Below, piece after piece: positions 1-64,000 of a stretch of DNA of 64,000 nt. The DNA lies in assembly GCA_019240405.1 (NCBI GenBank), contig JAFAYL010000059.1, positions 1 through 64,000 of the forward strand. Direction: 5' to 3'. This DNA is from Acidobacteriaceae bacterium (lineage in GTDB: Bacteria; Acidobacteriota; Terriglobia; Bryobacterales; Bryobacteraceae). How positions within the stretch are numbered: the first letter of the stretch is position 1; every line of letters begins with the position of its first letter. Under the pieces are notes generated by a model, which saw only the letters and a program-made list of their open reading frames with translations, did not search any database and had not been told where the DNA came from. The position numbers were made by a program, and so were the translations under genes.

Positions 1-824
1 ATGCCTATTCCAACAAGCGGATATGAATTTGAGCCAATCGCAAGCGTCGCTGAGGCCAGACCGCTTTGCCCTGGAGCGAACGTCACCGTGAAGGTTGTGG
101 AAGCGCCGGCAGCAATCGTGCTGGACAGAGCAGAGAGATTCAAAGCAAATGGGCTGCTTTGAAATGGCGGGAACTGAATTGACACGGCAGGCGTGTTCAG
201 GGCACTGCTGGTTTCATTTGCGATTGTAATGGTGAACGACGCGGTTGCGCTCAACGATACGTTGCCGAAATCGAGTTGCGGCGACGAAGCGTCGGGTTGA
301 AGCGTGCCGCTCCCGCTTGGTCCGTTATAGGTAGCGACCAATTGAGGCGCGGTGGCATTTCCCTGCAAGGTCGAGACGTCCGCAGTCACTTCGGGACACT
401 GTGTCGCGGGATCCGTGCTATCCAAGACGCATCCGTTTTGCTGAACCTGATATTGAACGCGCAGCTCGCCTGTGATCGCCCCGACAGAAGCTGGAGTGAA
501 GTTCACGGTAAAGTTTTCGAAATTTGAAGATGACGGAGACAGGATTTTATCCTGTACCGTGCCAGTAACTGTGAAGTTCAGACTTTGTGTGTCTGAACCT
601 GAGGCATCGGCTACGAAAATGTTGTTTATCTCGATGGGCGAGCTCGTTGGATTCGTCGCTCGTAAGACGACACTGGATGAGCTTGATTGGGCAGTGTCGG
701 GGAATTGATAAGTTCCGGGAAGCGGACCAACGATGTTTGAGCCGGTTGGATCGGTGATGAAGAAGCTTGGGCCCTGGGCGCAAATGGGCGTGCAGACCAG
801 TAGGGCGAGAATGAGTGACTTCAT
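1..824 (-). CDS. Secreted HYDIN/ASPM-type beta-sandwich protein, 3' end outside the window
   Basis: The minus strand stays open from an ATG at 824 to the window edge (274 codons, no stop), so the C-terminus is missing. The start gives a short signal peptide (residues 1-17, ending in a typical Ala-Gln site) that begins directly after the stop codon of the upstream gene, which suggests translational coupling. After it come two Ig-like beta-sandwich units; the second contains the pattern 'LDFGNVSLS ... FTITIANETS ... FTVTFAPGQSG', typical of the choice-of-anchor D / ASPM-SPD2-Hydin repeats found in secreted bacterial proteins. Two cysteines in the linker of the first unit could form a disulphide. 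Role is probably structural or adhesive at the cell surface; no catalytic motif is visible. Family assignment is from pattern recognition only. Confidence 0.7.
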   Translation of the reverse strand, partial: MKSLILALLVCTPICAQGPSFFITDPTGSNIVGPLPGTYQFPDTAQSSSSSVVLRATNPTSSPIEINNIFVADASGSDTQSLNFTVTGTVQDKILSPSSSNFENFTVNFTPASVGAITGELRVQYQVQQNGCVLDSTDPATQCPEVTADVSTLQGNATAPQLVATYNGPSGSGTLQPDASSPQLDFGNVSLSATASFTITIANETSSALNTPAVSIQFPPFQSSPFALNLSALSSTIAAGASTTFTVTFAPGQSGLASATLAIGSNSYPLVGIG

Positions 825-1649
825 TTATTCACCGCCTCGTTTGTGGGAACTGGAGCTAGGCAGTCCGGGTAGTTCAGCCCACTCGGCAACTCTGCTGTTC
901 AAGTGAAGCGCCCAGGATTGCTTCGTCGTTTGCGAAATGACGTGCAACCAATCAGCGGCCATGCGCTCGATGACTAAATCGTTCTGAGACGCAGCGTCAT
1001 GGGAGAGGGTCACGGTGCGGCGTGTTCCGTTCGCAGCTTCGATTTCGAGGCCGTCTTTGTCCTGAAAGAGCACCCATGAGTGATAGAGAACTGCAGGACC
1101 TTTGATTCCTGGGAGTAACTTGACGGAAGTGGTCTCGCCGGTATCGAGGGAAACGGCGAGTTCAGAGATGTTCCCGTCACTTGTTGCGACGAGCAATTCG
1201 GCTTCGTGTGTATTCAACACGTCGACAGAAGTTACGGTTCCGGAAAGGCCGGCTGTGCTGAGTTGGACTGGACTCAGGGACTTACCGTCCCAGCGAAGTA
1301 GAACCTGTTCGCGGGGCAGGTAAGCTATAGCCGTCGTAAGATTCCCGTCAATATTCAATAAGGGATGTGTTTCGGACGAGCCATACTCGCCGAAAACGGC
1401 GCCTGTCGGCCCGATCAGATGGATATTTCCGTGTGATGCGACGAGTCCACCAGAGGCGGAGAAAGCGACAGCATCTGTAGAAGCGAAGATCTGCTCACCC
1501 GTGATGAAATTGTTCGCGAGGCCGTAAACGGCGCGCGCGGTCCCGTCTGCGTATCGGACGAAGCCAATCTTAGGAGCGCCGACTTGCGCCTCCAGCAAGC
1601 ACGAGATTGAGGTGACGAAAACTACGGTAACTAGGGTGCAAAGCTTCAT
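825..1649 (-). CDS. Secreted protein of unknown function, possibly beta-propeller
   Basis: A 274-residue protein. An open frame continues further upstream to 1826, but the ATG at 1649 is preceded by AGGAG at a good distance and begins a clear signal peptide (MKLCTLVTVVFVTS, cleavage after LEAQ), so this start is preferred. The mature part has repeated short hydrophobic strands separated by Gly/Asp turns (for example 'NIHLIGPTGAVFGEYG' and 'ELLVATSDGNISELAVSL'), which looks like a beta-propeller of the kind used as a periplasmic or surface scaffold. No catalytic residues are recognised. It lies between an Ig-like protein and the HYDIN-type protein, and the stop codon abuts the next ATG, so the three are probably co-transcribed. 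Confidence 0.7.
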   Translation of the reverse strand: MKLCTLVTVVFVTSISCLLEAQVGAPKIGFVRYADGTARAVYGLANNFITGEQIFASTDAVAFSASGGLVASHGNIHLIGPTGAVFGEYGSSETHPLLNIDGNLTTAIAYLPREQVLLRWDGKSLSPVQLSTAGLSGTVTSVDVLNTHEAELLVATSDGNISELAVSLDTGETTSVKLLPGIKGPAVLYHSWVLFQDKDGLEIEAANGTRRTVTLSHDAASQNDLVIERMAADWLHVISQTTKQSWALHLNSRVAEWAELPGLPSSSSHKRGGE

Positions 1650-1681
1650 GGGTGCTCCTACTGGCTGAGAGTTTAGAGTTT

Positions 1682-2554
1682 TTAGTGCGGTCCGCCGACG
1701 CTGATTCCAGGCGATCCGATCGAGATTCCGGGACCGGAGTTGGACGCGCCGCTGCTCGATTTTTTGCCCATCATCGCGACTCCGGCGCCGCCCGCTGCGG
1801 CTGCAACTGCTGCCAAAATGATCCACTTGGTTTTGCTGCTATGAACCTTCTCCGCTCCGGGAGCATTGACGACTGAGACCGCAGGCTGGTCGTTCCCCGC
1901 AGATGTCAAGGGCGCGGCGGGTTTGGGGGAGATGGGTGTCGATCTTAGATCGGGAGCTTTTGCCGGTTGCCCTAGCGATGTGACCTCGACCTTCGGTTCG
2001 ACCGGTGGGGAGGCTGGCACAACAGGCGGGGCTTCGGCGTGCAACTCAACCGGCGGGGGCGCTTCAGGTGCTACTTGTGGTGGGGGAGGCGGGACAGCGG
2101 CAATTTGAGTAGAGGTGAGCGTTAGCTGGATCAGAACGCCCGAATGAGCTGTTCCCTTTGTGGCCGTGGCACGAATAGCGACCGGACCTGGGGTAGAGGC
2201 GCATAGAATGCCGCCGATCTTGGCCCGGCCGGTTTGGTCCGTATACGCCACTGCGGAGTGCGTGCCGTCAGCAAATTTTCCGTTCGGAGCAGCGTCCGGC
2301 AATCGCAGTGTCACGACAGCGTCAGGCACGGGGGTGCCCCGTGAATCGGTGACTTCGATCAGAAATCCCTTAGCGGAATGGGAATTAACCGGAATTTCTG
2401 CGCCGTCGCTTTCAATCAGCCGGAGCTGCAGATCTTCAGGAGGTGCGCCGTTAGAGGACGGTGTGGCTCCGGTTACGGGAGTTTGCGCCGAGAGCGGTCC
2501 AATAACAAGGATCGAGGCGAGAATGAGGGAAACAAAACGGCTAATGCGTCGCAT
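1682..2554 (-). CDS. Ig-like domain protein with signal peptide and C-terminal membrane/glycine-rich tail
   Basis: 290 residues. Signal peptide at 1-23 (cleavage after LSA). Residues ~40-150 look like a bacterial Ig-like domain 1 (invasin/intimin type): 'GTPVPDAVVTLRLPD' followed by an 'AYTDQTGRAKIGGI' strand, which is the usual 'allowed-to-change-in-time' pattern of that fold. Then a Pro/Ala/Val-rich linker (~155-240), one hydrophobic segment 'IILAAVAAAAGGAGVAMM' (~247-264) and a Ser/Gly-rich tail with two near-identical 'PGIS(I/V)G' units. This arrangement of Ig domain, proline linker and short C-terminal helix is common in Acidobacteriota envelope proteins, whose function is not known. Upstream spacing to the PP2C gene is short (23 nt), suggesting one operon. 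Confidence 0.7.
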   Translation of the reverse strand: MRRISRFVSLILASILVIGPLSAQTPVTGATPSSNGAPPEDLQLRLIESDGAEIPVNSHSAKGFLIEVTDSRGTPVPDAVVTLRLPDAAPNGKFADGTHSAVAYTDQTGRAKIGGILCASTPGPVAIRATATKGTAHSGVLIQLTLTSTQIAAVPPPPPQVAPEAPPPVELHAEAPPVVPASPPVEPKVEVTSLGQPAKAPDLRSTPISPKPAAPLTSAGNDQPAVSVVNAPGAEKVHSSKTKWIILAAVAAAAGGAGVAMMGKKSSSGASNSGPGISIGSPGISVGGPH

Positions 2555-2577
2555 GCGGCCTTTTTAGCCGCAATCGA

Positions 2578-3294
2578 CTACATAAGCTGGATCAAGACAA
2601 CAGTGATGTTGTCAGGTCCGCCAGTCTGTCTTGCGGCGTCGACAAGATAGTGGCATTTCTCTGGGAGAGATTTCTGCGAATCGAGAGTCTGGTGCAGGAT
2701 TTTTTCTTCGAGAACTCCGTGCAATCCGTCGGAACACAGAAGAATCTGATCTCCGGAGTTGAGATGGAGGGGACGGCAGTCCACCCGAAGCTCGTCCATG
2801 GAGCCAACGGCCATCGTTAAGACATGCCGCATGGGGTGTTTTCGTAAGGCTTCGTCGGTCAGTCCGAGCTGCGATCCGACCTCATTCACCCACGTTTGAT
2901 CGTGCGTAATGAGAGAGAACTCGCGATTTGAGCAAAGATAAGCGCGGCTGTCGCCGACGCTTGCCACCTGAACTTCGCCGTCATGAACGGCGCGGACGGC
3001 AAGGAGCGTAGTTCCCATGCCGTCGAGCTCGGGGTTCGCGCGGGCAGCCTCTCGCACGGCGCGGTTGGCCTCCACAAAACTATGTTCGAGCGCCTCGATC
3101 CTGTGGTCGTTGGGGGAGCTCAGAAGGACTTCATAGACCTTTTCCGCGCTTAAACGGGAGGCATATTCGCCTGCATTTGCCCCACCCATCCCGTCAGCGA
3201 GGACGAAAATGCCGGACGCAGTGTCGCTAATGAAGTAATCCTCGTTATTGGGACGGACACAACCGGCATCTGAAAGGCCGAAACCCTCTAGCAT
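2578..3294 (-). CDS. PP2C-family serine/threonine protein phosphatase (Stp1/PrpC-like)
   Basis: 238 residues, the usual size of bacterial single-domain PP2C enzymes, which remove phosphate from Ser/Thr residues phosphorylated by Hanks-type kinases using two Mn/Mg ions. Conserved motifs appear in order: 'VRPNNEDY' near the N-terminus, 'VLADGMGG' (metal-binding Asp and Gly), 'MGTTLLA', 'VGDSRAYL', 'LITHDQT', 'LLCSDGL' (metal Asp), and the C-terminal 'GGPDNITVVLI' with the last metal-binding Asp. No kinase gene is visible nearby. No signal peptide, so cytoplasmic. A perfect TATAAT lies 11 nt upstream of the ATG, and there is no Shine-Dalgarno sequence, so the transcript may be almost leaderless. 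Confidence 0.93.
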   Translation of the reverse strand: MLEGFGLSDAGCVRPNNEDYFISDTASGIFVLADGMGGANAGEYASRLSAEKVYEVLLSSPNDHRIEALEHSFVEANRAVREAARANPELDGMGTTLLAVRAVHDGEVQVASVGDSRAYLCSNREFSLITHDQTWVNEVGSQLGLTDEALRKHPMRHVLTMAVGSMDELRVDCRPLHLNSGDQILLCSDGLHGVLEEKILHQTLDSQKSLPEKCHYLVDAARQTGGPDNITVVLIQLM

Positions 3295-3305
3295 TCAAGT
3301 TTTTG

Positions 3306-3311
3306 ATTATA
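3306..3311 (-). promoter_or_regulatory. -10 element (TATAAT) of the PP2C gene
   Basis: Reading the minus strand, TATAAT is followed by 11 nt and then the ATG at 3294. A start site six or seven bases downstream of the hexamer would leave only four or five untranslated bases. No convincing -35 hexamer sits at 16-18 nt. Match is by eye. Confidence 0.45.
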
Positions 3312-3353
3312 GTACTGGCAGCATGCTCTGGATTGCAACGCTGAACTGGGCCT

Positions 3354-4547
3354 TTACTCTGTGGCTTTCGGCTGCAACATGGCTTTCAGCTCTCGGAATG
3401 CAGTTTCATCGAAGTTATTTTTGAGCCGCTCGCGAGGGAGTGACTTGACGTCGGCCAGATCCGCATCGCGGCGTTCGATACGATTCAACAGATCGCGCGC
3501 ATCACCCTCATCTGGATCGCGCTCGATAAGCTCTTCGAGGCGCTTCGTGGATTCGTCAAAGTTGCCATGTCGCAGCAGCGCGAGAGCCAGATTGAAACGA
3601 TAGGCTGAGTCGTTCTGATCGCCGTCCAGCGCGCGGCGGAAGTCATCAATTGCGGCAGGGGAATTCAAGCGGTATTCGGCCGCAGCGAGATTGTTATAAA
3701 CCTCGTTAAGCGGGACTGTCTTACTAACTTCGCGAAAGTAATCAGCGGATTTTGAGTAATCGCCTGCGCCGTATGCGCCCAGGCCCATTTCGAAGCGGGC
3801 TTCAGCATATCTGGGATCGTTGACCGGAACATGGCCGAACCATTCGACGGCCTGGCGATACTCCTTGCGATCGAGAGCCAACTTTCCAAGCTCGAATGCG
3901 GGAGCGGTGAATTGCGGGGCGAGGGACACGGCTTGAGAAAACCACTTCTGCTGTTTCTCCTTGTTCGAAGATAGAAGCCCGCGAATGTAGCTCTCCTCGG
4001 CATCGACGCGCGTGAGCTTTTGAGGAATCATGAACTGTTGGAGATCGAAATTCGCCCGCGGCTCCAGATACTTCAGCGATGCCCAGGCGAGATGCTCCTC
4101 GAGGCGCGAAAGATCGGTAAGCTTTCCTGCTTCGGATAGCTCCGGACCGTCGTGCATTTTCCTAAGATCCAGAAAGCGGGCGCTAACTTGGAGCGAACTA
4201 TTCTTAAGTTGAGAATCGTTTGCAGGTAAATTGGCATTGTAAGTGCCGTAACAAAGATAGTCAGTATCTAAGGTTTGACCTAACTTGATAAGGGTGCCCT
4301 TTGTAAATTGAGCATCGGACCTGAGCGCCAAGCGCCGCATAGCTTCAGCGCGGGAGGCGCGATCGAGTACGATCTCATTGGCCGCCCGGAACTCGTTGCG
4401 GAGTGTTTCGGCGATGCTTTCGCCCACCCAATCGAGATCTGAGTATTGCGAGTTGTTATGGAACTGAAGAACGAGGACAGTGGCGGGGAAGGCGCGGAAG
4501 GCCAGCGTCAGAGCGGCCCCGAAAAGGATCGCGCGCTGTAATTGCAC
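3354..4547 (-). CDS. TPR-repeat protein with TolB/FlgO-like N-terminal domain
   Basis: 397 residues with a GTG start (no better ATG; next Met is 69 residues in) and a signal-peptide-like N-terminus ('ILFGAALTLAFRAFPA'). Residues ~23-125 resemble the CsgG/FlgO/TolB-like 'ability to act with a TPR partner' domain: 'VLVLQFHNNSQYSDLDWVGESIAETL' is the pattern seen at the start of many TPR proteins (given here only as a description). The C-terminal two thirds hold several TPR motifs, e.g. 'AEARFEMGLGAYGAGDYSK' and 'SAYRFNLALALLRHGNFDES'. Such proteins serve as periplasmic or membrane-bound scaffolds. It sits between miaA and the PP2C gene on the same strand. The specific role is unknown. Confidence 0.8.
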   Translation of the reverse strand: MQLQRAILFGAALTLAFRAFPATVLVLQFHNNSQYSDLDWVGESIAETLRNEFRAANEIVLDRASRAEAMRRLALRSDAQFTKGTLIKLGQTLDTDYLCYGTYNANLPANDSQLKNSSLQVSARFLDLRKMHDGPELSEAGKLTDLSRLEEHLAWASLKYLEPRANFDLQQFMIPQKLTRVDAEESYIRGLLSSNKEKQQKWFSQAVSLAPQFTAPAFELGKLALDRKEYRQAVEWFGHVPVNDPRYAEARFEMGLGAYGAGDYSKSADYFREVSKTVPLNEVYNNLAAAEYRLNSPAAIDDFRRALDGDQNDSAYRFNLALALLRHGNFDESTKRLEELIERDPDEGDARDLLNRIERRDADLADVKSLPRERLKNNFDETAFRELKAMLQPKATE

Positions 4548-4572
4548 GCCCTCATGCTAACAGGGAGGATGA

Positions 4573-5517
4573 CTAGGAGCTTACGAACGCTCCAGCGATA
4601 TTTAAAGCTTGTTGCTGGATTCGAGGCTCATCTCCGAATCCGGCAAGCCAATGAACGTCGTGTTCGGCACGAAACCAAGTCATTTGCCGTTTTGCGTATT
4701 GCCTGGTTCGGGTCTGGCATTCTCGAAGGGCTTCTTCGCGAGTAAGTTGGTTTGCGATCACCTTTAGCGCTTGCTTGTAGCCGAGCGATCGGAGCGGTTT
4801 TGCAGCAGGCGAATACCCGACCTGGAGGATTGCTTTCGTTTCGTCGATTAGGCCGTGTTCGAACATCCAAGCGGCGCGGTGGTTCAGACGTTCATATAAC
4901 AACTTTCGATCTGGAGCGAGGCCGATTTTGAGGACCTGAAAATCTTTCACCGAATCACGCGGCCGATTTTGAATTGTGCTGGCTGGTGCTCCGCCTGCGA
5001 TGGTTAGTTCTATGGCGCGAATCAATTTTTGATGGTCATTGGGATGGATGCGGCTGGCACCAATTGGATCGCGATGCCGAAGAAAACGATGGAGAGCATG
5101 TGGGCGGCGCGCGGCGATGCCGCTCAAACGTGCCCGAAGATCCGGATTGCGCATGGGAGCCGGCGATAGCCCATGGAGCAGCGCTCTGAGATAGAAGCCT
5201 GTTCCACCGACGACAACTGGAAGTTTTCCCTTGCTGCGAAGGAGAGATAAAACGGCTCTTGCCATTCGGGCGTAAGCGCCTGCGGTGAGCTCTTCTTCAA
5301 TAGATAGGATGCCGGTGAGATGGTGCGGAATTCCGCGCCTTGCCTCAACCGGGACTTTCGCCGATCCAATGTGCAATTCCCGATAGACCTGAATGGAATC
5401 GCAGTTGATAATTTCCCCGTGGAGCTTTTCAGCGAGAATCAGGCTGAGATCGCTCTTAGCGGCCCCTGTGGGCCCGAGTACCACAAGGAGGGGCGGGACC
5501 TTTCGATCGAGGCTCAA
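4573..5517 (-). CDS. miaA: tRNA dimethylallyltransferase MiaA
   Basis: 314 residues, normal length. MiaA transfers the dimethylallyl group from DMAPP to N6 of A37 in tRNAs that read UNN codons. Visible features: P-loop 'GPTGAAKS' at residues 15-22, 'INCDSIQVYREL' (the DSxQ motif that binds the substrate base), 'VVGGTGFYLRALLHGL', 'RAIEL', and the C-terminal 'QTRTRQYAKRQMTWFR' tRNA-contacting motif. The P-loop differs from the usual GPTASGKT: the Gly before Lys is replaced by Ala, which is tolerated in a minority of P-loop proteins but is unusual. Cytoplasmic. Start chosen at 5517, where the family N-terminus begins. Next to a TPR gene on the same strand. Confidence 0.96.
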   Translation of the reverse strand: MSLDRKVPPLLVVLGPTGAAKSDLSLILAEKLHGEIINCDSIQVYRELHIGSAKVPVEARRGIPHHLTGILSIEEELTAGAYARMARAVLSLLRSKGKLPVVVGGTGFYLRALLHGLSPAPMRNPDLRARLSGIAARRPHALHRFLRHRDPIGASRIHPNDHQKLIRAIELTIAGGAPASTIQNRPRDSVKDFQVLKIGLAPDRKLLYERLNHRAAWMFEHGLIDETKAILQVGYSPAAKPLRSLGYKQALKVIANQLTREEALRECQTRTRQYAKRQMTWFRAEHDVHWLAGFGDEPRIQQQALNIAGAFVSS

Positions 5518-5578
5518 AGTAAGATCCAGGTGAGTTGAAACGGCCTCAGCCGCGCAAGCATCGCATGATTAACCGAGC

Positions 5579-5584
5579 TATACT
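5579..5584 (+). promoter_or_regulatory. -10-like TATACT upstream of the large TPR gene
   Basis: TATACT lies 48 nt upstream of the ATG at 5633 in the divergent miaA/TPR spacer. The same hexamer also stands in front of sthA, the LytTR regulator and tRNA-Gln, which suggests it is a favoured -10 form in this genome. No good -35 match. Confidence 0.3.
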
Positions 5585-5632
5585 GGCTATCAGCGGACAA
5601 CTTCTATTCAGCCAGCGGTTCCGGGCGGCTTA

Positions 5633-7741
5633 ATGTTTCATCTTTACTTTAATCCCTTGCGCTCCACCTGTCTCCCCACCCTTGCATTGACGATCGCGGC
5701 AAGCGTTCCGGCGGCTCAACTCGCCGCGCAAATGCCCGCGGCCAAGCCAGGGAGTGCCAATCCCACGCTACCCGAGCCGACGAAGCAGGCAAGCTCGTCG
5801 AAATCGGCTGCGTACTACCATTACTCGCTCGGTCATTTATATGAAGAGCTCGCCGGAAGCTACGGCAATCGCACGGAATATGTGAACAAAGCGATTGATA
5901 ATTACCGGCTAGCGATGAAGGAAGACCCAAGCGCCTCGTTTCTGGTTGAGGAAGTTGCGGAGCTGTATCGCGTCTCCGGCCGCATACGCGAAGCGGTCGA
6001 GGAAGCTCAGACAGCGCTCAAGAACAATCCTGAAGACCTGAATGCGCGGCGCGTCCTGGCCCGCATTTACACGCAGCAGATTGGAGACGCGCAGACGAAC
6101 CACGTCGATGAAGGAATGGCCCGGAAGGCGGTCGAAGAGTACAAGATTATTGCCGAAAAAGATCCGAAAGATGTCGACAGCATGGTCATGTTGGGGCGGC
6201 TCGACAAGCTGCTGGGGAACTCCGTCGATGCCGAGGCAGCCTTTAGAAAGGTTCTCGCGGCCGATCCGGACAACGAAGATGCAATCACAGGTCTAGCGGG
6301 CGTTTACTCGGATCGCGGCGATGCCCGGGCGGCTTCGGAGCTTCTGGAAAAGCTCACCAAGAAGAACCCCTCGCCTCGCGCCCTTGTGGTTCTGGCGAAC
6401 AATTACGAGCAGATGCGCCAGTATGCTCAAGCTGCTGACGCTTACAGGAAAGCGCTGGCGTTAGATCCAAATCGCGTGGAACTCAAGGCCGCGCTTGCAC
6501 AGGACCAAGCGCTGGCAGGGAAGCTTGACGATGCTCTGAAAACTTATCAGGAGCTGGCGGACGCGAACCCGCGCGACGCGCAACCTTATCTCGGAATGTC
6601 GCAAATTTACCGAGAGAGGAAAGACTTCGCACAGGCTCGCAAGATGAGCGATAAAGCGAAAGAAATAGACCCGGAGAATCTAGAGGTACGCTACAACGAA
6701 GTTGGCCTGCTCGAGGATGAGGGGAAAACGAACGAAGCGATTGCGACACTTAAGGGCATTCTGGACAGCACCTCGCGGCATAACTATGACGAGAATCAAC
6801 GGGCGAACCGGTCAAAGATGCTGGAGCAGCTTGGCTATCTGTATCGGAACAGCGATCAATACGATCAGGCAGTAGATGCATACCGGCAGATTGCCGCCCT
6901 TGATGCGAACTTTGCGCCTCGCGCGGAGGCCCAGATTATTGATACTTATCGCGCCGAGAAGGATTACGCCAAAGCGCAACAAGAGAGCGATGCGGCTCTG
7001 AAGAAGTTTCCGAATGAACGGACAATTCGGGAAGTTTACGCGCAATTACTTACTGATGAGGGCAAGAGCGATACCGCGATTGCCGAATTGAAGAAATCGC
7101 TGGACGGCAAGAACGATCGCGAAATTTATATTGCGATAGCGGAAGTGTACGAGAAGAGCCGCAACTACTCAGAGATGAGCAAGGCGCTGGATGCAGCCGA
7201 GAAATTGTCTCAAGATAAGTCGGAGAAAGCGACTGTGTTGTTCATGCGCGGAGCGATGTACGAACGGCAGAAGCAGTACGATCTGGCTGAAAAGATGTTC
7301 CGCCAAGTGCTGGATGTGGACCCGGCGAATGCTTCGGCTTTGAATTATCTCGGTTACATGCTGGCGGACCGGAATGTGCGGCTGCCAGAGGCGCAAGATC
7401 TCATCAAACGCGCGGTGGATACCGAGCCGAATAACTATGCGTTCCTCGACAGCCTGGGGTGGGTGTATTACCGGTTGAACCGCTTGGATGACGCGCAACG
7501 GCAGCTAGAGCGTTCGCTGCAGTTGATGTCAAAAGATCCCACGATTCACGATCACTTGGGCGATGTGTACTTCAAACAGGGCAAAATCAAGCAAGCGATC
7601 GATCAGTGGCAATCGTCTTTGAAGGCTTGGAGCGCGAGCTCACCTGCCGACCTCGAGCCGGAAGAAGTCGCCAAGGTTCAGAAGAAGCTCGATAGCGCGC
7701 GAGTGCGTCTGGCGCAAGAGCAGGGCCCGAAACCGGAATAA
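5633..7741 (+). CDS. Large secreted TPR-repeat protein
   Basis: 702 residues. N-terminal signal peptide (residues 1-33, ending AQLAAQ) followed by a Pro/Ser linker and then at least ten tetratricopeptide repeats spread from residue ~60 to ~680. Clear repeat units include 'AAFRKVLAADPDNEDAITGLAGVYSD', shortened here, 'AADAYRKALALDPNRVEL', 'AEKMFRQVLDVDPANASALNYLGYM', and 'AQRQLERSLQLMSKDPTIHDHLGDVYF'. The last three repeats match the C-terminal pattern of proteins annotated as TPR proteins of lipoprotein or outer-membrane assembly type. TPR arrays mediate protein-protein contacts; the partner is unknown. Divergent from miaA, convergent with the LytTR regulator (10 nt between stops). No Shine-Dalgarno is evident before the ATG. 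Confidence 0.88.
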   Translation: MFHLYFNPLRSTCLPTLALTIAASVPAAQLAAQMPAAKPGSANPTLPEPTKQASSSKSAAYYHYSLGHLYEELAGSYGNRTEYVNKAIDNYRLAMKEDPSASFLVEEVAELYRVSGRIREAVEEAQTALKNNPEDLNARRVLARIYTQQIGDAQTNHVDEGMARKAVEEYKIIAEKDPKDVDSMVMLGRLDKLLGNSVDAEAAFRKVLAADPDNEDAITGLAGVYSDRGDARAASELLEKLTKKNPSPRALVVLANNYEQMRQYAQAADAYRKALALDPNRVELKAALAQDQALAGKLDDALKTYQELADANPRDAQPYLGMSQIYRERKDFAQARKMSDKAKEIDPENLEVRYNEVGLLEDEGKTNEAIATLKGILDSTSRHNYDENQRANRSKMLEQLGYLYRNSDQYDQAVDAYRQIAALDANFAPRAEAQIIDTYRAEKDYAKAQQESDAALKKFPNERTIREVYAQLLTDEGKSDTAIAELKKSLDGKNDREIYIAIAEVYEKSRNYSEMSKALDAAEKLSQDKSEKATVLFMRGAMYERQKQYDLAEKMFRQVLDVDPANASALNYLGYMLADRNVRLPEAQDLIKRAVDTEPNNYAFLDSLGWVYYRLNRLDDAQRQLERSLQLMSKDPTIHDHLGDVYFKQGKIKQAIDQWQSSLKAWSASSPADLEPEEVAKVQKKLDSARVRLAQEQGPKPE

Positions 7742-7751
7742 TAATAAAGGG

Positions 7752-8534
7752 CTAAAGTTTCAGTAAAGCTCGCAGGCGCTTGGTCTGAATTCGGCTGACT
7801 GGGATCTCGGTCTGCTTCTTATCGTCCATTTTCAGTTGAAAACTGGACTTGAACCAGGGAATCACTTCGCGAATGCGGTTGATGTTCACAAGAAATGACC
7901 GGTGCACGCGCCAGAACAGATTCGGGTCAAGGTTCGACTGTAATTCTTCAATGGTGCGGTAATTCGATTGACCCTCAAATTGTGAAGTAACTACCGTAAT
8001 CAGGCCATCATCGATAGTGGCATAGATCATATCCTGCGCGTCGACAATCAGGTTGCGGTTGTTATTTTTGACAAGCAGCTTACTGCGTTGAGGCACCATT
8101 TTTGATTCAGGAGCGCCCGATTGCTGCTGTTTCGCCTGCTCCCGTTCGTCAACGGCTCGTTTAGCACGGAGGATCGATTCCGCAAGACGTTCTTTTTCGA
8201 CGGGCTTTAATAAGTAGTCGATTGCTTCGACTCGAAACGCCTCGACAGCATACTGATCGAAAGCCGTCGCGAGCACGAAGTAAGGCAGCGCAACATCCTG
8301 TTCGCGCAGTTTTCGTATTAGGCTCAGGCCGTCCAGGCCGGGCATCTGCACGTCCAGAAACACTACATCCGGCTCAAACTCTGCAATCAGATCGAGCGCT
8401 TCGAGCCCGTTCGAAGCGGTTTTCAGAAGTTCAATTTCGGGGAATTGTTTTAAAAGGTAAGACAATTCATCGCGGGCGAGCTGCTCATCATCGACAACGA
8501 TCGCCGAGATCGTTCCCGCGATTCCCTGCGGCAT
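7752..8534 (-). CDS. LytTR-family response regulator
   Basis: 260 residues. The frame is open further upstream (to 8990), but that extension runs antisense to the inositol synthase gene and has no receiver homology, so the ATG at 8534 is chosen; the receiver begins at once ('ISAIVVDDEQLARDEL'). Receiver domain ~8-125 with phospho-acceptor Asp61 in 'VVFLDVQMPG', the Thr/Ala switch 'LATAFDQYAVEAF' and 'DYLLKPV' with the conserved Lys. After a Gln-rich linker, the LytTR DNA-binding domain covers ~160-258: 'LNPDLFWRVHRSFLVNINRI' and 'EIPVSRIQTKRLRALL'. Such regulators bind direct repeats to control virulence-like or envelope genes. No cognate histidine kinase is adjacent. TATACT sits 9 nt upstream of the ATG, so the mRNA may be leaderless. 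Confidence 0.93.
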   Translation of the reverse strand: MPQGIAGTISAIVVDDEQLARDELSYLLKQFPEIELLKTASNGLEALDLIAEFEPDVVFLDVQMPGLDGLSLIRKLREQDVALPYFVLATAFDQYAVEAFRVEAIDYLLKPVEKERLAESILRAKRAVDEREQAKQQQSGAPESKMVPQRSKLLVKNNNRNLIVDAQDMIYATIDDGLITVVTSQFEGQSNYRTIEELQSNLDPNLFWRVHRSFLVNINRIREVIPWFKSSFQLKMDDKKQTEIPVSRIQTKRLRALLKL

Positions 8535-8543
8535 TCGAATGCT

Positions 8544-8549
8544 AGTATA
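8544..8549 (-). promoter_or_regulatory. -10-like TATACT of the LytTR regulator
   Basis: On the minus strand TATACT is followed by nine bases and then ATG at 8534, so transcription from a standard start site would give a leader of only about three bases. The -35 region is not recognisable. Confidence 0.35.
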
Positions 8550-8640
8550 ACGTAGGCATTGCAGACACGCGTCGTGAAGTGAAAGTTCATTTGTTACCCG
8601 CGTTACCGTCCGCAGTTCCTTTTCAAGGAGATTGTTTCTC

Positions 8641-9960
8641 TTGTCAAAGCAGGGTAATGTCGCGATAGCCCCCGCTGACGGCAGATTGGGCGTCCTGATT
8701 CCCGGCATGGGCGCGGTAGCGACAACGTTTATCGCCGGCGTGGAAGCCGTTAAGCAGGGTTTGGGCGAGCCGATCGGCTCGTTGACGCAGTTGGGCACGA
8801 TACGACTCGGTAAGCGGACCGAAGGACGCACGCCGCTGATCAAGGATTTTGTTCCGTTAACACCGCTGCATTGCCTCTCGTTTGGGACGTGGGACATTTT
8901 TGAAGACAACGCGCTGGAAGCTGCATTAAATGCGAAAGTGCTGGACACTCCGCTGCTCGAGCAGGTAAAGGAACCGCTTTCCGCAATCAAGCCGATGAAG
9001 GCTGTATTCGATCACGATTATGTGAAGCGAATCACGGGTCCGAATGTGAAATCAGGTTCCAGCAAGATGGAGCTTGCCGAGGCGCTGATGGAGGACATTC
9101 GGGAATTTAAGCGGCGGAACGGGTGCACCCGGCTAGTTATGATTTGGTGCGGCTCAACCGAAGTGTTTCACAAGCCGGGCGCAGTGCATCAAAGCGTCGC
9201 GTCCTTCGAAGCCGGGCTTGGCAATAACGATCCGGAGATTGCACCGAGCCAGATTTATGCGTATGCGGCTCTCAAACTTGGCGTGCCGTACGCGAACGGC
9301 GCGCCTAACCTGACCACGGATGTGCCGGCGATGCTGGAGCTCGCGCGCGAGAATCAAGTACCGATTTGCGGAAAGGATTTCAAAACCGGGCAGACGTATA
9401 TGAAGACGCTGCTCGCTCCAGGCTTTAAAGCGCGGATGCTGGGGGTACGCGGCTGGTTTTCCACGAACATTCTCGGGAACCGCGACGGAGAAGTACTCGA
9501 GGATCCTGGGTCATTCAAAACGAAAGAAGAAACGAAGCTCTCGGTTTTGGAACAGATCCTGCAACCTGACCTTTATCCTCGCCTCTATAAGGATCTCTAT
9601 CACGCGGTGCGGATTAATTACTATCCTCCGCGGGGCGATGCGAAAGAAGGCTGGGACAACATCGACATTTTTGGATGGTTGGGTTACCCAATGCAGATCA
9701 AGATCGATTTCCTCTGCCGCGATTCAATTCTGGCTGCGCCGCTGGTTCTGGATTTGGTACTTTTCCTCGATCTGGCGCAAAGGGCGGGCCTAAAAGGTAT
9801 TCAGGAATGGTTGTCCTTCTACTTTAAGGGGCCTATGACAGCTCCTGGGCTATACCCAGAACACGACATATTTATCCAGTTGATGAAGCTGAAAAACACG
9901 CTTCGCTGGATGCAGGGCGAAGATCTCATTACGCACCTCGGCCTCGAGTACTACGATTGA
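8641..9960 (+). CDS. ino1: Inositol-3-phosphate synthase
   Basis: 439 residues. The enzyme converts glucose 6-phosphate to 1L-myo-inositol 3-phosphate in an NAD-dependent oxidation-aldol-reduction sequence. The nucleotide-binding stretch starts with 'LGVLIPGMGAVATTF'; further family marks are 'DFVPLTPLHCLSFGTWDIFEDN', given in part, 'VMIWCGSTEV', 'SQIYAYAALKLGVPYANGAPN', 'GKDFKTGQTYMKTLLAPG' and 'WDNIDIFGWLGYPMQIKIDF'. Start choice: AAGGAG at 8625-8630 is ten bases before the TTG at 8641, whereas the in-frame TTG at 8632 is only one base from it, so 8641 is preferred. Followed by an epimerase gene 43 nt downstream; together they may feed inositol lipids or a compatible solute. Confidence 0.95.
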   Translation: MSKQGNVAIAPADGRLGVLIPGMGAVATTFIAGVEAVKQGLGEPIGSLTQLGTIRLGKRTEGRTPLIKDFVPLTPLHCLSFGTWDIFEDNALEAALNAKVLDTPLLEQVKEPLSAIKPMKAVFDHDYVKRITGPNVKSGSSKMELAEALMEDIREFKRRNGCTRLVMIWCGSTEVFHKPGAVHQSVASFEAGLGNNDPEIAPSQIYAYAALKLGVPYANGAPNLTTDVPAMLELARENQVPICGKDFKTGQTYMKTLLAPGFKARMLGVRGWFSTNILGNRDGEVLEDPGSFKTKEETKLSVLEQILQPDLYPRLYKDLYHAVRINYYPPRGDAKEGWDNIDIFGWLGYPMQIKIDFLCRDSILAAPLVLDLVLFLDLAQRAGLKGIQEWLSFYFKGPMTAPGLYPEHDIFIQLMKLKNTLRWMQGEDLITHLGLEYYD

Positions 9961-10003
9961 GACGCAGTTGGGCCGGTAGCCGTCCAACTAGCAGGTAATT
10001 TAG

Positions 10004-11086
10004 ATGCCCCGGAAAGTTTCCGTTGCGCCCTCAAACCCGAAGCGCAGAGGTACCGACGTCCTTGCAAAGATTCCACGACAACGCGTTCTGGTGATCGGCG
10101 GAACTCAGTTTATTGGCCGGCTGATGGTTCACAAGCTGTTACGCGCGGGGCACGAGGTTTACATCCTTCATCGCAAATCACGTCATTCGTTTCCCAAGCG
10201 GGTACACAATCTGGTAGCTGATCGGAACGACGCAGCGGCGGTTCGAAAGGCGGCCGGGAACATTCAATTCGATGCCGTATACGATAACGCGTATGACTGG
10301 CAGCGCGGCACGAGTTGCGCGCAATTGGAAGCCACAGCCCAGATTTTCGATGGCCGCGTAAGCCGGTACGTATTTATGTCGAGCGTGGCTGCGTATGGCG
10401 ACGGGTTGAATCATCATGAAGGCGACGCGCTCGCGCCCGATGACCATCCGAGCGTGTATGCGCGAAACAAAGCGATGAGTGAACGAGCGCTATTTCGGAT
10501 GCATCAGCGCTCGGGATTTCCGGTGATCACATTGCGCCCGCCATTTGTGTATGGGCCAGGAAATCCGTTTTATCGCGAAGCATTTTTCTGGGACCGCTTT
10601 CGCGCAGAACGCCCGGTGATTCTTCCGAGCGAAGGGCACCGCCTGATGCAATTCGTATATGTGAACGATTTGGTGGATGTTTCGCTCAGAATGTTGGAGC
10701 TACCGAACGTTGTTGGGCATGCGTTTAACATCGCAAATCCGAGAGCCGTAACTCAGCATGAGCTTTGCCTAGAACTGGCGAGAGTTGCGGGGGTAAAGGA
10801 ACCGCAGTTGGTTCCGATCCCTCGCGAAAGAATTCAGCGCTTGGGAGGCCACGTGATGGGCGAAAAGCTTTATTTCGGCTCTTACTTTGATGTTCCCGCG
10901 ATCACGCAAATTATCACGAAGGCACAACGGATGCTCGGCTTTAAGCCGACGGAATTTGCCGTGGGGCTAAAAGCGACGTATCGGGCGTATCTGAAAAAAC
11001 GCGGGTTCCCACGTCCGGATTTTACGTTCGAAGATGAGCTGCTAAGGCGGTTTTCGCCCCAGATGCAAACGCCGCGTTCGGCGTGA
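10004..11086 (+). CDS. NAD-dependent epimerase/dehydratase family protein (extended SDR)
   Basis: 360 residues. Rossmann motif 'VLVIGGTQFIGRLMVHKLL' begins near residue 29, after a basic, unstructured N-terminal extension. The active-site tyrosine motif is 'YARNKAMSE' (YxxxK form Y-A-R-N-K), and 'SSVAAYGDG' supplies the preceding Ser. 'LRPPFVYGPGNPF' and 'FVYVNDLVDVSLRML' are the usual substrate and C-terminal elements of extended SDRs that act on nucleotide sugars. The GGTxFIG variant (instead of GxxGxxG with Gly at position 6) is shared with a subgroup of SDRs related to plant chloroplast stem-loop binding proteins (CSP41) and similar bacterial enzymes. Substrate unknown. It follows ino1 closely and may belong to the same transcript. 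Confidence 0.85.
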   Translation: MPRKVSVAPSNPKRRGTDVLAKIPRQRVLVIGGTQFIGRLMVHKLLRAGHEVYILHRKSRHSFPKRVHNLVADRNDAAAVRKAAGNIQFDAVYDNAYDWQRGTSCAQLEATAQIFDGRVSRYVFMSSVAAYGDGLNHHEGDALAPDDHPSVYARNKAMSERALFRMHQRSGFPVITLRPPFVYGPGNPFYREAFFWDRFRAERPVILPSEGHRLMQFVYVNDLVDVSLRMLELPNVVGHAFNIANPRAVTQHELCLELARVAGVKEPQLVPIPRERIQRLGGHVMGEKLYFGSYFDVPAITQIITKAQRMLGFKPTEFAVGLKATYRAYLKKRGFPRPDFTFEDELLRRFSPQMQTPRSA

Positions 11087-11171
11087 AGAGGAAGCTTCAA
11101 TTGCTTACGCGGCCCTTTCAGGCTGCGCCAAATTCCTGTCCTCCCAACCGTCACTGTGCTCGAATAAGGAT

Positions 11172-11393
11172 ATGAAAGCTGCAATCGTATCTCTCGCGCT
11201 GCTTCTCGGCGCCGCCGCCATCCCGGCTTACCAACAAAGTGCCGGGCAGGATATGAAGGATGCCGGTACCGAAACAAAGAACGCTGCCAAGAGCGCCGGA
11301 CGGGCCGCCAAGAAAGGGGCCACGAAGTCCACGCATGCTGTGAAGAAGGGCGCCAACAAGGCCGCAACCAAAGTCTCTGATAAGACCCATTGA
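11172..11393 (+). CDS. Small secreted Lys/Ala-rich protein
   Basis: 73 residues with a strong signal peptide (residues 1-19, 'AAIVSLALLLGAAAIPAY') and a ribosome site AAGGAT five bases before the ATG. The mature part is a repetitive Lys/Ala/Gly sequence with phrases such as 'TKNAAKSAGRAAKKGATKS' that would form basic amphipathic helices, similar in composition to histone-H1-like tails, but exported. Similar short proteins are common in Acidobacteriota; their function is unknown. It sits alone between the epimerase gene and sthA. Confidence 0.7.
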   Translation: MKAAIVSLALLLGAAAIPAYQQSAGQDMKDAGTETKNAAKSAGRAAKKGATKSTHAVKKGANKAATKVSDKTH

Positions 11394-11555
11394 TATCGCT
11401 GGACAGGAAGTTCAGGCAGCCAGTAACGCCGCGCAACGCTTCTGCCTGCCGAGGAAACAGCTCCGAAGCAGTAGCTTTCGGACGATTCGTGTGTGCATCG
11501 GATGGCGCAATGTAGTGCGCGCCCATTTTGAAGAATTTTTCATCTTCCTGAGGGC

Positions 11556-11561
11556 TATACT
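11556..11561 (+). promoter_or_regulatory. -10-like TATACT upstream of sthA
   Basis: TATACT lies 67 nt upstream of the sthA ATG in a 235-nt spacer (11394-11628). Otherwise the spacer shows no gene I trust. Confidence 0.3.
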
Positions 11562-11628
11562 CGGAATGTCGTCTGGATAGATTCAAGCATCATCCAAGCG
11601 GCTGTTCCAACTCGAAACTCACTCGGGC

Positions 11629-13023
11629 ATGCCTCATTACGATCTGGTTGTGATTGGTTCGGGACCTGCCGGCCAGCGCGCCGCCATTCAAGGCGCCAAA
11701 ATCGGCAAGCGAGTCGCGCTCATTGAAAAGCGCGAAGTGATCGGCGGAGTTTGCATCAACACCGGAACTATTCCGAGCAAGACGATGCGTGAAGCCGTCC
11801 TGCATCTATCGGGATACAACTACCAGAACATTTACGGCGTCAGCTATCGAGTGAAGGAAAAGATCACGATGGCTGACTTGGCTTTCCGCGTGCAGCACGT
11901 GATCAAAACAGAGGTTGACGTTACGCAGGCTCAGCTCTCGCGCAATGGCATTGAGGTGCTTACCGGAACCGCCACGTTTAAAGACGCGACGACGGTGCTA
12001 ATCACCAACTCACGAGGCACGGCTGAAATCACAGCGGACAAGATTGTGATCGGAACGGGCACAAAGCCGGCTGTTTCTCCAAAAGTGCCGATCAACGCCC
12101 GAACGATCATCAATAGCGATCAGATCTTGGAGATGCCTTCAATTCCCCGGGCTCTTATCGTAGTCGGCGGCGGAGTGATCGGCGTTGAATATACGTGCAT
12201 GTTCGCAGCGCTCGGGGTTCGCGTGACGCTGATCGAGAGGCGACCGCGGCTGCTTGAATTCGCGGATCAAGAAATCGTAGAAGCGCTTTCCTATCATCTC
12301 CGGGATCACCGGGTCACGATGCGTCTCAATGAAGAAGTAGAGAGCGTCGCGGAGAGCGCGGACGGCGGCCCGGGGGTGATCGCGTATCTGGAGAGCAAGA
12401 AAAAGGTATCGAGCGATTCGCTGCTCTATGCCGTGGGCCGGCAGGGAAATGTCGACGAATTGAATCTTGGAGCAGCCGGAATTGACGCCGATTCGCGCGG
12501 CCGTATCAAAGTAAATGAGCACTATCAAACGGTTCAGCCGAACATCTATGCTGTCGGCGACGTGATCGGATTCCCCAGCCTTGCCTCAGTTTCGATGGAG
12601 CAGGGCCGGATTGCCGCGGCGCATGCCTTTGGCATTTCCATTTCTTCTGATCCGAGTCACTTTCCATTCGGCATCTACACAATTCCCGAAATTTCGTTCA
12701 TTGGAAAGACCGAAGAGCAGCTCACCGACGAAGATGTCCCGTACGAGGTCGGCGTGGCATATTATCGCGAGATCGCGCGCGGGCAAATCCGCGGAGATAC
12801 AACAGGACGATTGAAGCTCATTTTTCATCGTGAAAACTTGGAGCTGCTCGGTGTGCACATCATCGGCGAAGGCGCATCGGAGTTGTTGCACATTGGGCAG
12901 GCGGTCTTAATTTTGAGAGGCAAGGTAGACTACTTCATTGACACCGTCTTCAATTACCCAACGCTTGCGGAATGTTACAAGGCCGCGGCATTCAACGGCC
13001 TAAACAAGCTGGTGCGGGTTTAG
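11629..13023 (+). CDS. sthA: Soluble pyridine nucleotide transhydrogenase SthA
   Basis: 464 residues, typical for the family. This FAD enzyme passes hydride between NADPH and NAD+ in the cytoplasm, balancing the two pools. N-terminal FAD motif 'VVIGSGPAGQRAA' (GxGxxG at residues 10-15). The redox motif of lipoamide-dehydrogenase relatives is changed here to 'GGVCINTGTIPSKTMREA': Cys42 is kept but the second redox cysteine is Thr47, the mark of SthA against Lpd or glutathione reductase. A second dinucleotide motif 'IVVGGGVIGVEYTCMFAALG' binds the pyridine nucleotide; 'YAVGDVIGFPSLAS' and the dimerisation domain 'FNYPTLAECYKAAA' complete the fold. Only 9 nt separate it from the ROK gene downstream, so both may share a transcript. 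Confidence 0.96.
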   Translation: MPHYDLVVIGSGPAGQRAAIQGAKIGKRVALIEKREVIGGVCINTGTIPSKTMREAVLHLSGYNYQNIYGVSYRVKEKITMADLAFRVQHVIKTEVDVTQAQLSRNGIEVLTGTATFKDATTVLITNSRGTAEITADKIVIGTGTKPAVSPKVPINARTIINSDQILEMPSIPRALIVVGGGVIGVEYTCMFAALGVRVTLIERRPRLLEFADQEIVEALSYHLRDHRVTMRLNEEVESVAESADGGPGVIAYLESKKKVSSDSLLYAVGRQGNVDELNLGAAGIDADSRGRIKVNEHYQTVQPNIYAVGDVIGFPSLASVSMEQGRIAAAHAFGISISSDPSHFPFGIYTIPEISFIGKTEEQLTDEDVPYEVGVAYYREIARGQIRGDTTGRLKLIFHRENLELLGVHIIGEGASELLHIGQAVLILRGKVDYFIDTVFNYPTLAECYKAAAFNGLNKLVRV

Positions 13024-13032
13024 CGGAATCAT

Positions 13033-13947
13033 ATGGCATATGGCATCGGCATCCTAATCGCGGAACGATTCGCTGTCGCCGCAGTTTCGGAGCACGCCAT
13101 TTCAGGATCCTTGCACGTTTATCCGGAGGATGCTTCAAAGACAGACGTACTGCAAGGGGTTCCGGTTGAAAAGATCGTCAGCACAGCGCTGGAACAAGTG
13201 CAGCAGCTTCAATTGACCGAGACGCCGACATATCTCGGAGTTGGAATTCCGGGCATTGTTCGAAACGGCGTCATTGAGGATTCACCGAATCTCGTTCAGC
13301 TTAAGGGCGCCAAAATGCAGGCGCTGATGACTGAAGCTTTCACACCAGTGTTTGGCACCTTATCGATTTCAATTTTCAACGATGCGGACGTTATGGCAGC
13401 AGGCATTGCCGCGACGCGCGGGCATCTGGATCAGCTCATTAGGGTTTGGACGCTGGGAAATGGGATCGGCTTCGGCCTTTATCCATACCGCGAGGGTATT
13501 TGGGAGGCGGGACATTCAGTGGTGACGCTCGATCCCAAAGAGCAATATTGCGGGTGCGGAGGACGCGGGCACCTCGAAGGCATTATGGGTAATCGCGCGA
13601 TGCGTCTGCGGTTCATGGATATGGAGCCGGATGAAGTATTTCGCGAAGCGCAAGCAGGCGATTCGCGCTGCATGGATTTCGTCAAGCTGTGGCATCGCGC
13701 GCTAGCTGCGGCGACGGCGAGCAGCATTCACATGGCGGGACCAGGAAAGTTCTTCATGACTGGCTTCAACGCGTCATTTTTGAACCTTACGCTGTTGAAT
13801 GAATATCTGCACGACATGGTGAAGCTGAGTCCGCTACAGGGTTATTCGCTCGAAATTGTGCCGGGCGGAGAAGCTGTTGCTGCGGTTGGCGCCGCGGTGA
13901 ATGCGGCACAGGCGGCGGAACGATCCTCGCTCGCAGTCGCAGGCTGA
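13033..13947 (+). CDS. ROK-family sugar kinase-like protein
   Basis: 304 residues. ROK proteins phosphorylate hexoses with ATP or act as sugar-sensing repressors; this one lacks a helix-turn-helix N-terminus, so kinase is more likely. Seen: 'YLGVGIPGIV' (glucokinase-like phosphate loop), catalytic Asp117 in 'IFNDADV', 'TLGNGIGFGLY', the Zn-binding His161 in 'EAGHSVV', and the zinc motif 'CGCGGRGHLE' (residues 173-182). In the usual CxCGxxGCxE motif the third cysteine is replaced by His180, a conservative change that should still bind Zn. The N-terminal ATP-binding segment is degenerate ('GIGILIAERFAVAAV' instead of DxGGTK), so catalytic activity is uncertain. Next to sthA, which points to redox or carbon balance. 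Confidence 0.8.
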   Translation: MAYGIGILIAERFAVAAVSEHAISGSLHVYPEDASKTDVLQGVPVEKIVSTALEQVQQLQLTETPTYLGVGIPGIVRNGVIEDSPNLVQLKGAKMQALMTEAFTPVFGTLSISIFNDADVMAAGIAATRGHLDQLIRVWTLGNGIGFGLYPYREGIWEAGHSVVTLDPKEQYCGCGGRGHLEGIMGNRAMRLRFMDMEPDEVFREAQAGDSRCMDFVKLWHRALAAATASSIHMAGPGKFFMTGFNASFLNLTLLNEYLHDMVKLSPLQGYSLEIVPGGEAVAAVGAAVNAAQAAERSSLAVAG

Positions 13948-14015
13948 GGTCGGAGCGGACATAAACGCTATCCATCACGGAATAGTGACCGCGCCTGTAC
14001 ACTTGTAGGTAAAAG

Positions 14016-15473
14016 ATGCGCTTGGCGCGCTTCCGGTCGACGATTTTCGCCTTGCTCGCCGTTGCTTGCGTCACATTCCTTTGCTATCGCATTGCGCATG
14101 CCGACGCGACGATTGCCGCTCTCGCCCTTTTTCTGACGGTTCTTTTCACTGGCGCGAACGCCAGGATTTTTGAGACCGTCGTGGCTTCTGTAGCAGCTAC
14201 GTTGTGTCTCGATTACTTTTTCATTCCCCCGGTCGGATCCATCACAATTACTGACCCACAGGGTTGGATCGCGCTAGTTATGTTTCTTACGGCGTCGCTT
14301 TTCGCCACTCATCTTTCAACGAGCGTTCGCAGGCAGCGTAACGAGCTGATCTCAAGCCACCGTGAACTCGAAAAGCTTTATGCGCTGAGCCGCTCGATGC
14401 TGTTGAGCGGCGGCGAAGACGTACATCGCCTAATTATCAACAAGTGTATTGAGCTATTCGGCTTCAGGGAAGTGGCGTTATTTGAGTCGGCGACGGGTCA
14501 GATACACCGTTCTCAGAGGGACAGCCTGATCCCGGATGAAAAGTTACAGCAGGTTTCACGCTATGGCTCTGTGGAACAGGAAGAAGGGACGGGGACGACT
14601 GTTGCGCCGATTAACTTGGGAAATAAGAATCTGGGTAGCCTCGCTTTCCGGGAGGTCTCTTTGCCTGAAGCGACATTACAGGCGCTTGTCAACACAGTAG
14701 CTGTAGGTCTTGCGCAGGCACACGCACATGAGGCCGGCACTCGCGCGGAGGTGGTCCGGAAAAGCGAGGAGCTGAAATCGACGATGATCGATGCTCTGGC
14801 GCACGAGCTGAAGACGCCGCTAACCTCGATGCAAGCTGCCGCGGAGACGCTGACGAAGCCTTCGCTTTCCACAGAGCAACGTCACGATTTACTCGAAGTC
14901 ATTCAGCAGGAGACAGAAGGTCTTAAGCGTATGCTCGATGAAGCGATCCACCTGGCGAGGATCGATGCAAAGAAGCTGAAACTTGAATGCCAGCCGATCG
15001 AGGTGGGCGAGCTGATCCAGGCCGTTTTGAGCTCGTTGCGCGAACAACTCGCTCCGCATCGTATCGATCTCCAGATTCCTTCCACTCTTCCGCCGGTTCT
15101 CGTTGATAAGGAATTGATGGTGCAAGCCTTGAAGCAGCTTCTGGACAACGCAGCAAAGTACAGCGTGGAGCGTGCTGTCATCAGTATTGCTGTTACGGAG
15201 GCTAATGATCTGCTCTCTATTTCCGTTCGCGATCGAGGTCCGGGATTGACAGAGATAGAACAGGGTCGAGTATTCGACAAGTTTTATCGCGGACGTTACG
15301 ACCGCTCCGCGGTGCAAGGGACCGGCATGGGGCTGGCGATTGCGAAGGAAATAACAGAAGCCCACGGGGGGTTCATCGCTGTCGAAAGCCAGGTCGGGCA
15401 AGGCTCACGTTTCACCATTACTCTGAATGCGGCAACGCGCGAGGCGATTGGAGTAGCTGAGCAGCCAGTATGA
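14016..15473 (+). CDS. Sensor histidine kinase, C-terminal half of KdpD (DUF4118-GAF-HisKA-HATPase)
   Basis: 485 residues. Residues ~8-100 hold four hydrophobic segments of the DUF4118 type, which in KdpD form the membrane core, followed by a GAF-like region (~125-230), the phospho-acceptor helix 'DALAHELKTPLTSM' with His263, and the ATP-binding domain with 'NAAKYS' (N box), 'VRDRGPGL' (G1) and 'GTGMGLAIAKEI' (G2). In standard KdpD these parts follow the N-terminal KdpD/USP region in the same chain; here that region is encoded two genes downstream. The stop overlaps the response regulator ATG by four bases (ATGA). No kdpFABC potassium pump is visible in the window, so the signal could be K+ or osmotic, but that is inference. 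Confidence 0.92.
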   Translation: MRLARFRSTIFALLAVACVTFLCYRIAHADATIAALALFLTVLFTGANARIFETVVASVAATLCLDYFFIPPVGSITITDPQGWIALVMFLTASLFATHLSTSVRRQRNELISSHRELEKLYALSRSMLLSGGEDVHRLIINKCIELFGFREVALFESATGQIHRSQRDSLIPDEKLQQVSRYGSVEQEEGTGTTVAPINLGNKNLGSLAFREVSLPEATLQALVNTVAVGLAQAHAHEAGTRAEVVRKSEELKSTMIDALAHELKTPLTSMQAAAETLTKPSLSTEQRHDLLEVIQQETEGLKRMLDEAIHLARIDAKKLKLECQPIEVGELIQAVLSSLREQLAPHRIDLQIPSTLPPVLVDKELMVQALKQLLDNAAKYSVERAVISIAVTEANDLLSISVRDRGPGLTEIEQGRVFDKFYRGRYDRSAVQGTGMGLAIAKEITEAHGGFIAVESQVGQGSRFTITLNAATREAIGVAEQPV

Positions 15474-16171
15474 ATTCCGCGCGTGTTCTGATCGTCGATG
15501 ACGAGCCTCAGATCCGCCGCGTAATGATGACAGCTCTTGCGGCTAACGGTTATCAGGCGTACCAGGCGCGAACGGGAGAGGAAGCGCTCGAAGCCCTTAG
15601 GAATGAAGATCCCGATCTGATTCTTCTGGACCTGAATATGCCGGGAATGGGCGGCATGGCGGCATGCAAGGAAATTCGAGCGGTTTCGGAGGCGGCGATT
15701 ATTGTGCTGTCGGTTCGAGACTCAGAGAGGGATAAGATTGCCGCGCTTGATGCGGGCGCTGATGACTACATCACGAAGCCATTTAGCACAAATGAGCTTA
15801 TGGCCCGGATCCGGGCGAATCTTCGGCGTGTCCCCAGCTTGCCCGAGCAAAGCGAGGCCGTTATTGTATCGGACGAACTAACTATCGACTTGCCGGCGCG
15901 TCAAGTGATCGCGCGAGGTCACCCGGTTCGCCTCACACCGAAAGAGTTCGATCTTCTGCAATACCTGTTGGCAAACGCAAACAAACCTATTCCACATCGA
16001 AAGCTGCTGCAAACGATCTGGGGGCCGGATTATGGCGGTGAAGTGGAGTATCTGAGAGTTTTTGTCAGCCAGTTGCGTAAGAAAATCGAAGCCGATCCAG
16101 CCCGGCCTCAGCACATTGTGACCGAACCCTGGGTCGGTTATCGTTTTGTATTGCCGCCGAAACATGGATAA
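15470..16171 (+). CDS. kdpE: OmpR/KdpE-type response regulator
   Basis: 233 residues. Receiver domain ~5-118 with phospho-acceptor Asp54 in 'LILLDLNMPG', acidic pocket 'VDDEPQ', the conserved 'LSVRDSERDKIAALDAGADDYITKPF' region (given in part) and Lys at 'TKPF'. The C-terminal winged helix (~130-230) has 'RLTPKEFDLLQYLLAN' and 'EVEYLRVFVSQLRKKIE', the KdpE-like signature, ending 'EPWVGYRF'. It binds DNA to control target genes when phosphorylated by the adjacent kinase. Overlaps the kinase gene by four bases and the next gene by eight, a tight operon. KdpE is the closest named family; targets are not visible here. Confidence 0.9.
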   Translation: MNSARVLIVDDEPQIRRVMMTALAANGYQAYQARTGEEALEALRNEDPDLILLDLNMPGMGGMAACKEIRAVSEAAIIVLSVRDSERDKIAALDAGADDYITKPFSTNELMARIRANLRRVPSLPEQSEAVIVSDELTIDLPARQVIARGHPVRLTPKEFDLLQYLLANANKPIPHRKLLQTIWGPDYGGEVEYLRVFVSQLRKKIEADPARPQHIVTEPWVGYRFVLPPKHG

Positions 16172-17291
16172 ATCCGGAAAACTGACCATCTTTCTCGGTT
16201 ACGCCGCGGGCGTCGGAAAGACATATCAGATGCTCGAAGAAGCGCAGAATCTGAAGGCCAAGGGAGTGGATATAGTGATCGGCTACTTCGAGCCGCATGG
16301 CCGGAAAGACACTATCGCGAAAACCGAGGGGCTTGAAACAGTGCCTCGCAAAAAGATCGAGTATCGCGGGTCGATTTTCGAAGAGATGGACGCTGATGCG
16401 ATTGTTGCCCGGCATCCACGCGTTGCGGTGATCGACGAATTTCCCCACACGAATGTTCCCGGATCTCCTCGCAAGAAGCGATGGGAGGACATTCAGATCA
16501 TTTTGGAAAACGGGATCGATGTACTGACAACGATGAACGTGCAGCACCTCGAAAGCCTAAACGATCAAATGGAGCAAATCACCGGCATCAAAGTGCGGGA
16601 GACGATTCCGGATTGGGTTGTCAAGCAAGCGGACGAAGTGGTGATGGTAGATCTCACGCCGCGCGCGCTTTTGAACCGGCTCGAGCGGGGAGTGGTTTAT
16701 CCCGCCGAGAAAGCGCAGCGCGCGTTGCAAAATTTCTTCAAAGAATCCACGCTGGTGGCGCTTCGCGAGATGGCATTGCGGCAGACCGCGCACGAAGTAG
16801 AAGAGCGTATGGAACAGGAGATTGAAGCTCATGCGCCGCAATCTGATTCTCAAGACTCGCTGGGACATGCCCGGCGCCTGAACGACGCAGTGGTGATTTA
16901 TATCAGCGACGATCCGTCAACCGCGATGCTGATCCGACGCGGAAAACGGGTTGCGGACGTGATTCATGCTAATTGCTTCGCCGTTTTTGTCGCCGAGCAC
17001 GCGGACTTGCAAACGTTGCCTCCCGGCAAGCGTGAAGCCGCCGAACGGCATTTGAACTTCGCGCGCAATCTGCACATCGAGACTCGCGTGCTGGTGGGGC
17101 GCGATCATGCGCAGACGATTGTCGATTTCGCGCGGCTCCATAATGCACGCCAGATCTTTCTGCCGCGTCTGGTTGGGAAAGGCGCCGATCGCCTTTTGGG
17201 CAAGAGTTTGGTGAACCAGGTAGTGAGATTGGCTCATGACATGGAAGTTACGATCGTCGCGGACCGCAGGCACGAGAAGGCGCCGGCCTGA
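16164..17291 (+). CDS. kdpD: Stand-alone KdpD N-terminal region (KdpD domain plus USP domain)
   Basis: 375 residues. The ATG at 16164 overlaps the end of the regulator gene (ATGGATAA) and starts just before the domain; a TTG 18 nt earlier is less likely. Residues ~5-210 are the KdpD sensor domain: Walker A 'GYAAGVGKT' (12-20), 'GYFEPHGR', Walker-B-like 'VAVIDEFPHTN', 'RWEDIQIILENGIDVLTTMN', shortened, and 'VVMVDLTP'. Residues ~235-370 form a universal-stress-protein domain ('IYISDDPSTAMLIRRGKR ... RQIFLPRLVG'). There is no membrane segment and no kinase domain, so this is the cytoplasmic regulatory half that should act together with the kinase encoded at 14016-15473. Proteins of this shape occur in several phyla as free KdpD-like regulators; how they contact the kinase is not clear. 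Confidence 0.92.
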   Translation: MDKSGKLTIFLGYAAGVGKTYQMLEEAQNLKAKGVDIVIGYFEPHGRKDTIAKTEGLETVPRKKIEYRGSIFEEMDADAIVARHPRVAVIDEFPHTNVPGSPRKKRWEDIQIILENGIDVLTTMNVQHLESLNDQMEQITGIKVRETIPDWVVKQADEVVMVDLTPRALLNRLERGVVYPAEKAQRALQNFFKESTLVALREMALRQTAHEVEERMEQEIEAHAPQSDSQDSLGHARRLNDAVVIYISDDPSTAMLIRRGKRVADVIHANCFAVFVAEHADLQTLPPGKREAAERHLNFARNLHIETRVLVGRDHAQTIVDFARLHNARQIFLPRLVGKGADRLLGKSLVNQVVRLAHDMEVTIVADRRHEKAPA

Positions 17292-17320
17292 GTGGCGGGC
17301 CTAGGCTACACTGAAGATCT

Positions 17321-17398
17321 CGGGCCGTGGCGCAGCCTGGCTAGCGCGCTTGCTTGGGGTGCAAGAGGCCCCGGGTTCAAATCCCGGCGGCCCGACCA
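17321..17398 (+). tRNA. tRNA-Pro (anticodon GGG)
   Basis: Acceptor strand CGGGCCG at 17321-17327 pairs with CGGCCCG at 17388-17394, followed by discriminator A and an encoded CCA (17396-17398). The anticodon stem CTTGC/GCAAG encloses the loop TTGGGGT; the anticodon GGG is at 17356-17358. The T arm carries GGTTCAAATCC. Length 78 nt with CCA. A possible -10 TACACT lies eight bases upstream. Confidence 0.97.
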
Positions 17399-17503
17399 GT
17401 TAAGTCCGGGCTCTGGCGCGAGGCTCTACCCCACTTACCGGGGCACCCCGTGGTAGAAGCTGACTCCTCAAGGGTGCCGCCGATTTCTGATCGAGAGCCC
17501 GAT

Positions 17504-17989
17504 TCAATCGCTTACAAATTCGCCTCTGACTTGTATCAGCCGGCCAAAGACGTAGCCCGATACAAAACCACCCACTAAGAAGAAAGGGGTTGACTCATTT
17601 ATCAGCGGGAAAGTCCTGACTCCAGCAGGGTACACGGTGCCGCCAAAATAACTTAGGGTTGTCATCAGGGTTGACAAGATAAACAGCGAAATTGCTCCGG
17701 CTATTGCATATGCCCAAACGGACTCGACGCGGAGCCGCTTAAAAATGAGCCACGTTGGCAATCCAAAAATCAACACACAAACAAGGCCGATAGGATATCC
17801 ATAAAACATCACAACGAAGGTTATGGCCGGCAGGTGCTTCAGATAAGAACCAAAATTCAGCGGGGGAAAGTTGTAGATGAACGGCCACGCGAGAATGATG
17901 AGAACCGGGAATACCAAGGGCGTTACGAGGAGCGCCGGCCAGATCCTCTTTTGAACTCCTTTAGGGTTGATAGCTCGAAGGGGGGACAT
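17504..17989 (-). CDS. Small integral membrane protein, unknown function
   Basis: 161 residues with four predicted membrane segments: ~17-37 ('IWPALLVTPLVFPVLIILAW'), ~51-77 ('LPAITFVVMFYGYPIGLVCV'), ~93-115 and ~137-155 ('FFLVGGFVSGYVFGRL'). The ATG at 17989 starts the frame. No family is recognised. It is an isolated gene that runs towards tRNA-Pro; the 105-nt spacer 17399-17503 contains a short GC-rich hairpin (CGGGGCACCCCG) but no clear terminator. Coding potential is supported by the regular hydrophobic pattern. Confidence 0.6.
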   Translation of the reverse strand: MSPLRAINPKGVQKRIWPALLVTPLVFPVLIILAWPFIYNFPPLNFGSYLKHLPAITFVVMFYGYPIGLVCVLIFGLPTWLIFKRLRVESVWAYAIAGAISLFILSTLMTTLSYFGGTVYPAGVRTFPLINESTPFFLVGGFVSGYVFGRLIQVRGEFVSD

Positions 17990-18049
17990 GGCTCAAGCCG
18001 CCGATTTTACACGCACTAGATATAACGAATCAACACACTCCAGGCGCGG

Positions 18050-20011
18050 TCACTCGCACCATACGACCGTGGCGCGTTGGAACTCGGGAACTCTCGCGAT
18101 CAGTTTGTCTCCGCTGCGTTGGAATGGAATGTCCAAGGGTTCTGCGAGATAAGGCAGCCCACGAATATGCCGGCAGGCGCTTGCCGGAAAAGAGATCTCG
18201 ACCGAGTCCTCAGCCGCAGGTGTGACAATTCGCTGCGCCTGGATGCCTTTGAAGTTATCTAAGAAGACGTGCAAGGCTCCGTGCACCCGCGCGATCTGTG
18301 AGACGACAAACGGCGGCGCTTTGACGGAGACCGGATCGGCCTTGGAAGATCGGCCGAGGACTTCGCTCTCGAAATCCGAAATCAGCTGCATTGTCCGGCT
18401 TGTGATGCGACCTTCCGAGGCAGCTTGCGCGAAATCCTGTTGCAACACCTGCTCGAATTGAACTCCGCGATCTTCTTTCGCCCACCGGACGCGATGGCGA
18501 TCTCCGCTCGAAGCCAAACGTTTTAGCGGATTCTCACTTCTCTCCGCGCCGTCTGATTGCCGTGAGCCGGATTCACCCGTTGCGTAAAGAGCAGTACCGT
18601 CCGCTGAAAGAGATCGGAGCCGAGAAATTTCTTGGTCGTTCAGGCAACGGGCATCGGGCAGGATTAAAAGCGGACCACGAAACTCCGCCAGCGTGCGCGG
18701 GGTTACGATTTGGAATTCACGATGTGACATGAGCAGCAGGTTCATGAACCCTTTGAACGATTGATTGAACAGATCCGAGAAATAATCGCGGGTTTTCGGC
18801 GAGAAATAGACGCCGATCGGGGATAGAGGCTCGCGCGGATCGTAAAAAACCCGCTCGTGTTCGCGAATCCACGCAAAGATCTGAGTCCGAGTCGCGAGGT
18901 CATTCGAGCCGGACATGACGTGCCCCTGGGCGTCCCACGTATTCGCGCCCGCGGTGAGTTGAGCTGCGAATAGCGTCTTCATTGCTTCCGGCTCACTGAC
19001 GTTTTTCTCGCCATCCCAGGAGTAGTTGAGCATCCAGGTAGGCTTGTTGCCCGCGAATGCGCGGAAAGCAAACATCCCGATCATCTCGTCGAACCAGTCG
19101 AAAGCGGATTTGGACGCGCCCATCTTGTCGCCAGGTCCCTGATATTCGTGCGCGATCGCATCGACAACCGGATACAAGTCGTACACGTCGGCGCCCACGA
19201 CGGGCGCCTCTTTCTCGATACCCGGAAAAATCTCGGCGATCGTCTTGCAGTTCGGGTTGCCGGCTTTGACATTGGAATCTACTTCTTTCATAAAGTCCGT
19301 AACCGCGTCTATTCGAAAATCGATCCAGCGCCGAAATCTAACATCGGACACGTCGCCGGCGCGTATGGTTTTTGCGTCGATACCGGTTCGTTGCTTGAAC
19401 GCAGCCGTCGTGTGCGTATCAAAGCTGGCCCAACTCTTTTCCCATCCGGTGAAATGGGTCATCCAGTAGGGAACGTCGACGTAAACACCATCGATGCCTG
19501 TGCCGGCGATCTGGCGAACGAGGCTCATGTAGCGCGCTCGCCATTCCGGAGGGAACGGCGAAACCCAAACATCCTCGTCGCCCGGCGCGACCCAGAAAGC
19601 TACTCCTCCTCCGAACAGAGCCGGCGTGCCGTTTACCTGCCGCTGCACCCAGTCCGAATGGTCTTTATATAAGGAGTGCCGGCTGCGATCGGCATGCGCG
19701 GTGATACATTCCCATCCCGCGATATATACGAATGATTTATTTCCGGCTGCGTGGGCGCGCTCGGCAGCGGACCGGATCGCTACCAGTTTCGCCGCAGGGT
19801 CGAGAAAACTTTCATACCGCCCCGGAATGTCGTTATCTACTTCGATGCCAAAGACATTGCTCTTTTGCGATTCTTCGACGATTGCGGCTGCGTTACCGGC
19901 ATGCAATCCGTGGCCAGCGATGCGGACGTAGTGCATCCAATCTTCGGTCCTGTTATCAGCGGCGCAGCAGCGAACTGCGCTCACCAGGAGAGCGAAGCCG
20001 AGGAATCTCAC
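18050..20011 (-). CDS. Secreted glycoside-hydrolase-like TIM-barrel protein
   Basis: 653 residues with a GTG start three bases after the stop of the receptor gene, so the two are surely co-transcribed. Signal peptide ~1-18 (cleavage near CCAA). The body looks like an alpha-amylase/GH42-type (beta/alpha)8 barrel of the GHL6 kind: 'NVFGIEVDNDIPGRYES', 'GIDGVYVDVPYWMTHFTGW' (Asp at barrel strand end), 'CKTIAEIFPGIE', 'ADVYDLYPVVDAI', and 'PTWMLNYSWDGEKNVSEPE'. A second region (~400-560) resembles the beta-galactosidase trimerisation/ATP-grasp-like domain ('PLLILPDARCLNDQEISRL'). It probably acts on a carbohydrate outside the cell or in the periplasm; the substrate is unknown. Family assignment is tentative. 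Confidence 0.72.
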   Translation of the reverse strand: MRFLGFALLVSAVRCCAADNRTEDWMHYVRIAGHGLHAGNAAAIVEESQKSNVFGIEVDNDIPGRYESFLDPAAKLVAIRSAAERAHAAGNKSFVYIAGWECITAHADRSRHSLYKDHSDWVQRQVNGTPALFGGGVAFWVAPGDEDVWVSPFPPEWRARYMSLVRQIAGTGIDGVYVDVPYWMTHFTGWEKSWASFDTHTTAAFKQRTGIDAKTIRAGDVSDVRFRRWIDFRIDAVTDFMKEVDSNVKAGNPNCKTIAEIFPGIEKEAPVVGADVYDLYPVVDAIAHEYQGPGDKMGASKSAFDWFDEMIGMFAFRAFAGNKPTWMLNYSWDGEKNVSEPEAMKTLFAAQLTAGANTWDAQGHVMSGSNDLATRTQIFAWIREHERVFYDPREPLSPIGVYFSPKTRDYFSDLFNQSFKGFMNLLLMSHREFQIVTPRTLAEFRGPLLILPDARCLNDQEISRLRSLSADGTALYATGESGSRQSDGAERSENPLKRLASSGDRHRVRWAKEDRGVQFEQVLQQDFAQAASEGRITSRTMQLISDFESEVLGRSSKADPVSVKAPPFVVSQIARVHGALHVFLDNFKGIQAQRIVTPAAEDSVEISFPASACRHIRGLPYLAEPLDIPFQRSGDKLIARVPEFQRATVVWCE

Positions 20012-20014
20012 GAA

Positions 20015-23000
20015 TCAGAACTCAGCCCGAGCTACAAGCTGAATGTGTCGCGGGCTGAATCCATACGCGAGCGAGTTTACCGTGCCGAACAGCGGATCGC
20101 CATAGGCGTTATTGGGGAGACCGAAGCGAGTCCGGTTGAACACATTGAATCCCTCAAATCGAAGCTGCAGATGCACGCTTTCACGTATCGTGAACTCTTT
20201 TCTTAGAGCAGCATCGACATTGCGCACGCCATCGAGCCGCAACGAGTCGAAATAGCGAGGCGCATTGCCGAGCTGCTGATCGCCCGGATCGGCGAAACAG
20301 TTGATATTGAACATCGGCGAACCGGTCGCGGCGGCATTGTGATAGCTGATTCCGGTGCCCGGATTGGCACAGGTCACATCCGGCCGTTGGGTCCCATCTG
20401 CCAGCCGGGGCAAGCTCATGCCGATCGGGATGGGTTGGCCGCTTTGGATGGCGATGCTCGTATAGAGAGACCAACCGCCGGCAATAGCATCGAAGAGGCG
20501 AGGCATGTTGCTGCCGAAGAGCATGCCGCGGCCAAAGGGAAGATTCACGGAAGCCACAGCGGTAAAAATGTGAGGCGCATCGTTGCCGCTAATTCCGTAC
20601 TCGCGGCTGAGGCGATCGAGAGCTTGCGGCGCTCCGTAAGAGTAATAACCGATCCAACTGTTCGCTCCCGAGGAGGCGTCATCGGTGTAGTGAGAGAGCG
20701 TGTAGCTGCCTTGAAATGTGAAATATTTCCCGGCCTGCTTCTGAAAATGGAGCTGGAGCGAGTTATAGCGCGAGTTGGCCGCGAGCAGCGGCAAGCCATC
20801 GAACTCGCCATCGAATTGCGGATATGGGCGGAGCACATTCAACAAGGGAATTGAGGGATTGTTGTAGATGGAATCGGGCTCGTGAAAAATTGCGTTAGGG
20901 CCGGCAAACAAGGGCAGGAACGGATTCGGCACGAGCGAGGCTAACTCATCGCTTGTGTACTGGCTGCGGATGTCTGTGGAGATGAAATTCCGGTTCCGGG
21001 TAAATCCCCAACTCCCCCAAGGCAAATGCGTGCTGCGATTCGCCGAATAATCCGCTCCGACCACAATGGCGCCGGGTAGCAGGCGCTGAACACCGAAGCT
21101 CCATTGATAGATTTCGGCGTTGCGGTCTGTTTCATAATCAAGGTCCGAAGTATCCGCAAAACCCCAATTCGCTAGCGCTCCGTATTTCCTTCCTTGCGGC
21201 GGCTGGAGGCCTGTGGGAAATGGATTCTCGAGCGTGGCGTATTGCGTCTGGTACCCGTCAAGTGAGAATCGAATGGGCTCAGATTTCGAAAATGCAGGTC
21301 CCGCGTACTGGAAATTTGTAGCGATGTTCATGCCGTAGTAAATGCCCGCGCCACCGCGAATGACAGTTTTGCTATCGGGCGCGTAGGCAAATCCCAAACG
21401 CGGAGCGAAGTTGTTGCGATCGACGGGAATGTTGCGCCGGCCGGGTGTTGCAAAAATTGTAGTGCCTAGGAGCGGACCCGATTGGAGCGGCAGACCAGGC
21501 AAGGTGATACCGCTGTTTCCGATGAAATCGCTGAACTGTATTCGGTTGTAGCGTTCCGTGTAGGGAGTGCTCCACTCATACCGGAGGCCGAGATTGACCG
21601 TCAGCTTGGGGCTGATCTTCCAATCGTCTTGCACATAGAATGCAGTTTCCTTCGACTTGTCGGCAACGCGCGGACGGATCGTGATGAGTGAATTGTTATC
21701 GCCATAACCCAGCAGTAATCCCGCGATGGGATTTCCTTGAGTGATGTCGCCGGCTAATGGATCGTTAGCGGTAGTAATCTGTGAAAAATCGAATGTTCCA
21801 GTGGCTGAGTCCGGCTGCCCGAAATTGTTGTAGAAGAGGCGCTGCTCTCCCCCGAATTTCATAGAATGCGCGCCGTGAACCCAGCTGACAGAGCCGGAAT
21901 AGGTAAAGAGTGTGTGAGCGAATGCCGTGTCCACGCAGCACTGTGTGAATAAACCCGAGTACGGTCCATCATCCATATTGATCATCGGCATCCGCGTGAG
22001 ACCGTTTGCCTCGAGAACGGACGGGAATCCGACCGAACTGAAGCTCGGATAATTTGTGTAACCTGGAGCAGCTACGCGGTCGAGACCCGCCCGGAGATCG
22101 ACTAGCAGATTGGGTCGAACAGTCCAGGTGTAATCGATGACAGCATTATGCAGATTGGTCAGATAATTTGTGCCGTCGTTGAACTGGCTGTCCCCAAAAA
22201 CGGTTGGGGTAGCGGAGAAGTTGTGCAAGCGGCTGTAGCGGACAGAAAGATGCTGGTTAGCGGTGAGTTGCTGATCCACTTTCGCGTCGAGCTGATACCC
22301 CGTGATCGTGCTTAACACATCAGTTCGAAAATTATTCGTGGCAAGCAGCGGGTCCCCGGGAAGATTTGGAAGCGGATAGAGACCAACTACTTTCATTCCG
22401 ATCGGGTCCAGCGCCGATTTGGGAATGACATTACCTGGAAATTGGGACCGGGAACCCGGCAGGCCGGAAGTCGGATCGAAAATCAGATTCGGCACAGGGT
22501 TGCCGTTCGGATCGGTATAGTAGGTCTGCGAAAAATCGCCCTGCCGTTCGGCGAGAGTCGGAACCGTGGTAGAGACCTGTACGGGTGAGGCATCGTGCAG
22601 CTTTTCAAAATCGAACAAGAAGAACGTCTTGTTCCTCTTGATCGGGCCATTGACCATGAATCCGTATTGATCGTGCCGGTGATTGGGCTTGGGTATGCCG
22701 GCTGCGTTGCTGAAGAAATCGTTCGAATCTAAGGCGGATCTTTGCCCGAACCACCAGCCGCTCCCGTGAAAAGCATTCCCGCCCTGCTTCATCAGGATGT
22801 TCAAGACTGAGCCGCCATTATTTCCGAACTCGGCAGAGAAGCTGTTGGTCTGCACCTTGAATTCTTCGATGACCTCTACCGAAGGCTCGTAGTAGACATT
22901 CGAGTTTCCCCCTTCGCCTTGCTCGGGCGCGCTGGTAAGAGCTCCATCGAGACGCACCTCGGCGGTTGCGTTACGCTGTCCGTTCGAAATGAAATTCGTT

Positions 23001-23542
23001 CCGGAAGGGTAGCTATCTACCATTCCGGAACCCGGCGACTCAGTGACCCCGCCGGCAAGAAAAACGAGCGAGAAAAAGCTTCGTCCGTAAAGAGGAATAT
23101 CGCGCGTGGTGCTACCGGTTATGGTTGTGCCGATCTCCGCGTTGCCCGTATCCAGCAGAGGCGCTGACTCATTCACGTCGACGGAAGCGGAGACGGAACC
23201 GATTTTGAGCGTAACGTTGATGACTGCTTCCTGGCTCACTTGGAGAACGATGTCCTTTGATTCGAACGGCCGAAATCCTTTGCTTTCGATCAACAGGTTG
23301 TATTTGCCGGGTCGAAGCTCATTGAAGGTGTACAGGCCCTGCGCGTTGGTTGCTTGTGTGCTCGATATGTTCGTTGACGTGTCGGTCAGAGTCACCGTCG
23401 CGCCTGGAACGACTCCTCCTTGCTGATCCGCAACGGTTCCGCGGATCTGCGCTTTGTATCCGGACTGCGCAGAGATTATGGGTGCGCTAAGGGCGAAACC
23501 GAACAACGCAGCGAACTGAAGTAAACGCTTCCCGGTGATCAT
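20015..23542 (-). CDS. TonB-dependent receptor with carboxypeptidase-regulatory N-domain (Oar-like)
   Basis: 1175 residues. ATG at 23542 is preceded by GGGGAGG six bases upstream; the in-frame ATG at 23557 would place that ribosome site inside the gene, so it is rejected. Signal peptide ~1-26, then a CarboxypepD_reg-like beta-sandwich (~30-118: 'GTVADQQGGVVPGATVTLTD ... GLYTFNELRPGKYNL'), a plug domain (~120-240; 'GRSFFSLVFLAGGVTESPG', 'FKVQTNSFSAEFGNNGG') and an outer-membrane beta-barrel ending in aromatic Phe. This architecture is the hallmark of the Oar-like receptor expansion in Acidobacteriota. It takes up an unidentified ligand, perhaps a glycan, because the gene behind it encodes a secreted glycosidase-like protein. 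Confidence 0.94.
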   Translation of the reverse strand: MITGKRLLQFAALFGFALSAPIISAQSGYKAQIRGTVADQQGGVVPGATVTLTDTSTNISSTQATNAQGLYTFNELRPGKYNLLIESKGFRPFESKDIVLQVSQEAVINVTLKIGSVSASVDVNESAPLLDTGNAEIGTTITGSTTRDIPLYGRSFFSLVFLAGGVTESPGSGMVDSYPSGTNFISNGQRNATAEVRLDGALTSAPEQGEGGNSNVYYEPSVEVIEEFKVQTNSFSAEFGNNGGSVLNILMKQGGNAFHGSGWWFGQRSALDSNDFFSNAAGIPKPNHRHDQYGFMVNGPIKRNKTFFLFDFEKLHDASPVQVSTTVPTLAERQGDFSQTYYTDPNGNPVPNLIFDPTSGLPGSRSQFPGNVIPKSALDPIGMKVVGLYPLPNLPGDPLLATNNFRTDVLSTITGYQLDAKVDQQLTANQHLSVRYSRLHNFSATPTVFGDSQFNDGTNYLTNLHNAVIDYTWTVRPNLLVDLRAGLDRVAAPGYTNYPSFSSVGFPSVLEANGLTRMPMINMDDGPYSGLFTQCCVDTAFAHTLFTYSGSVSWVHGAHSMKFGGEQRLFYNNFGQPDSATGTFDFSQITTANDPLAGDITQGNPIAGLLLGYGDNNSLITIRPRVADKSKETAFYVQDDWKISPKLTVNLGLRYEWSTPYTERYNRIQFSDFIGNSGITLPGLPLQSGPLLGTTIFATPGRRNIPVDRNNFAPRLGFAYAPDSKTVIRGGAGIYYGMNIATNFQYAGPAFSKSEPIRFSLDGYQTQYATLENPFPTGLQPPQGRKYGALANWGFADTSDLDYETDRNAEIYQWSFGVQRLLPGAIVVGADYSANRSTHLPWGSWGFTRNRNFISTDIRSQYTSDELASLVPNPFLPLFAGPNAIFHEPDSIYNNPSIPLLNVLRPYPQFDGEFDGLPLLAANSRYNSLQLHFQKQAGKYFTFQGSYTLSHYTDDASSGANSWIGYYSYGAPQALDRLSREYGISGNDAPHIFTAVASVNLPFGRGMLFGSNMPRLFDAIAGGWSLYTSIAIQSGQPIPIGMSLPRLADGTQRPDVTCANPGTGISYHNAAATGSPMFNINCFADPGDQQLGNAPRYFDSLRLDGVRNVDAALRKEFTIRESVHLQLRFEGFNVFNRTRFGLPNNAYGDPLFGTVNSLAYGFSPRHIQLVARAEF

Positions 23543-23702
23543 CGGCCACCTCCCCATAGTGACCGCAGTCTATCACAAGATTTTTGCCTTTTTTGCCGAT
23601 ACCTTCTGAATTCTTCTATTGTTTGGGGTTTCTTGCTCGCTACAAGTGACGGGACCTCAGTTGGATGAAGGGAACGGGAACTTAAGAAGTGTGCAGCGCT
23701 TC

Positions 23703-26051
23703 CTACGTTTTCATTCGGGCCATAAAGTACAGGCCTGCGAGCGAAAACACCAGATCGGGCGACCAAGCTGCCATAACAGCGGGGAGTTGGTTCAAATCGC
23801 CGATCTGCTCGAAGAGAGTTCCCACTGTCCAATAAGCAATAGCGATCCCGAAGCTGATTCCGACTCCTGTCATCGCGCCGCGATTTCCAGCTACGAACGC
23901 GAAGGGAATGCTGAGAATCGCCATAATCAGCGCAAACAAAGGAACCGCAAACTTCTTGTAATACTGCACCTGGAGTGGAGTCGTATCGAGGCCGCTGGCT
24001 TTCAGATCGCGGATGTAATGGCCCAGCTCTTCGAAGTTCATCTCCTTGTATTCTTTTTCCTCTTTCACGAACCAGGAAGGAGGCTCGGTGAGTTGTGGAA
24101 ATGATGCCGAAGCGCCGTAGAACGGATGGTAGTCACCCGAGCTTTTCCGAATCGTCTGACTCATGCCGTTTTGAAAGACCCATGTTTTCAGACTCGGCTC
24201 CCAACGCGCCCTATCGGCTGAGATTTGATGAACGATGCGGAAGCTTTTCGGGTCAAGCTCGTACACATTCACCTTCGACATGATGGCTTGGTGCGGATCG
24301 AGATAGCGGTAGTTGTAAATGCGCGAGCCTTCGCCATAGACCCACTGGCGGTCAGGGCGGAGATACGTCTGAACAGGCTTCTTTTTAATTTCGCTGCGCA
24401 GCATTTCCTGGCGCCGGTTCGCTTCGGGCAGATAGTAATGATCAAACCCGAAAAGCAGAACACTGATGAAAAGACTAACGACTAAGACTGGCATAGCCAG
24501 GCGATGAACACTGATCCCGCCCGCTTTGAACGCTGTCACCTCGTTGTACTTAGTAAGTATTCCGAAGCAGATCAGGGAGGCGACCAGCGTCCCAATCGGA
24601 GTCAAATCGTAGATCAGCTTCGGCGCAAGATGCGCCAGGTAATCGAGCATCATGGACATTGCGATGTCGTTCTTGATCATGTCGCCGAGAAGCTCGAAAA
24701 AGGTAAAGACTTCGATAAGCGCAACTAACGCAAGCAGCAAGATTCCGAAATAAAAAAGAAAACCGTTCAGCACGTAGACATCGATGAGCATGGGCCGGAA
24801 CCCAAACCCGGGAGCTTTTCGCGACGTCGGGCGGGTTCGCGCTACGGGCCAGAAGGCCATAATGTTCGCGGGTATTCGTCGCACAAAGTTGCGGAAAGCG
24901 GCAACTACGTCCCGATCCCCTGGCTTCTCGAGCCGGCTTAACAGAATCACCCCGGCAATAGCGAACACGCCGTTTGGAGTCCAGACCGCGAGCGGCACAG
25001 GAAGGCTTCCCTTTTTCGCGAGTCCGATGAGACTGATGAGGCCCATGTAGTAGAGGAACGCAAGCAGAACCGTAAGGACAAAGGCAGCCGACTTTCCGCC
25101 TTTGCGCGAGGAGATACCGAGCGGGACTCCTACGGATGCCAGAAGGACGCAGGCAAAAGGAAGCACGAATCGCTGATGCAGCTCGATCTCGGCGTCGACA
25201 TGATCTTCACGAGAAAGATCATGCTGCCGATAAACGCGCTTATAGAGCGGCCCAGTGTCCATTTCGCGCTCGGTCTTGTTGAGCTGCAGATCAGCTGGTT
25301 TCTGCGCCTGTAGAGCTTCCACTTGCAGAGGCGCTGCAGTGGTGATTACATTGCCATCTTTGTCGCGCTCGCTCGAGCGAACACCCGTCATATCGAGGAT
25401 GATGCGGTTGTGAGCAGCGTCAGGATGAGGAATAGCTTGTTCGGCAACGATGATTCGCGGACCCTCACCTCTGTTCTTGCCCTGTTGCTGAAGCTCATCT
25501 GGCGGGGTGACGTCGGCCATAAATACTTGCTGCCAGATGACCTGTTTTCCGGCCGCGAGTACGTCGCCTACGTAAAGAACGGTGTTAGGAAATTGTTCAT
25601 CAAAGATTCGCGGTTCGATATTGCCCGTAAGCTCCGTTGCCGCGAGCCCTCGAGCAATATTTGAATCGAGATGTAACGACAGGGGCGTAAGCCAAAGTGA
25701 CGCGACGGCCGTGACGCACATCGCGAGAAAGGCAAATAGCAGAACGGGCCGGGCAACTGTAAGGCTCGATATTCCGGAAGCGCGCATGGCAGTGATTTCG
25801 CTGTCTGAAGACATGCGGCTCAGGCCGATCAGAATGCCGACCAACACGCCCAACGGGAGCGCGAATGGAATGGTGGAGGGCAAAGCGTATAACAAGAGCT
25901 TCGCGATGGTTTCGATTGGGGCAGAGCTCCTTACGAGAAGGACCGAAAGCCGCTCGATCGTGCGCAGAAAGAGCACGAACACGAAGAGAAGCGTTCCGAG
26001 AACCGCGCTGGTTAGGACTTCGCGAAAAATAGTCCTGCTGAGAATGCGCAT
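23703..26051 (-). CDS. lptFG: Fused LptF-LptG lipopolysaccharide export permease
   Basis: 782 residues, twice the size of a single permease. The N-terminal half (~1-370) is LptF-like: membrane segments around 'VLGTLLFVFVLFLRTIERL', 'IPFALPLGVLVGILIGLSRM', 'SSDSEITAMRASGIS' (coupling helix that contacts the LptB ATPase), the periplasmic beta-jellyroll and 'VPLGISSRKGGKS'. The C-terminal half (~400-782) repeats the plan as LptG: 'FYFGILLLALVALIEVFTFFE', 'TKYNEVTAFKAGGISV' (second coupling helix) and a second jellyroll, then 'LIMAILSIPFAFVAG'. The two halves together form the membrane part of the LptB2FG transporter that lifts LPS from the inner membrane, so the cell is a diderm with LPS. No lptB nearby. 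Such fusions are known in Acidobacteriota. Confidence 0.94.
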   Translation of the reverse strand: MRILSRTIFREVLTSAVLGTLLFVFVLFLRTIERLSVLLVRSSAPIETIAKLLLYALPSTIPFALPLGVLVGILIGLSRMSSDSEITAMRASGISSLTVARPVLLFAFLAMCVTAVASLWLTPLSLHLDSNIARGLAATELTGNIEPRIFDEQFPNTVLYVGDVLAAGKQVIWQQVFMADVTPPDELQQQGKNRGEGPRIIVAEQAIPHPDAAHNRIILDMTGVRSSERDKDGNVITTAAPLQVEALQAQKPADLQLNKTEREMDTGPLYKRVYRQHDLSREDHVDAEIELHQRFVLPFACVLLASVGVPLGISSRKGGKSAAFVLTVLLAFLYYMGLISLIGLAKKGSLPVPLAVWTPNGVFAIAGVILLSRLEKPGDRDVVAAFRNFVRRIPANIMAFWPVARTRPTSRKAPGFGFRPMLIDVYVLNGFLFYFGILLLALVALIEVFTFFELLGDMIKNDIAMSMMLDYLAHLAPKLIYDLTPIGTLVASLICFGILTKYNEVTAFKAGGISVHRLAMPVLVVSLFISVLLFGFDHYYLPEANRRQEMLRSEIKKKPVQTYLRPDRQWVYGEGSRIYNYRYLDPHQAIMSKVNVYELDPKSFRIVHQISADRARWEPSLKTWVFQNGMSQTIRKSSGDYHPFYGASASFPQLTEPPSWFVKEEKEYKEMNFEELGHYIRDLKASGLDTTPLQVQYYKKFAVPLFALIMAILSIPFAFVAGNRGAMTGVGISFGIAIAYWTVGTLFEQIGDLNQLPAVMAAWSPDLVFSLAGLYFMARMKT

Positions 26052-26138
26052 GAATTACTATGCGTCGGGTGAAGAGCGAGGATCAAGCTCGCGGTAGGTT
26101 AACCGGCAAATTTCAGGATAACAGCGGACGCTGCGGCA

Positions 26139-27446
26139 CTATTTCGGAGGATTCGAGCAGAGAAGAGAGCGGTCGAACAGACAGAGATTCTGCGCCTTCC
26201 AGCGCATAGCGGCCAAGATGCGGGTTCGACCGCTCGGATGATCGAAAAATATGAATTCCTCTATCGGCGTTGGGTCCAGCTTTCGGTACTCGCCAAGCAG
26301 GAGATCGGCTTCGGCTTCGCCATCAGGTTCCCGCGAGGCGTTCAGACCGAAGATATCCGCTTCGTATTCCTGGGTTCGCGTATAGGTGTTACCTATCGGC
26401 GTGTAGAGAAAGCCCAAGATCGAAAGAATCAAAACGGCAAGTGGCAGGGCTGCAGTATCGTCCACACCACGAATTTGCCAGCGCTCACCGCGCTGTGAGA
26501 GCGCCCAATCCATCGCCCACCGCAGAATTGCAAACATTGCGGCCACTACAATCGCGGCGAAGATCACGGAATTGTAAATATGATGGAGGACGTAATGGCC
26601 CATCTCATGACCCATCACCGCCATGATGGCCTGCGGTGAGCAACGATTCAGCAGGTTATCGTTCAACGTAATGCGCTCGGTCCCGAAAAGCCCGCTCACG
26701 TTGGCGCTGACGCGCTTACTCTGCCGCGACGCATTCACCTCGTAGACGTTACTGGCGGGAATGCCATTAGCGTGCGCGAGACTCAGAATCTGATTCTTAA
26801 TTGCCGGATTTTGTAAAGGCTTATAGGTATTGAACAGCGGAGCGATGTAGACCGGAGCGATTAAAGCTCCGATGATTAGAAAGATAATTGCGGCGCCTGT
26901 GCCCCAGATATGCCAACTCCGTGGAAGGCGGCGCACGATGCCCACCAGAATTGTGAAACCGATGCCTCCTAACACCAAAACTAAAGCGAGCGCGATCAAT
27001 TGGTCGCGGAACCATGACGCGAAGTTCTGGTTTGAGAGGCCATATTGATGTTCGCGGAAGAAGTCCTCGTAAAGCGTGAGAGGAAACGTGAGTATGGCCG
27101 TAACAATTGCTAACTCCATCCAATAAGCCCACGATTGAAGCCAACGAAAACGTGTAACTCGTTCAGCTAAGTCGCGCAGTCGCGCAGAAAGGCGGGTTTC
27201 GAGAAGCAGGAGCATAACCGCCGCTCCATATAAGAAATCCCACAGCAGGAGCCAGTAACCGCCTTCGAAATAGGCGTCCGATTTAGCGCGAGCTGCGGAA
27301 GGCACGCTGGCCAGCCAGGCATCCGTTGCGGCAGCGGCATCGAAATGACTAGACGGCTGAGCGGCCAAGGGCACGTTAGGCTCCGTTGAACACACGGCGA
27401 CCGCCGTGATGGTGAGCAGCTGCAAGAGGATACAGAAAACTCGCAT
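26139..27446 (-). CDS. M48-family membrane zinc metalloprotease (Ste24/HtpX type)
   Basis: 435 residues. The zinc motif HExxH is 'VMGHEMGHYVLHH' (near residue 280), followed further on by 'ADIFGLNASREPDGEAE', where a Glu provides the third ligand. Several membrane segments precede and surround it: ~65-82, ~110-128, ~155-178, ~190-212 and ~290-310, plus an N-terminal signal-like helix. The 'NVYEVNASRQSKRVSANVSG' and 'RITLNDNLL' stretches are typical of the Ste24/CAAX-prenyl-protease-like branch. Bacterial members degrade misfolded membrane proteins or process envelope proteins. Divergent from tatA, 86 nt between starts. Confidence 0.94.
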   Translation of the reverse strand: MRVFCILLQLLTITAVAVCSTEPNVPLAAQPSSHFDAAAATDAWLASVPSAARAKSDAYFEGGYWLLLWDFLYGAAVMLLLLETRLSARLRDLAERVTRFRWLQSWAYWMELAIVTAILTFPLTLYEDFFREHQYGLSNQNFASWFRDQLIALALVLVLGGIGFTILVGIVRRLPRSWHIWGTGAAIIFLIIGALIAPVYIAPLFNTYKPLQNPAIKNQILSLAHANGIPASNVYEVNASRQSKRVSANVSGLFGTERITLNDNLLNRCSPQAIMAVMGHEMGHYVLHHIYNSVIFAAIVVAAMFAILRWAMDWALSQRGERWQIRGVDDTAALPLAVLILSILGFLYTPIGNTYTRTQEYEADIFGLNASREPDGEAEADLLLGEYRKLDPTPIEEFIFFDHPSGRTRILAAMRWKAQNLCLFDRSLLCSNPPK

Positions 27447-27532
27447 AAGATTTACGATTCTTTCACGTCTAAGAACCTCGATCGGACGTTTCGCACGGTA
27501 TCATAAGAACGTCACAATAGAAGCAGAACGAC

Positions 27533-28015
27533 ATGGGACCGCTTGGCGTGCAAGAGATGTTGGCGATCTTCCTGGTCGCATTGCTCTTGTTTGGTCCGAA
27601 GAAACTGCCCGAGCTGGGGCGCATGCTCGGCAAGGCGGTTCGAGAGTTTCGCCGCGCCAAGAATGAGCTTAAGTCTACTTTCGAATCCCACCTGAGCGAA
27701 CTGGAGAGAGAAGTGGACCTCGACCGGCAGCTTTCATCGAGCAGCCGCGATTCCACGGTGTACTACGCGCATCCTTACGATGAATTGGGAAACGAATCGA
27801 GCTACAATCCGAAATCTGCAGCTTATGGATCCTATGAATCCGGCACGAACGGCTCGTCAGAGGCAGATTCTAGCGAGGCTGCTAAAAGCCCGGAAAGTGC
27901 GGCGGGAAGCGATCCTCAAATACCAGAACACGAGCCCGTTCCTGGAACTGTTCCTCGCTCCAACAGTGTTCAGCCATCGATTACCGGTGATACGGAACAA
28001 CAGCATTCCGCGTAA
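27533..28015 (+). CDS. tatA: Twin-arginine translocase subunit TatA/TatB family
   Basis: 160 residues. N-terminal membrane helix ('EMLAIFLVALLLFGPKKLPE') with the classic FGPKKLPELGR hinge and an amphipathic helix ('MLGKAVREFRRAKNELKST'), then a charged, low-complexity tail rich in Ser, Glu and Pro. TatA/TatB build the pore and receptor that move folded proteins with twin-arginine signals across the inner membrane. TatA and TatB cannot be separated with certainty; the long tail of about 110 residues is closer to TatB in length. It stands 14 nt before tatC, forming a tat operon. Confidence 0.92.
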   Translation: MGPLGVQEMLAIFLVALLLFGPKKLPELGRMLGKAVREFRRAKNELKSTFESHLSELEREVDLDRQLSSSSRDSTVYYAHPYDELGNESSYNPKSAAYGSYESGTNGSSEADSSEAAKSPESAAGSDPQIPEHEPVPGTVPRSNSVQPSITGDTEQQHSA

Positions 28016-28029
28016 TTGGTGGGCCAAGG

Positions 28030-29037
28030 ATGTCAGACCCGTTTGAGCCGTCCGTAGATAAGCCAACGAGCGCGACAGCATATCCTCCCGCGAGGAAGAC
28101 GCCTGTTCCTCCGCCTCCGCCAACTTCCGACGACGATGATGACGAGGACGACGATGAAGAAAAGGGCATGCTTCGCATGTCCTTCATGGAGCACTTAGAA
28201 GAGCTGAGGTCGCGAATCCTACGGGCTCTTTTGGGCGTGCTTGTCGCGTTTGTTCTAAGCCTGACGTTCTGCAAGCAGTTGTGGCAGGTTGTATCGGCTC
28301 CTGCCGTGCAGGCCTTGAAAAATCTTGGCATCAACCCACCGAATCTGGCCCAGATCACGCCGATGGAGAATTTCAACGTCATCTACTTGAAATTGCCCTT
28401 GCTGGTCTCGCTTTTCCTCGGCTCGCCTTGGGTTTTGTATCAGGTCTGGGCGTTTATTTCACCGGGCCTCTATAAACGCGAAAAGCGCTGGGCAGTTCCG
28501 TTCATTGCTTCCACCGCGGGCTTATTTATAGCGGGCGGACTCTTCGCATATTTTGTGGCATTCCGTTATGGGCTCGAGTTTTTGCTGGGCATCGGCCGCG
28601 ATGTGCATATCACGCCGGTGGTATCGGTCAACGAGTATTTCGACCTTTTCGTGAACGTGACGCTCGGAGTCGGCCTCGTGTTCGAGATGCCGATTCTAAT
28701 CTTTTTCCTAACACTATTGCGCCTCGCTTCTCCCCGTTTTCTACTCCGTCATAGCCGCTACGCAATTCTGGCCATCACGATTATTGCGGCAGTTGTCACT
28801 CCCACACCCGACGTTTTCAACATGATGATCTTTGCAGTGCCGATGGTCATGTTGTTTTTTGTCGGCGTTTTTGTCAGTTATCTACTTGTTTTAAAGAGAG
28901 AAGGCAGAAAGTTTCCGTGGGGGACTGTCTTGCTAGTCATTGCGGGAGCAATCGTAGTAACTATCGGTGTCATAGCTCTCCTTATCTATCGCTATCATTA
29001 TCACGTCCTGACTAAGTGGCCCTACCTGGTGAGGTAA
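28030..29037 (+). CDS. tatC: Twin-arginine translocase subunit TatC
   Basis: 335 residues. A long acidic, Pro-rich N-terminal extension (residues 1-~50, with a run of Asp and Glu) is unusual; the family core starts at 'MSFMEHLEELRSRILRALLG', the signature loop of TatC. Six membrane segments follow, with 'PFIASTAGLFIAGGLFAYFVAF' (shortened), 'PVVSVNEYFDLFVNVTLGVGLVFE' region and 'VVTPTPDVFNMMIFAVPM'. TatC recognises the twin-arginine signal. The last helix is followed by an additional hydrophobic segment near the C-terminus ('TVLLVIAGAIVVTIGVIALLI'), giving a seventh helix not present in E. coli TatC. Convergent with ppgK. Confidence 0.95.
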   Translation: MSDPFEPSVDKPTSATAYPPARKTPVPPPPPTSDDDDDEDDDEEKGMLRMSFMEHLEELRSRILRALLGVLVAFVLSLTFCKQLWQVVSAPAVQALKNLGINPPNLAQITPMENFNVIYLKLPLLVSLFLGSPWVLYQVWAFISPGLYKREKRWAVPFIASTAGLFIAGGLFAYFVAFRYGLEFLLGIGRDVHITPVVSVNEYFDLFVNVTLGVGLVFEMPILIFFLTLLRLASPRFLLRHSRYAILAITIIAAVVTPTPDVFNMMIFAVPMVMLFFVGVFVSYLLVLKREGRKFPWGTVLLVIAGAIVVTIGVIALLIYRYHYHVLTKWPYLVR

Positions 29038-29051
29038 TCGTCGACTTCAAA

Positions 29052-29759
29052 TTACTCGCGCCAGAGCGCTGCGCCACCTAACAATCCGTCTTCGTTAGGT
29101 ACTCGGGTTACGTTCTTCGGCAAGGGAATATCGATCTTGTGCGCGTTGCCGCCCCCAATATAAAGATGATCGTAATTAAAGAGAGCCTCGAGTTGGGTGA
29201 TGGCTTTCCCGACTAATTTATTCCAGCGTTTTCGGCCGTGCTTCCTTAATCCGCGTATCCCCAGAAAATCCTCGTAAGTTTTATTTTTGTGCCACGGGTG
29301 ATGCGCCAGCTCGAGCCCCGAAACGAGATAACCGTGCGTAAAGAGGGAGGAGCCGAAACCGGTGCCCAACGTGATCACCAGCTCGACGCCCTTGCCGTGA
29401 ATGGCAGCGAATCCCTGTACCGCGGCGTCATTCGCTACGCGCACGGGCTTCTTCCAGCGGCGGGAAAGAACCTTCTCCAAATCGAAGCCAATCCATTTGG
29501 GGTCGAGATTGTGCGCTGTCATTGTCGCACCGCGCTTAACGACTCCTGGGAATCCTACCGAGACGCGATCGAACTTGCCGAGCTTCTGTGCAATTTGATC
29601 CATTAGAACCAACATTGCCTCAGGAGTCGCGGGATTGGGTGTTGCCACACGCTCCTTTTCCGTGAGCGGCTTGCCGGCTGCATCAAGCAAGAGTCCTTTT
29701 ATCCCAGTGCCCCCTACATCGATTGCAAGGATCGTGATTTGCGTTTTGGGTTGCGGCAT
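29052..29759 (-). CDS. ppgK: Polyphosphate glucokinase-like ROK protein
   Basis: 235 residues. ATP/polyphosphate-binding motif 'AIDVGGTGIKGLLLD' (residues 12-26), 'VSVGFPGVVKRG', catalytic Asp in 'RVANDAAVQG', 'ITLGTGFGSSLFTHG', and C-terminal 'LYIGGGNAHKI'. It lacks the zinc motif of other ROK kinases, as expected for the short polyphosphate glucokinase group, which phosphorylates glucose with polyphosphate and/or ATP in the cytoplasm. Product is glucose 6-phosphate, the substrate of the inositol synthase encoded elsewhere in this window. Placement is convergent to tatC and unrelated in function. Confidence 0.9.
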   Translation of the reverse strand: MPQPKTQITILAIDVGGTGIKGLLLDAAGKPLTEKERVATPNPATPEAMLVLMDQIAQKLGKFDRVSVGFPGVVKRGATMTAHNLDPKWIGFDLEKVLSRRWKKPVRVANDAAVQGFAAIHGKGVELVITLGTGFGSSLFTHGYLVSGLELAHHPWHKNKTYEDFLGIRGLRKHGRKRWNKLVGKAITQLEALFNYDHLYIGGGNAHKIDIPLPKNVTRVPNEDGLLGGAALWRE

Positions 29760-30068
29760 ACCGTCACTTTAAGCTAAGTACAGCGAGCCATGTTACTTCC
29801 GCATGTGAGGTTTCGACTTTTAATCCATCATTCGCCTGATTTTTGCCTGAGGTGCTACCGAAATCTCGGGTATAGCTGTAATTTTTTCATTATGCGTTTC
29901 CTTTGAAACCCCGCCACCGCGTTGCATCGTCGGACTTAGTAGATTGGCATCCGACCTGCTTCTACAGAAGCGGACGAGTCGCCAATGAGCGGACTCGTGA
30001 CGAATTGATCGCGCAGAAAGACGCGATGAGAAAGAAAAGATTAAATCTCGACCCGTGGAGGAGTTGAA
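29760..30068. other. Intergenic region between ppgK and the LPKTA-protein gene
   Basis: A 309-nt divergent spacer without a credible gene. It holds the sigma-54-like promoter at 29944-29960 and a strong ribosome site (GGAGGAG, six bases before the ATG at 30069). An AT-rich patch lies at about 29875-29900. I see no riboswitch or operator that I can name. Confidence 0.5.
29944..29960 (+). promoter_or_regulatory. Sigma-54-like (-24/-12) promoter for the LPKTA-protein gene
   Basis: TTGGCAT (29944-29950) and CTGCT (29956-29960) match the consensus TTGGCAC-N5-TTGCT with two mismatches. The GG and GC doublets are exactly ten bases apart, as sigma-54 requires. A start site near 29971 would give a leader of about 98 nt ending in the GGAGGAG ribosome site. 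No enhancer-binding protein gene is in the window. Confidence 0.5.
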
Positions 30069-30773
30069 ATGAGCCATAAACTTCGTTCTTTTTATGTCGC
30101 GGCTTTGGCCGTTACAGGCCTGGGCTTGATAGGAGGGGCATTTCTCCCGAAAGCCCATGCTGATGCTTGGGACAAGATGACGATCGTGAGTGTGAATGAG
30201 CCAATCATCGCCGGAAACAAAGTACTGGATCCGGGTACGTACGTTTGGAAGCTACTCGATTCGCCGTCGGACCGGCATATTGTACAGATATTCGATAAAG
30301 ACCAACGCCACTTGGAGACGACTGTTCTAGCCATCCCGAATTACCGGCTTCAGCCTAGCGGCAACACGCAATTTAGCTTTTGGGAAACTCCAGCCGGAGT
30401 TCCGAAAGCAGTTCGCGCTTGGTTCTATCCAGGGGACAACTTCGGCCAGGAATTCCCGTATCCGAAGAAGCTGATTGCGCAGTTAGCGTCGGCGGCTCCT
30501 GTTCCGGTACCGACGAATTATGCGGAACCAGAGCCAGCTCCCGCCCCCGCGCCTCAGCCTGAGGCCCAGCCGCAACCGCAGCCTGAGGCTGCTCCTCCGG
30601 CTCCCGAACCCGCCCCGCAAGCGACAACACAGCAGAACACTAGTGTGGCGCCAGTAGCGTTGCCCCAGCGAACGCTCCCCAAGACCGCTAGCTTCAACCC
30701 GCTCGTCGGACTATTAGGTCTTGCGTCTCTGAGCCTAGCTGGTCTGCTCACGTTCGCCGCCAAGCGAGCGTAA
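30069..30773 (+). CDS. Secreted protein with C-terminal LPKTA sortase-type sorting signal
   Basis: 234 residues. Signal peptide 1-31 (cleavage at KAHA-DA). Residues 34-135 form one domain seen in many Acidobacteriota proteins ('VLDPGTYVWKLLDSPSDRH', 'QIFDKDQRHLETTVLAIPNY', 'AVRAWFYPGDNFGQEFPYPK'); its function is unknown. Residues ~140-200 are a Pro/Ala/Glu/Gln linker like those that span cell walls. The end has the three parts of a sortase signal: LPKTA at residues 203-207, a hydrophobic helix at ~211-229 and the positive tail AKRA. The fifth residue is Ala instead of Gly, as in substrates of several class D/E sortases. A sortase is encoded two genes downstream. Strong ribosome site GGAGGAG. 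Where it is anchored in a diderm is not known. Confidence 0.85.
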   Translation: MSHKLRSFYVAALAVTGLGLIGGAFLPKAHADAWDKMTIVSVNEPIIAGNKVLDPGTYVWKLLDSPSDRHIVQIFDKDQRHLETTVLAIPNYRLQPSGNTQFSFWETPAGVPKAVRAWFYPGDNFGQEFPYPKKLIAQLASAAPVPVPTNYAEPEPAPAPAPQPEAQPQPQPEAAPPAPEPAPQATTQQNTSVAPVALPQRTLPKTASFNPLVGLLGLASLSLAGLLTFAAKRA

Positions 30774-30829
30774 CTCGGAGAACGTCTCTAGGACCTAAAG
30801 TCCGCAGAGGCGGTGCATCAATGATTATT

Positions 30830-30862
30830 CGAACGCCTGTTGGATGAGCCATTAGGCGTTCG
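30830..30862 (+). repeat. Inverted repeat (9-bp stem) between the LPKTA and VWA genes
   Basis: CGAACGCCT (30830-30838) and AGGCGTTCG (30854-30862) are exact reverse complements with a 15-base loop. There is no T tract behind the stem, only CATTT, so it is not a standard terminator. It might trim or attenuate transcription into the VWA-sortase pair, or be an operator. Confidence 0.6.
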
Positions 30863-30887
30863 GATCATTTAGGCCGTTGGGAAGCGT

Positions 30888-31877
30888 ATGGACGTTACCG
30901 TTCCGAGCCGGAGTAAGTCAGCGTTCTGCGCCGCCCTTTTGTGCCTGGCCGCATCCGCTCTGTTGTCCGGTTATCAAGCGGGAAATCCGAGCGCTTACGT
31001 TATTGAAGATCATGTCAATCTAGTCCTTCTCGATGTTAGCGTTAAAGATCCTCGCGGCGGGTACGTGACAGGACTCACCAAGGATAGATTCCAGGTCTTC
31101 GAAGATGGCCGGCGTCAAACGGTCACCGAGTTTGCCAATATCGACGCGCCCGTCACGGTCGGCTTGGTGGTTGACAACAGCGGAAGTATGCGATTCAAAC
31201 GTCCGGAGGTGGTGACGGCCGGCTTGGCATTTGCGAAAGAGAGCAATCCTCGAGACGAATTTTTTGTTGTTAACTTCAACAATCACATTGTCAGCGGTCT
31301 TCCCGAGAAGGTTCCATTTACAGACAAGATTCATCAGTTACGAGCGGCCCTCTATTATGGTGAGCCGATGGGACAGACGGCGCTTTATGATGCAATCGCA
31401 TACTCATTGGAGCATTTGGAACTTAGCCGCCAGGATAAAAGGACACTTATCGTGGTGAGCGATGGGGGGGACAATGTCAGTAAGACGTCGCTTCCAGAGT
31501 TAATGAAGCTAATTGATTCCTCGCGCGCAACGATCTACACAGTCGGGCTATTTGACCCCGATGATCGGGACCGGAATCCTTCCGTTTTACGAAAGCTGGC
31601 GAAGGTGAGTGGCGGTGAGTTCTTTGAGCCCCCGGCACTAGACGATGTTGTCCCGATATTTCATAAAATTTCTCAAGACATCAGACATCGATATTCAATC
31701 GGCTATGTTCCCGATGACGTGGGGACAAAGCGCATGGTTCGATCGCTGCGGGTGATCGCAACGAATAAGGACGGGCGCAAGCTTTTTGTGCGAACGCGAA
31801 CGGCTTATACTACGGCTCCCTTCTCGGAATTGATCAGTGAGCAAAAGCGAAATAGCGTTGAAGTAAGGCATAAGTAG
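30888..31877 (+). CDS. Secreted VWA-domain protein (Acidobacterial VWFA-related type)
   Basis: 329 residues. Signal-peptide-like N-terminus (~8-28, 'SAFCAALLCLAASALLSGYQ'). A short beta domain follows ('VNLVLLDVSVKDPRGGYVTGLTKDRF' region, ending 'FEDGRRQTVTEF'), which is the usual leader of the acidobacterial VWFA-related family. The VWA fold covers ~88-290: MIDAS motif DNSGS at Asp96-Ser100, 'GQTALYDAI' with the third MIDAS Thr and 'VVSDGGDN' with the fourth-site Asp. A complete MIDAS suggests metal-dependent ligand binding. Ten bases before the sortase start, hence one operon with it. No sorting signal of its own. It could be a partner or adhesive component of the sortase-anchored protein; this is inference from neighbourhood. 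Confidence 0.9.
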   Translation: MDVTVPSRSKSAFCAALLCLAASALLSGYQAGNPSAYVIEDHVNLVLLDVSVKDPRGGYVTGLTKDRFQVFEDGRRQTVTEFANIDAPVTVGLVVDNSGSMRFKRPEVVTAGLAFAKESNPRDEFFVVNFNNHIVSGLPEKVPFTDKIHQLRAALYYGEPMGQTALYDAIAYSLEHLELSRQDKRTLIVVSDGGDNVSKTSLPELMKLIDSSRATIYTVGLFDPDDRDRNPSVLRKLAKVSGGEFFEPPALDDVVPIFHKISQDIRHRYSIGYVPDDVGTKRMVRSLRVIATNKDGRKLFVRTRTAYTTAPFSELISEQKRNSVEVRHK

Positions 31878-31887
31878 AACAGCGGCA

Positions 31888-32964
31888 ATGAAGGGGCAAG
31901 CAATAGTTAGAACAGATCAAGAGAGCTGGTTTATCAAACCGGGCCTTCACAGCCACAATACGAGGCGGCGGCTGGACCGGCATTTTTTGAGGCACAAAGC
32001 GGTGCGCTTCGCCCAGGTATGCTTCTTTATTCTGGGGCTCTGCGGCATCGCGTATTACGGCTATTCACTTGCGGATGAGCACATTTATCAGGCTTACGAA
32101 AATTGGGCGTTCGACCAGCACATCGCGGGCCGCGCGGCTACGTTTGCGGATTATCTGAGAGAAAAGACACCGTTCGGATTTCTGACGGGATCCACGAGGT
32201 CCCTCTCCGCGACACGAACGCTGGAGTCCCTCGACATAGCCAAGCCGGAAGAAGGAGCGACCCCGCGTCCAGCGCAGGGTTCTGTTCTGGGCCGGGTGGA
32301 TATCGGCCGCCTCAACCTTTCGGCTATCGTCCGGGAAGGAGTGGATGATAACACTTTGAGCCGCGCAGTCGGGCATTTGCCATCTACCGCGTTACCCGGC
32401 GAAATCGGGAATTTCGCAATCGCAGCCCATCGAGACACACTCTTCAGGGCTCTTAAGGACATTCAAGCTGATGATAAAGTAACATTCGAGTCCTCATCTG
32501 GAAGCTACACTTACAAGGTTATCTCCACGAAGATCGTTAAACCTTCGGATCTCAGTGTGATTCAGCCCGAAGGGAATGTCCGGTTACTAACGATGATCAC
32601 CTGTTACCCGTTCTACTACGTCGGTGCTGCTCCAAAACGGTTTATCGTTCAGGCGAAATTGGTGGGTAGTGAGGCAGCGGACTCAGACGCTGAGTCCCGA
32701 ATCCAAGCGCAGGATACTGGGCCGCCAGGCACTGACTCGGCCACGGAACACGCCGGCGCCTTTCAGGTTAAGCCCAAAGCTCCCAAATCAGCAAATCGAA
32801 AACAGCCACGCCACGCGCGTGGCTTTTCTGCTACAGGGGGCTTCTCCAGCTTAGCTTCGACCCGCTCTCGCGAAGGTCATTCACCTATCTCTTCCAAGAC
32901 ATCCGCGGCTCATAACAAACACAAACTCTGGCGCAAGCTATTGCACCGCAATCGCGACGAGTGA
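31888..32964 (+). CDS. Sortase (class D/E-like) with membrane anchor and basic C-terminal tail
   Basis: 358 residues. One membrane helix at ~39-60 ('VRFAQVCFFILGLCGIAYYG'), a linker of about 75 residues, then the sortase beta-barrel (~130-260). All three catalytic residues are visible: His181 in 'FAIAAHRDTLFRAL', Cys239 in 'LLTMITCYPFYYVG' (TxTCYPF motif) and Arg251 in 'APKRFIVQA'. Sortases cut LPxT-type signals between Thr and the next residue and transfer the protein to an amine acceptor. Residues ~265-358 form an extra Ser/Lys/Arg-rich tail that looks disordered and is not needed in other sortases. The candidate substrate ends in LPKTA just upstream. The acceptor in a diderm is unknown. 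Confidence 0.93.
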   Translation: MKGQAIVRTDQESWFIKPGLHSHNTRRRLDRHFLRHKAVRFAQVCFFILGLCGIAYYGYSLADEHIYQAYENWAFDQHIAGRAATFADYLREKTPFGFLTGSTRSLSATRTLESLDIAKPEEGATPRPAQGSVLGRVDIGRLNLSAIVREGVDDNTLSRAVGHLPSTALPGEIGNFAIAAHRDTLFRALKDIQADDKVTFESSSGSYTYKVISTKIVKPSDLSVIQPEGNVRLLTMITCYPFYYVGAAPKRFIVQAKLVGSEAADSDAESRIQAQDTGPPGTDSATEHAGAFQVKPKAPKSANRKQPRHARGFSATGGFSSLASTRSREGHSPISSKTSAAHNKHKLWRKLLHRNRDE

Positions 32965-32991
32965 CAAGCGGCCAGCAACGGTCCAGCCTGT

Positions 32992-32997
32992 TATACT
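32992..32997 (+). promoter_or_regulatory. -10-like TATACT of tRNA-Gln
   Basis: TATACT ends 14 nt before the tRNA 5' end, the usual distance for a tRNA promoter. No -35 at 16-18 nt; a GTGACA at 32961-32966 is too far. Confidence 0.35.
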
Positions 32998-33011
32998 GCG
33001 TGCTGGGTCCT

Positions 33012-33085
33012 TGGGAGGTCGTCTAATGGTAAGACTGCAGACTCTGGATCTGCGTATCGGGGTTCGAGTCCCTGCCTCCCAGCCA
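33012..33085 (+). tRNA. tRNA-Gln (anticodon CTG)
   Basis: Acceptor TGGGAGG (33012-33018) pairs with CCTCCCA (33075-33081), discriminator G, encoded CCA 33083-33085. D stem GTCT/AGAC, anticodon stem GCAGA/TCTGC with loop CTCTGGA; anticodon CTG at 33044-33046. T loop GTTCGAGTC. 74 nt including CCA. Confidence 0.97.
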
Positions 33086-33158
33086 GTAATTCAGGATCAC
33101 TTCGCTTGTGTTGGGTCACCTAAGACGCGTGTCGCGACCCCAGCTTCTAAAGGCGATT

Positions 33159-33671
33159 CTACTTCTGAAACTCAAAAACAATCTTGTGCGTTGAGCTGAT
33201 TGGTTTGCCTTGAACAGTTGATGGCTTGAAGGTCCATTGCTGAGCGGTTTGCAAGATAGCGTGCTCGATCTTGGGATCCTTAGGCGGATTAATAACACGC
33301 GCATTCGTTACGCGGCCTTCTTCGTCAATCTTCACTTCCACCTCGATTCTTGAACCTCGGTACTTCGCCGCGGGGCGAAACAGGCTAGCATCTGGAATGG
33401 GCCGGTGGAGAGGTTCAGCGGGAACGAAGGCCGCAGCGTCTATGGTCGTGCGAAGCTCAGGATTTACTCGCTGTATTAATTGCGGCGGGTGCTCTCGTTT
33501 TTGGGTTGCAGTTCGTAACCCAAAGTATACTCGCGGACCGGCAACTGCAAAAGCGAGGACGGCAACTATAGCGGTCGCGCATATCAAGACCGTTTTACGG
33601 GTCGGACGAACTCCCCCCGCTTCTAAAGCATGGAGAACGCGATATACCTGTATGTAGCTCTCATCATCCAT
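33159..33671 (-). CDS. TonB C-terminal-domain protein (energy transducer type)
   Basis: 170 residues. One membrane helix at ~27-46 ('TVLICATAIVAVLAFAVAGP') and a C-terminal TonB-like domain at ~85-170: 'SRIEVEVKIDEEGRVTNARVI' (shortened), 'HAILQTAQQWTFKPSTVQGKP' region and a terminal beta strand 'HKIVFEFQK'. TonB links the proton-driven ExbB/ExbD motor to outer-membrane receptors; no exbB/exbD are in the window, and the Pro-rich spanning region is much shorter than in E. coli TonB, so a role as accessory periplasmic protein is also possible. An Oar-like receptor is encoded 10 kb away. Upstream lies one copy of a 36-38-nt repeat. Confidence 0.85.
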   Translation of the reverse strand: MDDESYIQVYRVLHALEAGGVRPTRKTVLICATAIVAVLAFAVAGPRVYFGLRTATQKREHPPQLIQRVNPELRTTIDAAAFVPAEPLHRPIPDASLFRPAAKYRGSRIEVEVKIDEEGRVTNARVINPPKDPKIEHAILQTAQQWTFKPSTVQGKPISSTHKIVFEFQK

Positions 33672-33728
33672 TTGAAGCTATTTTATTCTAGATTCGCCTT
33701 TTTCGACGGGTAGAATCTGACTGTCATA

Positions 33729-33766
33729 CTAAATTCGTAATAAGTGCGTATACACGCTGTTAGCAA
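33729..33766. repeat. Copy A of a short dispersed repeat with near-palindromic centre
   Basis: The pattern CTAAATTCGTAA...AGTGCGTAT and ACACGCT(G/A)TTAGCAA occurs here and at 39507-39542, differing by two small indels and one or two substitutions. The centre GCGTAT(A)ACACGC is close to a palindrome. Both copies lie next to the boundary of a minus-strand gene. Origin unknown. Confidence 0.55.
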
Positions 33767-33798
33767 CCTTCACCACTAACCCCGAACTTAGAGGCGCT

Positions 33799-34737
33799 TC
33801 AGGCTTGCGGCGCTTCTATTTTTTTTAGCCACTCGTCGCGCCAGAAATAGTAGTTAGCGCGCGGGCAGCACTGGAACCCGCCTTTGCAGGTAACCGAATC
33901 GAGTGTTAAGCAACTTCGTTTCATGTACAGCATTTTGCCGGTCTCTTCATCGATGATTTGCCTGACTTGATTCACGACGTGATACCGGTTCCCACAAAGC
34001 ATAAGCATCTCCGTGCTAAACGACAGGCCAAAATTTTGACCGCGATTAGTGAGCGTCTGGAAGATTTCCTTCTTCGGACGCACTTCAACAAGGTCGCCGA
34101 TTGATACAGACTGCCTTTCAAATACCGGTGTTGCTTGCTTAGTTGACGTGGCTTTGAAGAAGCGCCATTCGAGCCAGGTAAGAAACCAGCGAAAGACCTG
34201 TTTGATTTCGCCTGCCCTCAGATTGCCTGTGCGTATTTCACGAAAATATTGACTGACATTCCACGGCTTAACTTCCGTGCTGATCTTGCCTATCTCGGTA
34301 GCCTGGCAAACGTACCGTACGTCGCGATTCGGGAGTATCTGGCGGGTGACAAGGTTGCTATGTGACCCGTTGCTCGAGATACAGACCGTGCCGATGCCCT
34401 CCGGCGCAGGCCCTGGCGCTCGCTGAAGCCACTCCTCGCGCCAGAAGAGCAGGCAGCGGAGTTGGCAACCGTCGTGTGCGCTTCCATCGCAACGCAGGTC
34501 CGCGAGGTGCACGGCGTTGGCGAATCTCCTTTGGCGGTGGCCGAAACACGTCTTTTCAGCGCGCTTTGCGACCTGAAAAGTTTTCCCGCAGAACTGAACC
34601 ATCTCAGGCATGAATGGCAGCCCATTGAGCTTACCTGCTGCATCGAGAGTGGCGCTGATCTCTTGGAATGAGCGCACTTGTACCCAATCACCCGGGCGCA
34701 ATGATTCTGATAAGTTCTGCTTGTTGGTCTGGGTCAT
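33799..34737 (-). CDS. Cysteine-rich tandem-duplicated protein of unknown function
   Basis: 312 residues. The protein is an internal duplication: residues ~16-105 and ~214-306 share the scheme GD-V-VR--(K/Q)EI--TL---G---GL-F--EM---CG--(F/Y)-V, then a Cys-rich part (R-C ... C-G-(G/H)-CQ--C) and FWR-EWL. In repeat 1: 'FMPEMVQFCGKTFQV', 'LRCDGSAHDGCQLRCLLFWR'; in repeat 2: 'FSTEMLMLCGNRYHV', 'VTCKGGFQCCPRANYYFWR'. The conserved cysteines could bind Zn or an Fe-S cluster. Similar sequences are known to me only as hypothetical proteins near polysaccharide or secondary-metabolite genes; I cannot name a family. It is the last gene of the minus-strand polysaccharide run. Confidence 0.75.
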   Translation of the reverse strand: MTQTNKQNLSESLRPGDWVQVRSFQEISATLDAAGKLNGLPFMPEMVQFCGKTFQVAKRAEKTCFGHRQRRFANAVHLADLRCDGSAHDGCQLRCLLFWREEWLQRAPGPAPEGIGTVCISSNGSHSNLVTRQILPNRDVRYVCQATEIGKISTEVKPWNVSQYFREIRTGNLRAGEIKQVFRWFLTWLEWRFFKATSTKQATPVFERQSVSIGDLVEVRPKKEIFQTLTNRGQNFGLSFSTEMLMLCGNRYHVVNQVRQIIDEETGKMLYMKRSCLTLDSVTCKGGFQCCPRANYYFWRDEWLKKIEAPQA

Positions 34738-34799
34738 CGAAGTTCTAGGTACACGCTATAGCGGCCCTTATAAGAGCCCTGGGGAGCCGTCTCGGTTTC

Positions 34800-34919
34800 T
34801 CATTTGTTCCGGCGAATAATAAATTCGAATCGCAGTAAGAATGCGGCTGAGCTGGCAGTTATGAAGACGCACAGCTCTATTCCCAACCACCCCGGCAGAG
34901 AGACAATGCTACGCCTCAC
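34800..34919 (-). pseudogene. Possible remnant of a CapD/WbpM-type nucleotide-sugar dehydratase (N-terminal membrane segment)
   Basis: In the 282-nt spacer 34738-35019 the minus strand can be read from a GTG at 34919 to a TGA at 34800 (39 codons). The peptide contains a hydrophobic stretch and then 'ASSAAFLLRFEF', which resembles the LLRFEF/LRFDF end of the first membrane helices of polysaccharide-biosynthesis dehydratases such as CapD and WbpM. The rest of such a gene (about 600 residues) is absent. I therefore read it as a decayed relic; chance similarity cannot be excluded. Confidence 0.3.
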
Positions 34920-35019
34920 CAGGGCTTGGTAATGCCCGACAGCGGGAACCTGTTTTGCCTGGAATCAGAAAGCTGGGGGCTTTAAAATTATTTGAGAACC
35001 ACCCGGGAACAGACGCCCT

Positions 35020-36204
35020 CTAGCGCAAGGCGCCGAGCCGCTCGCACGCGGAATCGAGTTCGGCGTCAGTCTTGGCATAGCAAAGGCGGACCAGGTTTTC
35101 CCCCCCGGTGCCATGGAAAAACGCGCTTCCGGGAACCGCGGCGATTCCTGTTTGTTTAAGCAGATACATCGCGCGATCCTTGCTGTTATTTCCGGGCAGC
35201 CGGGACACGTCCGCCAAAACGTAGTAGGCGCCTTGGGGCCAACAGGGATTCAGTCCGATTTCTTCCAGCGCATGACAAAGCTGGTTCCGTTTTGCACGAT
35301 ATTCGAGCGCCAAATCTGAATAGAACTGGGCATTTAACTCATTTAAGCCCGCCACCGCGCCCCATTGCAGAGGTGATGGCGCGCAAACGTATACGAGATC
35401 GTGCATATATCCGATAATTCGCGCCCACTCAGGCTGGCAGCAACTGTAGCCGATTCGCCAGCCAGTGATGCTATAGGTTTTAGAAAAACCGGAAATCGTA
35501 ATCGTGCGTTCTGCCATGCCGGGCAGCGCAGCGGGACTGATGTGCGTCCGGCTGTCATACAAAAAGTACTCGTAAATCTCGTCTGTGAAGACAAGCAGGT
35601 CGTGATTCGTCGCAAAGTCCGCAATCCACTCCAGCTCAGTCGCAGTGAAGACCTTCCCGGATGGATTTGCGGGCGTGTTTACCAGGATCGCCTTAGTGCG
35701 TGCTGTAACTGCCGCCTGGAGGTCGTCTGGTGTGAACGACCAATCCGGCGGTTGCATAGTCACGTAGGCGGGTACAGCCTGCGTGGCGCGCAACGTGTTC
35801 ACGTGATAACCGTAATACGGCTCGAAAAGGATGACTTCATCGCCCGGATTCAACAAAGCGAGACAAGCGCAATAAAATGCCCCGGTTGACCCCGAGGTAA
35901 CCGTGATCTGCGTCTCAGGATCTGCGTTGATGCGGTTATATGTGCAAAGCTTTTGAGCGATGGCAGAGCGCAGTTCGTCGATGCCGTCATAGCGTGTGTA
36001 GCTATTGCAATCCCGGCCAATGGCCGCCTTGGCTCCCTCGGCGACGGGGCGCGGTAAGGGAGTGTCACAAACGCCCTGCGCGAGGTTGATACCCTGAACC
36101 TTTTCGCATTCGATGGACATCGCTCGAATCTCGGACTGGATGATCGCCTCGGCTCGTTGCGTCGAAACTCTCAGCATTTTTCCGTTTTGTGTTTGTGCGA
36201 GCAT
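35020..36204 (-). CDS. Class I/II pyridoxal-phosphate aminotransferase (AspC-like)
   Basis: 394 residues from the ATG at 36204; a longer open frame (to 36294) overlaps the upstream gene by 65 nt in another frame and is rejected. Fold-type I motifs: 'INLAQGVCDTPLP', 'YTRYDGIDELRSAIA', 'VTSGSTGAFYCACLALLNPGDEV' (PLP phosphate/ring contacts, shortened), 'VNTPANPSGKVF', 'FTDEIYEYFLYD' and the PLP lysine in 'TISGFSKTYSITGWRIGY'. The C-terminal 'LVRLCYAKTDAEL' holds the carboxylate-binding Arg. It transfers an amino group between an amino acid and a keto acid or keto sugar; the substrate cannot be told from sequence. Near the 3' end of the polysaccharide run, so either an amino donor step or an unrelated hitch-hiker. 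Confidence 0.9.
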   Translation of the reverse strand: MLAQTQNGKMLRVSTQRAEAIIQSEIRAMSIECEKVQGINLAQGVCDTPLPRPVAEGAKAAIGRDCNSYTRYDGIDELRSAIAQKLCTYNRINADPETQITVTSGSTGAFYCACLALLNPGDEVILFEPYYGYHVNTLRATQAVPAYVTMQPPDWSFTPDDLQAAVTARTKAILVNTPANPSGKVFTATELEWIADFATNHDLLVFTDEIYEYFLYDSRTHISPAALPGMAERTITISGFSKTYSITGWRIGYSCCQPEWARIIGYMHDLVYVCAPSPLQWGAVAGLNELNAQFYSDLALEYRAKRNQLCHALEEIGLNPCWPQGAYYVLADVSRLPGNNSKDRAMYLLKQTGIAAVPGSAFFHGTGGENLVRLCYAKTDAELDSACERLGALR

Positions 36205-36229
36205 TGCAGTGTTTTCTGTCCTTAATTCC

Positions 36230-37288
36230 TCAGCCGAATGGTTGCAAACGAAGGTTATCAGAGGAGAATGCTTCGGCGTTGTTTCCAGATACATGGAAGC
36301 GTCCTAGCAGTTGTTGGCGTAATTGGACGGCCTTCATCGCGGCGGTGCGAAGCGTGCCGAAAGCGAAACGCGACTTACGAAATTGGGGATACGAGAAAGG
36401 CCGCCCCCCATAACGTGTCTTATATCGTCCGTAACCACCCGCGCCACCCCAGTCGAACACCTCAATCCCACGCCGTTTCCAATATGTCAGCGCGTACCAG
36501 TTCATCAGCTGGTTAGGGCACAAATGCACCTTATCTCGACGGCTGGCATTACCCCAGTAGAATGCAACCTTATTCAGACCGACGTAAATTGATGTAGCTA
36601 TGCAAACGTTGTGGCGATCCCGAGCGCGCAGTAACAAGAGCGAGCCAGAGGAAAGCAGATGCTTGAGCAACTGTTGCACTCTCTCGGCCCCATACGAAGG
36701 AACAAGCTCTTGCCGCAGAAATACTTCTTTCAACTGTTCGTAATATTCCTCGCTAAAGGCGTCATCGTTAGCCTCTTCGACCCAGACGCCACTCCGTTCC
36801 GCTTTGCGTATATTGGAGCGGCACGAGTGCTGCATGCTTTTCAGGATTTCGTCTTCTGATCTAGTCAGATCGGTCGTGAAGGTTTCGGCAAAATCATACG
36901 AATAACCGGCGCGCTCGCCGTGTTGCGGGGAAAAGCGCAGATCCGAGATCTCCAGATGAAAGCATCGCAGATGGCGAAATGCAAAACCTTCGAGGGCCTG
37001 CAGGGCTTCTCCATATGAAACATCGGGCAACAAATTGAAGCCCATGAAGGGAGTAGTCCAGCCCGGTAACGGACTTCCTAAGATGCGCACTCCCATTCGG
37101 GAGAACAGCAACCCGGTGAAATACCCCACGATCTGCCCCGAATCGTGAAGGGCAGCAACTATCGGCGTCGCGTTCTGTGATTCAGCCAAGAAGCTGACCC
37201 ATCCGCGTGTCTGAAATACGACGCGGTCGGGGAAGCGATCGAGGGCATCCCAGTCTACTCGATCAGTTGGGACCTGAGACAAATGCAC
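36230..37288 (-). CDS. FemAB/GNAT-like acyltransferase family protein
   Basis: 352 residues with a GTG start. Two GNAT-fold halves of the FemAB type: the second half carries 'MQHSCRSNIRKAERSGVWVEEAND' (shortened here), the Arg-rich helix typical of FemABX and of BcsL/CelD-like acetyltransferases, and 'FYWGNASRRDK ... NQLMNWYALTYWKRRGIEVFDWGGAGGYGRYKTRYGG' in part, the substrate-binding motif of XrtA- or polysaccharide-associated members. The family transfers amino acids from tRNA or acyl groups from CoA to amino sugars or lipid-linked sugars. In this cluster it could acylate a 4-amino sugar; see the legionaminate finding. Cytoplasmic, no signal peptide. Confidence 0.82.
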   Translation of the reverse strand: MHLSQVPTDRVDWDALDRFPDRVVFQTRGWVSFLAESQNATPIVAALHDSGQIVGYFTGLLFSRMGVRILGSPLPGWTTPFMGFNLLPDVSYGEALQALEGFAFRHLRCFHLEISDLRFSPQHGERAGYSYDFAETFTTDLTRSEDEILKSMQHSCRSNIRKAERSGVWVEEANDDAFSEEYYEQLKEVFLRQELVPSYGAERVQQLLKHLLSSGSLLLLRARDRHNVCIATSIYVGLNKVAFYWGNASRRDKVHLCPNQLMNWYALTYWKRRGIEVFDWGGAGGYGRYKTRYGGRPFSYPQFRKSRFAFGTLRTAAMKAVQLRQQLLGRFHVSGNNAEAFSSDNLRLQPFG

Positions 37289-37339
37289 CGTTTACATGCT
37301 TACAGGCATGTCGTGAGCGGAAAGAGTGGCGTGCGCTCA

Positions 37340-38494
37340 CTAATCTCCAACGCCGGCCGCCAGCGCTGTAGCGTTCTCCAATCCGTGCAATTTGTATGCG
37401 AACTGTCGAATGCTTTGAATCGTAAGCCCGACGTGCTGCTCTGTAGTTTCGGCGCTCATAGGCAAAGAAATGACTTCACGGCAGATTCGCTCGGTATTTG
37501 GCAGGTATGGGCGACCTAAGTTCAATCCTGCGTGCTCCCACATTGGTTTAGGCCAGCTGACTAGAGTCTCAATGCCATCATTCCGCAGGTGCTCGCGCAA
37601 CTCGATACGGTGTTGGGCGCAAAGCACGAAATTTTGAAATACATCAAAGTGCCCGGGACCGTCATAGGGCGGCAGCGTGATGCCAGGCAATCCGTGTAGC
37701 CCTTCGTAATAGAGGAGCGCTATCTTGCGGCGATGTTGTATCCAATCCGGCACGTGCCGGAGCTTGCGATCCAACACTGCGGCCTGGACGTTATCGAGAA
37801 GAGCGGTCTGACCATGGTGATGGAATTCGCCAGTCTCACGGTCTTCGCCGTTGTAGCGCAGGCGGATCGCCATGCGAGCGACGTCCGGATCATTCGTCGT
37901 GATCGCGCCTCCGTCTCCAAATCCGCCCAACAACTTAAAGGGATAGAAACTGAAACAACCTGTCAATCCGAAGGCGCCGGCACGCACGCCCTGGTACTCG
38001 GCGCCGACCGCTTGTGCGGAGTCTTCAACGACCTTAATGCCGTGCCGGTCGGCGATGTCCATGATGCGATCCATCTTGCATACGCGCCCGTTGAGGGAGA
38101 CAGGGATAACTCCCGTGGTGCGAGAAGTAATCGCCGCCTCAAATGCATCCGGGTCCATATTGAAGTCGTCGGAGACTTCGACGAGCACTGGCGTCGCTCC
38201 CACGTTTACGATGGCGGACACGGTGGCCACAAAAGTGTGAGCGACCGTGATTACTTCGTCCCCGGGTCGAATACCGGCCGCGCGAAGAGAAAACTCCAGA
38301 GCATGATAGCCGCTATTAAGGCCAACAGCATACCTGACCCCGATGAATGAAGCAAAGTTCGCTTCAAAGTCTTTTAGCTGCTGACGGAAGATCAAGTCCC
38401 CCTTGAAAAGACAATCCTGGATAGCTCCATCAATTTCCAATTTCAAATTTTGATAATGCTTCCTGGGATCAACGAACGGAACCTTATAAGTCAC
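37340..38494 (-). CDS. DegT/DnrJ/EryC1/StrS sugar aminotransferase
   Basis: 384 residues with GTG start preceded by GGAGG six bases upstream; the start overlaps the transketolase C-subunit gene by 11 nt. PLP-enzyme marks: 'YAVGLNSGYHALEFSLRAAGI' (part), 'GDEVITVAHTFVATVSAI', 'VVEDSAQAVGAEY', the PLP lysine in 'CFSFYPFKLLGGFGDGG', and 'LRYNGEDRETGEFHHHGQTALLDNVQAAVL' region, shortened. These enzymes put an amino group on a keto nucleotide sugar, usually 3- or 4-keto, using glutamate. Directly next to the split transketolase, which suggests a shared pathway. Confidence 0.92.
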   Translation of the reverse strand: MTYKVPFVDPRKHYQNLKLEIDGAIQDCLFKGDLIFRQQLKDFEANFASFIGVRYAVGLNSGYHALEFSLRAAGIRPGDEVITVAHTFVATVSAIVNVGATPVLVEVSDDFNMDPDAFEAAITSRTTGVIPVSLNGRVCKMDRIMDIADRHGIKVVEDSAQAVGAEYQGVRAGAFGLTGCFSFYPFKLLGGFGDGGAITTNDPDVARMAIRLRYNGEDRETGEFHHHGQTALLDNVQAAVLDRKLRHVPDWIQHRRKIALLYYEGLHGLPGITLPPYDGPGHFDVFQNFVLCAQHRIELREHLRNDGIETLVSWPKPMWEHAGLNLGRPYLPNTERICREVISLPMSAETTEQHVGLTIQSIRQFAYKLHGLENATALAAGVGD

Positions 38495-39482
38495 AAACTT
38501 CCTCCGTTAAATGAATGTGGTGGTTCACGGGTTCAGATAATACAGGCTTTCGTCTGACGCTGGAATCAATAACATCGAACACTGAATTTAGGATTCCATC
38601 CAATGTCAATGCGTACGAGCTCTTCAAATACTCGTGACTGCCCACCAACGACGTAAACTTCGGGGGCAAGCCAAGGCGTTTAAACGGGACACGAACATCG
38701 GGCAGTTCGGCTAGGCACTCGGCTACCGCGCTTCCCAGACCCCCCGAAATGCTGTGTTCCTCAAGCGTGATCACCGCGTGGGTTTCCTGGACCGCCCTCA
38801 GCAGAGCGTCGGTATCCAATGGCTTAATCGTATGCATGCTGAGCACTCTGGCGTGAATCCCGTCGCGCGAGAGCCGCTCGGCGACTTGCATTGTGGTGTA
38901 CAGCATTGTGCCGGTCGCGACGAGTGTAACATCGCGTCCATTCGACAGCTGAATGGCTTTTCCTATCTGGAAATCCACTGCGCGGTCATGGACGCGGGGC
39001 TCTCCGGCCCTTCCTAAGCGAAGATAGGCGGGACCGTCGTTGGCGACTAGGGCCTGAGTGGCCAGCTCGGCCTCAAGCGGATCTCCCGGAGCGATAACCG
39101 TCATGTTCGGGAGCACCCTCATCATTGCAATATCCTCCGTTGCGTGATGACTTATGCCGAGCGCGCCATAAGCTAGCCCCCCACCGACGCTAACGATCTT
39201 CACATTCGCATTGTGGTAACAGACATCATTGCGGATCTGCTCGATGCAGCGCAGCGTCGGAAAGTTTGCGATCGAGTAAGTAAACACGATTTTTCCGCAT
39301 AGCGCCATACCGGCGGCAATGCCTGTCATGTTCTGTTCCGCCACCCCGGCATTTACAAACTGGGCCGGGTACTCTTCCGCGAACTTATCAACTACGCCAA
39401 ATCCCAAATCACCCACAACCAGAGTGATGCGTTGGTTCTGCCCCGCAAGTTCCAGTAAGGTTCGCACAAAGGCTGTTCTCAT
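38484..39482 (-). CDS. Transketolase, C-terminal subunit (pyrimidine plus C-domain)
   Basis: 332 residues. ATG at 39482 is chosen because AAGGA lies seven bases upstream; an in-frame TTG at 39503 has no such site. Motifs of the pyrimidine-binding domain: 'RITLVVGDLGFGVV', 'FVNAGVAEQNMTGIAAGMAL' with the Glu that activates thiamine, 'GALGISHHATEDIAMMRVLP', and the C-terminal transketolase domain 'VTLVATGTML', 'VITLEEHSISGGLGSAVAE'. With the next gene it makes a heteromeric ThDP-dependent transketolase that moves a two-carbon ketol unit between sugar phosphates or related substrates. Copy B of a short repeat lies in the spacer to the N-subunit gene. Confidence 0.93.
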   Translation of the reverse strand: MRTAFVRTLLELAGQNQRITLVVGDLGFGVVDKFAEEYPAQFVNAGVAEQNMTGIAAGMALCGKIVFTYSIANFPTLRCIEQIRNDVCYHNANVKIVSVGGGLAYGALGISHHATEDIAMMRVLPNMTVIAPGDPLEAELATQALVANDGPAYLRLGRAGEPRVHDRAVDFQIGKAIQLSNGRDVTLVATGTMLYTTMQVAERLSRDGIHARVLSMHTIKPLDTDALLRAVQETHAVITLEEHSISGGLGSAVAECLAELPDVRVPFKRLGLPPKFTSLVGSHEYLKSSYALTLDGILNSVFDVIDSSVRRKPVLSEPVNHHIHLTEEVCDL

Positions 39483-39506
39483 GTCGTAATCCTTAGCTCT
39501 CAAATT

Positions 39507-39542
39507 CTAAATTCGTAAGTGCGTATAACACGCTATTAGCAA
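39507..39542. repeat. Copy B of the short dispersed repeat
   Basis: Same pattern as 33729-33766, 36 nt. It reaches into the last codons and stop of the transketolase N-subunit gene (stop at 39536-39538) and covers most of the spacer to the C-subunit gene. Two copies in one cluster within 6 kb are too alike to be chance, but the nature of the unit is unknown. Confidence 0.55.
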
Positions 39543-40381
39543 TACAGCAGCTCCTCAAGCGCCTTCTGCAACTCCTGTTCGTCTGGCGCCCGATAGTGCC
39601 AAAGAAGTTTATCTTCCATAAAGCTGATGCCTTTCCCTTTGATGGTGTGAGCGATAATGCATGTCGGCGCATCCTTCTGGAGCGAGGCTTCAGTAAAGGC
39701 GCGCTCGAGCGCAGCTATATCATGGCCGTCTACTTCGCTGACGGCCCACCGGCAAGCAATCCACTTATCGGCAAACGGATGGAGATCAAGCACTTCTGAC
39801 ACTCGGCCGATGCTTTGTATCTTGTTGTAATCTACGACTGCGACCAAATTGTCTAGTTTGTGATGACCGGCGAACAGCATGGCCTCCAAAGTAGAGCCTT
39901 CGTCGCATTCGCCATCGCTGAGAATGGCGAAGACACGATAAGGTCGACCCTGCCGCTTGCCGGCGAGCGCCATGCCGCATGCGAGTGGAAGCCCATGGCC
40001 GAGAGAACCCGTCGATACCTCGACTCCTGGGATACCGTAGTGCGTGATATGGCCAGGGAGCGGAGAGCCATCCTTATAGAAAGTGGCCAGCCAACTTTTG
40101 GGGAAAAAGCCTAATTCCGCGAGGACTGCATACACGGCCGCACAGGCGTGGCCTTTGCTGAGGATAAAGCGGTCACGATCCGGACATTTGACGGACGCGG
40201 GGTCGATGCGCAATATGCGGCCGTAGAGAACAGCGAGAATATCCACTATTGAAAGGCAAGATCCTATATGCGAGCTTTTCGCAGAATGGATCATCTGAAT
40301 GACGTCCACTCTAATTGCACGAGCGAGAGAGCGCAAGTCACGCGAGCTAGAACTGCCGTTTGTAGCTGCTAATGTTTGCAT
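39536..40381 (-). CDS. Transketolase, N-terminal subunit (ThDP pyrophosphate domain)
   Basis: 281 residues. ThDP-binding features: 'AKSSHIGSCLSIVDILAVLYG', 'DRFILSKGHACAAVYAVLAELG' region (H and G contact ThDP), 'GIPGVEVSTGSLGHGLPLACGMALAGK' region, the GDG-N motif in the form 'ILSDGECDEGSTLEAMLFA' and 'NLVAVVDYNKIQS'. Only the PP domain is present, so it must pair with the C-subunit encoded downstream. Two-gene transketolases are known in archaea, in some sugar-nucleotide clusters and in ansamycin/aminoshikimate clusters. Starts right after the undecaprenyl sugar transferase gene. Confidence 0.93.
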   Translation of the reverse strand: MQTLAATNGSSSSRDLRSLARAIRVDVIQMIHSAKSSHIGSCLSIVDILAVLYGRILRIDPASVKCPDRDRFILSKGHACAAVYAVLAELGFFPKSWLATFYKDGSPLPGHITHYGIPGVEVSTGSLGHGLPLACGMALAGKRQGRPYRVFAILSDGECDEGSTLEAMLFAGHHKLDNLVAVVDYNKIQSIGRVSEVLDLHPFADKWIACRWAVSEVDGHDIAALERAFTEASLQKDAPTCIIAHTIKGKGISFMEDKLLWHYRAPDEQELQKALEELLYC

Positions 40382-40388
40382 AAGTTTT

Positions 40389-41006
40389 TTACCGGATTGC
40401 TTCGCTTTTGGTCCTAGTTTTGAAGAGTAAGCTCAAGGTTCCAAACAAGATCTGTAAGTCGATCCAAAACGACTGCCGTCGGACGTACTCAAGGCCTAAT
40501 CGAAGTTTTTCGGGCCGGATTTTCTCCTGATATGCGCGGTGCGGGTCCGCACTGCCTTTAAGAATTTCTCCTTCGTTATGGAATCTCATGCTTGCCCAGT
40601 CCGTTATCCCAGGAGGAACATTCAAAAGCTCGCGCTCCTCCGAGGTGTAGAGGTCTACTTCGGCCGGCACTTCGGGCCGTGGACCTACGAAGCTCATTTC
40701 TCCTTTGAGGACGTTTACTAGCTGGGGTAACTCGTCAAGCTTGTAGCGCCGCAGGATACGCCCGAGTTTAGTAACCCGGGGATCATCTTCGGATGTTGAG
40801 GGACCGCCGATTTTGTCGGCATTGAGAACCATCGTTCGAAACTTATAAAGACGAAACGGGCGGCCGAATCGGCCCACTCGAGTTCCGCCATAGATTGCTG
40901 GCCCGGGTGTAAGAATTCTGATAAGAATCGCAATCCCTCCTATCACAGGTGATAAGAAGACGAGACCGACTATTGCGAATGCCAGGTCAAATGCTCGCTT
41001 GAGCAC
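40389..41006 (-). CDS. Undecaprenyl-phosphate sugar-1-phosphate transferase (initiating enzyme)
   Basis: 205 residues, the short form of the bacterial sugar transferase family (PglC/WcaJ C-terminal type). N-terminal membrane helix 'FDLAFAIVGLVFLSPVIGGIAI' (residues 5-26), then 'LYKFRTMVLNADKIGG', 'RRYKLDELPQLVNVLKGEMSFVGPRP' in part and 'PPGITDWASMRFHNEGEIL', the catalytic and substrate-binding signatures. It attaches the first sugar phosphate to undecaprenyl phosphate on the cytoplasmic face of the inner membrane. 'DELPQL' and 'SFVGPRPE' are diagnostic. Acceptable only as initiating transferase; the sugar cannot be told. Confidence 0.94.
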   Translation of the reverse strand: MLKRAFDLAFAIVGLVFLSPVIGGIAILIRILTPGPAIYGGTRVGRFGRPFRLYKFRTMVLNADKIGGPSTSEDDPRVTKLGRILRRYKLDELPQLVNVLKGEMSFVGPRPEVPAEVDLYTSEERELLNVPPGITDWASMRFHNEGEILKGSADPHRAYQEKIRPEKLRLGLEYVRRQSFWIDLQILFGTLSLLFKTRTKSEAIR

Positions 41007-41063
41007 TGATTACTCCTTATTTGGGGATAGCTAGCCTAGTAGCTCGCTGAAACAGTTGTTCCG

Positions 41064-42224
41064 CTATTGCAATGTATGCTGTCGGACCGGATCTATTAAG
41101 TCAAAAATTCCTCGCGAAAGGCCGTCGCGGAGAAAACCGATGACGCGATCGCACTCGGAAAAGGTTACGCCCGCATGGCATGGTAACGTGACGACGTGGC
41201 GGGCAACCCGCTCGGCTCTTGGGCAGCTTCCGGACTGATACGCGACAGCGTTCCATTGCGACTCAGGCAACGGATGTACAGGCGAGGAGAACCAATCGCC
41301 AATTTCTACGCGGCGTTTCCTCGCTTCGTGCAATAAGTTAGTCTTGTTTGTTACTTGCAGCGGGTAGCAAAGCAAAACAGGCTCGCAACGGAGATCGCAT
41401 TCAAAACATTGCAAGCCAATGCTCTGTAGCCCGGCAGCATATCTCTCCGCAAGCATTTTATGACGGGCGATTACCTCGCTGCCTTTGGACATCATTCTTT
41501 CGAGGCGTGAGCGAAGCGAGCGTGGCAGTCCTTTCGCGTAATCGGGACCAAGCCTTCCTTCAAAACTGTCGGGCGTCCAAGTTGCCACAGCAACGCCTTT
41601 TCTCGAGAGTGCGCGATAGAGGTCGCGAATGTGCCAGAAAAGCCGTGGGTGTTTCGTAAGCTCGTAAGCCGCGTACTGGAGGTGAACTTTAGCGATCTCG
41701 CCGAGCCCAGAATCTCTGAAGTATGTGTACTGCGCTTTTACTTTCGAGCATAACGGCTCGGAATTGACAACAGCGGCGCCGCCCATGCCGATAATGAATG
41801 GTTTGCCAGGATCATAAGAATAGAACGCGGCGACACCAATTGAACCTAAAGACTTATTCTTGTACTTCGATCCCCACACATGACAGGCATCCTCGATAAC
41901 GGCGAGATGATGCCGGCGGGCAACCGCCATAATGGGGTCCATGTCGCAGGGAATGCCGTAAGTGTGTTGTGCGAGTATGACCTTTGTGCGTGGAGTAATG
42001 TGTCGCTCCAAGTCATCGGGATCGAGATTATATGTTGCAGGATTGATATCTACGTAAACTGGTTGAGCCCGCATGCCGAGGATGGGGCTCGGAACTGCAA
42101 CACACGTAAATGCGGGAATGAGAACCTCATCGCCAGGCTGCAAATCGAGGCCACGCAGAAGGCTATAAAAGGCAACACGGCCGCGGAAAAAATAGAATGT
42201 ATTGTCGGCGGTAAAAGGTTGCAT
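41064..42224 (-). CDS. DegT/DnrJ/EryC1/StrS aminotransferase-like protein
   Basis: 386 residues. 'GRVAFYSLLRGLDLQPGDEVLIPAFTC', shortened, 'AVIEDACHVWGSKYKNKSLG' and 'FYSYDPGKPFIIGMGGAAVVN' correspond to the PLP-site segments. The position expected for the Schiff-base lysine reads 'DPGKPFIIG', so Lys is retained within a divergent context. It lies between wzy-like and initiating transferase genes. As a second DegT enzyme beside the one at 37340, it may act on another sugar of the repeat unit or be a degenerate binding protein. Function is inferred from family only. Confidence 0.85.
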   Translation of the reverse strand: MQPFTADNTFYFFRGRVAFYSLLRGLDLQPGDEVLIPAFTCVAVPSPILGMRAQPVYVDINPATYNLDPDDLERHITPRTKVILAQHTYGIPCDMDPIMAVARRHHLAVIEDACHVWGSKYKNKSLGSIGVAAFYSYDPGKPFIIGMGGAAVVNSEPLCSKVKAQYTYFRDSGLGEIAKVHLQYAAYELTKHPRLFWHIRDLYRALSRKGVAVATWTPDSFEGRLGPDYAKGLPRSLRSRLERMMSKGSEVIARHKMLAERYAAGLQSIGLQCFECDLRCEPVLLCYPLQVTNKTNLLHEARKRRVEIGDWFSSPVHPLPESQWNAVAYQSGSCPRAERVARHVVTLPCHAGVTFSECDRVIGFLRDGLSRGIFDLIDPVRQHTLQ

Positions 42225-42302
42225 ACCGTGTTATGCGACTGGGGTGCTCGATCCGTACCGTGAATTAAAGATCGGAAAACCGGGGACGCGAGTTACTCGG
42301 AA

Positions 42303-43661
42303 CTACGAGGCGATCCAGCGCTGGCGATCGGGCAGAGGAACCCAGTTCGGGCCAGCGTTGATCCTGCGCTTATACAACGCAATGACCGCCAGGTGAGCGA
42401 CGATATTGGCGCCAAAAATGAGTCCGAGCGTATAAAGAAAGGAGGTGATTCCTGCTTCATTGGCGAGGCCGCCAAAAAATGCAAACATAACGTAGGAGAT
42501 ATGCCATTGTAATTTGCTCGTCGCGCCCGCCGCCCAGCGCCGGAGTATACCGAGGCCGATTCCGACTATGAACATATACAGCACCAAAGTATATAGGCCG
42601 TCATCAGCATACACGCTGCCAATTAAGCCAATGGCGGGTGTTTCGCCTTTGTATATGTGACCGTCGGAGTGAACCATAAAGCCAAGCCCCGTCGTCGGCT
42701 GCGATTGTTTATCCTCATCGATCATGCGCGGTACCCACGCAGTCAGAGCAAATTTCGCTTCTGGGTAACCTGCGAACAGGTATCGATACTTCGGCCACAA
42801 ATTAACAAACTGACAGTATCCGCGATACACGCCATCATCGCCCCATCTAGTTCCCATGGGGCCGAGTACGTCAGTGACGAGGGTATCCATCGTCAACGCG
42901 TGCTCGTTTTTGGAAAGCAACTCAGACTTGATTCCTATGCCGAGGAGCGCCACGAGGGCGCAGGCCAACACCACTTTGGGCCTCGCGAGGGACCAGAATC
43001 GCCGTGGATTGTAGGTGTATAGAACCAGAGCCGACCATAGGATGGGAAACTCAAAGCCGCCCTTATTAGCCCTCAGAAAGAGCGAGACGAACAACATTGC
43101 GCCGAGCGACAGCAGGAACTGCGAAGTTTTTCGCGCAAAGGGCAGTAACAAGGCGAGCCCAAAGACCGCGATGTCGGAACCGCGGTAAAAGAACCCACCG
43201 GTTTTGCCTGGGTCGCCGGCTCTGAAGGTATTTATGCCAAGGAAGAAACTGCTCGAGCTGAGGGCGCCCGTGAGCCAGATCGTGATCCCAGCCATAATGA
43301 GTCCCAAGCCAGCGAGTGCCGCCCCTGTATATCCGACGAACCGCAACTCGTTAGTTGAAAAGTCCCTACTTACCGGATCGGGCCGAGGATTGACCAAGAA
43401 GAGACCTGCAAGTAGGACCGCAAAAGCGAGTATGTGAAGCATCGTGGGATAGCTGCGAAACGCAAATTCGCCGCCGCGCAACGGCAGAGTGCTTGGATGG
43501 AGATTGTAATCGAGTAGTAACTGAGCTGCGTCTGTAAGCACAGCCAGCCCCAAAATAAACGCGCAGAAGCCTTCGACCGAAGCAATGCTTCGTACCCGAA
43601 TGACCAAACAGAACGTGCCCAAAAGGCAAAGCGTCAGAACTAGAAACTCTAGGATATCCAT
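42303..43661 (-). CDS. wzy: O-antigen/EPS polymerase-like membrane protein (Wzy type)
   Basis: 452 residues from the ATG at 43661; the frame opens further upstream (43757) but that part overlaps the next gene and lacks hydrophobic character. About eleven membrane segments, with a large periplasmic loop between ~250 and ~350 ('DVLGPMGTRWGDDGVYRGYC', 'SQPTTGLGFMVHSDGHIYKG'), which fits oligosaccharide repeat-unit polymerases. These proteins have no strongly conserved motif; the call rests on topology and on position in the polysaccharide run between flippase and initiating transferase genes. Confidence 0.72.
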   Translation of the reverse strand: MDILEFLVLTLCLLGTFCLVIRVRSIASVEGFCAFILGLAVLTDAAQLLLDYNLHPSTLPLRGGEFAFRSYPTMLHILAFAVLLAGLFLVNPRPDPVSRDFSTNELRFVGYTGAALAGLGLIMAGITIWLTGALSSSSFFLGINTFRAGDPGKTGGFFYRGSDIAVFGLALLLPFARKTSQFLLSLGAMLFVSLFLRANKGGFEFPILWSALVLYTYNPRRFWSLARPKVVLACALVALLGIGIKSELLSKNEHALTMDTLVTDVLGPMGTRWGDDGVYRGYCQFVNLWPKYRYLFAGYPEAKFALTAWVPRMIDEDKQSQPTTGLGFMVHSDGHIYKGETPAIGLIGSVYADDGLYTLVLYMFIVGIGLGILRRWAAGATSKLQWHISYVMFAFFGGLANEAGITSFLYTLGLIFGANIVAHLAVIALYKRRINAGPNWVPLPDRQRWIAS

Positions 43662-43713
43662 TGGTTCAAAACCGCGTGTATGTTTAGGATATTGCGGAAG
43701 CCAGCGATTGGAT

Positions 43714-45648
43714 TTAGATCTCAGCGACCTGTTGGGCGGCAGAAACGCGGGGTACAACGACAGCAGCGTTTTGATAGACCCTGTTGACTAATTCGATCCA
43801 ATCCGCCTGAAATCTTTCAAAAGTAAACTGGCGAGCGAACTCATATCCTTTATGTGCCAAGTCTGCTCTCGCATCGGGCGAGCTAAGCAACATTTCAGCC
43901 GATTCCCGTAAGCTTTGCAAATCACGACACACGATCTGACCGCCGCCAGTGAGCAGCTCGCCCATGCCGCCCTGGCCTGACCCAAGAACTGGCGTCCGGC
44001 AAAGCATCGCCTCATGAGCAGTCCGGCACCAGCCTTCAGAAAACTTCGACATAGTCACGGCAATCGTCGAAGCAGCAAGCAAGCAGAGATAATCGCGTCT
44101 GCTGAGCGCCACAACGCGTATGAACGGGTGACCGCGCCCCGCGACCCCGGAAGCCACCAAATGCGCGTCCAAATCGTTCAAGGCATCAAAGGCTTCTTCT
44201 ACGCCTTTACCCGGACCATAATTGCCGAGATAGATGATTGGTTTTTCCGTGAGATTGTAGCGTTCCTTGAAATCGTCTACTTCAGCCGGCGAGATGGTAA
44301 AGTCATCCAATTTGAACGCATTGTAAACGGTGTGAACATTTTTCAAGCCACGGCTCACCAAGTACTGCCGCCAATACTCAGAGACGACCACGACGGCCGC
44401 GAACTTTGATAAGCGCCGCATAACACGTTGCTCGATGGCGCTATAAACGAAGCTCACTGCAGAGCCGATATGGTGCAACATGATAATGGTCGGCATTTCC
44501 TCGGTCTCGAGCAGTCCCGCCAAAAAGGTCTTAATCACAAGGCTTTGTTGGGGCAAGTGTTTCAAATCTCGCCTGACTCGGGTGAGGACTGCAGGAGCGG
44601 CCAAATGCTTCAGCGGCCCCCATTTTCTGAAATCGATTGTAATTCTCGAGACGTCTAACTCGCTAGATAAAGCCTCAACCACCATGCGTTCATAGGCATT
44701 GCCGCCATAGGCCAGGTTGTAATCGACGACTACGACTCTGGAGGGAGAGCTATGGGCGACGGATGAGGTTTTTGAAATCATCGCCGTATTACGGGCAGGT
44801 TCGACAGTTTCGTCCGGGTCCCCCTGTATGAAGATAGATGCAAGCTGTAAATATTTGGAATAACCAAAGATCGATTTCGGGATTCGCAAGAGGCTTTGGC
44901 GCGCACGCCGGGCCAAGAGATGGCTTCCCATTGAGAACTTCAGGAACTCGGTCACGGGAGTGTTGCGAAGGACGACGACACGCTGCAAGCTGAAAAGATC
45001 GGTTCCGGAAGTATTCACGCCGGCGCGGCTCGTCGCCGCCGAACGGTAGCCCGCTTCTCGAATAAGTTCAGCGAGCCTTCGGTTCCAGAATCCGGATGGA
45101 GCAGAGAAGTGATTCACGGGGCGGCCAAGGATATCCTCAAGTTTTCTTTTGGCGTCCGCGATTTCTACTTGGAGGTGAATGGGGCCGATTTCCGTGAGAT
45201 TTGTGTGTGTCATCGAATGACAACCAATTTCGAAGCCCCTGGCTTGCAGCTCACGAAGCTGGCGAATGCTAAGGTAGCCTGGCTTTTCCAACCATCCCAC
45301 GACGACATAAAACGTCGCATTGAACGTCGCTTCCTCGAGAATGGGCGCCGCCGCGATGAAATCCGATTCACAGCCGTCATCGAAAGTGAACACCACAGCG
45401 CTTTTTTGATTCAGATCCACCAGAGCTTGGCTTACATTCAGGCCGCGCCACTGATGGATCTTTAACTGCTGAACCTGCTTCCTTAAATCGCTTTCACGAA
45501 CGACATAGCGCCCGTACGTTCTCTGCGGATTCAGTCGTTTCCGGCCGGGAATGCCCAGCTCGTGATACATCAGAAAAACGGTACCGGCGGAACGGATCGG
45601 TTTCAGTTCCGGTATGCGCCGTATCATTGTTGGTTCGGTGTTTCCCAT
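43714..45648 (-). CDS. Polysaccharide deacetylase - GT4 glycosyltransferase fusion
   Basis: 644 residues from the ATG at 45648; a later ATG at 45627 is also possible. The N-terminal half (~20-270) is a NodB-type carbohydrate esterase: 'VFTFDDGCESD' with metal/catalytic Asp90-Asp91, and 'IGCHSMTHTNL' with the metal ligands His144 and His148. A linker of about 50 residues follows. The C-terminal half (~310-644) is a GT-B glycosyltransferase of the GT4 type: 'YNLAYGGNAYERMV', 'VVVSEYWRQYLVSRGLKNVHTVYNAF' region, 'PIIYLGNYGPGKGVEE' and 'SEGWCRTAHEAMLCRTPVLGSGQGGMGEL' region with the donor-binding Glu. Such a protein may deacetylate and glycosylate the same lipid-linked chain. No frameshift is visible, so it is a true fusion. 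Confidence 0.9.
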   Translation of the reverse strand: MGNTEPTMIRRIPELKPIRSAGTVFLMYHELGIPGRKRLNPQRTYGRYVVRESDLRKQVQQLKIHQWRGLNVSQALVDLNQKSAVVFTFDDGCESDFIAAAPILEEATFNATFYVVVGWLEKPGYLSIRQLRELQARGFEIGCHSMTHTNLTEIGPIHLQVEIADAKRKLEDILGRPVNHFSAPSGFWNRRLAELIREAGYRSAATSRAGVNTSGTDLFSLQRVVVLRNTPVTEFLKFSMGSHLLARRARQSLLRIPKSIFGYSKYLQLASIFIQGDPDETVEPARNTAMISKTSSVAHSSPSRVVVVDYNLAYGGNAYERMVVEALSSELDVSRITIDFRKWGPLKHLAAPAVLTRVRRDLKHLPQQSLVIKTFLAGLLETEEMPTIIMLHHIGSAVSFVYSAIEQRVMRRLSKFAAVVVVSEYWRQYLVSRGLKNVHTVYNAFKLDDFTISPAEVDDFKERYNLTEKPIIYLGNYGPGKGVEEAFDALNDLDAHLVASGVAGRGHPFIRVVALSRRDYLCLLAASTIAVTMSKFSEGWCRTAHEAMLCRTPVLGSGQGGMGELLTGGGQIVCRDLQSLRESAEMLLSSPDARADLAHKGYEFARQFTFERFQADWIELVNRVYQNAAVVVPRVSAAQQVAEI

Positions 45649-45687
45649 ATCGAACAACGCTGTGATTGCGATGACGAAATTAGATTC

Positions 45688-47223
45688 TTACAGGACGGGG
45701 TATCGAGGCGCTTGTTCTACGATAGACGGCGCGAAGTGTTCTCTACTTCCGATTTCCAATTCATGAACGATCGCTTCGGCGACGGACCTCACGTTGGGGG
45801 ACTCCGCTACTCGTGAAATCGCCAGCGGGTCGGCCCATTCACCTATATGCGCGGTTTCGATAGTAGCCCATACAAACTTAAGCAAGAGCTCACGGTCGGG
45901 TGTGAAGCCCTGGAGCGCTTCCCTCATCAGCGCAGGCAACTGGGCTAAATCGCGGCACCGATACAGTAGATCGAAGAAGCCATAAACGAGGTCACCAAAC
46001 GCGATCGCCGGTTTCTCATACAGAATAGCTTCAAAGGCGGTCGTTCCGACGATGGTGAATATGGCATCCGAGTTCTGGATGATCACATGGCTGTCGAATC
46101 CGGGCGAGAGCAGTTGGACGTTCGGGAGCTTCTTGAGCTCGCGATAGTAAGGCAGGGTTCTGCGGCCGCGCATGGCCGGATGGTCTTTCACCACGAGACG
46201 ATAACCGGCGGGGATGCTCCTCGCGATGTTCTCGATCAAAGCTAATTGGTTCGAGCAGAATGGAGCGCGAATGTCCGGAGTAAACTCCGGTTGCACATGC
46301 AGCGGGAAGTACACTTTATGGCCCGGCAACAGCTCGCGATCAAAGATTGCGTGTTCCCCGATGAAGTGTCGGATGATGCTGAGGGCATCGAAAATCAATG
46401 AGTCCCAGGGAGGAGTGCCGTTATAGGACCCGACCTCGAACCAGCCGTCCTCGCGATACGTTCGCAACCGGAACGGGATGCGACCTAACCTTTTTACGAT
46501 TCGCTCGAAAGCGATTTTGTCCAACTTGGCGGGCGGACGCGCAACGGCGAGGTGATGCGGAGCTTTTACGTGCTGGGTGCGGAAGCGGAGTATGTATTCT
46601 TCAGCAACGCGACGTTCTTCCGGTTGGAGACGGCGCTCCTTCGCCTGTTCATAAACTGCTTCGGTGGTCTCCCACATCCCGCCCGGCGAGCGAATGAAGG
46701 TGAAGCGCCCAGGCAGGGGGCTCGGATAGGGAATGAGGTAAGGGATCTTGCGCTGCTCGGCGAAGCACCAACCGATCCATTCCGAAGCGCAAGCGACTTC
46801 GCCAATGATAATATCGGGAGCCGATTCGGTGAACAACTCATCCCAGAACCTGCAAACCGAGGCGATAATTTTTAGAATTCTTTCGAATGGATATTTCCGG
46901 ATGATACGGTCCGAATGCACCATAAGATTGAAATTCGCGTCGCACAGATGCGGTTCAAGGGTTTCGAGATACTGAATACAATCCTCAAGATCGTGGCGCA
47001 GGGCGTCCCGCTTTAAATGAGCCGCGACATTGTAGATTCGTTCGAAAATCCGGAGCTGTGGTAGTTCGGACGTGGGTGTCGCAAAAGTAACCACCGAGGG
47101 TCGCCAACCATAGTCGCGTGCAAGCGCTTCGGCAAGCTGCGGCATAAAACCGTAATATTCGCCCTTGCAAATGAAGAGTACCTTCACGGGTGATGACTGA
47201 CTGCCGGCCGTAGAGTCTTTCAT
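45688..47223 (-). CDS. Capsule-polysaccharide-biosynthesis-like glycosyltransferase
   Basis: 511 residues. GT-B-like organisation: N-terminal half 'VLFICKGEYYGFMPQLAEAL' and 'APDIIIGEVACASEWIGWCF'; C-terminal half 'YRLVVKDHPAMRGRRTLPYY' and 'IFTIVGTTAFEAILYEKPAIAFG', which is the donor-site pattern of the Capsule_synth/KpsS-like and sialyl/Kdo-transferase families. The reaction would add a sugar, possibly a nonulosonate, to the growing chain; this is inference. Cytoplasmic or peripheral. The starting ATG is followed by a Ser-rich linker; no signal peptide. It lies 30 nt upstream of the deacetylase fusion gene. Confidence 0.75.
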   Translation of the reverse strand: MKDSTAGSQSSPVKVLFICKGEYYGFMPQLAEALARDYGWRPSVVTFATPTSELPQLRIFERIYNVAAHLKRDALRHDLEDCIQYLETLEPHLCDANFNLMVHSDRIIRKYPFERILKIIASVCRFWDELFTESAPDIIIGEVACASEWIGWCFAEQRKIPYLIPYPSPLPGRFTFIRSPGGMWETTEAVYEQAKERRLQPEERRVAEEYILRFRTQHVKAPHHLAVARPPAKLDKIAFERIVKRLGRIPFRLRTYREDGWFEVGSYNGTPPWDSLIFDALSIIRHFIGEHAIFDRELLPGHKVYFPLHVQPEFTPDIRAPFCSNQLALIENIARSIPAGYRLVVKDHPAMRGRRTLPYYRELKKLPNVQLLSPGFDSHVIIQNSDAIFTIVGTTAFEAILYEKPAIAFGDLVYGFFDLLYRCRDLAQLPALMREALQGFTPDRELLLKFVWATIETAHIGEWADPLAISRVAESPNVRSVAEAIVHELEIGSREHFAPSIVEQAPRYPVL

Positions 47224-47244
47224 GGGAACCGTAAGAGCGTTTTG

Positions 47245-48789
47245 TCAGGCCCTCGATTTCGAAAACGATCTTTGCAGGGTCAGGAGTTCGCTCATTCGCA
47301 AATATTTGGTGATCGCTAATCCGATCAGAAAAACGACACAGCCTGCCATCAGCCGGAACACGGCACCGGCCGCGGAAATAGTGGCAAAACGCCAGAAGTG
47401 CCCGAGAAGCCAAACGCCCGCAAGAGCCGTACCCGCCTGCAAAATCCAGATAAGGCGAAAGGTCTTGCGAAAAATGTCCCAGTTGAGGACGATAACGCCG
47501 ACAGCGCCCGCCACAGACGATAGGAACTGACTCCAGCCTGCGCCGATAATTCCCATCCGTGGAAGAAGAATTACATCGAATACGATGACGAGCAGTCCCA
47601 TGCCGGCCCAAACCACTGTTGACCACCATACACGCAATCGCACATACAGCAGAACGATATAGAGCATGACGATGCTCATGAACACGCCTTGTAATCCCAG
47701 AATGGCGAGTGTGGGACCACCCGAGGCAAACGCGTGAGTAGTCAGCAAGTGTAGGATCTGCTGAGGGAACGTAATGAGCATCGCGGTGGCTCCAATTGCT
47801 ACGCCGATCACGAATTTCTGTACACCTGAGAAGCGCGAGTAAAATTGATTCCAATCTCCGGCGTCGTACAAAGCAGACATTTCGGGCAGCAGCACATCGT
47901 TGAGAGGTCCGACGAAGAAGAAGCCCAGCGCCGAAACTGCGAAACATACACTGTAAATGCCGACTTCCTTCAGGTTGAGATAGTAAGCCACAAGGTAGCG
48001 ATCAGCCGAAAGAGATAGTAAGGAGACCAGCCCGCCTGGAATCAAAGCTAACCCATACGGAAGATATTTCACCCATATGCTCCGGTTTGGGGATACGAAG
48101 CGGACCTGCTGGTAGCGAATTAAATAGAGGATACCGAGCAGTACGGAGATCGCGCCGATGAACAACGAGCCGACGAGGAGTGTGATCGGATCGTGCGTCC
48201 ACAAGACCAAAAGAATCAAGATGCCAGCCTCCGGCACTTGGCGAGCGAGCGTGAAGAACGCCCAAATGCGATTTAAGCGAAGCGCGCGTAGGAGGCCGCG
48301 CATCATTTCGAACCAAGTCTCGAGAGGTAAGCAAGCCGCTGCGATCAACAGAACTGTACGCCCGCGGTAATCGTGAAATAGCAGCTTCGAGAAGGCGTTC
48401 GAGCAGACGGCGAGCGCCAGTGCGACAAGTGCGGCCGCAATCGAAGTGGCGGCCAACACTGAGGAAAAGCTTTGATGGATGCCTTCCTTTGTCCGGTTTG
48501 CGGGCAGAAATCGCATCATCGCGTTGCCCTGCGTTAAACTTGTCACGACGGTTGCAGCTAGAAGGGTCGTTTGAAAAAGTGACCAGATCCCGAAGCCGCT
48601 TGGGCCTAGAGCTTTCGCGAAGAAGATGACCCATAAATACGCGCGCAGCTTCTGAAACGGCAGCGGCAGGTTTGCAAAGAATACATCGCGAACAAATCTA
48701 GTGGTTGAGCGTTTCGACTGCCCGGGAGATCCCGCTTGGGGCTGGCTCATTTCAGCATCGTCTTTTTGGAGGACGGTGGATGATGACAT
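47245..48789 (-). CDS. wzx: Polysaccharide flippase (Wzx/MATE-like)
   Basis: 514 residues with about 12-14 membrane segments, beginning after a polar N-terminal tail at 'FFANLPLPFQKLRAYLWVIFFAKALGPSGFGIW' (partly quoted). 'LGPSGFGIWSLFQT' is the conserved start of polysaccharide transport proteins of the MOP exporter superfamily. They move undecaprenyl-linked repeat units to the periplasmic side for polymerisation by Wzy. Several further helices, for example 'TLAILGLQGVFMSIVMLYIV' and 'AVGVIVLNWDIFRKTF', complete the fold. Placement in the polysaccharide run supports the call. Confidence 0.88.
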   Translation of the reverse strand: MSSSTVLQKDDAEMSQPQAGSPGQSKRSTTRFVRDVFFANLPLPFQKLRAYLWVIFFAKALGPSGFGIWSLFQTTLLAATVVTSLTQGNAMMRFLPANRTKEGIHQSFSSVLAATSIAAALVALALAVCSNAFSKLLFHDYRGRTVLLIAAACLPLETWFEMMRGLLRALRLNRIWAFFTLARQVPEAGILILLVLWTHDPITLLVGSLFIGAISVLLGILYLIRYQQVRFVSPNRSIWVKYLPYGLALIPGGLVSLLSLSADRYLVAYYLNLKEVGIYSVCFAVSALGFFFVGPLNDVLLPEMSALYDAGDWNQFYSRFSGVQKFVIGVAIGATAMLITFPQQILHLLTTHAFASGGPTLAILGLQGVFMSIVMLYIVLLYVRLRVWWSTVVWAGMGLLVIVFDVILLPRMGIIGAGWSQFLSSVAGAVGVIVLNWDIFRKTFRLIWILQAGTALAGVWLLGHFWRFATISAAGAVFRLMAGCVVFLIGLAITKYLRMSELLTLQRSFSKSRA

Positions 48790-48862
48790 ACTGAGAAAGC
48801 TAAACCAGAAAATCAGATTTCATGAGAGGCGGATTGTCCCAGGGGTCCGGTTCTCGCCGCCG

Positions 48863-49675
48863 TCATTTCCGGCACGCGATTACTTTCGATTCGCCAAACC
48901 CGAGAACGGCGGGCTTCGTGGTGTTGACTTCATGGCGCCAAAATGCATCGTCGGCAAATACTTTCAGCACTAAGGGCAAATGACCGTCCTGTGAAAACAG
49001 TGTGCCGCCGGCCGGTATCTGGGGCCAGAGGTGCTTGAGGCATGTCTTGGTAGAGGAGGCCAGATCGACATCTAGATACGCGACCGCGACTGGCTCTCTG
49101 AAATCCGGCATCGTACTGTCGAAAAATCCCTTTACAAATCGGCAGACCTTAATATCACCGAACCTGCGCACATTTCCCGAGACCTCCTCGAGAGTTCCTG
49201 CGTAATCGCCTTCTGCAAATTTGACCTCACCTCCCCAAATGTTTTTATCGTGGGGCTCAGAATTATCGGGAATTCCCTCGAACGAATCGAAGACGACCAG
49301 TTCGCGCCCGGCGAGCGCCGCAGCCAGACTAAGCTTCGCCGTGCTGCCACCTTTGCAGCAGCCTGCCTCGACGATCACACCGGGCACTTCGGGTGGCAGA
49401 GCAAGTATGGCTTTGATAGGAGCAAAGATCTCGGATTGGCTGTGATAGCACGTCACGTGGCGAGTAATTAGGAAGAGCCGTTTCACAAGTTCCCAACGCT
49501 GAACAAACCTCGCATTCCGGTGTTTTCTGAACAAGAACGAGCAGACCGCGAAGATGTCTCTCGTACGGAACAACTGGTAAGTAAGCAGGAGATAACGTGG
49601 AATGCGTGACTTGATTTTTTCCTTTAGCGTGATACGTGTCGCACTCGCCCGAGGCGAGTGCACGTGACTAGTCAT
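48863..49675 (-). CDS. TylF/MycF-type class I SAM-dependent methyltransferase
   Basis: 270 residues. SAM site 'GVIVEAGCCKGGSTAKLSLAA' (motif I, E-x-G-x-x-x-G), then 'VFDSFEGIPD' (the acidic loop typical of TylF/MycF enzymes) and 'VAVAYLDVDLASSTKTCLKHLWP' with the DVD metal-binding acids of the family. TylF-like enzymes O-methylate deoxy sugars in a Mg-dependent way. Here it would methylate a sugar of the repeat unit or a non-sugar decoration. An N-terminal basic region of ~40 residues precedes the fold. Neighbours are a 2-oxoglutarate dioxygenase-like and an Asn-synthase-like protein. Confidence 0.85.
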   Translation of the reverse strand: MTSHVHSPRASATRITLKEKIKSRIPRYLLLTYQLFRTRDIFAVCSFLFRKHRNARFVQRWELVKRLFLITRHVTCYHSQSEIFAPIKAILALPPEVPGVIVEAGCCKGGSTAKLSLAAALAGRELVVFDSFEGIPDNSEPHDKNIWGGEVKFAEGDYAGTLEEVSGNVRRFGDIKVCRFVKGFFDSTMPDFREPVAVAYLDVDLASSTKTCLKHLWPQIPAGGTLFSQDGHLPLVLKVFADDAFWRHEVNTTKPAVLGFGESKVIACRK

Positions 49676-49709
49676 TGGCTTTTTTATGATAGAGCGTCCG
49701 CGCTATGCC

Positions 49710-50621
49710 TTACGACCCCAATCGGGAAAGGCTGTACTGAAGCTGTAGAATCAAGCGCCGCTTACGAGGATTCGTACCCTTGTGGTAACAGAAGGTGTCT
49801 TCGAAGAACCCTTCTCCAGCACGGCCGGTCATAACTCTGAGCCTCTCTTTGTAGCGGGCGGCCGCCTGCTCATCCGTCAGGCGGCGATGACCCTTTTCAA
49901 AAAAATCCTTTTTGCGATGTGTGCCTTCGATGATGACGTGTGGTCCTCGCTCCTCGTTCACATCGTTCAAGTAAATAAAAAGCTTCAGAAAGCGGTAGTC
50001 GTCAATGTCGTAGTGAAACCCGTATTCGGGAGTGTATAGATCGGTGTCGCTCTTCGGTATGTATGGGTAAGACCACCAGATCTGGGTGGACAAAAGGATT
50101 GGTTCGTTTTCGAGATAGCCTTTGGCAACATCGAGGATGAATGGATCATGGACCAACCCGTCGACGGTTGCGCACGCGCGATGGGGATTGTGGCAGCGGA
50201 AAAGAATATTGCCGGGCAGGGGATTGCTTTCGTTCACCAGATCAATTTTGACCCGCCGATCCGGGCTATGGTCCGGGACAAATTCTGCCCGTGCAGAAAA
50301 GTTCAATATGTCTTGGAGACTCTGCTCCGGAAGAGATATGCCGCTCGCGTAACCATCCCGGCGGAGGCGTTCGACGACTGTGAATGGTGAGCAGTTCGGG
50401 AAAAGTGTTTCGGCCGATCTTGGCAAAGGCTGGTTGCGGCGATACGAAGTCCTAAATCGTACCGCGGCGTCGCGCAGCATGTTGCTTCGCGAGATCAAAC
50501 GCATGGCGCGGTAGCTGAATGGCTGTTTGCGATCAAGCAGCTCTCCCACCGGGGAGGCGGCCAGCCATTTGAACGCAGAGGCTCGTTTAGCAATTTCAAG
50601 TGCTTTGTTGGTTGCGACCAT
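49710..50621 (-). CDS. Phytanoyl-CoA dioxygenase-family protein (Fe/2-oxoglutarate oxygenase)
   Basis: 303 residues from the ATG at 50621; a TTG at 50657 is rejected because it lies inside the neighbouring gene. The double-stranded beta-helix shows 'YGFHYDIDDYRFLKLFIYLND' (metal-binding HxD) and 'GPHVIIEGTHRKK' (distal His), followed by a C-terminal 'YHKGTNPRKRRLILQLQYS' with the Arg that binds 2-oxoglutarate. The reaction would be a hydroxylation in the cytoplasm, of a sugar or acyl group. It sits between the methyltransferase and the Asn-synthase-like gene, so it probably works on the same product. Confidence 0.85.
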   Translation of the reverse strand: MVATNKALEIAKRASAFKWLAASPVGELLDRKQPFSYRAMRLISRSNMLRDAAVRFRTSYRRNQPLPRSAETLFPNCSPFTVVERLRRDGYASGISLPEQSLQDILNFSARAEFVPDHSPDRRVKIDLVNESNPLPGNILFRCHNPHRACATVDGLVHDPFILDVAKGYLENEPILLSTQIWWSYPYIPKSDTDLYTPEYGFHYDIDDYRFLKLFIYLNDVNEERGPHVIIEGTHRKKDFFEKGHRRLTDEQAAARYKERLRVMTGRAGEGFFEDTFCYHKGTNPRKRRLILQLQYSLSRLGS

Positions 50622-50643
50622 AGGGAATTCTGAAGCTTTCTTT

Positions 50644-52641
50644 CTAGCGAGCGGCAACTGTTTCGGTTGCTACCTGCGGCGCGACGCTACTCGCGTTCCG
50701 CGTTCGCGCCCATATCTCGAGGGCAGCAATCCTGGAGATAAATCGCGCGTCCGCACACTGCTCACGCCGGCAGAATGCGTTAACCTGTTTCGAAAAATAA
50801 CTTTCGTCGATAAGGTCAAACAGGCCAGGGATGCGATCCGGCAAGGTAAGTTCGCGTAACAAATTTCGGAAATGTTCGCCGATGACGCCGGAAAGAAGGA
50901 GATCTTCAGGGAGCATGGAAGACGCGTTATACGTACGTTTCTTCGCTTGGTAGATCATGCCCGGCCGGCGTAGCTGCGCGCGAATGAGGTGCTTCGGCTC
51001 ACGATAGAGCGCTCTGGCCGAATACGGGATGCTGCCGAAGAAATTCATCACGCGAGCATCCATGAACGGCAATTGCATGATGCCGCCTTCGGATCGATAC
51101 AGGTGGAATAGGAGCCGCGAATCGAGATGTAGCATCACCATATCCATGCTGAGATCGATCATCTGCCGGTAGAAATTCCCGGCGGTAAGCGTGGCGGCGA
51201 TGGGGGCAACGAAATTAGAGGAATACCAATCGGCAACTTCATTGAAACCGATAGCACTCAACATGGGAAAGCCGGCTGGCGATCTGCCGGGCATTTCGCC
51301 GTAACCGAAGACGCGGCCGTCGTAAAAATGCTTGGGATTAGCGATGCCCTCTAGCAAGCTGGCGCACATGAGAGCCCAGCGAGGTCCCGCAAATCTCCTT
51401 ACTGCGGAAATCAACCCGCGGCCGGGCAAAGCGTGTGGTGCCGGAGCGATCTTATGCAGAAGCGGGAGCAGCTTACGGAATGGCGAGGAGAAGAACGCGC
51501 GTCTCAAGGTATAACCGGCGCTCGTCGAGGTGAAATTGTTGTCCGCTAGAGTGTCGGCAAGCTGACCCGCTACGACTGTGTAGCCGGGGCCCCAACGATC
51601 CCGCAAGCGCCGGGCGTAATGCAACCAAACGGGCAGCGCGACTCGAGCGCCGGTCCAAATGGAAGTTGCACAACCGGTCCAATCATCGATCAGGGTTTCG
51701 TCGGTGGGGTCGATGAAGACGCCTACGTGCTCGAGACCGAGCGCGGCAGCCATGCCCCTCGCATTGACTATTTCGTCCTCGCCCGGGTCGTACCCCTTTA
51801 CGCTGCCGGTGATCGCGAGGCACCCGGCCCCGCCGTTACGGGCTGCAATGTTGACGAGCAGCGATGAATCGGCTCCGCCCAGGAGAATCGCGGAATTGCA
51901 GCCGAGCTTATCGGAAACCGACGTGTTCAACAGGTCAAAGAACGCATCGACCGCATGAGACGTGCTTCGGGTGTTCCAGGATGGTTGGGAGTGCCAATAT
52001 CGTACGGTCTCGATCGCAGGAACGGGAGTTGCGCGCTGCACACGCAGATACCTGGCCCGGCCAATGGTCTGCACGCTGGAGCAGATAGAGAACGGTGACG
52101 GGATAAACCCTTCTTGCGCCAACAGGAAGGCAGCCGGAAGGGGGTCGAAGAGATCCGACGAATGGATGAGCAGCGACGGTGTGGAAGAGAAATACAGTGC
52201 GGCCGCTGTGGACCGGGTGAAAATGTCTTCGCAGCCAAACTTATCGACCACGAGATATACCGTATCCAGCATCGGATCCCAGAGCACGATGCTGAAGTTC
52301 CCTTCGAGTCGCGTAAATCCAGACGCGCCCTCAGATCTATATAGGCCGGAGATCGTGTCGGGAGCTTCCTCGATGGGTATACGCCGAACACGGGTACCAG
52401 CACCGTAACTTGAATCCGTCGCAAGCGCGACAGAGCCCATAACAAATATGGATGGGGAGCGATCTCGCGTGGCGGAATTGTGCCATGCCATGAAATGCTC
52501 CAGGTGATTGCCACCGACGGCGAGCCAGACGGCTGAATTGCTGGCTGACCAGACGGAACGCATACCTGCACTCGCGCACCAGGCATCGCCGTTGGCGTGT
52601 GGAGTGTTGGTAATGCCGCCGATAAACTTTGGCAAATTCAT
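50644..52641 (-). CDS. Asparagine-synthase-like amidotransferase without N-terminal Cys
   Basis: 665 residues from the ATG at 52641 (a TTG 18 nt upstream is less likely). N-terminal Ntn-like domain (~1-200): 'RLEGNFSIVLWDPMLDTVYL' and 'VDKFGCEDIF' match the glutaminase domain of AsnB, but the chain begins M-N-L-P instead of M-C-G, so the catalytic Cys is absent. The C-terminal synthetase domain has a PP-loop 'AILLGGADSSLLV' (in place of SGGxDSS) and 'GYDPGEDEIVNARGMAAALGL' (part). It should adenylate a carboxylate and couple it to ammonia or an amine but cannot take ammonia from glutamine itself. Related proteins make amides or beta-lactams; the substrate here is unknown. Confidence 0.85.
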   Translation of the reverse strand: MNLPKFIGGITNTPHANGDAWCASAGMRSVWSASNSAVWLAVGGNHLEHFMAWHNSATRDRSPSIFVMGSVALATDSSYGAGTRVRRIPIEEAPDTISGLYRSEGASGFTRLEGNFSIVLWDPMLDTVYLVVDKFGCEDIFTRSTAAALYFSSTPSLLIHSSDLFDPLPAAFLLAQEGFIPSPFSICSSVQTIGRARYLRVQRATPVPAIETVRYWHSQPSWNTRSTSHAVDAFFDLLNTSVSDKLGCNSAILLGGADSSLLVNIAARNGGAGCLAITGSVKGYDPGEDEIVNARGMAAALGLEHVGVFIDPTDETLIDDWTGCATSIWTGARVALPVWLHYARRLRDRWGPGYTVVAGQLADTLADNNFTSTSAGYTLRRAFFSSPFRKLLPLLHKIAPAPHALPGRGLISAVRRFAGPRWALMCASLLEGIANPKHFYDGRVFGYGEMPGRSPAGFPMLSAIGFNEVADWYSSNFVAPIAATLTAGNFYRQMIDLSMDMVMLHLDSRLLFHLYRSEGGIMQLPFMDARVMNFFGSIPYSARALYREPKHLIRAQLRRPGMIYQAKKRTYNASSMLPEDLLLSGVIGEHFRNLLRELTLPDRIPGLFDLIDESYFSKQVNAFCRREQCADARFISRIAALEIWARTRNASSVAPQVATETVAAR

Positions 52642-52666
52642 TTTTCTAGTGAGATACAAGTTCGGG

Positions 52667-53659
52667 TTAGACGTTATAGAGCCACGGTTTGTACTTACTC
52701 GCGTTGGCTTCCGAGCGGAACCAGTCCGCCGTGAGTTTCAGGCCATCGCGAAGCGGTATCTCGGGCGCAAATCCAGTGGCTTGCTTCAGCTTCGAGTTAC
52801 TGCAACGAAGTCGATATACCTCGCTCGTTGGCGGACGCATGCGCTCAGAAGCAGTCATCGGTGTTACGTTCACGCCTATCACCTCGCCGATTAACGTAAG
52901 CAGGTCCCCGATGCGTATCTCTCGGTCTGATCCAATATGGAATACCTCGCCGCAGCCTTTTTCCATGCGCGCGATGGCGAGAAAGCCAGCGCAGGTGTCG
53001 GTAACAAAAGTGAAATCACGCGTGGTGTTAAGGTCGCCGATCTCGATTTCGTTGCGGCCGGAAGCGATCTGGCTGATGATAGTTGGAATCACTGCGCGCG
53101 CAGACTGCCGAGGCCCATACGTGTTGAATGGGCGGGCAATAATGACCGGGAGCTTGAAGGCGTGATAGAAGCTCACAGCTACTGCGTCGGCGGCGATTTT
53201 GCTCGCGCTGTACGGCGATTGCGCATTGAGCGGGTGCTGCTCATCGATCGGGACATAGCGTGCAGTGCCATAAACTTCGCTCGTCGACGTGTGAATGACC
53301 TTACCGACCCCATTCGCCAGAGCGGCCTGACACAGATGCAGAGTGCCTTTGACATTCGTATCGATATAGCTTTCGGGAGCACGATAGGAATATGGGATCG
53401 GAATCAAGGCCGCTAAATGGAAGATTATCTCGATGTTTTTGGTTAGTTCGCGGCAGAAGTGGGAATCGCGGATATCGCCCGTAATAACTTCAACTTCATC
53501 GAGTCGCGCGACGTCTTCCAACCACCCCCAATGGTTGAAGGAATTGTATTGGCTCAGGGCAGTGACCGTACAACCTTCATCGAGCAACGCTTCTACTAAG
53601 TGCGACCCGATAAAGCCGTCGGCTCCCGTAACGAGAACGCGTTTGCCCGCTAAAGTCAT
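52667..53659 (-). CDS. legB: GDP/UDP-GlcNAc 4,6-dehydratase LegB-like
   Basis: 330 residues, extended SDR: 'VLVTGADGFIGSHLVEALLD', 'HTSTSEVYGTARYVPIDEQH', active-site 'YSASKIAADAVAVSFYHAF' (YxxxK), 'ARPFNTYGPRQSARAVIPT', and 'LNTTRDFTFVTDTCAGFLA'. These are the features of LegB (NAD-dependent 4,6-dehydratase), which makes the 4-keto-6-deoxy sugar that starts legionaminic acid synthesis. The start overlaps the end of legF (ATGA). With legC, legF and legI at hand the assignment to this pathway is firm; whether the nucleotide is GDP (Campylobacter type) or UDP is not visible, but PtmE next door points to GDP. Confidence 0.9.
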   Translation of the reverse strand: MTLAGKRVLVTGADGFIGSHLVEALLDEGCTVTALSQYNSFNHWGWLEDVARLDEVEVITGDIRDSHFCRELTKNIEIIFHLAALIPIPYSYRAPESYIDTNVKGTLHLCQAALANGVGKVIHTSTSEVYGTARYVPIDEQHPLNAQSPYSASKIAADAVAVSFYHAFKLPVIIARPFNTYGPRQSARAVIPTIISQIASGRNEIEIGDLNTTRDFTFVTDTCAGFLAIARMEKGCGEVFHIGSDREIRIGDLLTLIGEVIGVNVTPMTASERMRPPTSEVYRLRCSNSKLKQATGFAPEIPLRDGLKLTADWFRSEANASKYKPWLYNV

Positions 53660-54366
53660 ATCTTTGATTCTTGATTCGAAGAGGCGAGCAGCAGTTCCGC
53701 TATTTGCAGGTCAAAAGGCTCGTCTATGTCAAGCGAACGTTGCTCATCCATGATGTAACCGCAGACTTTTTCGCCCCAAGCATAATCTTGAGACTTCTTT
53801 ATAGTCTGGCTTTTATAGACGTAAATGGCGCCATTTATTCGGTACTGTGGAGCATTAGCTTGGCGGCGTGTTCGCCCGAAATCCGGCTGCTCATAAAAAG
53901 CTACCCGGTTATCATGCAATTGAAAAATCCAGTCGCGCGGCGCCTTCGCACGAACGACTCCCACCACGGCATCGGCATCCTCTGCAAGCAGCATTTCGAT
54001 TGCGGCGTCGATATCCTCGGATCGGCGGTACGGAACCGTTGGTTGCAAAAGAACCACGTAGTCCGCCATCCAGCCCCTCTGTTCGAGTTCTTCTAGCGCA
54101 TGTTTCAGCGTCGGTAGTGTGGGTGTTGAGTCCGCCGCCAACTCTGCCGGCCGATCGATCACTTCTGCCCCAGCAGCGAGAGCGGTCGCTTTGATTTCCG
54201 CATCTTCGGTCGAGACCACAACCCGCTGAATTGCTTTTGATGCAAGCGCAGTCTTAATAGAGTAATCAATCAGAGGACGGCCATGAATCAGTACTAGATT
54301 TTTTCGAGGAATACCCTTCGAGCCGCCCCGTGCTGGAATAATGGCAACAATCTTCCGCTCCCCCAT
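53656..54366 (-). CDS. legF: CMP-legionaminate/acylneuraminate cytidylyltransferase
   Basis: 236 residues. N-terminal nucleotide motif 'IIPARGGSKGIPRKNL' (residues 9-24), 'PLIDYSIKTAL', 'RVVVSTEDAEI', 'LLQPTVPYRRSEDIDAAIEML' (shortened) and 'AQY RINGAIYVYK'-type end ('PQYRINGAIYVYKSQT'). This is the NeuA/LegF/PtmB family, which activates a nonulosonic acid with CTP to its CMP sugar. Lies between legC (16 nt upstream) and legB (overlapping ATGA). In this cluster the substrate is most likely legionaminate rather than sialic acid, because legB and legC are present. Confidence 0.92.
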   Translation of the reverse strand: MGERKIVAIIPARGGSKGIPRKNLVLIHGRPLIDYSIKTALASKAIQRVVVSTEDAEIKATALAAGAEVIDRPAELAADSTPTLPTLKHALEELEQRGWMADYVVLLQPTVPYRRSEDIDAAIEMLLAEDADAVVGVVRAKAPRDWIFQLHDNRVAFYEQPDFGRTRRQANAPQYRINGAIYVYKSQTIKKSQDYAWGEKVCGYIMDEQRSLDIDEPFDLQIAELLLASSNQESKI

Positions 54367-54382
54367 AAGAGTGCTGCAAAAG

Positions 54383-55615
54383 TTATTGTGAGGAATTCAG
54401 GTCGCATTGAAAGTTCCGGACAAGTTCCGAGACGGTGTCAACCGAATCGAGGCTCAATCCTACAGACGAGGGCAGGCTAAGAGCTTTCGCATTGATCTTC
54501 TCTGCAATCTCGCCCCCAAGAACATAACTACCCGAATGTGCTTTACTGCGGTGCAGAGGCTGCCAAAGTGGACGCGACTGAATGCCGGATGCGGCGAGCG
54601 TTCTCATTAACTCACGGCTGTCGCGGCCCGCGGCGGCAGGCTCAACCAATACCGTGTACATCCAGAACGTGCTGAATGCGTAATTAGGCTCTCGCAGGGC
54701 AGAAATTCCAGGAACACCGTCGAGATTCCGATCATACGCGGCGGCGATGCGGCGTTTGGCCGCGACATACTCATCCAACAGTTCCATCTGCGCGCAACCA
54801 ACCGCAGCCTGAATATTGGTCAGCCTGTAATTGAACCCGACTTCGTCGTGAATATACTCAATCGGGTCTTTCTTGGCCTGGGTTGTCAGATGCCGAATAC
54901 GGTTCGCGATTATTTCATCGTCGGTGACGACCATTCCCCCACCGCCAGTCGTGATGATTTTATTTCCGTTGAAGCTGAAGCAGGCGATGTTTCCCAAATG
55001 ACCAGCGCGCCTGCCCTTGTAAGCGGCGCCGAGACTTTCCGTCGCGTCTTCGATGATCCGTAATTCGTATTTTTCGGCGATGGCCCGCAAGGGATCCATG
55101 TCGACCGGGTGCCCCAGGATATGCACGGGCATGATGGCGCGGACGCGGCGACCCGTTGACGAGTTGGTCAGCCGGCGGTCCTTGTAGCGGCACTGGAGTT
55201 CCAGGAAATCGGCGATGCGGGACACATCCATTTGCCAGGTTTGCAGGTCCGCATCGACGAAAACGGGATGCGCGCCCGCATAGCGAATGGCGTTGGCCGG
55301 AGCGATAAACGTGAGTGTGGAAACGAGAACTTCGTCCTCGGGCTCGACACCCGCAGCCAGCAACGCGACATGAAGTGCAGCGGTTCCATTTACCGTGGCA
55401 ACGGCAAACCGGGTGCCCACATAGGCGGCCACCATTTCTTCGAACCGGGTGACAAACGAGCCGGCGGAGGAGACCCAGCCAGTATCCAAGCATTCCTTTA
55501 CATAGCGCCACTCATTGCCGCGAATTTCGGGCACACAGAGGGCGATGGTAGTTGGAGCGCTCGCTGGATTGAGCTGCTCTGGCGATGCTGGAAGGCAATC
55601 AATCACGTTCGACAT
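54383..55615 (-). CDS. legC: LegC-family sugar aminotransferase
   Basis: 410 residues from the ATG at 55615; earlier in-frame Mets (to 55696) belong to the end of ptmE. DegT-family enzyme: 'GTAALHVALLAAGVEPEDEV' (shortened), 'STLTFIAPANAIRYAGAHPVFVD' region, 'MPVHILGHPVDMDPL', 'IIEDATESLGAAYKGR', PLP lysine in 'IACFSFNGNKIITTGGGGMVV', and 'EVGFNYRLTNIQAAVGCAQM'. The sequence 'CVPEIRGNEWRYVKECLDTG' near the N-terminus is typical of LegC, which aminates C4 of the 4-keto sugar made by LegB. Good fit for GDP- or UDP-linked substrate. Confidence 0.93.
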   Translation of the reverse strand: MSNVIDCLPASPEQLNPASAPTTIALCVPEIRGNEWRYVKECLDTGWVSSAGSFVTRFEEMVAAYVGTRFAVATVNGTAALHVALLAAGVEPEDEVLVSTLTFIAPANAIRYAGAHPVFVDADLQTWQMDVSRIADFLELQCRYKDRRLTNSSTGRRVRAIMPVHILGHPVDMDPLRAIAEKYELRIIEDATESLGAAYKGRRAGHLGNIACFSFNGNKIITTGGGGMVVTDDEIIANRIRHLTTQAKKDPIEYIHDEVGFNYRLTNIQAAVGCAQMELLDEYVAAKRRIAAAYDRNLDGVPGISALREPNYAFSTFWMYTVLVEPAAAGRDSRELMRTLAASGIQSRPLWQPLHRSKAHSGSYVLGGEIAEKINAKALSLPSSVGLSLDSVDTVSELVRNFQCDLNSSQ

Positions 55616-55631
55616 ACGTGAGAAGCTCGTT

Positions 55632-56690
55632 TCAATTCGCGTCAGAAGCGAGGCTTGTACCCATGGCGCGGGCCAGATCCGAGACGCGGCCGACATCGGT
55701 CCAGTCTTCCAGCACGCGATAGGCGCCGATTCGCTCTTTGCGGCGGATTGCGTCCTCGAGGAGCGTGGTTATGGGACAGTCGCGGCCGTTCGGGACGCGG
55801 TTGATGAAGTCCGGATGGAGCACGTAAGTTCCCGCGTTCACCAACCAGGACTGGGTTGGCTTCTCGGCAATCTCGCAGATATGCTCACCGTTTACCGCAA
55901 TTGTGCCGAAGGGCACGGTATGAAAGTATTGACGCACCGCCACCGTAGCGTCGAAACGGCCACGCTCATGGAAATTGAGCATTTCGGCGAGGTTAATGCC
56001 GGTCACTAAATCACCGTTCATGACTACGAATGGGTGCTGGGGGCGCTCTGGTAGCAATCCAAGCGCGCCGCCGGTGCCAAGCGGTTCCTGTTCTCTGAGA
56101 TATTCGATGGAACAGCCGTATTTCGATCCATCTCCGAAAAACTCTTCGACCAAATGGCTCTTGTAGTTTACGGAAACAAAGATCCGGCGCAGTCCATAGC
56201 CGATGAGATGAAGTAGAAGGCGCTCAAGAATGGGGCGACCGGCGACCGGAATCATTGGTTTTGGAACGTGGTCTGTGAGAGGCCGGAGGCGCGTCCCCTT
56301 ACCGCCGGCCATCAGCACGGCCCAATTCGGCCGCTCGATGGCGCCGATCAGCTCGCTCATAAGATGCAACCCGATGAGGCGGTGCTCGGAATCCAGCACG
56401 GGTATTTGCTGGATGTGGCGAGCCTGCATCAGATCGAGCACCTCGGCGCGCCCGGCATTTGCGCCTACGAAAACGAAGTTGCGTTGGATGAACGGCTTCA
56501 CTGCGGAATTGAGCTCCGCGCCAGCCAGTAAGGCGCGGCGAATATCGCCATCCGTGCAGGCGCCCACGATCTTTCCATCGGGGTCACGAATGAACGCAAT
56601 TTCTACCGCGCCGCAATCAATCGCGACCATGGTTTCGCGGACGCTAGCGGATTCCTCGGCGATGCAGCGGTTCAGCCGTTCTTTATGCAT
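55632..56690 (-). CDS. ptmE: PtmE-like nucleotidyltransferase with CBS domains
   Basis: 352 residues, ATG at 56690 (19-nt overlap with the end of legG). The N-terminal third has paired CBS motifs ('AFIRDPDGKIVGACTDGDIRRALL' and 'VLDSEHRLIGLHLMSELI', both shortened here), and the rest is a sugar-nucleotidyltransferase: 'VLMAGGKGTRLRPLT', 'PKPMIPVAGRPILERLL', 'LREQEPLGTGGALGLL', 'VVMNGDLVTGI'. This CBS-NTP_transferase architecture is that of PtmE, which in Campylobacter makes GDP-glucosamine for legionaminic acid. It supports the GDP branch of the pathway. The CBS domains may bind adenosine nucleotides and regulate the enzyme. Confidence 0.9.
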   Translation of the reverse strand: MHKERLNRCIAEESASVRETMVAIDCGAVEIAFIRDPDGKIVGACTDGDIRRALLAGAELNSAVKPFIQRNFVFVGANAGRAEVLDLMQARHIQQIPVLDSEHRLIGLHLMSELIGAIERPNWAVLMAGGKGTRLRPLTDHVPKPMIPVAGRPILERLLLHLIGYGLRRIFVSVNYKSHLVEEFFGDGSKYGCSIEYLREQEPLGTGGALGLLPERPQHPFVVMNGDLVTGINLAEMLNFHERGRFDATVAVRQYFHTVPFGTIAVNGEHICEIAEKPTQSWLVNAGTYVLHPDFINRVPNGRDCPITTLLEDAIRRKERIGAYRVLEDWTDVGRVSDLARAMGTSLASDAN

Positions 56691-57874
56691 GTCGATTCTG
56701 TGGCTTTCCACTCGGCGCGCCCGAATGCCCGTGACTGCATGTGAAAGCGTTTGCGAATTGCTGCCTGCGGTTGCCAAGCGCGCAGGACAGCCACGATACG
56801 CTGACCGCTTCTCCCGTCGGCAAGCGGAGGGCGGAGCTCCGCGAGCTGTTTGCGAAATCGAGGATCGAGCGCCTTGCGCAGCGCACGAACCACATCGGCG
56901 GCCTCGGCGCGCGCATCAACGACGTTTTTGGCACGTAACCGGCCCTTCTGCCTTTGACCTACGTTGACCGCGGGGATACCTAACGCGGGTGCTTCGGTGA
57001 ACGCGCTCGAGGAATTGCCCAGCAAGGCATCCGTGAAACGGAGCAGCCCGAAAAAGCGGCGCGCTCCCAGGGCTTCGGTAACCGCGATGCGCGGACGCGA
57101 GTCCTTCAAAGCCAAGAACTGCTGCCGGATTTCTAGGCCGCCTGGATCACTGTTGGGGAGCGTAATTATATAGGTTGCATCGACCTGCCGCATGGCGCCG
57201 ATCACTGCGTTCACTTCCTCTGATGGCGGCTCCCCGAGCGTAGCTGGATGCACGGTTACGACGACTACCGGCTTTTCGAGTACGAACCCGAAATGCTGCT
57301 CGAGCTCGTCGCGGTCGGGAAGATCCTGACGGAAGTAGTTGTCGATACCCGGCGCGCCCACGACATGTACCGACTCCGGCGCTTCCCCCATTTGCAGGAC
57401 ACGGGCGGCATGCTGCGTATCACTGACGAAATGGAGATGGCTCATCTTAGTGATGGCATGCCGGAGCTGATTGTCGAAGGCACCCTCGGATTCTTCACCG
57501 CCATGCAAATGGACGATCGGCACGCGAGAAGTTGTGGCCGCTAAGGCGGCCGCCGCGGTTTCGTACCGGTCTCCCACTAACATGAGGCAACTCGGCCCGT
57601 GCTTCTGAAGAAAGCCTTCCATGCCGCACATTACTTGGGCCATTTGCGTGGCCAATGTGGGTTCTGGACCACTAAGCCAATCCAAACGAGCCGCCAGGGG
57701 AATACCATCCTGCTGTATTTCTTCAACGGTGTTGCCGTATTGGGCCGCGAGATGCATACCACCAGCAATGAGCAAGAGCTTAAATTCAGGACTGCTGTTG
57801 AGAACCAATAGCGTGCTGCGCAGAATGCCGTAGTCCTGACGGCCGGTGGTCAGGACCGCGATACGGCAGCTCAT
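56672..57874 (-). CDS. legG: Hydrolysing nucleotide-sugar 2-epimerase (LegG/NeuC family)
   Basis: 400 residues from the ATG at 57874, which overlaps the legI stop in an ATGA; a longer frame to 57982 is rejected as it lies in legI. GT-B-like epimerase signs: 'VLTTGRQDYGILRSTL' (the Arg/Asp site near the N-terminus), 'LVGDRYETAAAALAA', 'VHLHGGEESEGAFDNQLRHAITKMSHLHF' region, 'VVTVHPATLGEPP', 'NSSSAFTEAPALGIPAVNVGQRQKGR'. LegG inverts C2 and removes the nucleotide from the 2,4-diacetamido sugar, giving the substrate of LegI. Follows legI directly. Confidence 0.92.
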   Translation of the reverse strand: MSCRIAVLTTGRQDYGILRSTLLVLNSSPEFKLLLIAGGMHLAAQYGNTVEEIQQDGIPLAARLDWLSGPEPTLATQMAQVMCGMEGFLQKHGPSCLMLVGDRYETAAAALAATTSRVPIVHLHGGEESEGAFDNQLRHAITKMSHLHFVSDTQHAARVLQMGEAPESVHVVGAPGIDNYFRQDLPDRDELEQHFGFVLEKPVVVVTVHPATLGEPPSEEVNAVIGAMRQVDATYIITLPNSDPGGLEIRQQFLALKDSRPRIAVTEALGARRFFGLLRFTDALLGNSSSAFTEAPALGIPAVNVGQRQKGRLRAKNVVDARAEAADVVRALRKALDPRFRKQLAELRPPLADGRSGQRIVAVLRAWQPQAAIRKRFHMQSRAFGRAEWKATESTCIKNG

Positions 57875-58980
57875 TCGAGATCGGCTTCGGTGAGCATCAC
57901 GCCGCCAGCGAGCGCATGAGCGAGGCGACGACCAACGACTGAATCCCACCGGGCCGCCGAAATTCCCGTCCCTGGGCGACAAGCGATCAAATCTTCGGCT
58001 CGAAGCGCATGTCCGCGATCCAGGTCGCGAGAGAGATGGAGGCTACGCCGGGCGACTCTGGCGACGTCCAATTCATTCGGGCTCGGCCGCTTCACGCCAT
58101 CACCGAGCGCTTTTTCGACGTTGCGGATGGCTTGACACAGTTTCTGAAAATCTGATGGATCGAAAGAAGAGCGATGATCGGGGCCCGGCAAGCTGGGATC
58201 GAGCGTAATATGTTTTTCAATTACCGATGCGCCTAAAGCGGCGGCGGCTATGGGTACCTCGAAGCTGAGGGTGTGATCGGAAAACCCGACTGGGAGCTGG
58301 AGGTCCGCGGCCATCGTCGCGATCGCCCGAAGATTTGCGTCAGCCGGCTGCGCGGGGTACGCCGAGACGCAGTGGAGGACGATAATGCCGGTGCATCCGG
58401 CCTGGCAAAGTACGTTCACGGCGAGGCTCACCTCATTGAGCGTTGCCATTCCTGTTGAGAGGATGACCGGTTTGCGCCGATTTGCTATGTAGCGGAGGAA
58501 CCGGAGATTGGTGAGCTCACCCGAACCTACCTTGAAGGCCGGAACGTTGAGATTGTCCAACAGATCGACACTCGGCTCATCGAATGGAGTTGATAAAAAG
58601 AGGATGCCGCGTCGCCGGCAGTATTTTTCGAGCTCGCGATAAGCCTCATCGGGAAGCTCTAATCGACTCAGCATCGCGAGCTGCGACTCGCCGCCACCGG
58701 TTGTCTCCATTTGGTAGCCGGCTTTCTGCGCGGCTGCGGACGCGACCTGGGCGGCGCGGAAAGTTTGAAACTTGACCGCGTCTGCGCCCGCGTTGAGCGC
58801 TGCATCGACGAGCTGTGTGGCGAGAGCGAAATCGCCGTTATGATTCACGCCGGCTTCGGCGATGATCAATATCGGCTCGCCCGGACCGACCCGGCGCGAA
58901 CCTATAGAAACCAGGGAAGCGGAAGGGCTAGGCACGTCTAGGGTCGTGCCATTAGCGTGATTCTGCAGATGAGAAATCAT
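57871..58980 (-). CDS. legI: Legionaminate/N-acetylneuraminate synthase (NeuB family)
   Basis: 369 residues. TIM-barrel aldolase with 'LIIAEAGVNHNGDFALATQLVDAA' (shortened), 'GADAVKFQTFRAAQVAS', 'FDEPSVDLLDNLNVPAFKVGSGEL' region, 'KPVILSTGMATLNEV', 'VLHCVSAYPAQPADANL', 'PVGFSDHTLSFEVPIAAAALGA' and 'IEKHITLDPSLPGPDHRSS'. The C-terminal ~60 residues are the antifreeze-like SAF domain ('ARRSLHLSRDLDRGHAL'). It condenses the free 2,4-diamino-6-deoxymannose derivative with phosphoenolpyruvate to the nonulosonic acid. First gene after wzc; opens the legionaminate block. Confidence 0.94.
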   Translation of the reverse strand: MISHLQNHANGTTLDVPSPSASLVSIGSRRVGPGEPILIIAEAGVNHNGDFALATQLVDAALNAGADAVKFQTFRAAQVASAAAQKAGYQMETTGGGESQLAMLSRLELPDEAYRELEKYCRRRGILFLSTPFDEPSVDLLDNLNVPAFKVGSGELTNLRFLRYIANRRKPVILSTGMATLNEVSLAVNVLCQAGCTGIIVLHCVSAYPAQPADANLRAIATMAADLQLPVGFSDHTLSFEVPIAAAALGASVIEKHITLDPSLPGPDHRSSFDPSDFQKLCQAIRNVEKALGDGVKRPSPNELDVARVARRSLHLSRDLDRGHALRAEDLIACRPGTGISAARWDSVVGRRLAHALAGGVMLTEADLE

Positions 58981-59007
58981 TGTTGCGCGTTCCGCCTGCG
59001 GCGGAGC

Positions 59008-61212
59008 TTAAGTGAGACGCTTTGCGCCCGGGTAGCTGTTGTAGTATTGGCCGTAATATCCGCCGCGCCGGGCGTAAACCTGGTTGAGAACGGTGCCGAG
59101 TAGTTTCCCGCCAGACAAATTGATTATTTGACAGGCCCGAGCGAGCGCCGACCTGGTGGTGTATTCGCTCTTGGCCACCATAATGACGCCATCGGCCATG
59201 CCAGCGAGAACAGTCGCGTCGGTGAGCGCGATTACTGGGGGGGAGTCAATAACGACGGAAGCATAACGAACTCGCAGATTCTTCACGAGTCTTGCCATGG
59301 CTGGCGAAGAGAGCGAATCGGCGGGATTCTCCGGCAGTGTTCCGGACGGGAGCACGGACAAACCGGGAAACTTCGGAAGCGGGATGGCAGCTTCGGCGAG
59401 CTGTGCCGAACCGTTCAATATATCGCCTAGTCCGCAGGTGTTCGAAAGTCCCAAGCTCTTGGCGATCGCCGGACGCCGGAAATCGGCGTCGATCAGCAAA
59501 ACTTCACGATCGTTGCAAGCCAACGCTAATGCCAGATTGACAGCGGTACACGTCTTGCCTTCGTCCGGATGCGGGCTGGTGATTAGGAGCACGCGCGAAG
59601 CATCAGAGGAGAACGATGAAAGGAGGCCGGTGCGTAGGGTGCGAAATGACTCCGCTAAGGGCGAAGCCGGGTGACGGAGCAGCGCGGCGGATACGCTGTC
59701 TGCCGAGATCTGCTTTCCTGTAGATCTTTGGAATGGACGCCTTAGGCTTCTTGCGTCAGGAACGATCGAAAGGGTTGGCCGGCCCGTCAGAACTTCGAGT
59801 TCCTCGGCGCTGCGAATCGAATAATCCATGGTGTCCTTGATCAGCGCGAAGAGAAAGGCCACGATGAATCCACCAAGTAACCCGACCGTCACATTCCGGA
59901 TTTTTTTCGGCTGGTCTGGCGAGAGGGGCGGGACGGCGCGATCAATAATGCGAACGTTGGTGGCGCGGAGCCCGGCCGCCACAGTGGCATCCTTCATGCG
60001 TTGCAGCACATTTTCGTACAGCGCCTGGTTGGTCTCGAAATCGCGCTTAAGAAGATTGTCCTGAATCGCCAGCTCATTGAACTTTCCAACTTCGGCTTTT
60101 TGTTTGGCGACGGCAGCCTCAAGGAGTTGCTCTCGCGATTCCGCGGCCTGATAATCGTTGTTCATCGAGTCGATGAGCCGGTTCTGCTCGCGCGAGATCA
60201 AGCCGCGCACTTCATCCAGTTGGGCTTGCAGCCTCTTGACCTTCGGGAAAGTTGGTCCATACGCCTGAGAAGCATCCGCATACTGTGTGCGGAGATCGGC
60301 TTCAGACTTTTGGAGCGATTCTAGCAGCGGACTTCCAGCGACTAAGTGCGAGACATCGGCCCCGGCCAGCCCGCGAAGCGATTGTTTGCGCATGCGCTCA
60401 TTCTGGGCTTCGGTCAAATCTTTGCTAAGATCGGCCAATTTCTGCTCGGCCACGCTCTGCTTATCGGCAACGTTGACGATGGAATTCTTCGCCTCGTATT
60501 CCACCAGAGCTTCTTGAGAGTTTCGCACTTTCGCGCGTAAGTCTTTCAACTGCTCTTCCATCCAGGCGCCAGTCTGGCGGGCGGTATCGTACCTGGACGT
60601 GAACGTGTAATCGACGTATTTATCCACCAAGGTGTTAGCTGCGCTCGCCGCTAGCTCGGGATCGGTGCTGTCGAAATGCACTTGCATCACGCGCGTCCCT
60701 TTTTGGCGGTCGACACTCAGGTGCCGTTTGAATTCGTTCACCAGAGTTGTCTCGAGCGCAACCGGATTGCCGGCGAGCCCGGGATTCTTGGCGAGGAACT
60801 GCCGGAATTCCGCTTTTTGCGCCAATTGCAGGCTGTCGATGGTCTTACTCGCGATCGTGTCGCTTTGAAGCACATCGGCCTGGGTTGACAGGAACATCTC
60901 CGGATCGGGGATGTCGCCGCGCACGAGATCGGTCATAGTCTGGATCAGCGGTGTTTCGGGATCGATCTCGATACGGCTAGTAGCACGATAAGTGGGTTGA
61001 ACGCCATACGAATAGGTCGCGACGACTGTAACCACCAGCGCCGTAACCACAAAGATGAGGAGCCGGTGTCTTATGAGGATGTCTAGATAGCTCGCCAACG
61101 CCGAAACCCTGTTCATCACAGGCTCGGGGTTGGGCAAAGCAGGATAGGCGGGCAGGGGGTCCCCGCTATACTTCACGATGCTATTTGGCGAATCAACCAC
61201 GTAACCCTTCAA
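59008..61212 (-). CDS. wzc: Polysaccharide co-polymerase/tyrosine autokinase (Wzc)
   Basis: 734 residues. N-terminal Wzz-like membrane segment (~51-72), a long periplasmic coiled-coil region (~220-410), a second membrane segment (~445-465), then the cytoplasmic BY-kinase: Walker A 'SPHPDEGKT' (546-554), Walker A' 'LLIDADFRRP' (ends 581) and Walker B 'VVIDSPP' (653-659). The C-terminal Tyr cluster 'RGGYYGQYYNSYPG' has five tyrosines (719, 720, 723, 724, 727) as autophosphorylation sites. Wzc controls chain length and export together with Wza. No separate phosphatase of the Wzb type is in the window. Confidence 0.95.
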   Translation of the reverse strand: MKGYVVDSPNSIVKYSGDPLPAYPALPNPEPVMNRVSALASYLDILIRHRLLIFVVTALVVTVVATYSYGVQPTYRATSRIEIDPETPLIQTMTDLVRGDIPDPEMFLSTQADVLQSDTIASKTIDSLQLAQKAEFRQFLAKNPGLAGNPVALETTLVNEFKRHLSVDRQKGTRVMQVHFDSTDPELAASAANTLVDKYVDYTFTSRYDTARQTGAWMEEQLKDLRAKVRNSQEALVEYEAKNSIVNVADKQSVAEQKLADLSKDLTEAQNERMRKQSLRGLAGADVSHLVAGSPLLESLQKSEADLRTQYADASQAYGPTFPKVKRLQAQLDEVRGLISREQNRLIDSMNNDYQAAESREQLLEAAVAKQKAEVGKFNELAIQDNLLKRDFETNQALYENVLQRMKDATVAAGLRATNVRIIDRAVPPLSPDQPKKIRNVTVGLLGGFIVAFLFALIKDTMDYSIRSAEELEVLTGRPTLSIVPDARSLRRPFQRSTGKQISADSVSAALLRHPASPLAESFRTLRTGLLSSFSSDASRVLLITSPHPDEGKTCTAVNLALALACNDREVLLIDADFRRPAIAKSLGLSNTCGLGDILNGSAQLAEAAIPLPKFPGLSVLPSGTLPENPADSLSSPAMARLVKNLRVRYASVVIDSPPVIALTDATVLAGMADGVIMVAKSEYTTRSALARACQIINLSGGKLLGTVLNQVYARRGGYYGQYYNSYPGAKRLT

Positions 61213-61225
61213 TGACTGCTCGTTA

Positions 61226-62314
61226 CTACTTATAAATTAAGGCACCATAAGACAGCATGGTGGCCATTTCGGCAAGCGCCTGTCCACTGCGGTGAAGCGC
61301 TTTCTTCGCAGTACTGTCCGGGATGAATAATACGTCGTCGGCGGTAAGCGTCGTATCCGGCGCTTTGTTAGCAAGGATCTTGTTCAAATCTATGCGAATC
61401 TCTTCTGCCCCATTGGGCTGGGTCGCATCCTTGCGGATAATAACGGCTTTCTTACCTTGAGCGCTCGGCTTCAAGTCTTCGGCTAGAGCGACGGCCTTGA
61501 GGACGGTCATTGAACTCCGGTCGCCGTTCATAACAAAACCGCCGGCGCGATTGACCGCTCCGACGACATACACGATTCCGGCACGCTGAACCATTACAGC
61601 GTCCCCAGGATACAGTTCGACATTTTCAGACGCAACCCCTTGCATGGCGCGTTTCAAATTGACAGAGAGAGTATTGGGGGCATGAGCGGCAGCCGGGTTC
61701 TTTTCGGGCTCTTCCAGAACGCGCTTGGCAATCTCACCGCGCGTGATGACGGCCGTGTTCGAGGCGTCATCGGCAAGGCCGCCGGCCTGAGAGACGACAC
61801 TCAGCAATGAAGTGCGACCGAAGACTTCATAATTCTGCGGCTGCTTCACTGCACCGGAAATGGAGATAGAATCCGCGCGAGAGCGTTTCACTTCCACTAA
61901 AACGTGCGGATTATTCAGCAAGCCGACGGTAGCGAGCTTGCTGGCAATAACGCCACCTAAAGCCGCTGGTGTTTCGCCCGCGGCAACGATGGGCTCATTC
62001 AGCAGCGGGAGACGGATGGTGCCGTCCGGGGCAACACGATAGGAACGGGAATACTCGGGAACATCGACGACGTAAAGATCGAGCTCATCGTCAGGGTGGA
62101 TTCTGTATATGTCCGCCAAACGAGCCGCTTCGGCCTGTTGATCGCGAGAAGCGAATCCGGCTTGGCCGTTCGTCATCGAAGAGCTCTGCGCGATCAAGAA
62201 CGAAGGAAGGCTAACCAGAGAAAAGCAACAGAGCACCAGCACGCGTAGTAACAAATGGTTTCCGGTCTGCGCCCCTGGCGTTCTGCCGAGCGAAGGCGCG
62301 CTCAATAGCTGCAT
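61226..62314 (-). CDS. wza: Outer-membrane polysaccharide export protein Wza
   Basis: 362 residues with an N-terminal signal region (~22-42, 'LLLRVLVLCCFSLVSLPSFL'); the pair of cysteines in it may include a lipobox, though the usual LxxC spacing is not clean. The polysaccharide export domain follows: 'YRIHPDDELDLYVVDVPEYS' and 'VAPDGTIRLPLLNEPIVAAG', then SLBB-type domains ('GAVKQPQNYEVFGRTSLLSVV' and 'VVGAVNRAGGFVMNGDRSSM'). Wza forms the channel that carries capsule or EPS across the outer membrane and works with Wzc, encoded 13 nt downstream. A C-terminal hydrophobic helix as in classical Wza ('MATMLSYGALIYK') is short. Confidence 0.92.
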   Translation of the reverse strand: MQLLSAPSLGRTPGAQTGNHLLLRVLVLCCFSLVSLPSFLIAQSSSMTNGQAGFASRDQQAEAARLADIYRIHPDDELDLYVVDVPEYSRSYRVAPDGTIRLPLLNEPIVAAGETPAALGGVIASKLATVGLLNNPHVLVEVKRSRADSISISGAVKQPQNYEVFGRTSLLSVVSQAGGLADDASNTAVITRGEIAKRVLEEPEKNPAAAHAPNTLSVNLKRAMQGVASENVELYPGDAVMVQRAGIVYVVGAVNRAGGFVMNGDRSSMTVLKAVALAEDLKPSAQGKKAVIIRKDATQPNGAEEIRIDLNKILANKAPDTTLTADDVLFIPDSTAKKALHRSGQALAEMATMLSYGALIYK

Positions 62315-62390
62315 ATTTAGCCCCTGTTTCTTTTTTATTGCTTTCTCCCGGAGCGTATTCGCGCCAACCGAGTTCCCAGAATGCAGTACG

Positions 62391-63059
62391 TCAAAGGACC
62401 CCCTCTATGAGGGCTGGCGACTGCCTCGATATTTCGCCCTTACTCGTGGAATGAAGTCCTTGCGCGAGCGACGCGCCAGCGTGCGATGCTTGGCGCGGCC
62501 GTATGGCGACTTTGTTTTCCCGCATGTTGCCGATGAGCAGCAGAAATTTCCGATCGATTTCGACAGCTACTGCGCGTTGGAAGATGTCGAGATTCACCAC
62601 GACTCGATATGCGCCTTTTTCGCGGATAAGAATGCCTTCCAAATCGCAGAGTGGACCTTCGCTAACGCGCACTCGCTGTCCGACCCTCAATACGGGCCAC
62701 GGCATGATTGGCAAACCGGAGCCGACCAGACTCTTGATCAGCTCGATCTCCTCATCCCCGACGGGGCACGGAATGCCCCCAAAGCCGACAACCGAGACCA
62801 CGCTGGGGATGCTCAACACTTTGCGGCGGTCCTCGAACGTGAAACGGCAGAATACATAACCCCGAAACAGCGGCAGTTCCAACGTCTTCACTCGATCAGA
62901 CCAGCGCCGGTGCGACGTGTACAACGGCAGGTAAGATTCAAGTGATTTCGCGCACAACTGTTCAGAAACGGCTCGGTCGTGTCCCGGCTTAACTGTGAGA
63001 GCATACCACGGAGGTAAAGCGGTTGAATTTTGGCAGGCTTCCGCCATCGCGAGTCCCAT
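62391..63059 (-). CDS. NusG-like transcription antiterminator (UpxY/RfaH type)
   Basis: 222 residues from the ATG at 63059; a start at 63047 is also possible, and a GTG at 63107 is unlikely. The N-terminal NGN domain begins 'PPWYALTVKPGHDRAVSEQL', 'ESYLPLYTSHRRWSDRVKTLELPLFRGYVFCRF' region, and has a KOW-like C-terminal part: 'VLRVGQRVRVSEGPLCDLEGILIREKGAYRVVVNLDIF' region (quoted only in part). UpxY and RfaH proteins ride on RNA polymerase and prevent early termination in long surface-polysaccharide operons. It is the first gene of a minus-strand run of about 29 kb, just as expected for such a regulator. A C-terminal tail of ~60 residues is poorly conserved. Confidence 0.92.
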   Translation of the reverse strand: MGLAMAEACQNSTALPPWYALTVKPGHDRAVSEQLCAKSLESYLPLYTSHRRWSDRVKTLELPLFRGYVFCRFTFEDRRKVLSIPSVVSVVGFGGIPCPVGDEEIELIKSLVGSGLPIMPWPVLRVGQRVRVSEGPLCDLEGILIREKGAYRVVVNLDIFQRAVAVEIDRKFLLLIGNMRENKVAIRPRQASHAGASLAQGLHSTSKGEISRQSPALIEGVL

Positions 63060-63135
63060 TTCGGTATCGTTAGCCTCCAGGATCGCGGCTTCAAATTTGA
63101 AGCGCACTTGCTCCCCAGAAAAAGGCGTAGACTCT

Positions 63136-63165
63136 AGTATTGTGCGCTGGGCCGCAGATTTTCAA
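63136..63165 (-). promoter_or_regulatory. Candidate sigma-70 promoter of the polysaccharide operon
   Basis: On the minus strand TTGAAA (63165-63160) and AATACT (63141-63136) are 18 nt apart, matching the consensus at five and four of six bases. Transcription would start near 63129 and give a leader of about 70 nt before the antiterminator gene. The rest of the divergent spacer (63060-63323) holds nothing else I can name; no ops-like element is seen. Confidence 0.35.
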
Positions 63166-63323
63166 GTGTTTGCGGAACTACCCAATCCTAGAAGTCCCGG
63201 CCTGAGTTCCATTACTTATAGAACCAGTACTAAAACCTTCTCGTAAGACGCTGACCGGCCGAACGAGCGGGACTTACCTGCTAGTCGCCGATCTATCTAT
63301 GCAGTTATGATTGGAGACATTGC

Positions 63324-64000
63324 ATGAGTGACATGAAAGAAACTCTGCCTACGGTTTCGGTGATCATTCCGTGTCGAAACGAGGCGCGATTCATTAGCAA
63401 ATGTCTCGATTCTGTTTTAACGAATGGGTATCCTTTAGGCCGGTTAGAGATATTGGTCGTTGATGGCATGAGCGATGACGGAACTCGAGAAATCGGCCAA
63501 GGCTATGCGGAGCGATACAAGCAGGTTCAGGTACTTACTAACGCTCGAAAACTAATTCCTTGTGCCGTCAATATCGGAGTTGACGAAGCGAAGGGCGAGA
63601 TAGTTATGCGTGTCGATGCGCATACGGTCTTAGAGGAGAGGTATATCGAGCGGTGCGTGCGCGTACTGGTCGAGTATGGCGCCGACGATGTCGGCGGGAA
63701 GCTCCGCATCGTCGCGCGCGATGACACTTCTGTCGGCCGGACGATAGTGAAAGCGTTGACGCAGCGGGTGGGTGTGGGCAATTTGCGGTATCGTTTTGCC
63801 GAACCGGAAAAGCCGGAGGTGGTGGATACGGTACCGTTTTTTTGTTGCTGGCGCGACGTCTTTGACAAGATCGGGCCTTTCAATGAGAAGCTTGCGCGGG
63901 TAGAAGATGTCGAGTTCAAACGAAGGCTGGTCCGGGCGGGCGGCCAAATAATGCTCGCGCCCGGGGCGGCTGCGGTTTACCAGGCTCGCTCCCAATTAAG
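63324..64000 (+). CDS. Glycosyltransferase family 2, 3' end outside the window
   Basis: Open from the ATG at 63324 (GGAG seven bases upstream) to the window edge, 225 codons. GT2 marks: 'VSVIIPCRNEARFISKCLDSV' (shortened) at the start, the first Asp of the donor site in 'ILVVDGMSDDGTREI', DxD in 'VMRVDAHTVLE', and 'FFCCWRDVFDKIGPFNEKLARVEDVEFKRRL' with the acceptor-site 'EDVEF' (ED motif). Such enzymes add sugars to lipid-linked chains on the cytoplasmic side. It runs divergently from the polysaccharide operon and could be the first gene of a second transferase block. Confidence 0.93.
   Translation, partial: MSDMKETLPTVSVIIPCRNEARFISKCLDSVLTNGYPLGRLEILVVDGMSDDGTREIGQGYAERYKQVQVLTNARKLIPCAVNIGVDEAKGEIVMRVDAHTVLEERYIERCVRVLVEYGADDVGGKLRIVARDDTSVGRTIVKALTQRVGVGNLRYRFAEPEKPEVVDTVPFFCCWRDVFDKIGPFNEKLARVEDVEFKRRLVRAGGQIMLAPGAAAVYQARSQL

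Follow-up and report, generated by a model that had tools for sequence, protein, structure and literature searches.

A compact plus-strand locus in an acidobacterial genome encodes a small secreted protein with an LPKTA sorting signal (hereafter SUB), a VWA protein and a class-D-like sortase. We consider it probable (roughly 60%) that the sortase is a dedicated, one-substrate enzyme that anchors SUB to meso-diaminopimelate (meso-DAP) peptidoglycan below the outer membrane, a reading in which the acceptor, the final place of SUB and the role of the VWA protein are the parts that we infer. Sortases are usually regarded as Gram-positive machinery. According to the available portion of PMC7203096, the sortase it discusses was not known from any strictly negibacterial phylum, and the excerpt of PMC1586193 (2006) describes the proteobacterial sortase as short of biochemical evidence. 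None of the matches listed in the open-licence literature treats sortase-substrate pairs of acidobacteria. The one that comes nearest is PMC3174227 on the Solibacter genome, whose excerpt holds a table line "Sortase 6 vs 1" (the meaning of the columns is our own reading); PMC12617251, from the part available, deals with isopeptide bonds and has no bearing on the SUB-sortase system. Gram-negative dedicated sortases with VIT-VWA targets are already known, and what differs here is the substrate family, the separate VWA protein and the sortase class. The question of what a sortase attaches its substrate to beneath an outer membrane would become directly testable in a cultivable member that has a single sortase and a single substrate.

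Three adjacent genes

The preliminary description of the window (the whole 64-kb stretch of DNA that was analysed) had placed a secreted LPKTA protein, a VWA protein with an intact MIDAS and a sortase with a complete catalytic trio side by side, and all of these were recovered, with the open reading frames adjacent on the plus strand at 30069-32964. SUB (30069-30773, 234 aa), preceded by a Shine-Dalgarno-like GGAGGAG read from the DNA (30057-30063, plus strand), is a secreted one-domain protein that ORF, alignment and genome searches designate as the putative sole substrate of the sortase. Its N-terminal beta domain (ND, 30162-30494) is predicted to be mainly beta (block pLDDT 71-96 in the structure model) and is followed by a 69-residue linker rich in Pro, Ala, Glu and Gln (30468-30674, 28% Pro by residue composition), the LPKTA motif (30675-30689, residues 203-207 from DNA and alignment, probably cleaved between T206 and A207) and a hydrophobic segment with the positive tail K232 R233 (30690-30770, from sequence and alignment; helix 210-233 in the model). 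L203-P-K-T206-A207, the hydrophobic stretch and K232-R233 are seen directly in the sequence, so that SUB carries every element of an LPXTG-type sorting signal (a secreted protein whose C-terminal end holds LPxT, a hydrophobic stretch and a positive tail), and it is the sole six-frame ORF of at least 80 aa within the window that passes the sorting-signal filter. The generic signal models fall just below their cut-offs (TIGR01167, 15.1 vs 15.9; PF00746, 14.9 vs 20), and similar proteins may therefore carry a "hypothetical" annotation. The SUB end reads LPKTASFN, and the 14 rows of the signal alignment all read LPxTAS or LPxTGS. No Pfam or NCBIfam family scored above cut-off on ND. The search for a known fold, with ND modelled as part of SUB, gave no convincing match, i.e., a best E of 0.18 for Foldseek against the PDB and a best Z of 4.3 for VIA-align, mostly to PH/EVH1/Pru-like beta folds at background level, and a comparison of SUB with PDB sequences gave two weak matches (best E 0.17). 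Throughout, we assigned signal peptides and transmembrane segments by eye.

The spacer between the SUB and VWA genes (30774-30887, plus strand) is predicted to form stable RNA hairpins (fold of 30774-30900, -49.9 kcal/mol, z -3.9), and 15 of the 17 trio spacers of 40-500 nt likewise fold with z < -2 (trio spacers alone were folded; in 11 of the 28 trios the spacer is shorter or longer than this). A consensus scan of the window's spacer gave no terminator and no sigma-70 promoter match. The VWA protein (30888-31877, plus strand, 329 aa), which has a signal peptide and no anchor of its own, belongs by profile and alignments to TIGR03436 (E 1.3e-49, 169.5 bits vs a cut-off of 81.25). Its MIDAS (D96-x-S-x-S100, T164, D192) is invariant in a 13-row alignment, and in a 32-row alignment D96, S98, S100, T164 and D192 are kept in all 31 ungapped rows, bar one Thr at S100. 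Neither a VIT match nor a C-terminal signal was detected in this protein (TIGR03788, 22.3 vs 551.65), and its best fold match is the inter-alpha-inhibitor heavy chain.

The sortase (31888-32964, plus strand, 358 aa) comprises an N-terminal transmembrane segment, a catalytic domain at ca. 138-259 and a basic C-terminal extension, as read from profiles and alignment, and its His181, Cys239 and Arg251 are invariant across 30 aligned rows. Superfamily membership is clear (PF04203, E 1.7e-30, 105.8 bits vs 26.6). The best NCBIfam match is the SrtD model NF058671, passed by a margin of 1.2 bits (141.2 vs 140); of five other trio sortases, L012 passes this model and L003, L006, L009 and L061 fall below its cut-off, and the LPxTATN motif in its title is not matched by the LPKTASFN of SUB. 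The class D subfamily model NF033746 (129.7 vs 165) and the class GN model TIGR03784 (81.6 vs 158.25) both score below cut-off.

Pairing of sortase and substrate

A sortase is present in 82 of the 395 sampled genomes of the window's phylum, i.e., about a fifth, the phylum name being taken from the taxa of the 13 best relatives, L002-L014 (Acidobacteriaceae, Bryobacteraceae, Bryobacterales or Terriglobia), and from TIGR03436 being named for acidobacteria. The signal profile matched in 48 of the 395, all of them within the 82 sortase-bearing genomes, and in none of the 313 sortase-free ones (Fisher 7e-40, kinship ignored; up to 19 candidates were scored per genome, so the absences hold for that search). 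At the level of loci, 105 sortase loci besides the window's were compared: 74 show a same-strand sorting signal no more than 2.5 kb from the sortase and 2 an opposite-strand one, and 42 have the SUB domain upstream in the same orientation. The LPxT-type motif is kept in 62 of the 65 SUB-domain proteins adjoining a sortase, as counted from the pattern near the C-terminus irrespective of hydrophobicity. Near-copies are retained in the counts of 105 loci and 65 proteins, and L015 and L043 are one contig. Thus, both the co-occurrence of sortase and secreted protein and the conservation of LPKTA-like ends, on which the earlier pairing had been made to depend, are borne out across the phylum.

The pairing has exceptions. 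By our filter 31 of the 105 loci lack a signal up to 2.5 kb from the sortase, some being cut by contig ends and others unexplained, and in L076 SUB lies 2.8 kb from the sortase. Given that 15 of 63 signals are located away from any sortase, "one substrate" is not universal. Ten genomes have the SUB domain and no sortase, and none of the 10 ORFs examined there (12 matches; up to 11 candidates scored per genome) has a signal. L027 and L072 encode a SUB-domain protein with no signal in the three forward frames, and G332, the genome of L072, has a second SUB-domain protein, ending in LPHTA, on another contig.

In the window's own genome (95.8% complete) we found a single sortase, a single SUB and a single full signal, the signal profile picking up four further weak places (L149-L152). 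The raw DNA pattern LPxT[A/G] was uninformative in this genome (264 matches vs 327 in the reversed control), and the signal profile was used instead. The ORF list of the window includes a putative LptF/LptG-like ORF at 23703-26051. With LptD encoded in the genome and with pairing and LPxT end both conserved, the proposal that an LPS-type diderm here carries a one-substrate sortase is supported.

Acceptor, VWA protein and alternative readings

The MurE of the window's genome carries DNPR. This motif in MurE marks m-DAP specificity. A new acceptor had been anticipated, a claim that the sequence does not establish; the simplest inference is the ordinary meso-DAP of peptidoglycan, given the genome's own MurE and the precedent of SrtC in the excerpt of PMC3297441. 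It is rather unlikely that the same sortase-SUB pair uses another acceptor, i.e., water (release), a lipid amine, or an envelope sugar or peptide, with SUB freed or sent to another layer. Sequence by itself names no acceptor, the LPKTAS signal departs from the LPxTATN of the NCBIfam SrtD, and diderms have other C-terminal sorting, such as GlyGly-CTERM/rhombosortase (PMC3237569, from the portion available); however, m-DAP peptidoglycan is indicated by MurE, the catalytic triad is complete and the nearest studied class uses m-Dpm (PMC3297441, same excerpt).

As read from its sequence, SUB crosses the inner membrane by means of its signal peptide and is retained there by the C-terminal hydrophobic segment. 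If it is indeed anchored to peptidoglycan, the membrane-bound sortase would then cleave LPKT|A by Cys239 with His181 and Arg251, a reaction suggested by the family, and the Thr206 acyl would pass to an amine, most likely the meso-diaminopimelate side chain of lipid II or the sacculus. The expected product is a peptidoglycan-bound SUB with its beta domain on a linker of ca. 70 residues, either periplasmic or reaching the outer membrane, and the co-inherited, secreted and unanchored VWA protein would most likely dock via its MIDAS on the anchored SUB or on a SUB ligand.

Braun's lipoprotein is the peptidoglycan-outer membrane tether of enteric bacteria. We regard as doubtful the further reading that SUB is its counterpart, a covalent peptidoglycan tether to the outer membrane or surface, with the beta domain clamped by the VWA MIDAS or an outer-membrane protein and the VWA protein a split-off counterpart of the class GN VIT-VWA targets. 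Were it true, Acidobacteriota would hold swappable one-substrate sortase modules, mostly one per sortase (beta domain, repeat proteins, PG_binding_1 and VIT-VWA). The Pro-rich linker of SUB would, for such a tether, be long enough to span much of the periplasm.

That the VWA protein belongs to the system was a claim of the preliminary description that survives in part. The sortase-adjacent VWAs, from ten family codes, form one branch (99*), and of the 16 paralogues retrieved from the window's genome 12 fall outside it, but only 16 of the census's 42 SUB-sortase loci contain a VWA. Among the 18 VWA-sortase loci, 16 have SUB upstream and the remaining two reach contig edges. In this tree the window's VWA is present as two identical rows, and L188, L189, L195, L199 and L002 cover under half of the columns. 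The VWA protein would thus be an optional partner of the SUB-sortase pair, and it may be the adhesive part, as the preliminary description also suggested. We find it quite unlikely that it is a mere neighbour, one of many acidobacterial VWAs with no sorting role: the window's genome has 15 TIGR03436 proteins above cut-off (the window's VWA counted), 26 of the 42 loci do without VWA and the same branch takes in 4 of the 16 own paralogues (three fragments and the full-length L191), against which stand the common branch of ten family codes and the fact that, with the longest ORFs taken, the VWA frame overlaps that of the sortase in 21 of 28 trios.

Two further acceptors within the locus were weighed. 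Directly before the SUB linker sits EFxYPK (EFPYPK with Lys133 in the window), which we liken to the class C pilin motif, and the sortase might join Thr206 to Lys133 of the next SUB to build a fibre in class C pilin style. This is very unlikely, as among the 65 sortase-adjacent SUB proteins the column reads Lys in 52, Arg in 6 and other residues in 7, the departures including L046, L066, L073, L074 and L096 with intact LPxT next to a sortase, and Lys133 would thus not be a universal acceptor (13/65); moreover, L027 and L072 retain YPK with no signal, the SUB alignment (A1) has no invariant Lys and a second sortase was not found in the window's genome. We retain the fibre as a low-ranking rival because YPK is absent from all 16 signal-less domain copies read, though many of these are distant. 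Still more improbable is a weld of SUB onto the neighbouring VWA protein, for which the conserved order SUB-VWA-sortase and the common VWA branch speak, given the 26 of 42 loci lacking VWA and a VWA alignment (A3) with no invariant Lys, the best listed column having Lys in 21 of 32 rows. An accidental trio with a chance LPKTA end, which the narrow misses of the generic LPXTG models might suggest, we judge already refuted by the co-occurrence counts (48/48 genomes; 74 vs 2 of 105 loci), and the SUB-domain and motif counts (42/105; 62/65) also speak against it.

Comparison with known sortase systems

SrtC of Bacillus anthracis is a class D sortase. According to the excerpt of PMC3297441, it joins the LPNTA proteins BasI and BasH to m-Dpm, and the window's system resembles it in the LPxTA motif, the m-DAP wall (indicated by MurE in the window's genome), SrtD as best match and the few dedicated substrates. 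The SrtC host is a Gram-positive sporulating cell, with no VWA neighbour mentioned in that excerpt, whereas the window's host is a diderm and its sortase misses the class D subfamily cut-off.

In Gram-negatives, the class GN dedicated sortase (TIGR03784) pairs with an LPXTG-ended VIT-VWA target (TIGR03788), as given in the available part of PMC3237569. The likeness lies in the diderm host, the single sortase next to a single LPxT protein and the VWA module; however, in class GN the signal is on the VIT-VWA protein itself, while in the window it is on a small beta-domain protein and the VWA protein is separate and unanchored. TIGR03784 reaches 212.9 on a sortase of the window's own phylum, that of L083, which is linked to a VIT-VWA protein (VIT-VWA labels in the sortase-locus comparison were set by eye, L083 alone being Pfam-checked). 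The same comparison (133 of 146 rows, leaving out 10 without the cysteine pattern used and 3 short domains) includes Gammaproteobacteria (L026, L031, L034-L037, L041) with LPxTAS ends and with class-D-like sortases whose aligned part is 39-49% identical, but there the substrate is downstream of the sortase, and ND and the trio-type VWA were not found alongside. Among TIGR03436 proteins, finally, the window's VWA scores above the family cut-off and the sortase-adjacent members branch apart from 12 of the 16 own paralogues.

A three-gene sortase block

The block at 30069-32964 of the plus strand, as read from its ORFs, comprises three genes in the order SUB (a secreted protein with an LPKTA sorting signal), VWA protein and sortase, with spacers of 114 nt (SUB-VWA) and 10 nt (VWA-sortase). 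SUB (234 aa) starts with a signal peptide recognized by eye, followed by a beta domain of ca. 110 residues, a 69-residue linker (28% proline) and the sorting signal, i.e., LPKTA, a hydrophobic stretch and KRA at the C-terminus. The VWA protein (329 aa), a member of TIGR03436, also begins with a signal peptide (by eye) and carries no anchor, and the sortase (358 aa) was identified by PF04203 (E 1.7e-30). A tRNA-Gln (33012-33085) lies 3' of the trio; the same tRNA occupies this place in L003, L004, L005, L006 and L009, and is absent in the other eight of the 13 loci scanned. The SUB-VWA spacer (30774-30900) has a strong predicted RNA fold (z -3.9), and of the 17 trio spacers 40-500 nt in length, 15 gave z below -2 (trio spacers alone were folded); perhaps this fold holds the substrate mRNA above that of the enzyme. 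At 32804-32824, within the C-terminal extension of the sortase, a hairpin with a T-rich tail resembles a terminator; it scored on both strands, and shuffled sequences gave equally many hits.

Scored against NCBIfam models, the window sortase exceeded the cut-off of SrtD (141.2, cut-off 140) and stayed below those of class D (129.7; 165), class E (103.8; 160) and class GN, the dedicated Gram-negative sortase TIGR03784 (81.6; 158.25), and we call it class-D-like. When ten further sortases were scanned, L012, L018, L019 and L030 were above the SrtD cut-off, L003, L006, L009, L026 and L061 were below it, and L083, with a VIT-VWA neighbor, was clearly class GN (212.9). A quick tree was built from 133 sortase domains, and the neighbor type tracks this enzyme tree, with 28 changes vs. 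a shuffled mean of 63.8, a value as low being reached in 0 of 200 shuffles (near-copies contribute). A PGxHSxNxxRR-like motif, presumably on the cytoplasmic side, precedes the transmembrane segment in 9 of 30 aligned sortases, those of the window (31888-32010) and of eight close relatives (L002-L004, L006-L010).

Pairing of sortase and sorting signal across the phylum

The sortase query of genome_contigs returned 40 loci; the gene order is identical in L003-L009 and L011-L014, and further loci, L010 included, have SUB and sortase without the VWA protein. A census of 395 genomes of the window's phylum (Acidobacteriota, judging by its named relatives) recovered PF04203 matches in 82 genomes spread over 62 of 213 genera (single-contig genomes included), and neighborhoods were fetched for all 105 matches outside the window. 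The pairing of secreted protein and sortase proposed in the preliminary description is borne out elsewhere: a same-strand SUB domain precedes the sortase at 42 of the 105 loci, and a sorting signal passing our filter occurs within 2.5 kb of the sortase on the same strand at 74 vs. on the opposite strand at 2. The full trio likewise recurs in other Acidobacteriota genomes, as a VWA gene adjoins the sortase at 18 census loci and SUB is upstream in 16 of them; in the remaining two (L043, L101) the contig stops before the SUB position, and the genome of L043 has a SUB-domain ORF missing its end at the edge of a second contig, in an orientation that fits a broken assembly. L043 and L015 are one 187,442-base contig, probably mislabelled or mis-binned, from a record titled 'Cyanobacteria bacterium' whose genome (G151) is placed in the window's phylum.

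The LPKTA-like end is conserved in orthologues: 62 of 65 sortase-adjacent SUB-domain proteins (window, genome_contigs and census, near-copies included) carry the motif, in the forms LPxTA (37), LPxTG (15), LPxTS (3), MPxTS, MPxTD and MPxTA (2 each) and VPxTA (1). The motif is missing from those of L027, L040 and L072. In L027 and L072 the SUB-domain protein adjoins the sortase, yet the three forward frames hold no signal; the genome of L072 (G332) encodes a second SUB-domain protein ending in LPHTA on a contig other than that of the sortase, and thus the sortase may act in trans. L040 (1-483, contig end), where a SUB piece runs nearly straight into a sortase piece, looks like a rearranged locus or a misassembly. 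Two LPRTA proteins were observed in L085, the SUB-domain one on the opposite strand (1461-2144, minus) and the other (3120-3632, plus) immediately 5' of the sortase.

When the sorting signal was described by a 35-position profile (E 1e-3 or better, up to 19 candidates scored per genome), 48 of the 395 genomes matched, all among the 82 with a sortase and none of the 313 without (Fisher 7e-40, uncorrected for relatedness of the genomes). Of the 63 signals, 48 have a sortase within 5 kb on their own strand, and the other 15 have none. The SUB domain was found in 51 of the 395 genomes, of which 41 also encode a sortase and 10 do not, and the 10 ORFs read among the 12 SUB-domain matches of these sortase-less genomes lack the signal. 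In the window's own genome the searches gave a single sortase, a single SUB and a single full signal (the next-best place is partial, E 0.29), in agreement with the one-substrate system initially suggested. An orphan substrate was noted in G237, a 456-aa protein ending in LPHTAS (L154, 3052-4422) on a contig separate from both sortases of that genome.

The VWA protein and other substrates

The role of partner suggested for the VWA protein stands in part: the sortase-adjacent VWA proteins share a branch and nearly always have SUB upstream (16 of 18), but only 16 of the 42 SUB-sortase loci of the census include one. The window's genome encodes 15 TIGR03436 proteins above the cut-off, and 12 of 16 own paralogues fall outside the 99* branch of sortase-adjacent VWA proteins (32 rows); the four within it (L191, full length; L188, L195 and L199, fragments) have unresolved positions, and the AU test (p 0.415) is compatible with a single clade of the sortase-linked VWAs. 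MIDAS is retained among the sortase-adjacent proteins. The predicted structure (pTM 0.81) best matches inter-alpha-inhibitor heavy chain 1 (E 8e-12), with many VWA chains close behind.

LPxT proteins beside other sortases of the phylum differ in their front part, i.e., repeat-like in L048 and L058 (sub-threshold Pfam matches only), PG_binding_1 above cut-off in L071 (E 7.8e-8) and VIT-VWA in L083, a pattern suggestive of one-enzyme, one-substrate modules whose front domain is swapped. Sortase-adjacent LPxT proteins of L067 and L147 have, by eye, an apparent peptidoglycan-binding domain like that of L071; the three together hint at peptidoglycan as the place of action. In Gammaproteobacteria (L026, L031, L034-L037, L041) a related sortase is followed by a 173-205 aa protein with an LPxTAS end, likely a second dedicated pair in a diderm phylum.

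A possible mechanism and known systems

For the window's block, secretion and sorting signals, an enzyme with a complete active site, co-occurrence and single copy are established. LptD in the same genome indicates an outer membrane, in line with the LPS-type diderm host described earlier, and MurE with DNPR, a motif that marks m-DAP specificity, indicates an m-DAP wall. The sortase would cleave SUB between Thr206 and Ala207. The cut protein would then probably be transferred to m-DAP, as PMC3297441 describes for SrtC of B. anthracis. SUB would finally reside in the periplasm or reach the outer membrane, and the VWA protein would probably dock on anchored SUB or on its ligand; fully extended, the 69-residue linker spans by simple arithmetic roughly 20 nm (ca. 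3 angstroms per residue), which would suffice to cross much of a periplasm.

Given that the targets of class GN sortases are VIT-VWA proteins (TIGR03788; compare L083), the separate VWA protein of the trio is possibly their split-off counterpart. One-substrate sortases in diderms are an already known kind; as far as literature searches show, the new elements are the substrate family, the separate VWA protein, an enzyme that is class-D-like and the association between signal and sortase across the phylum.
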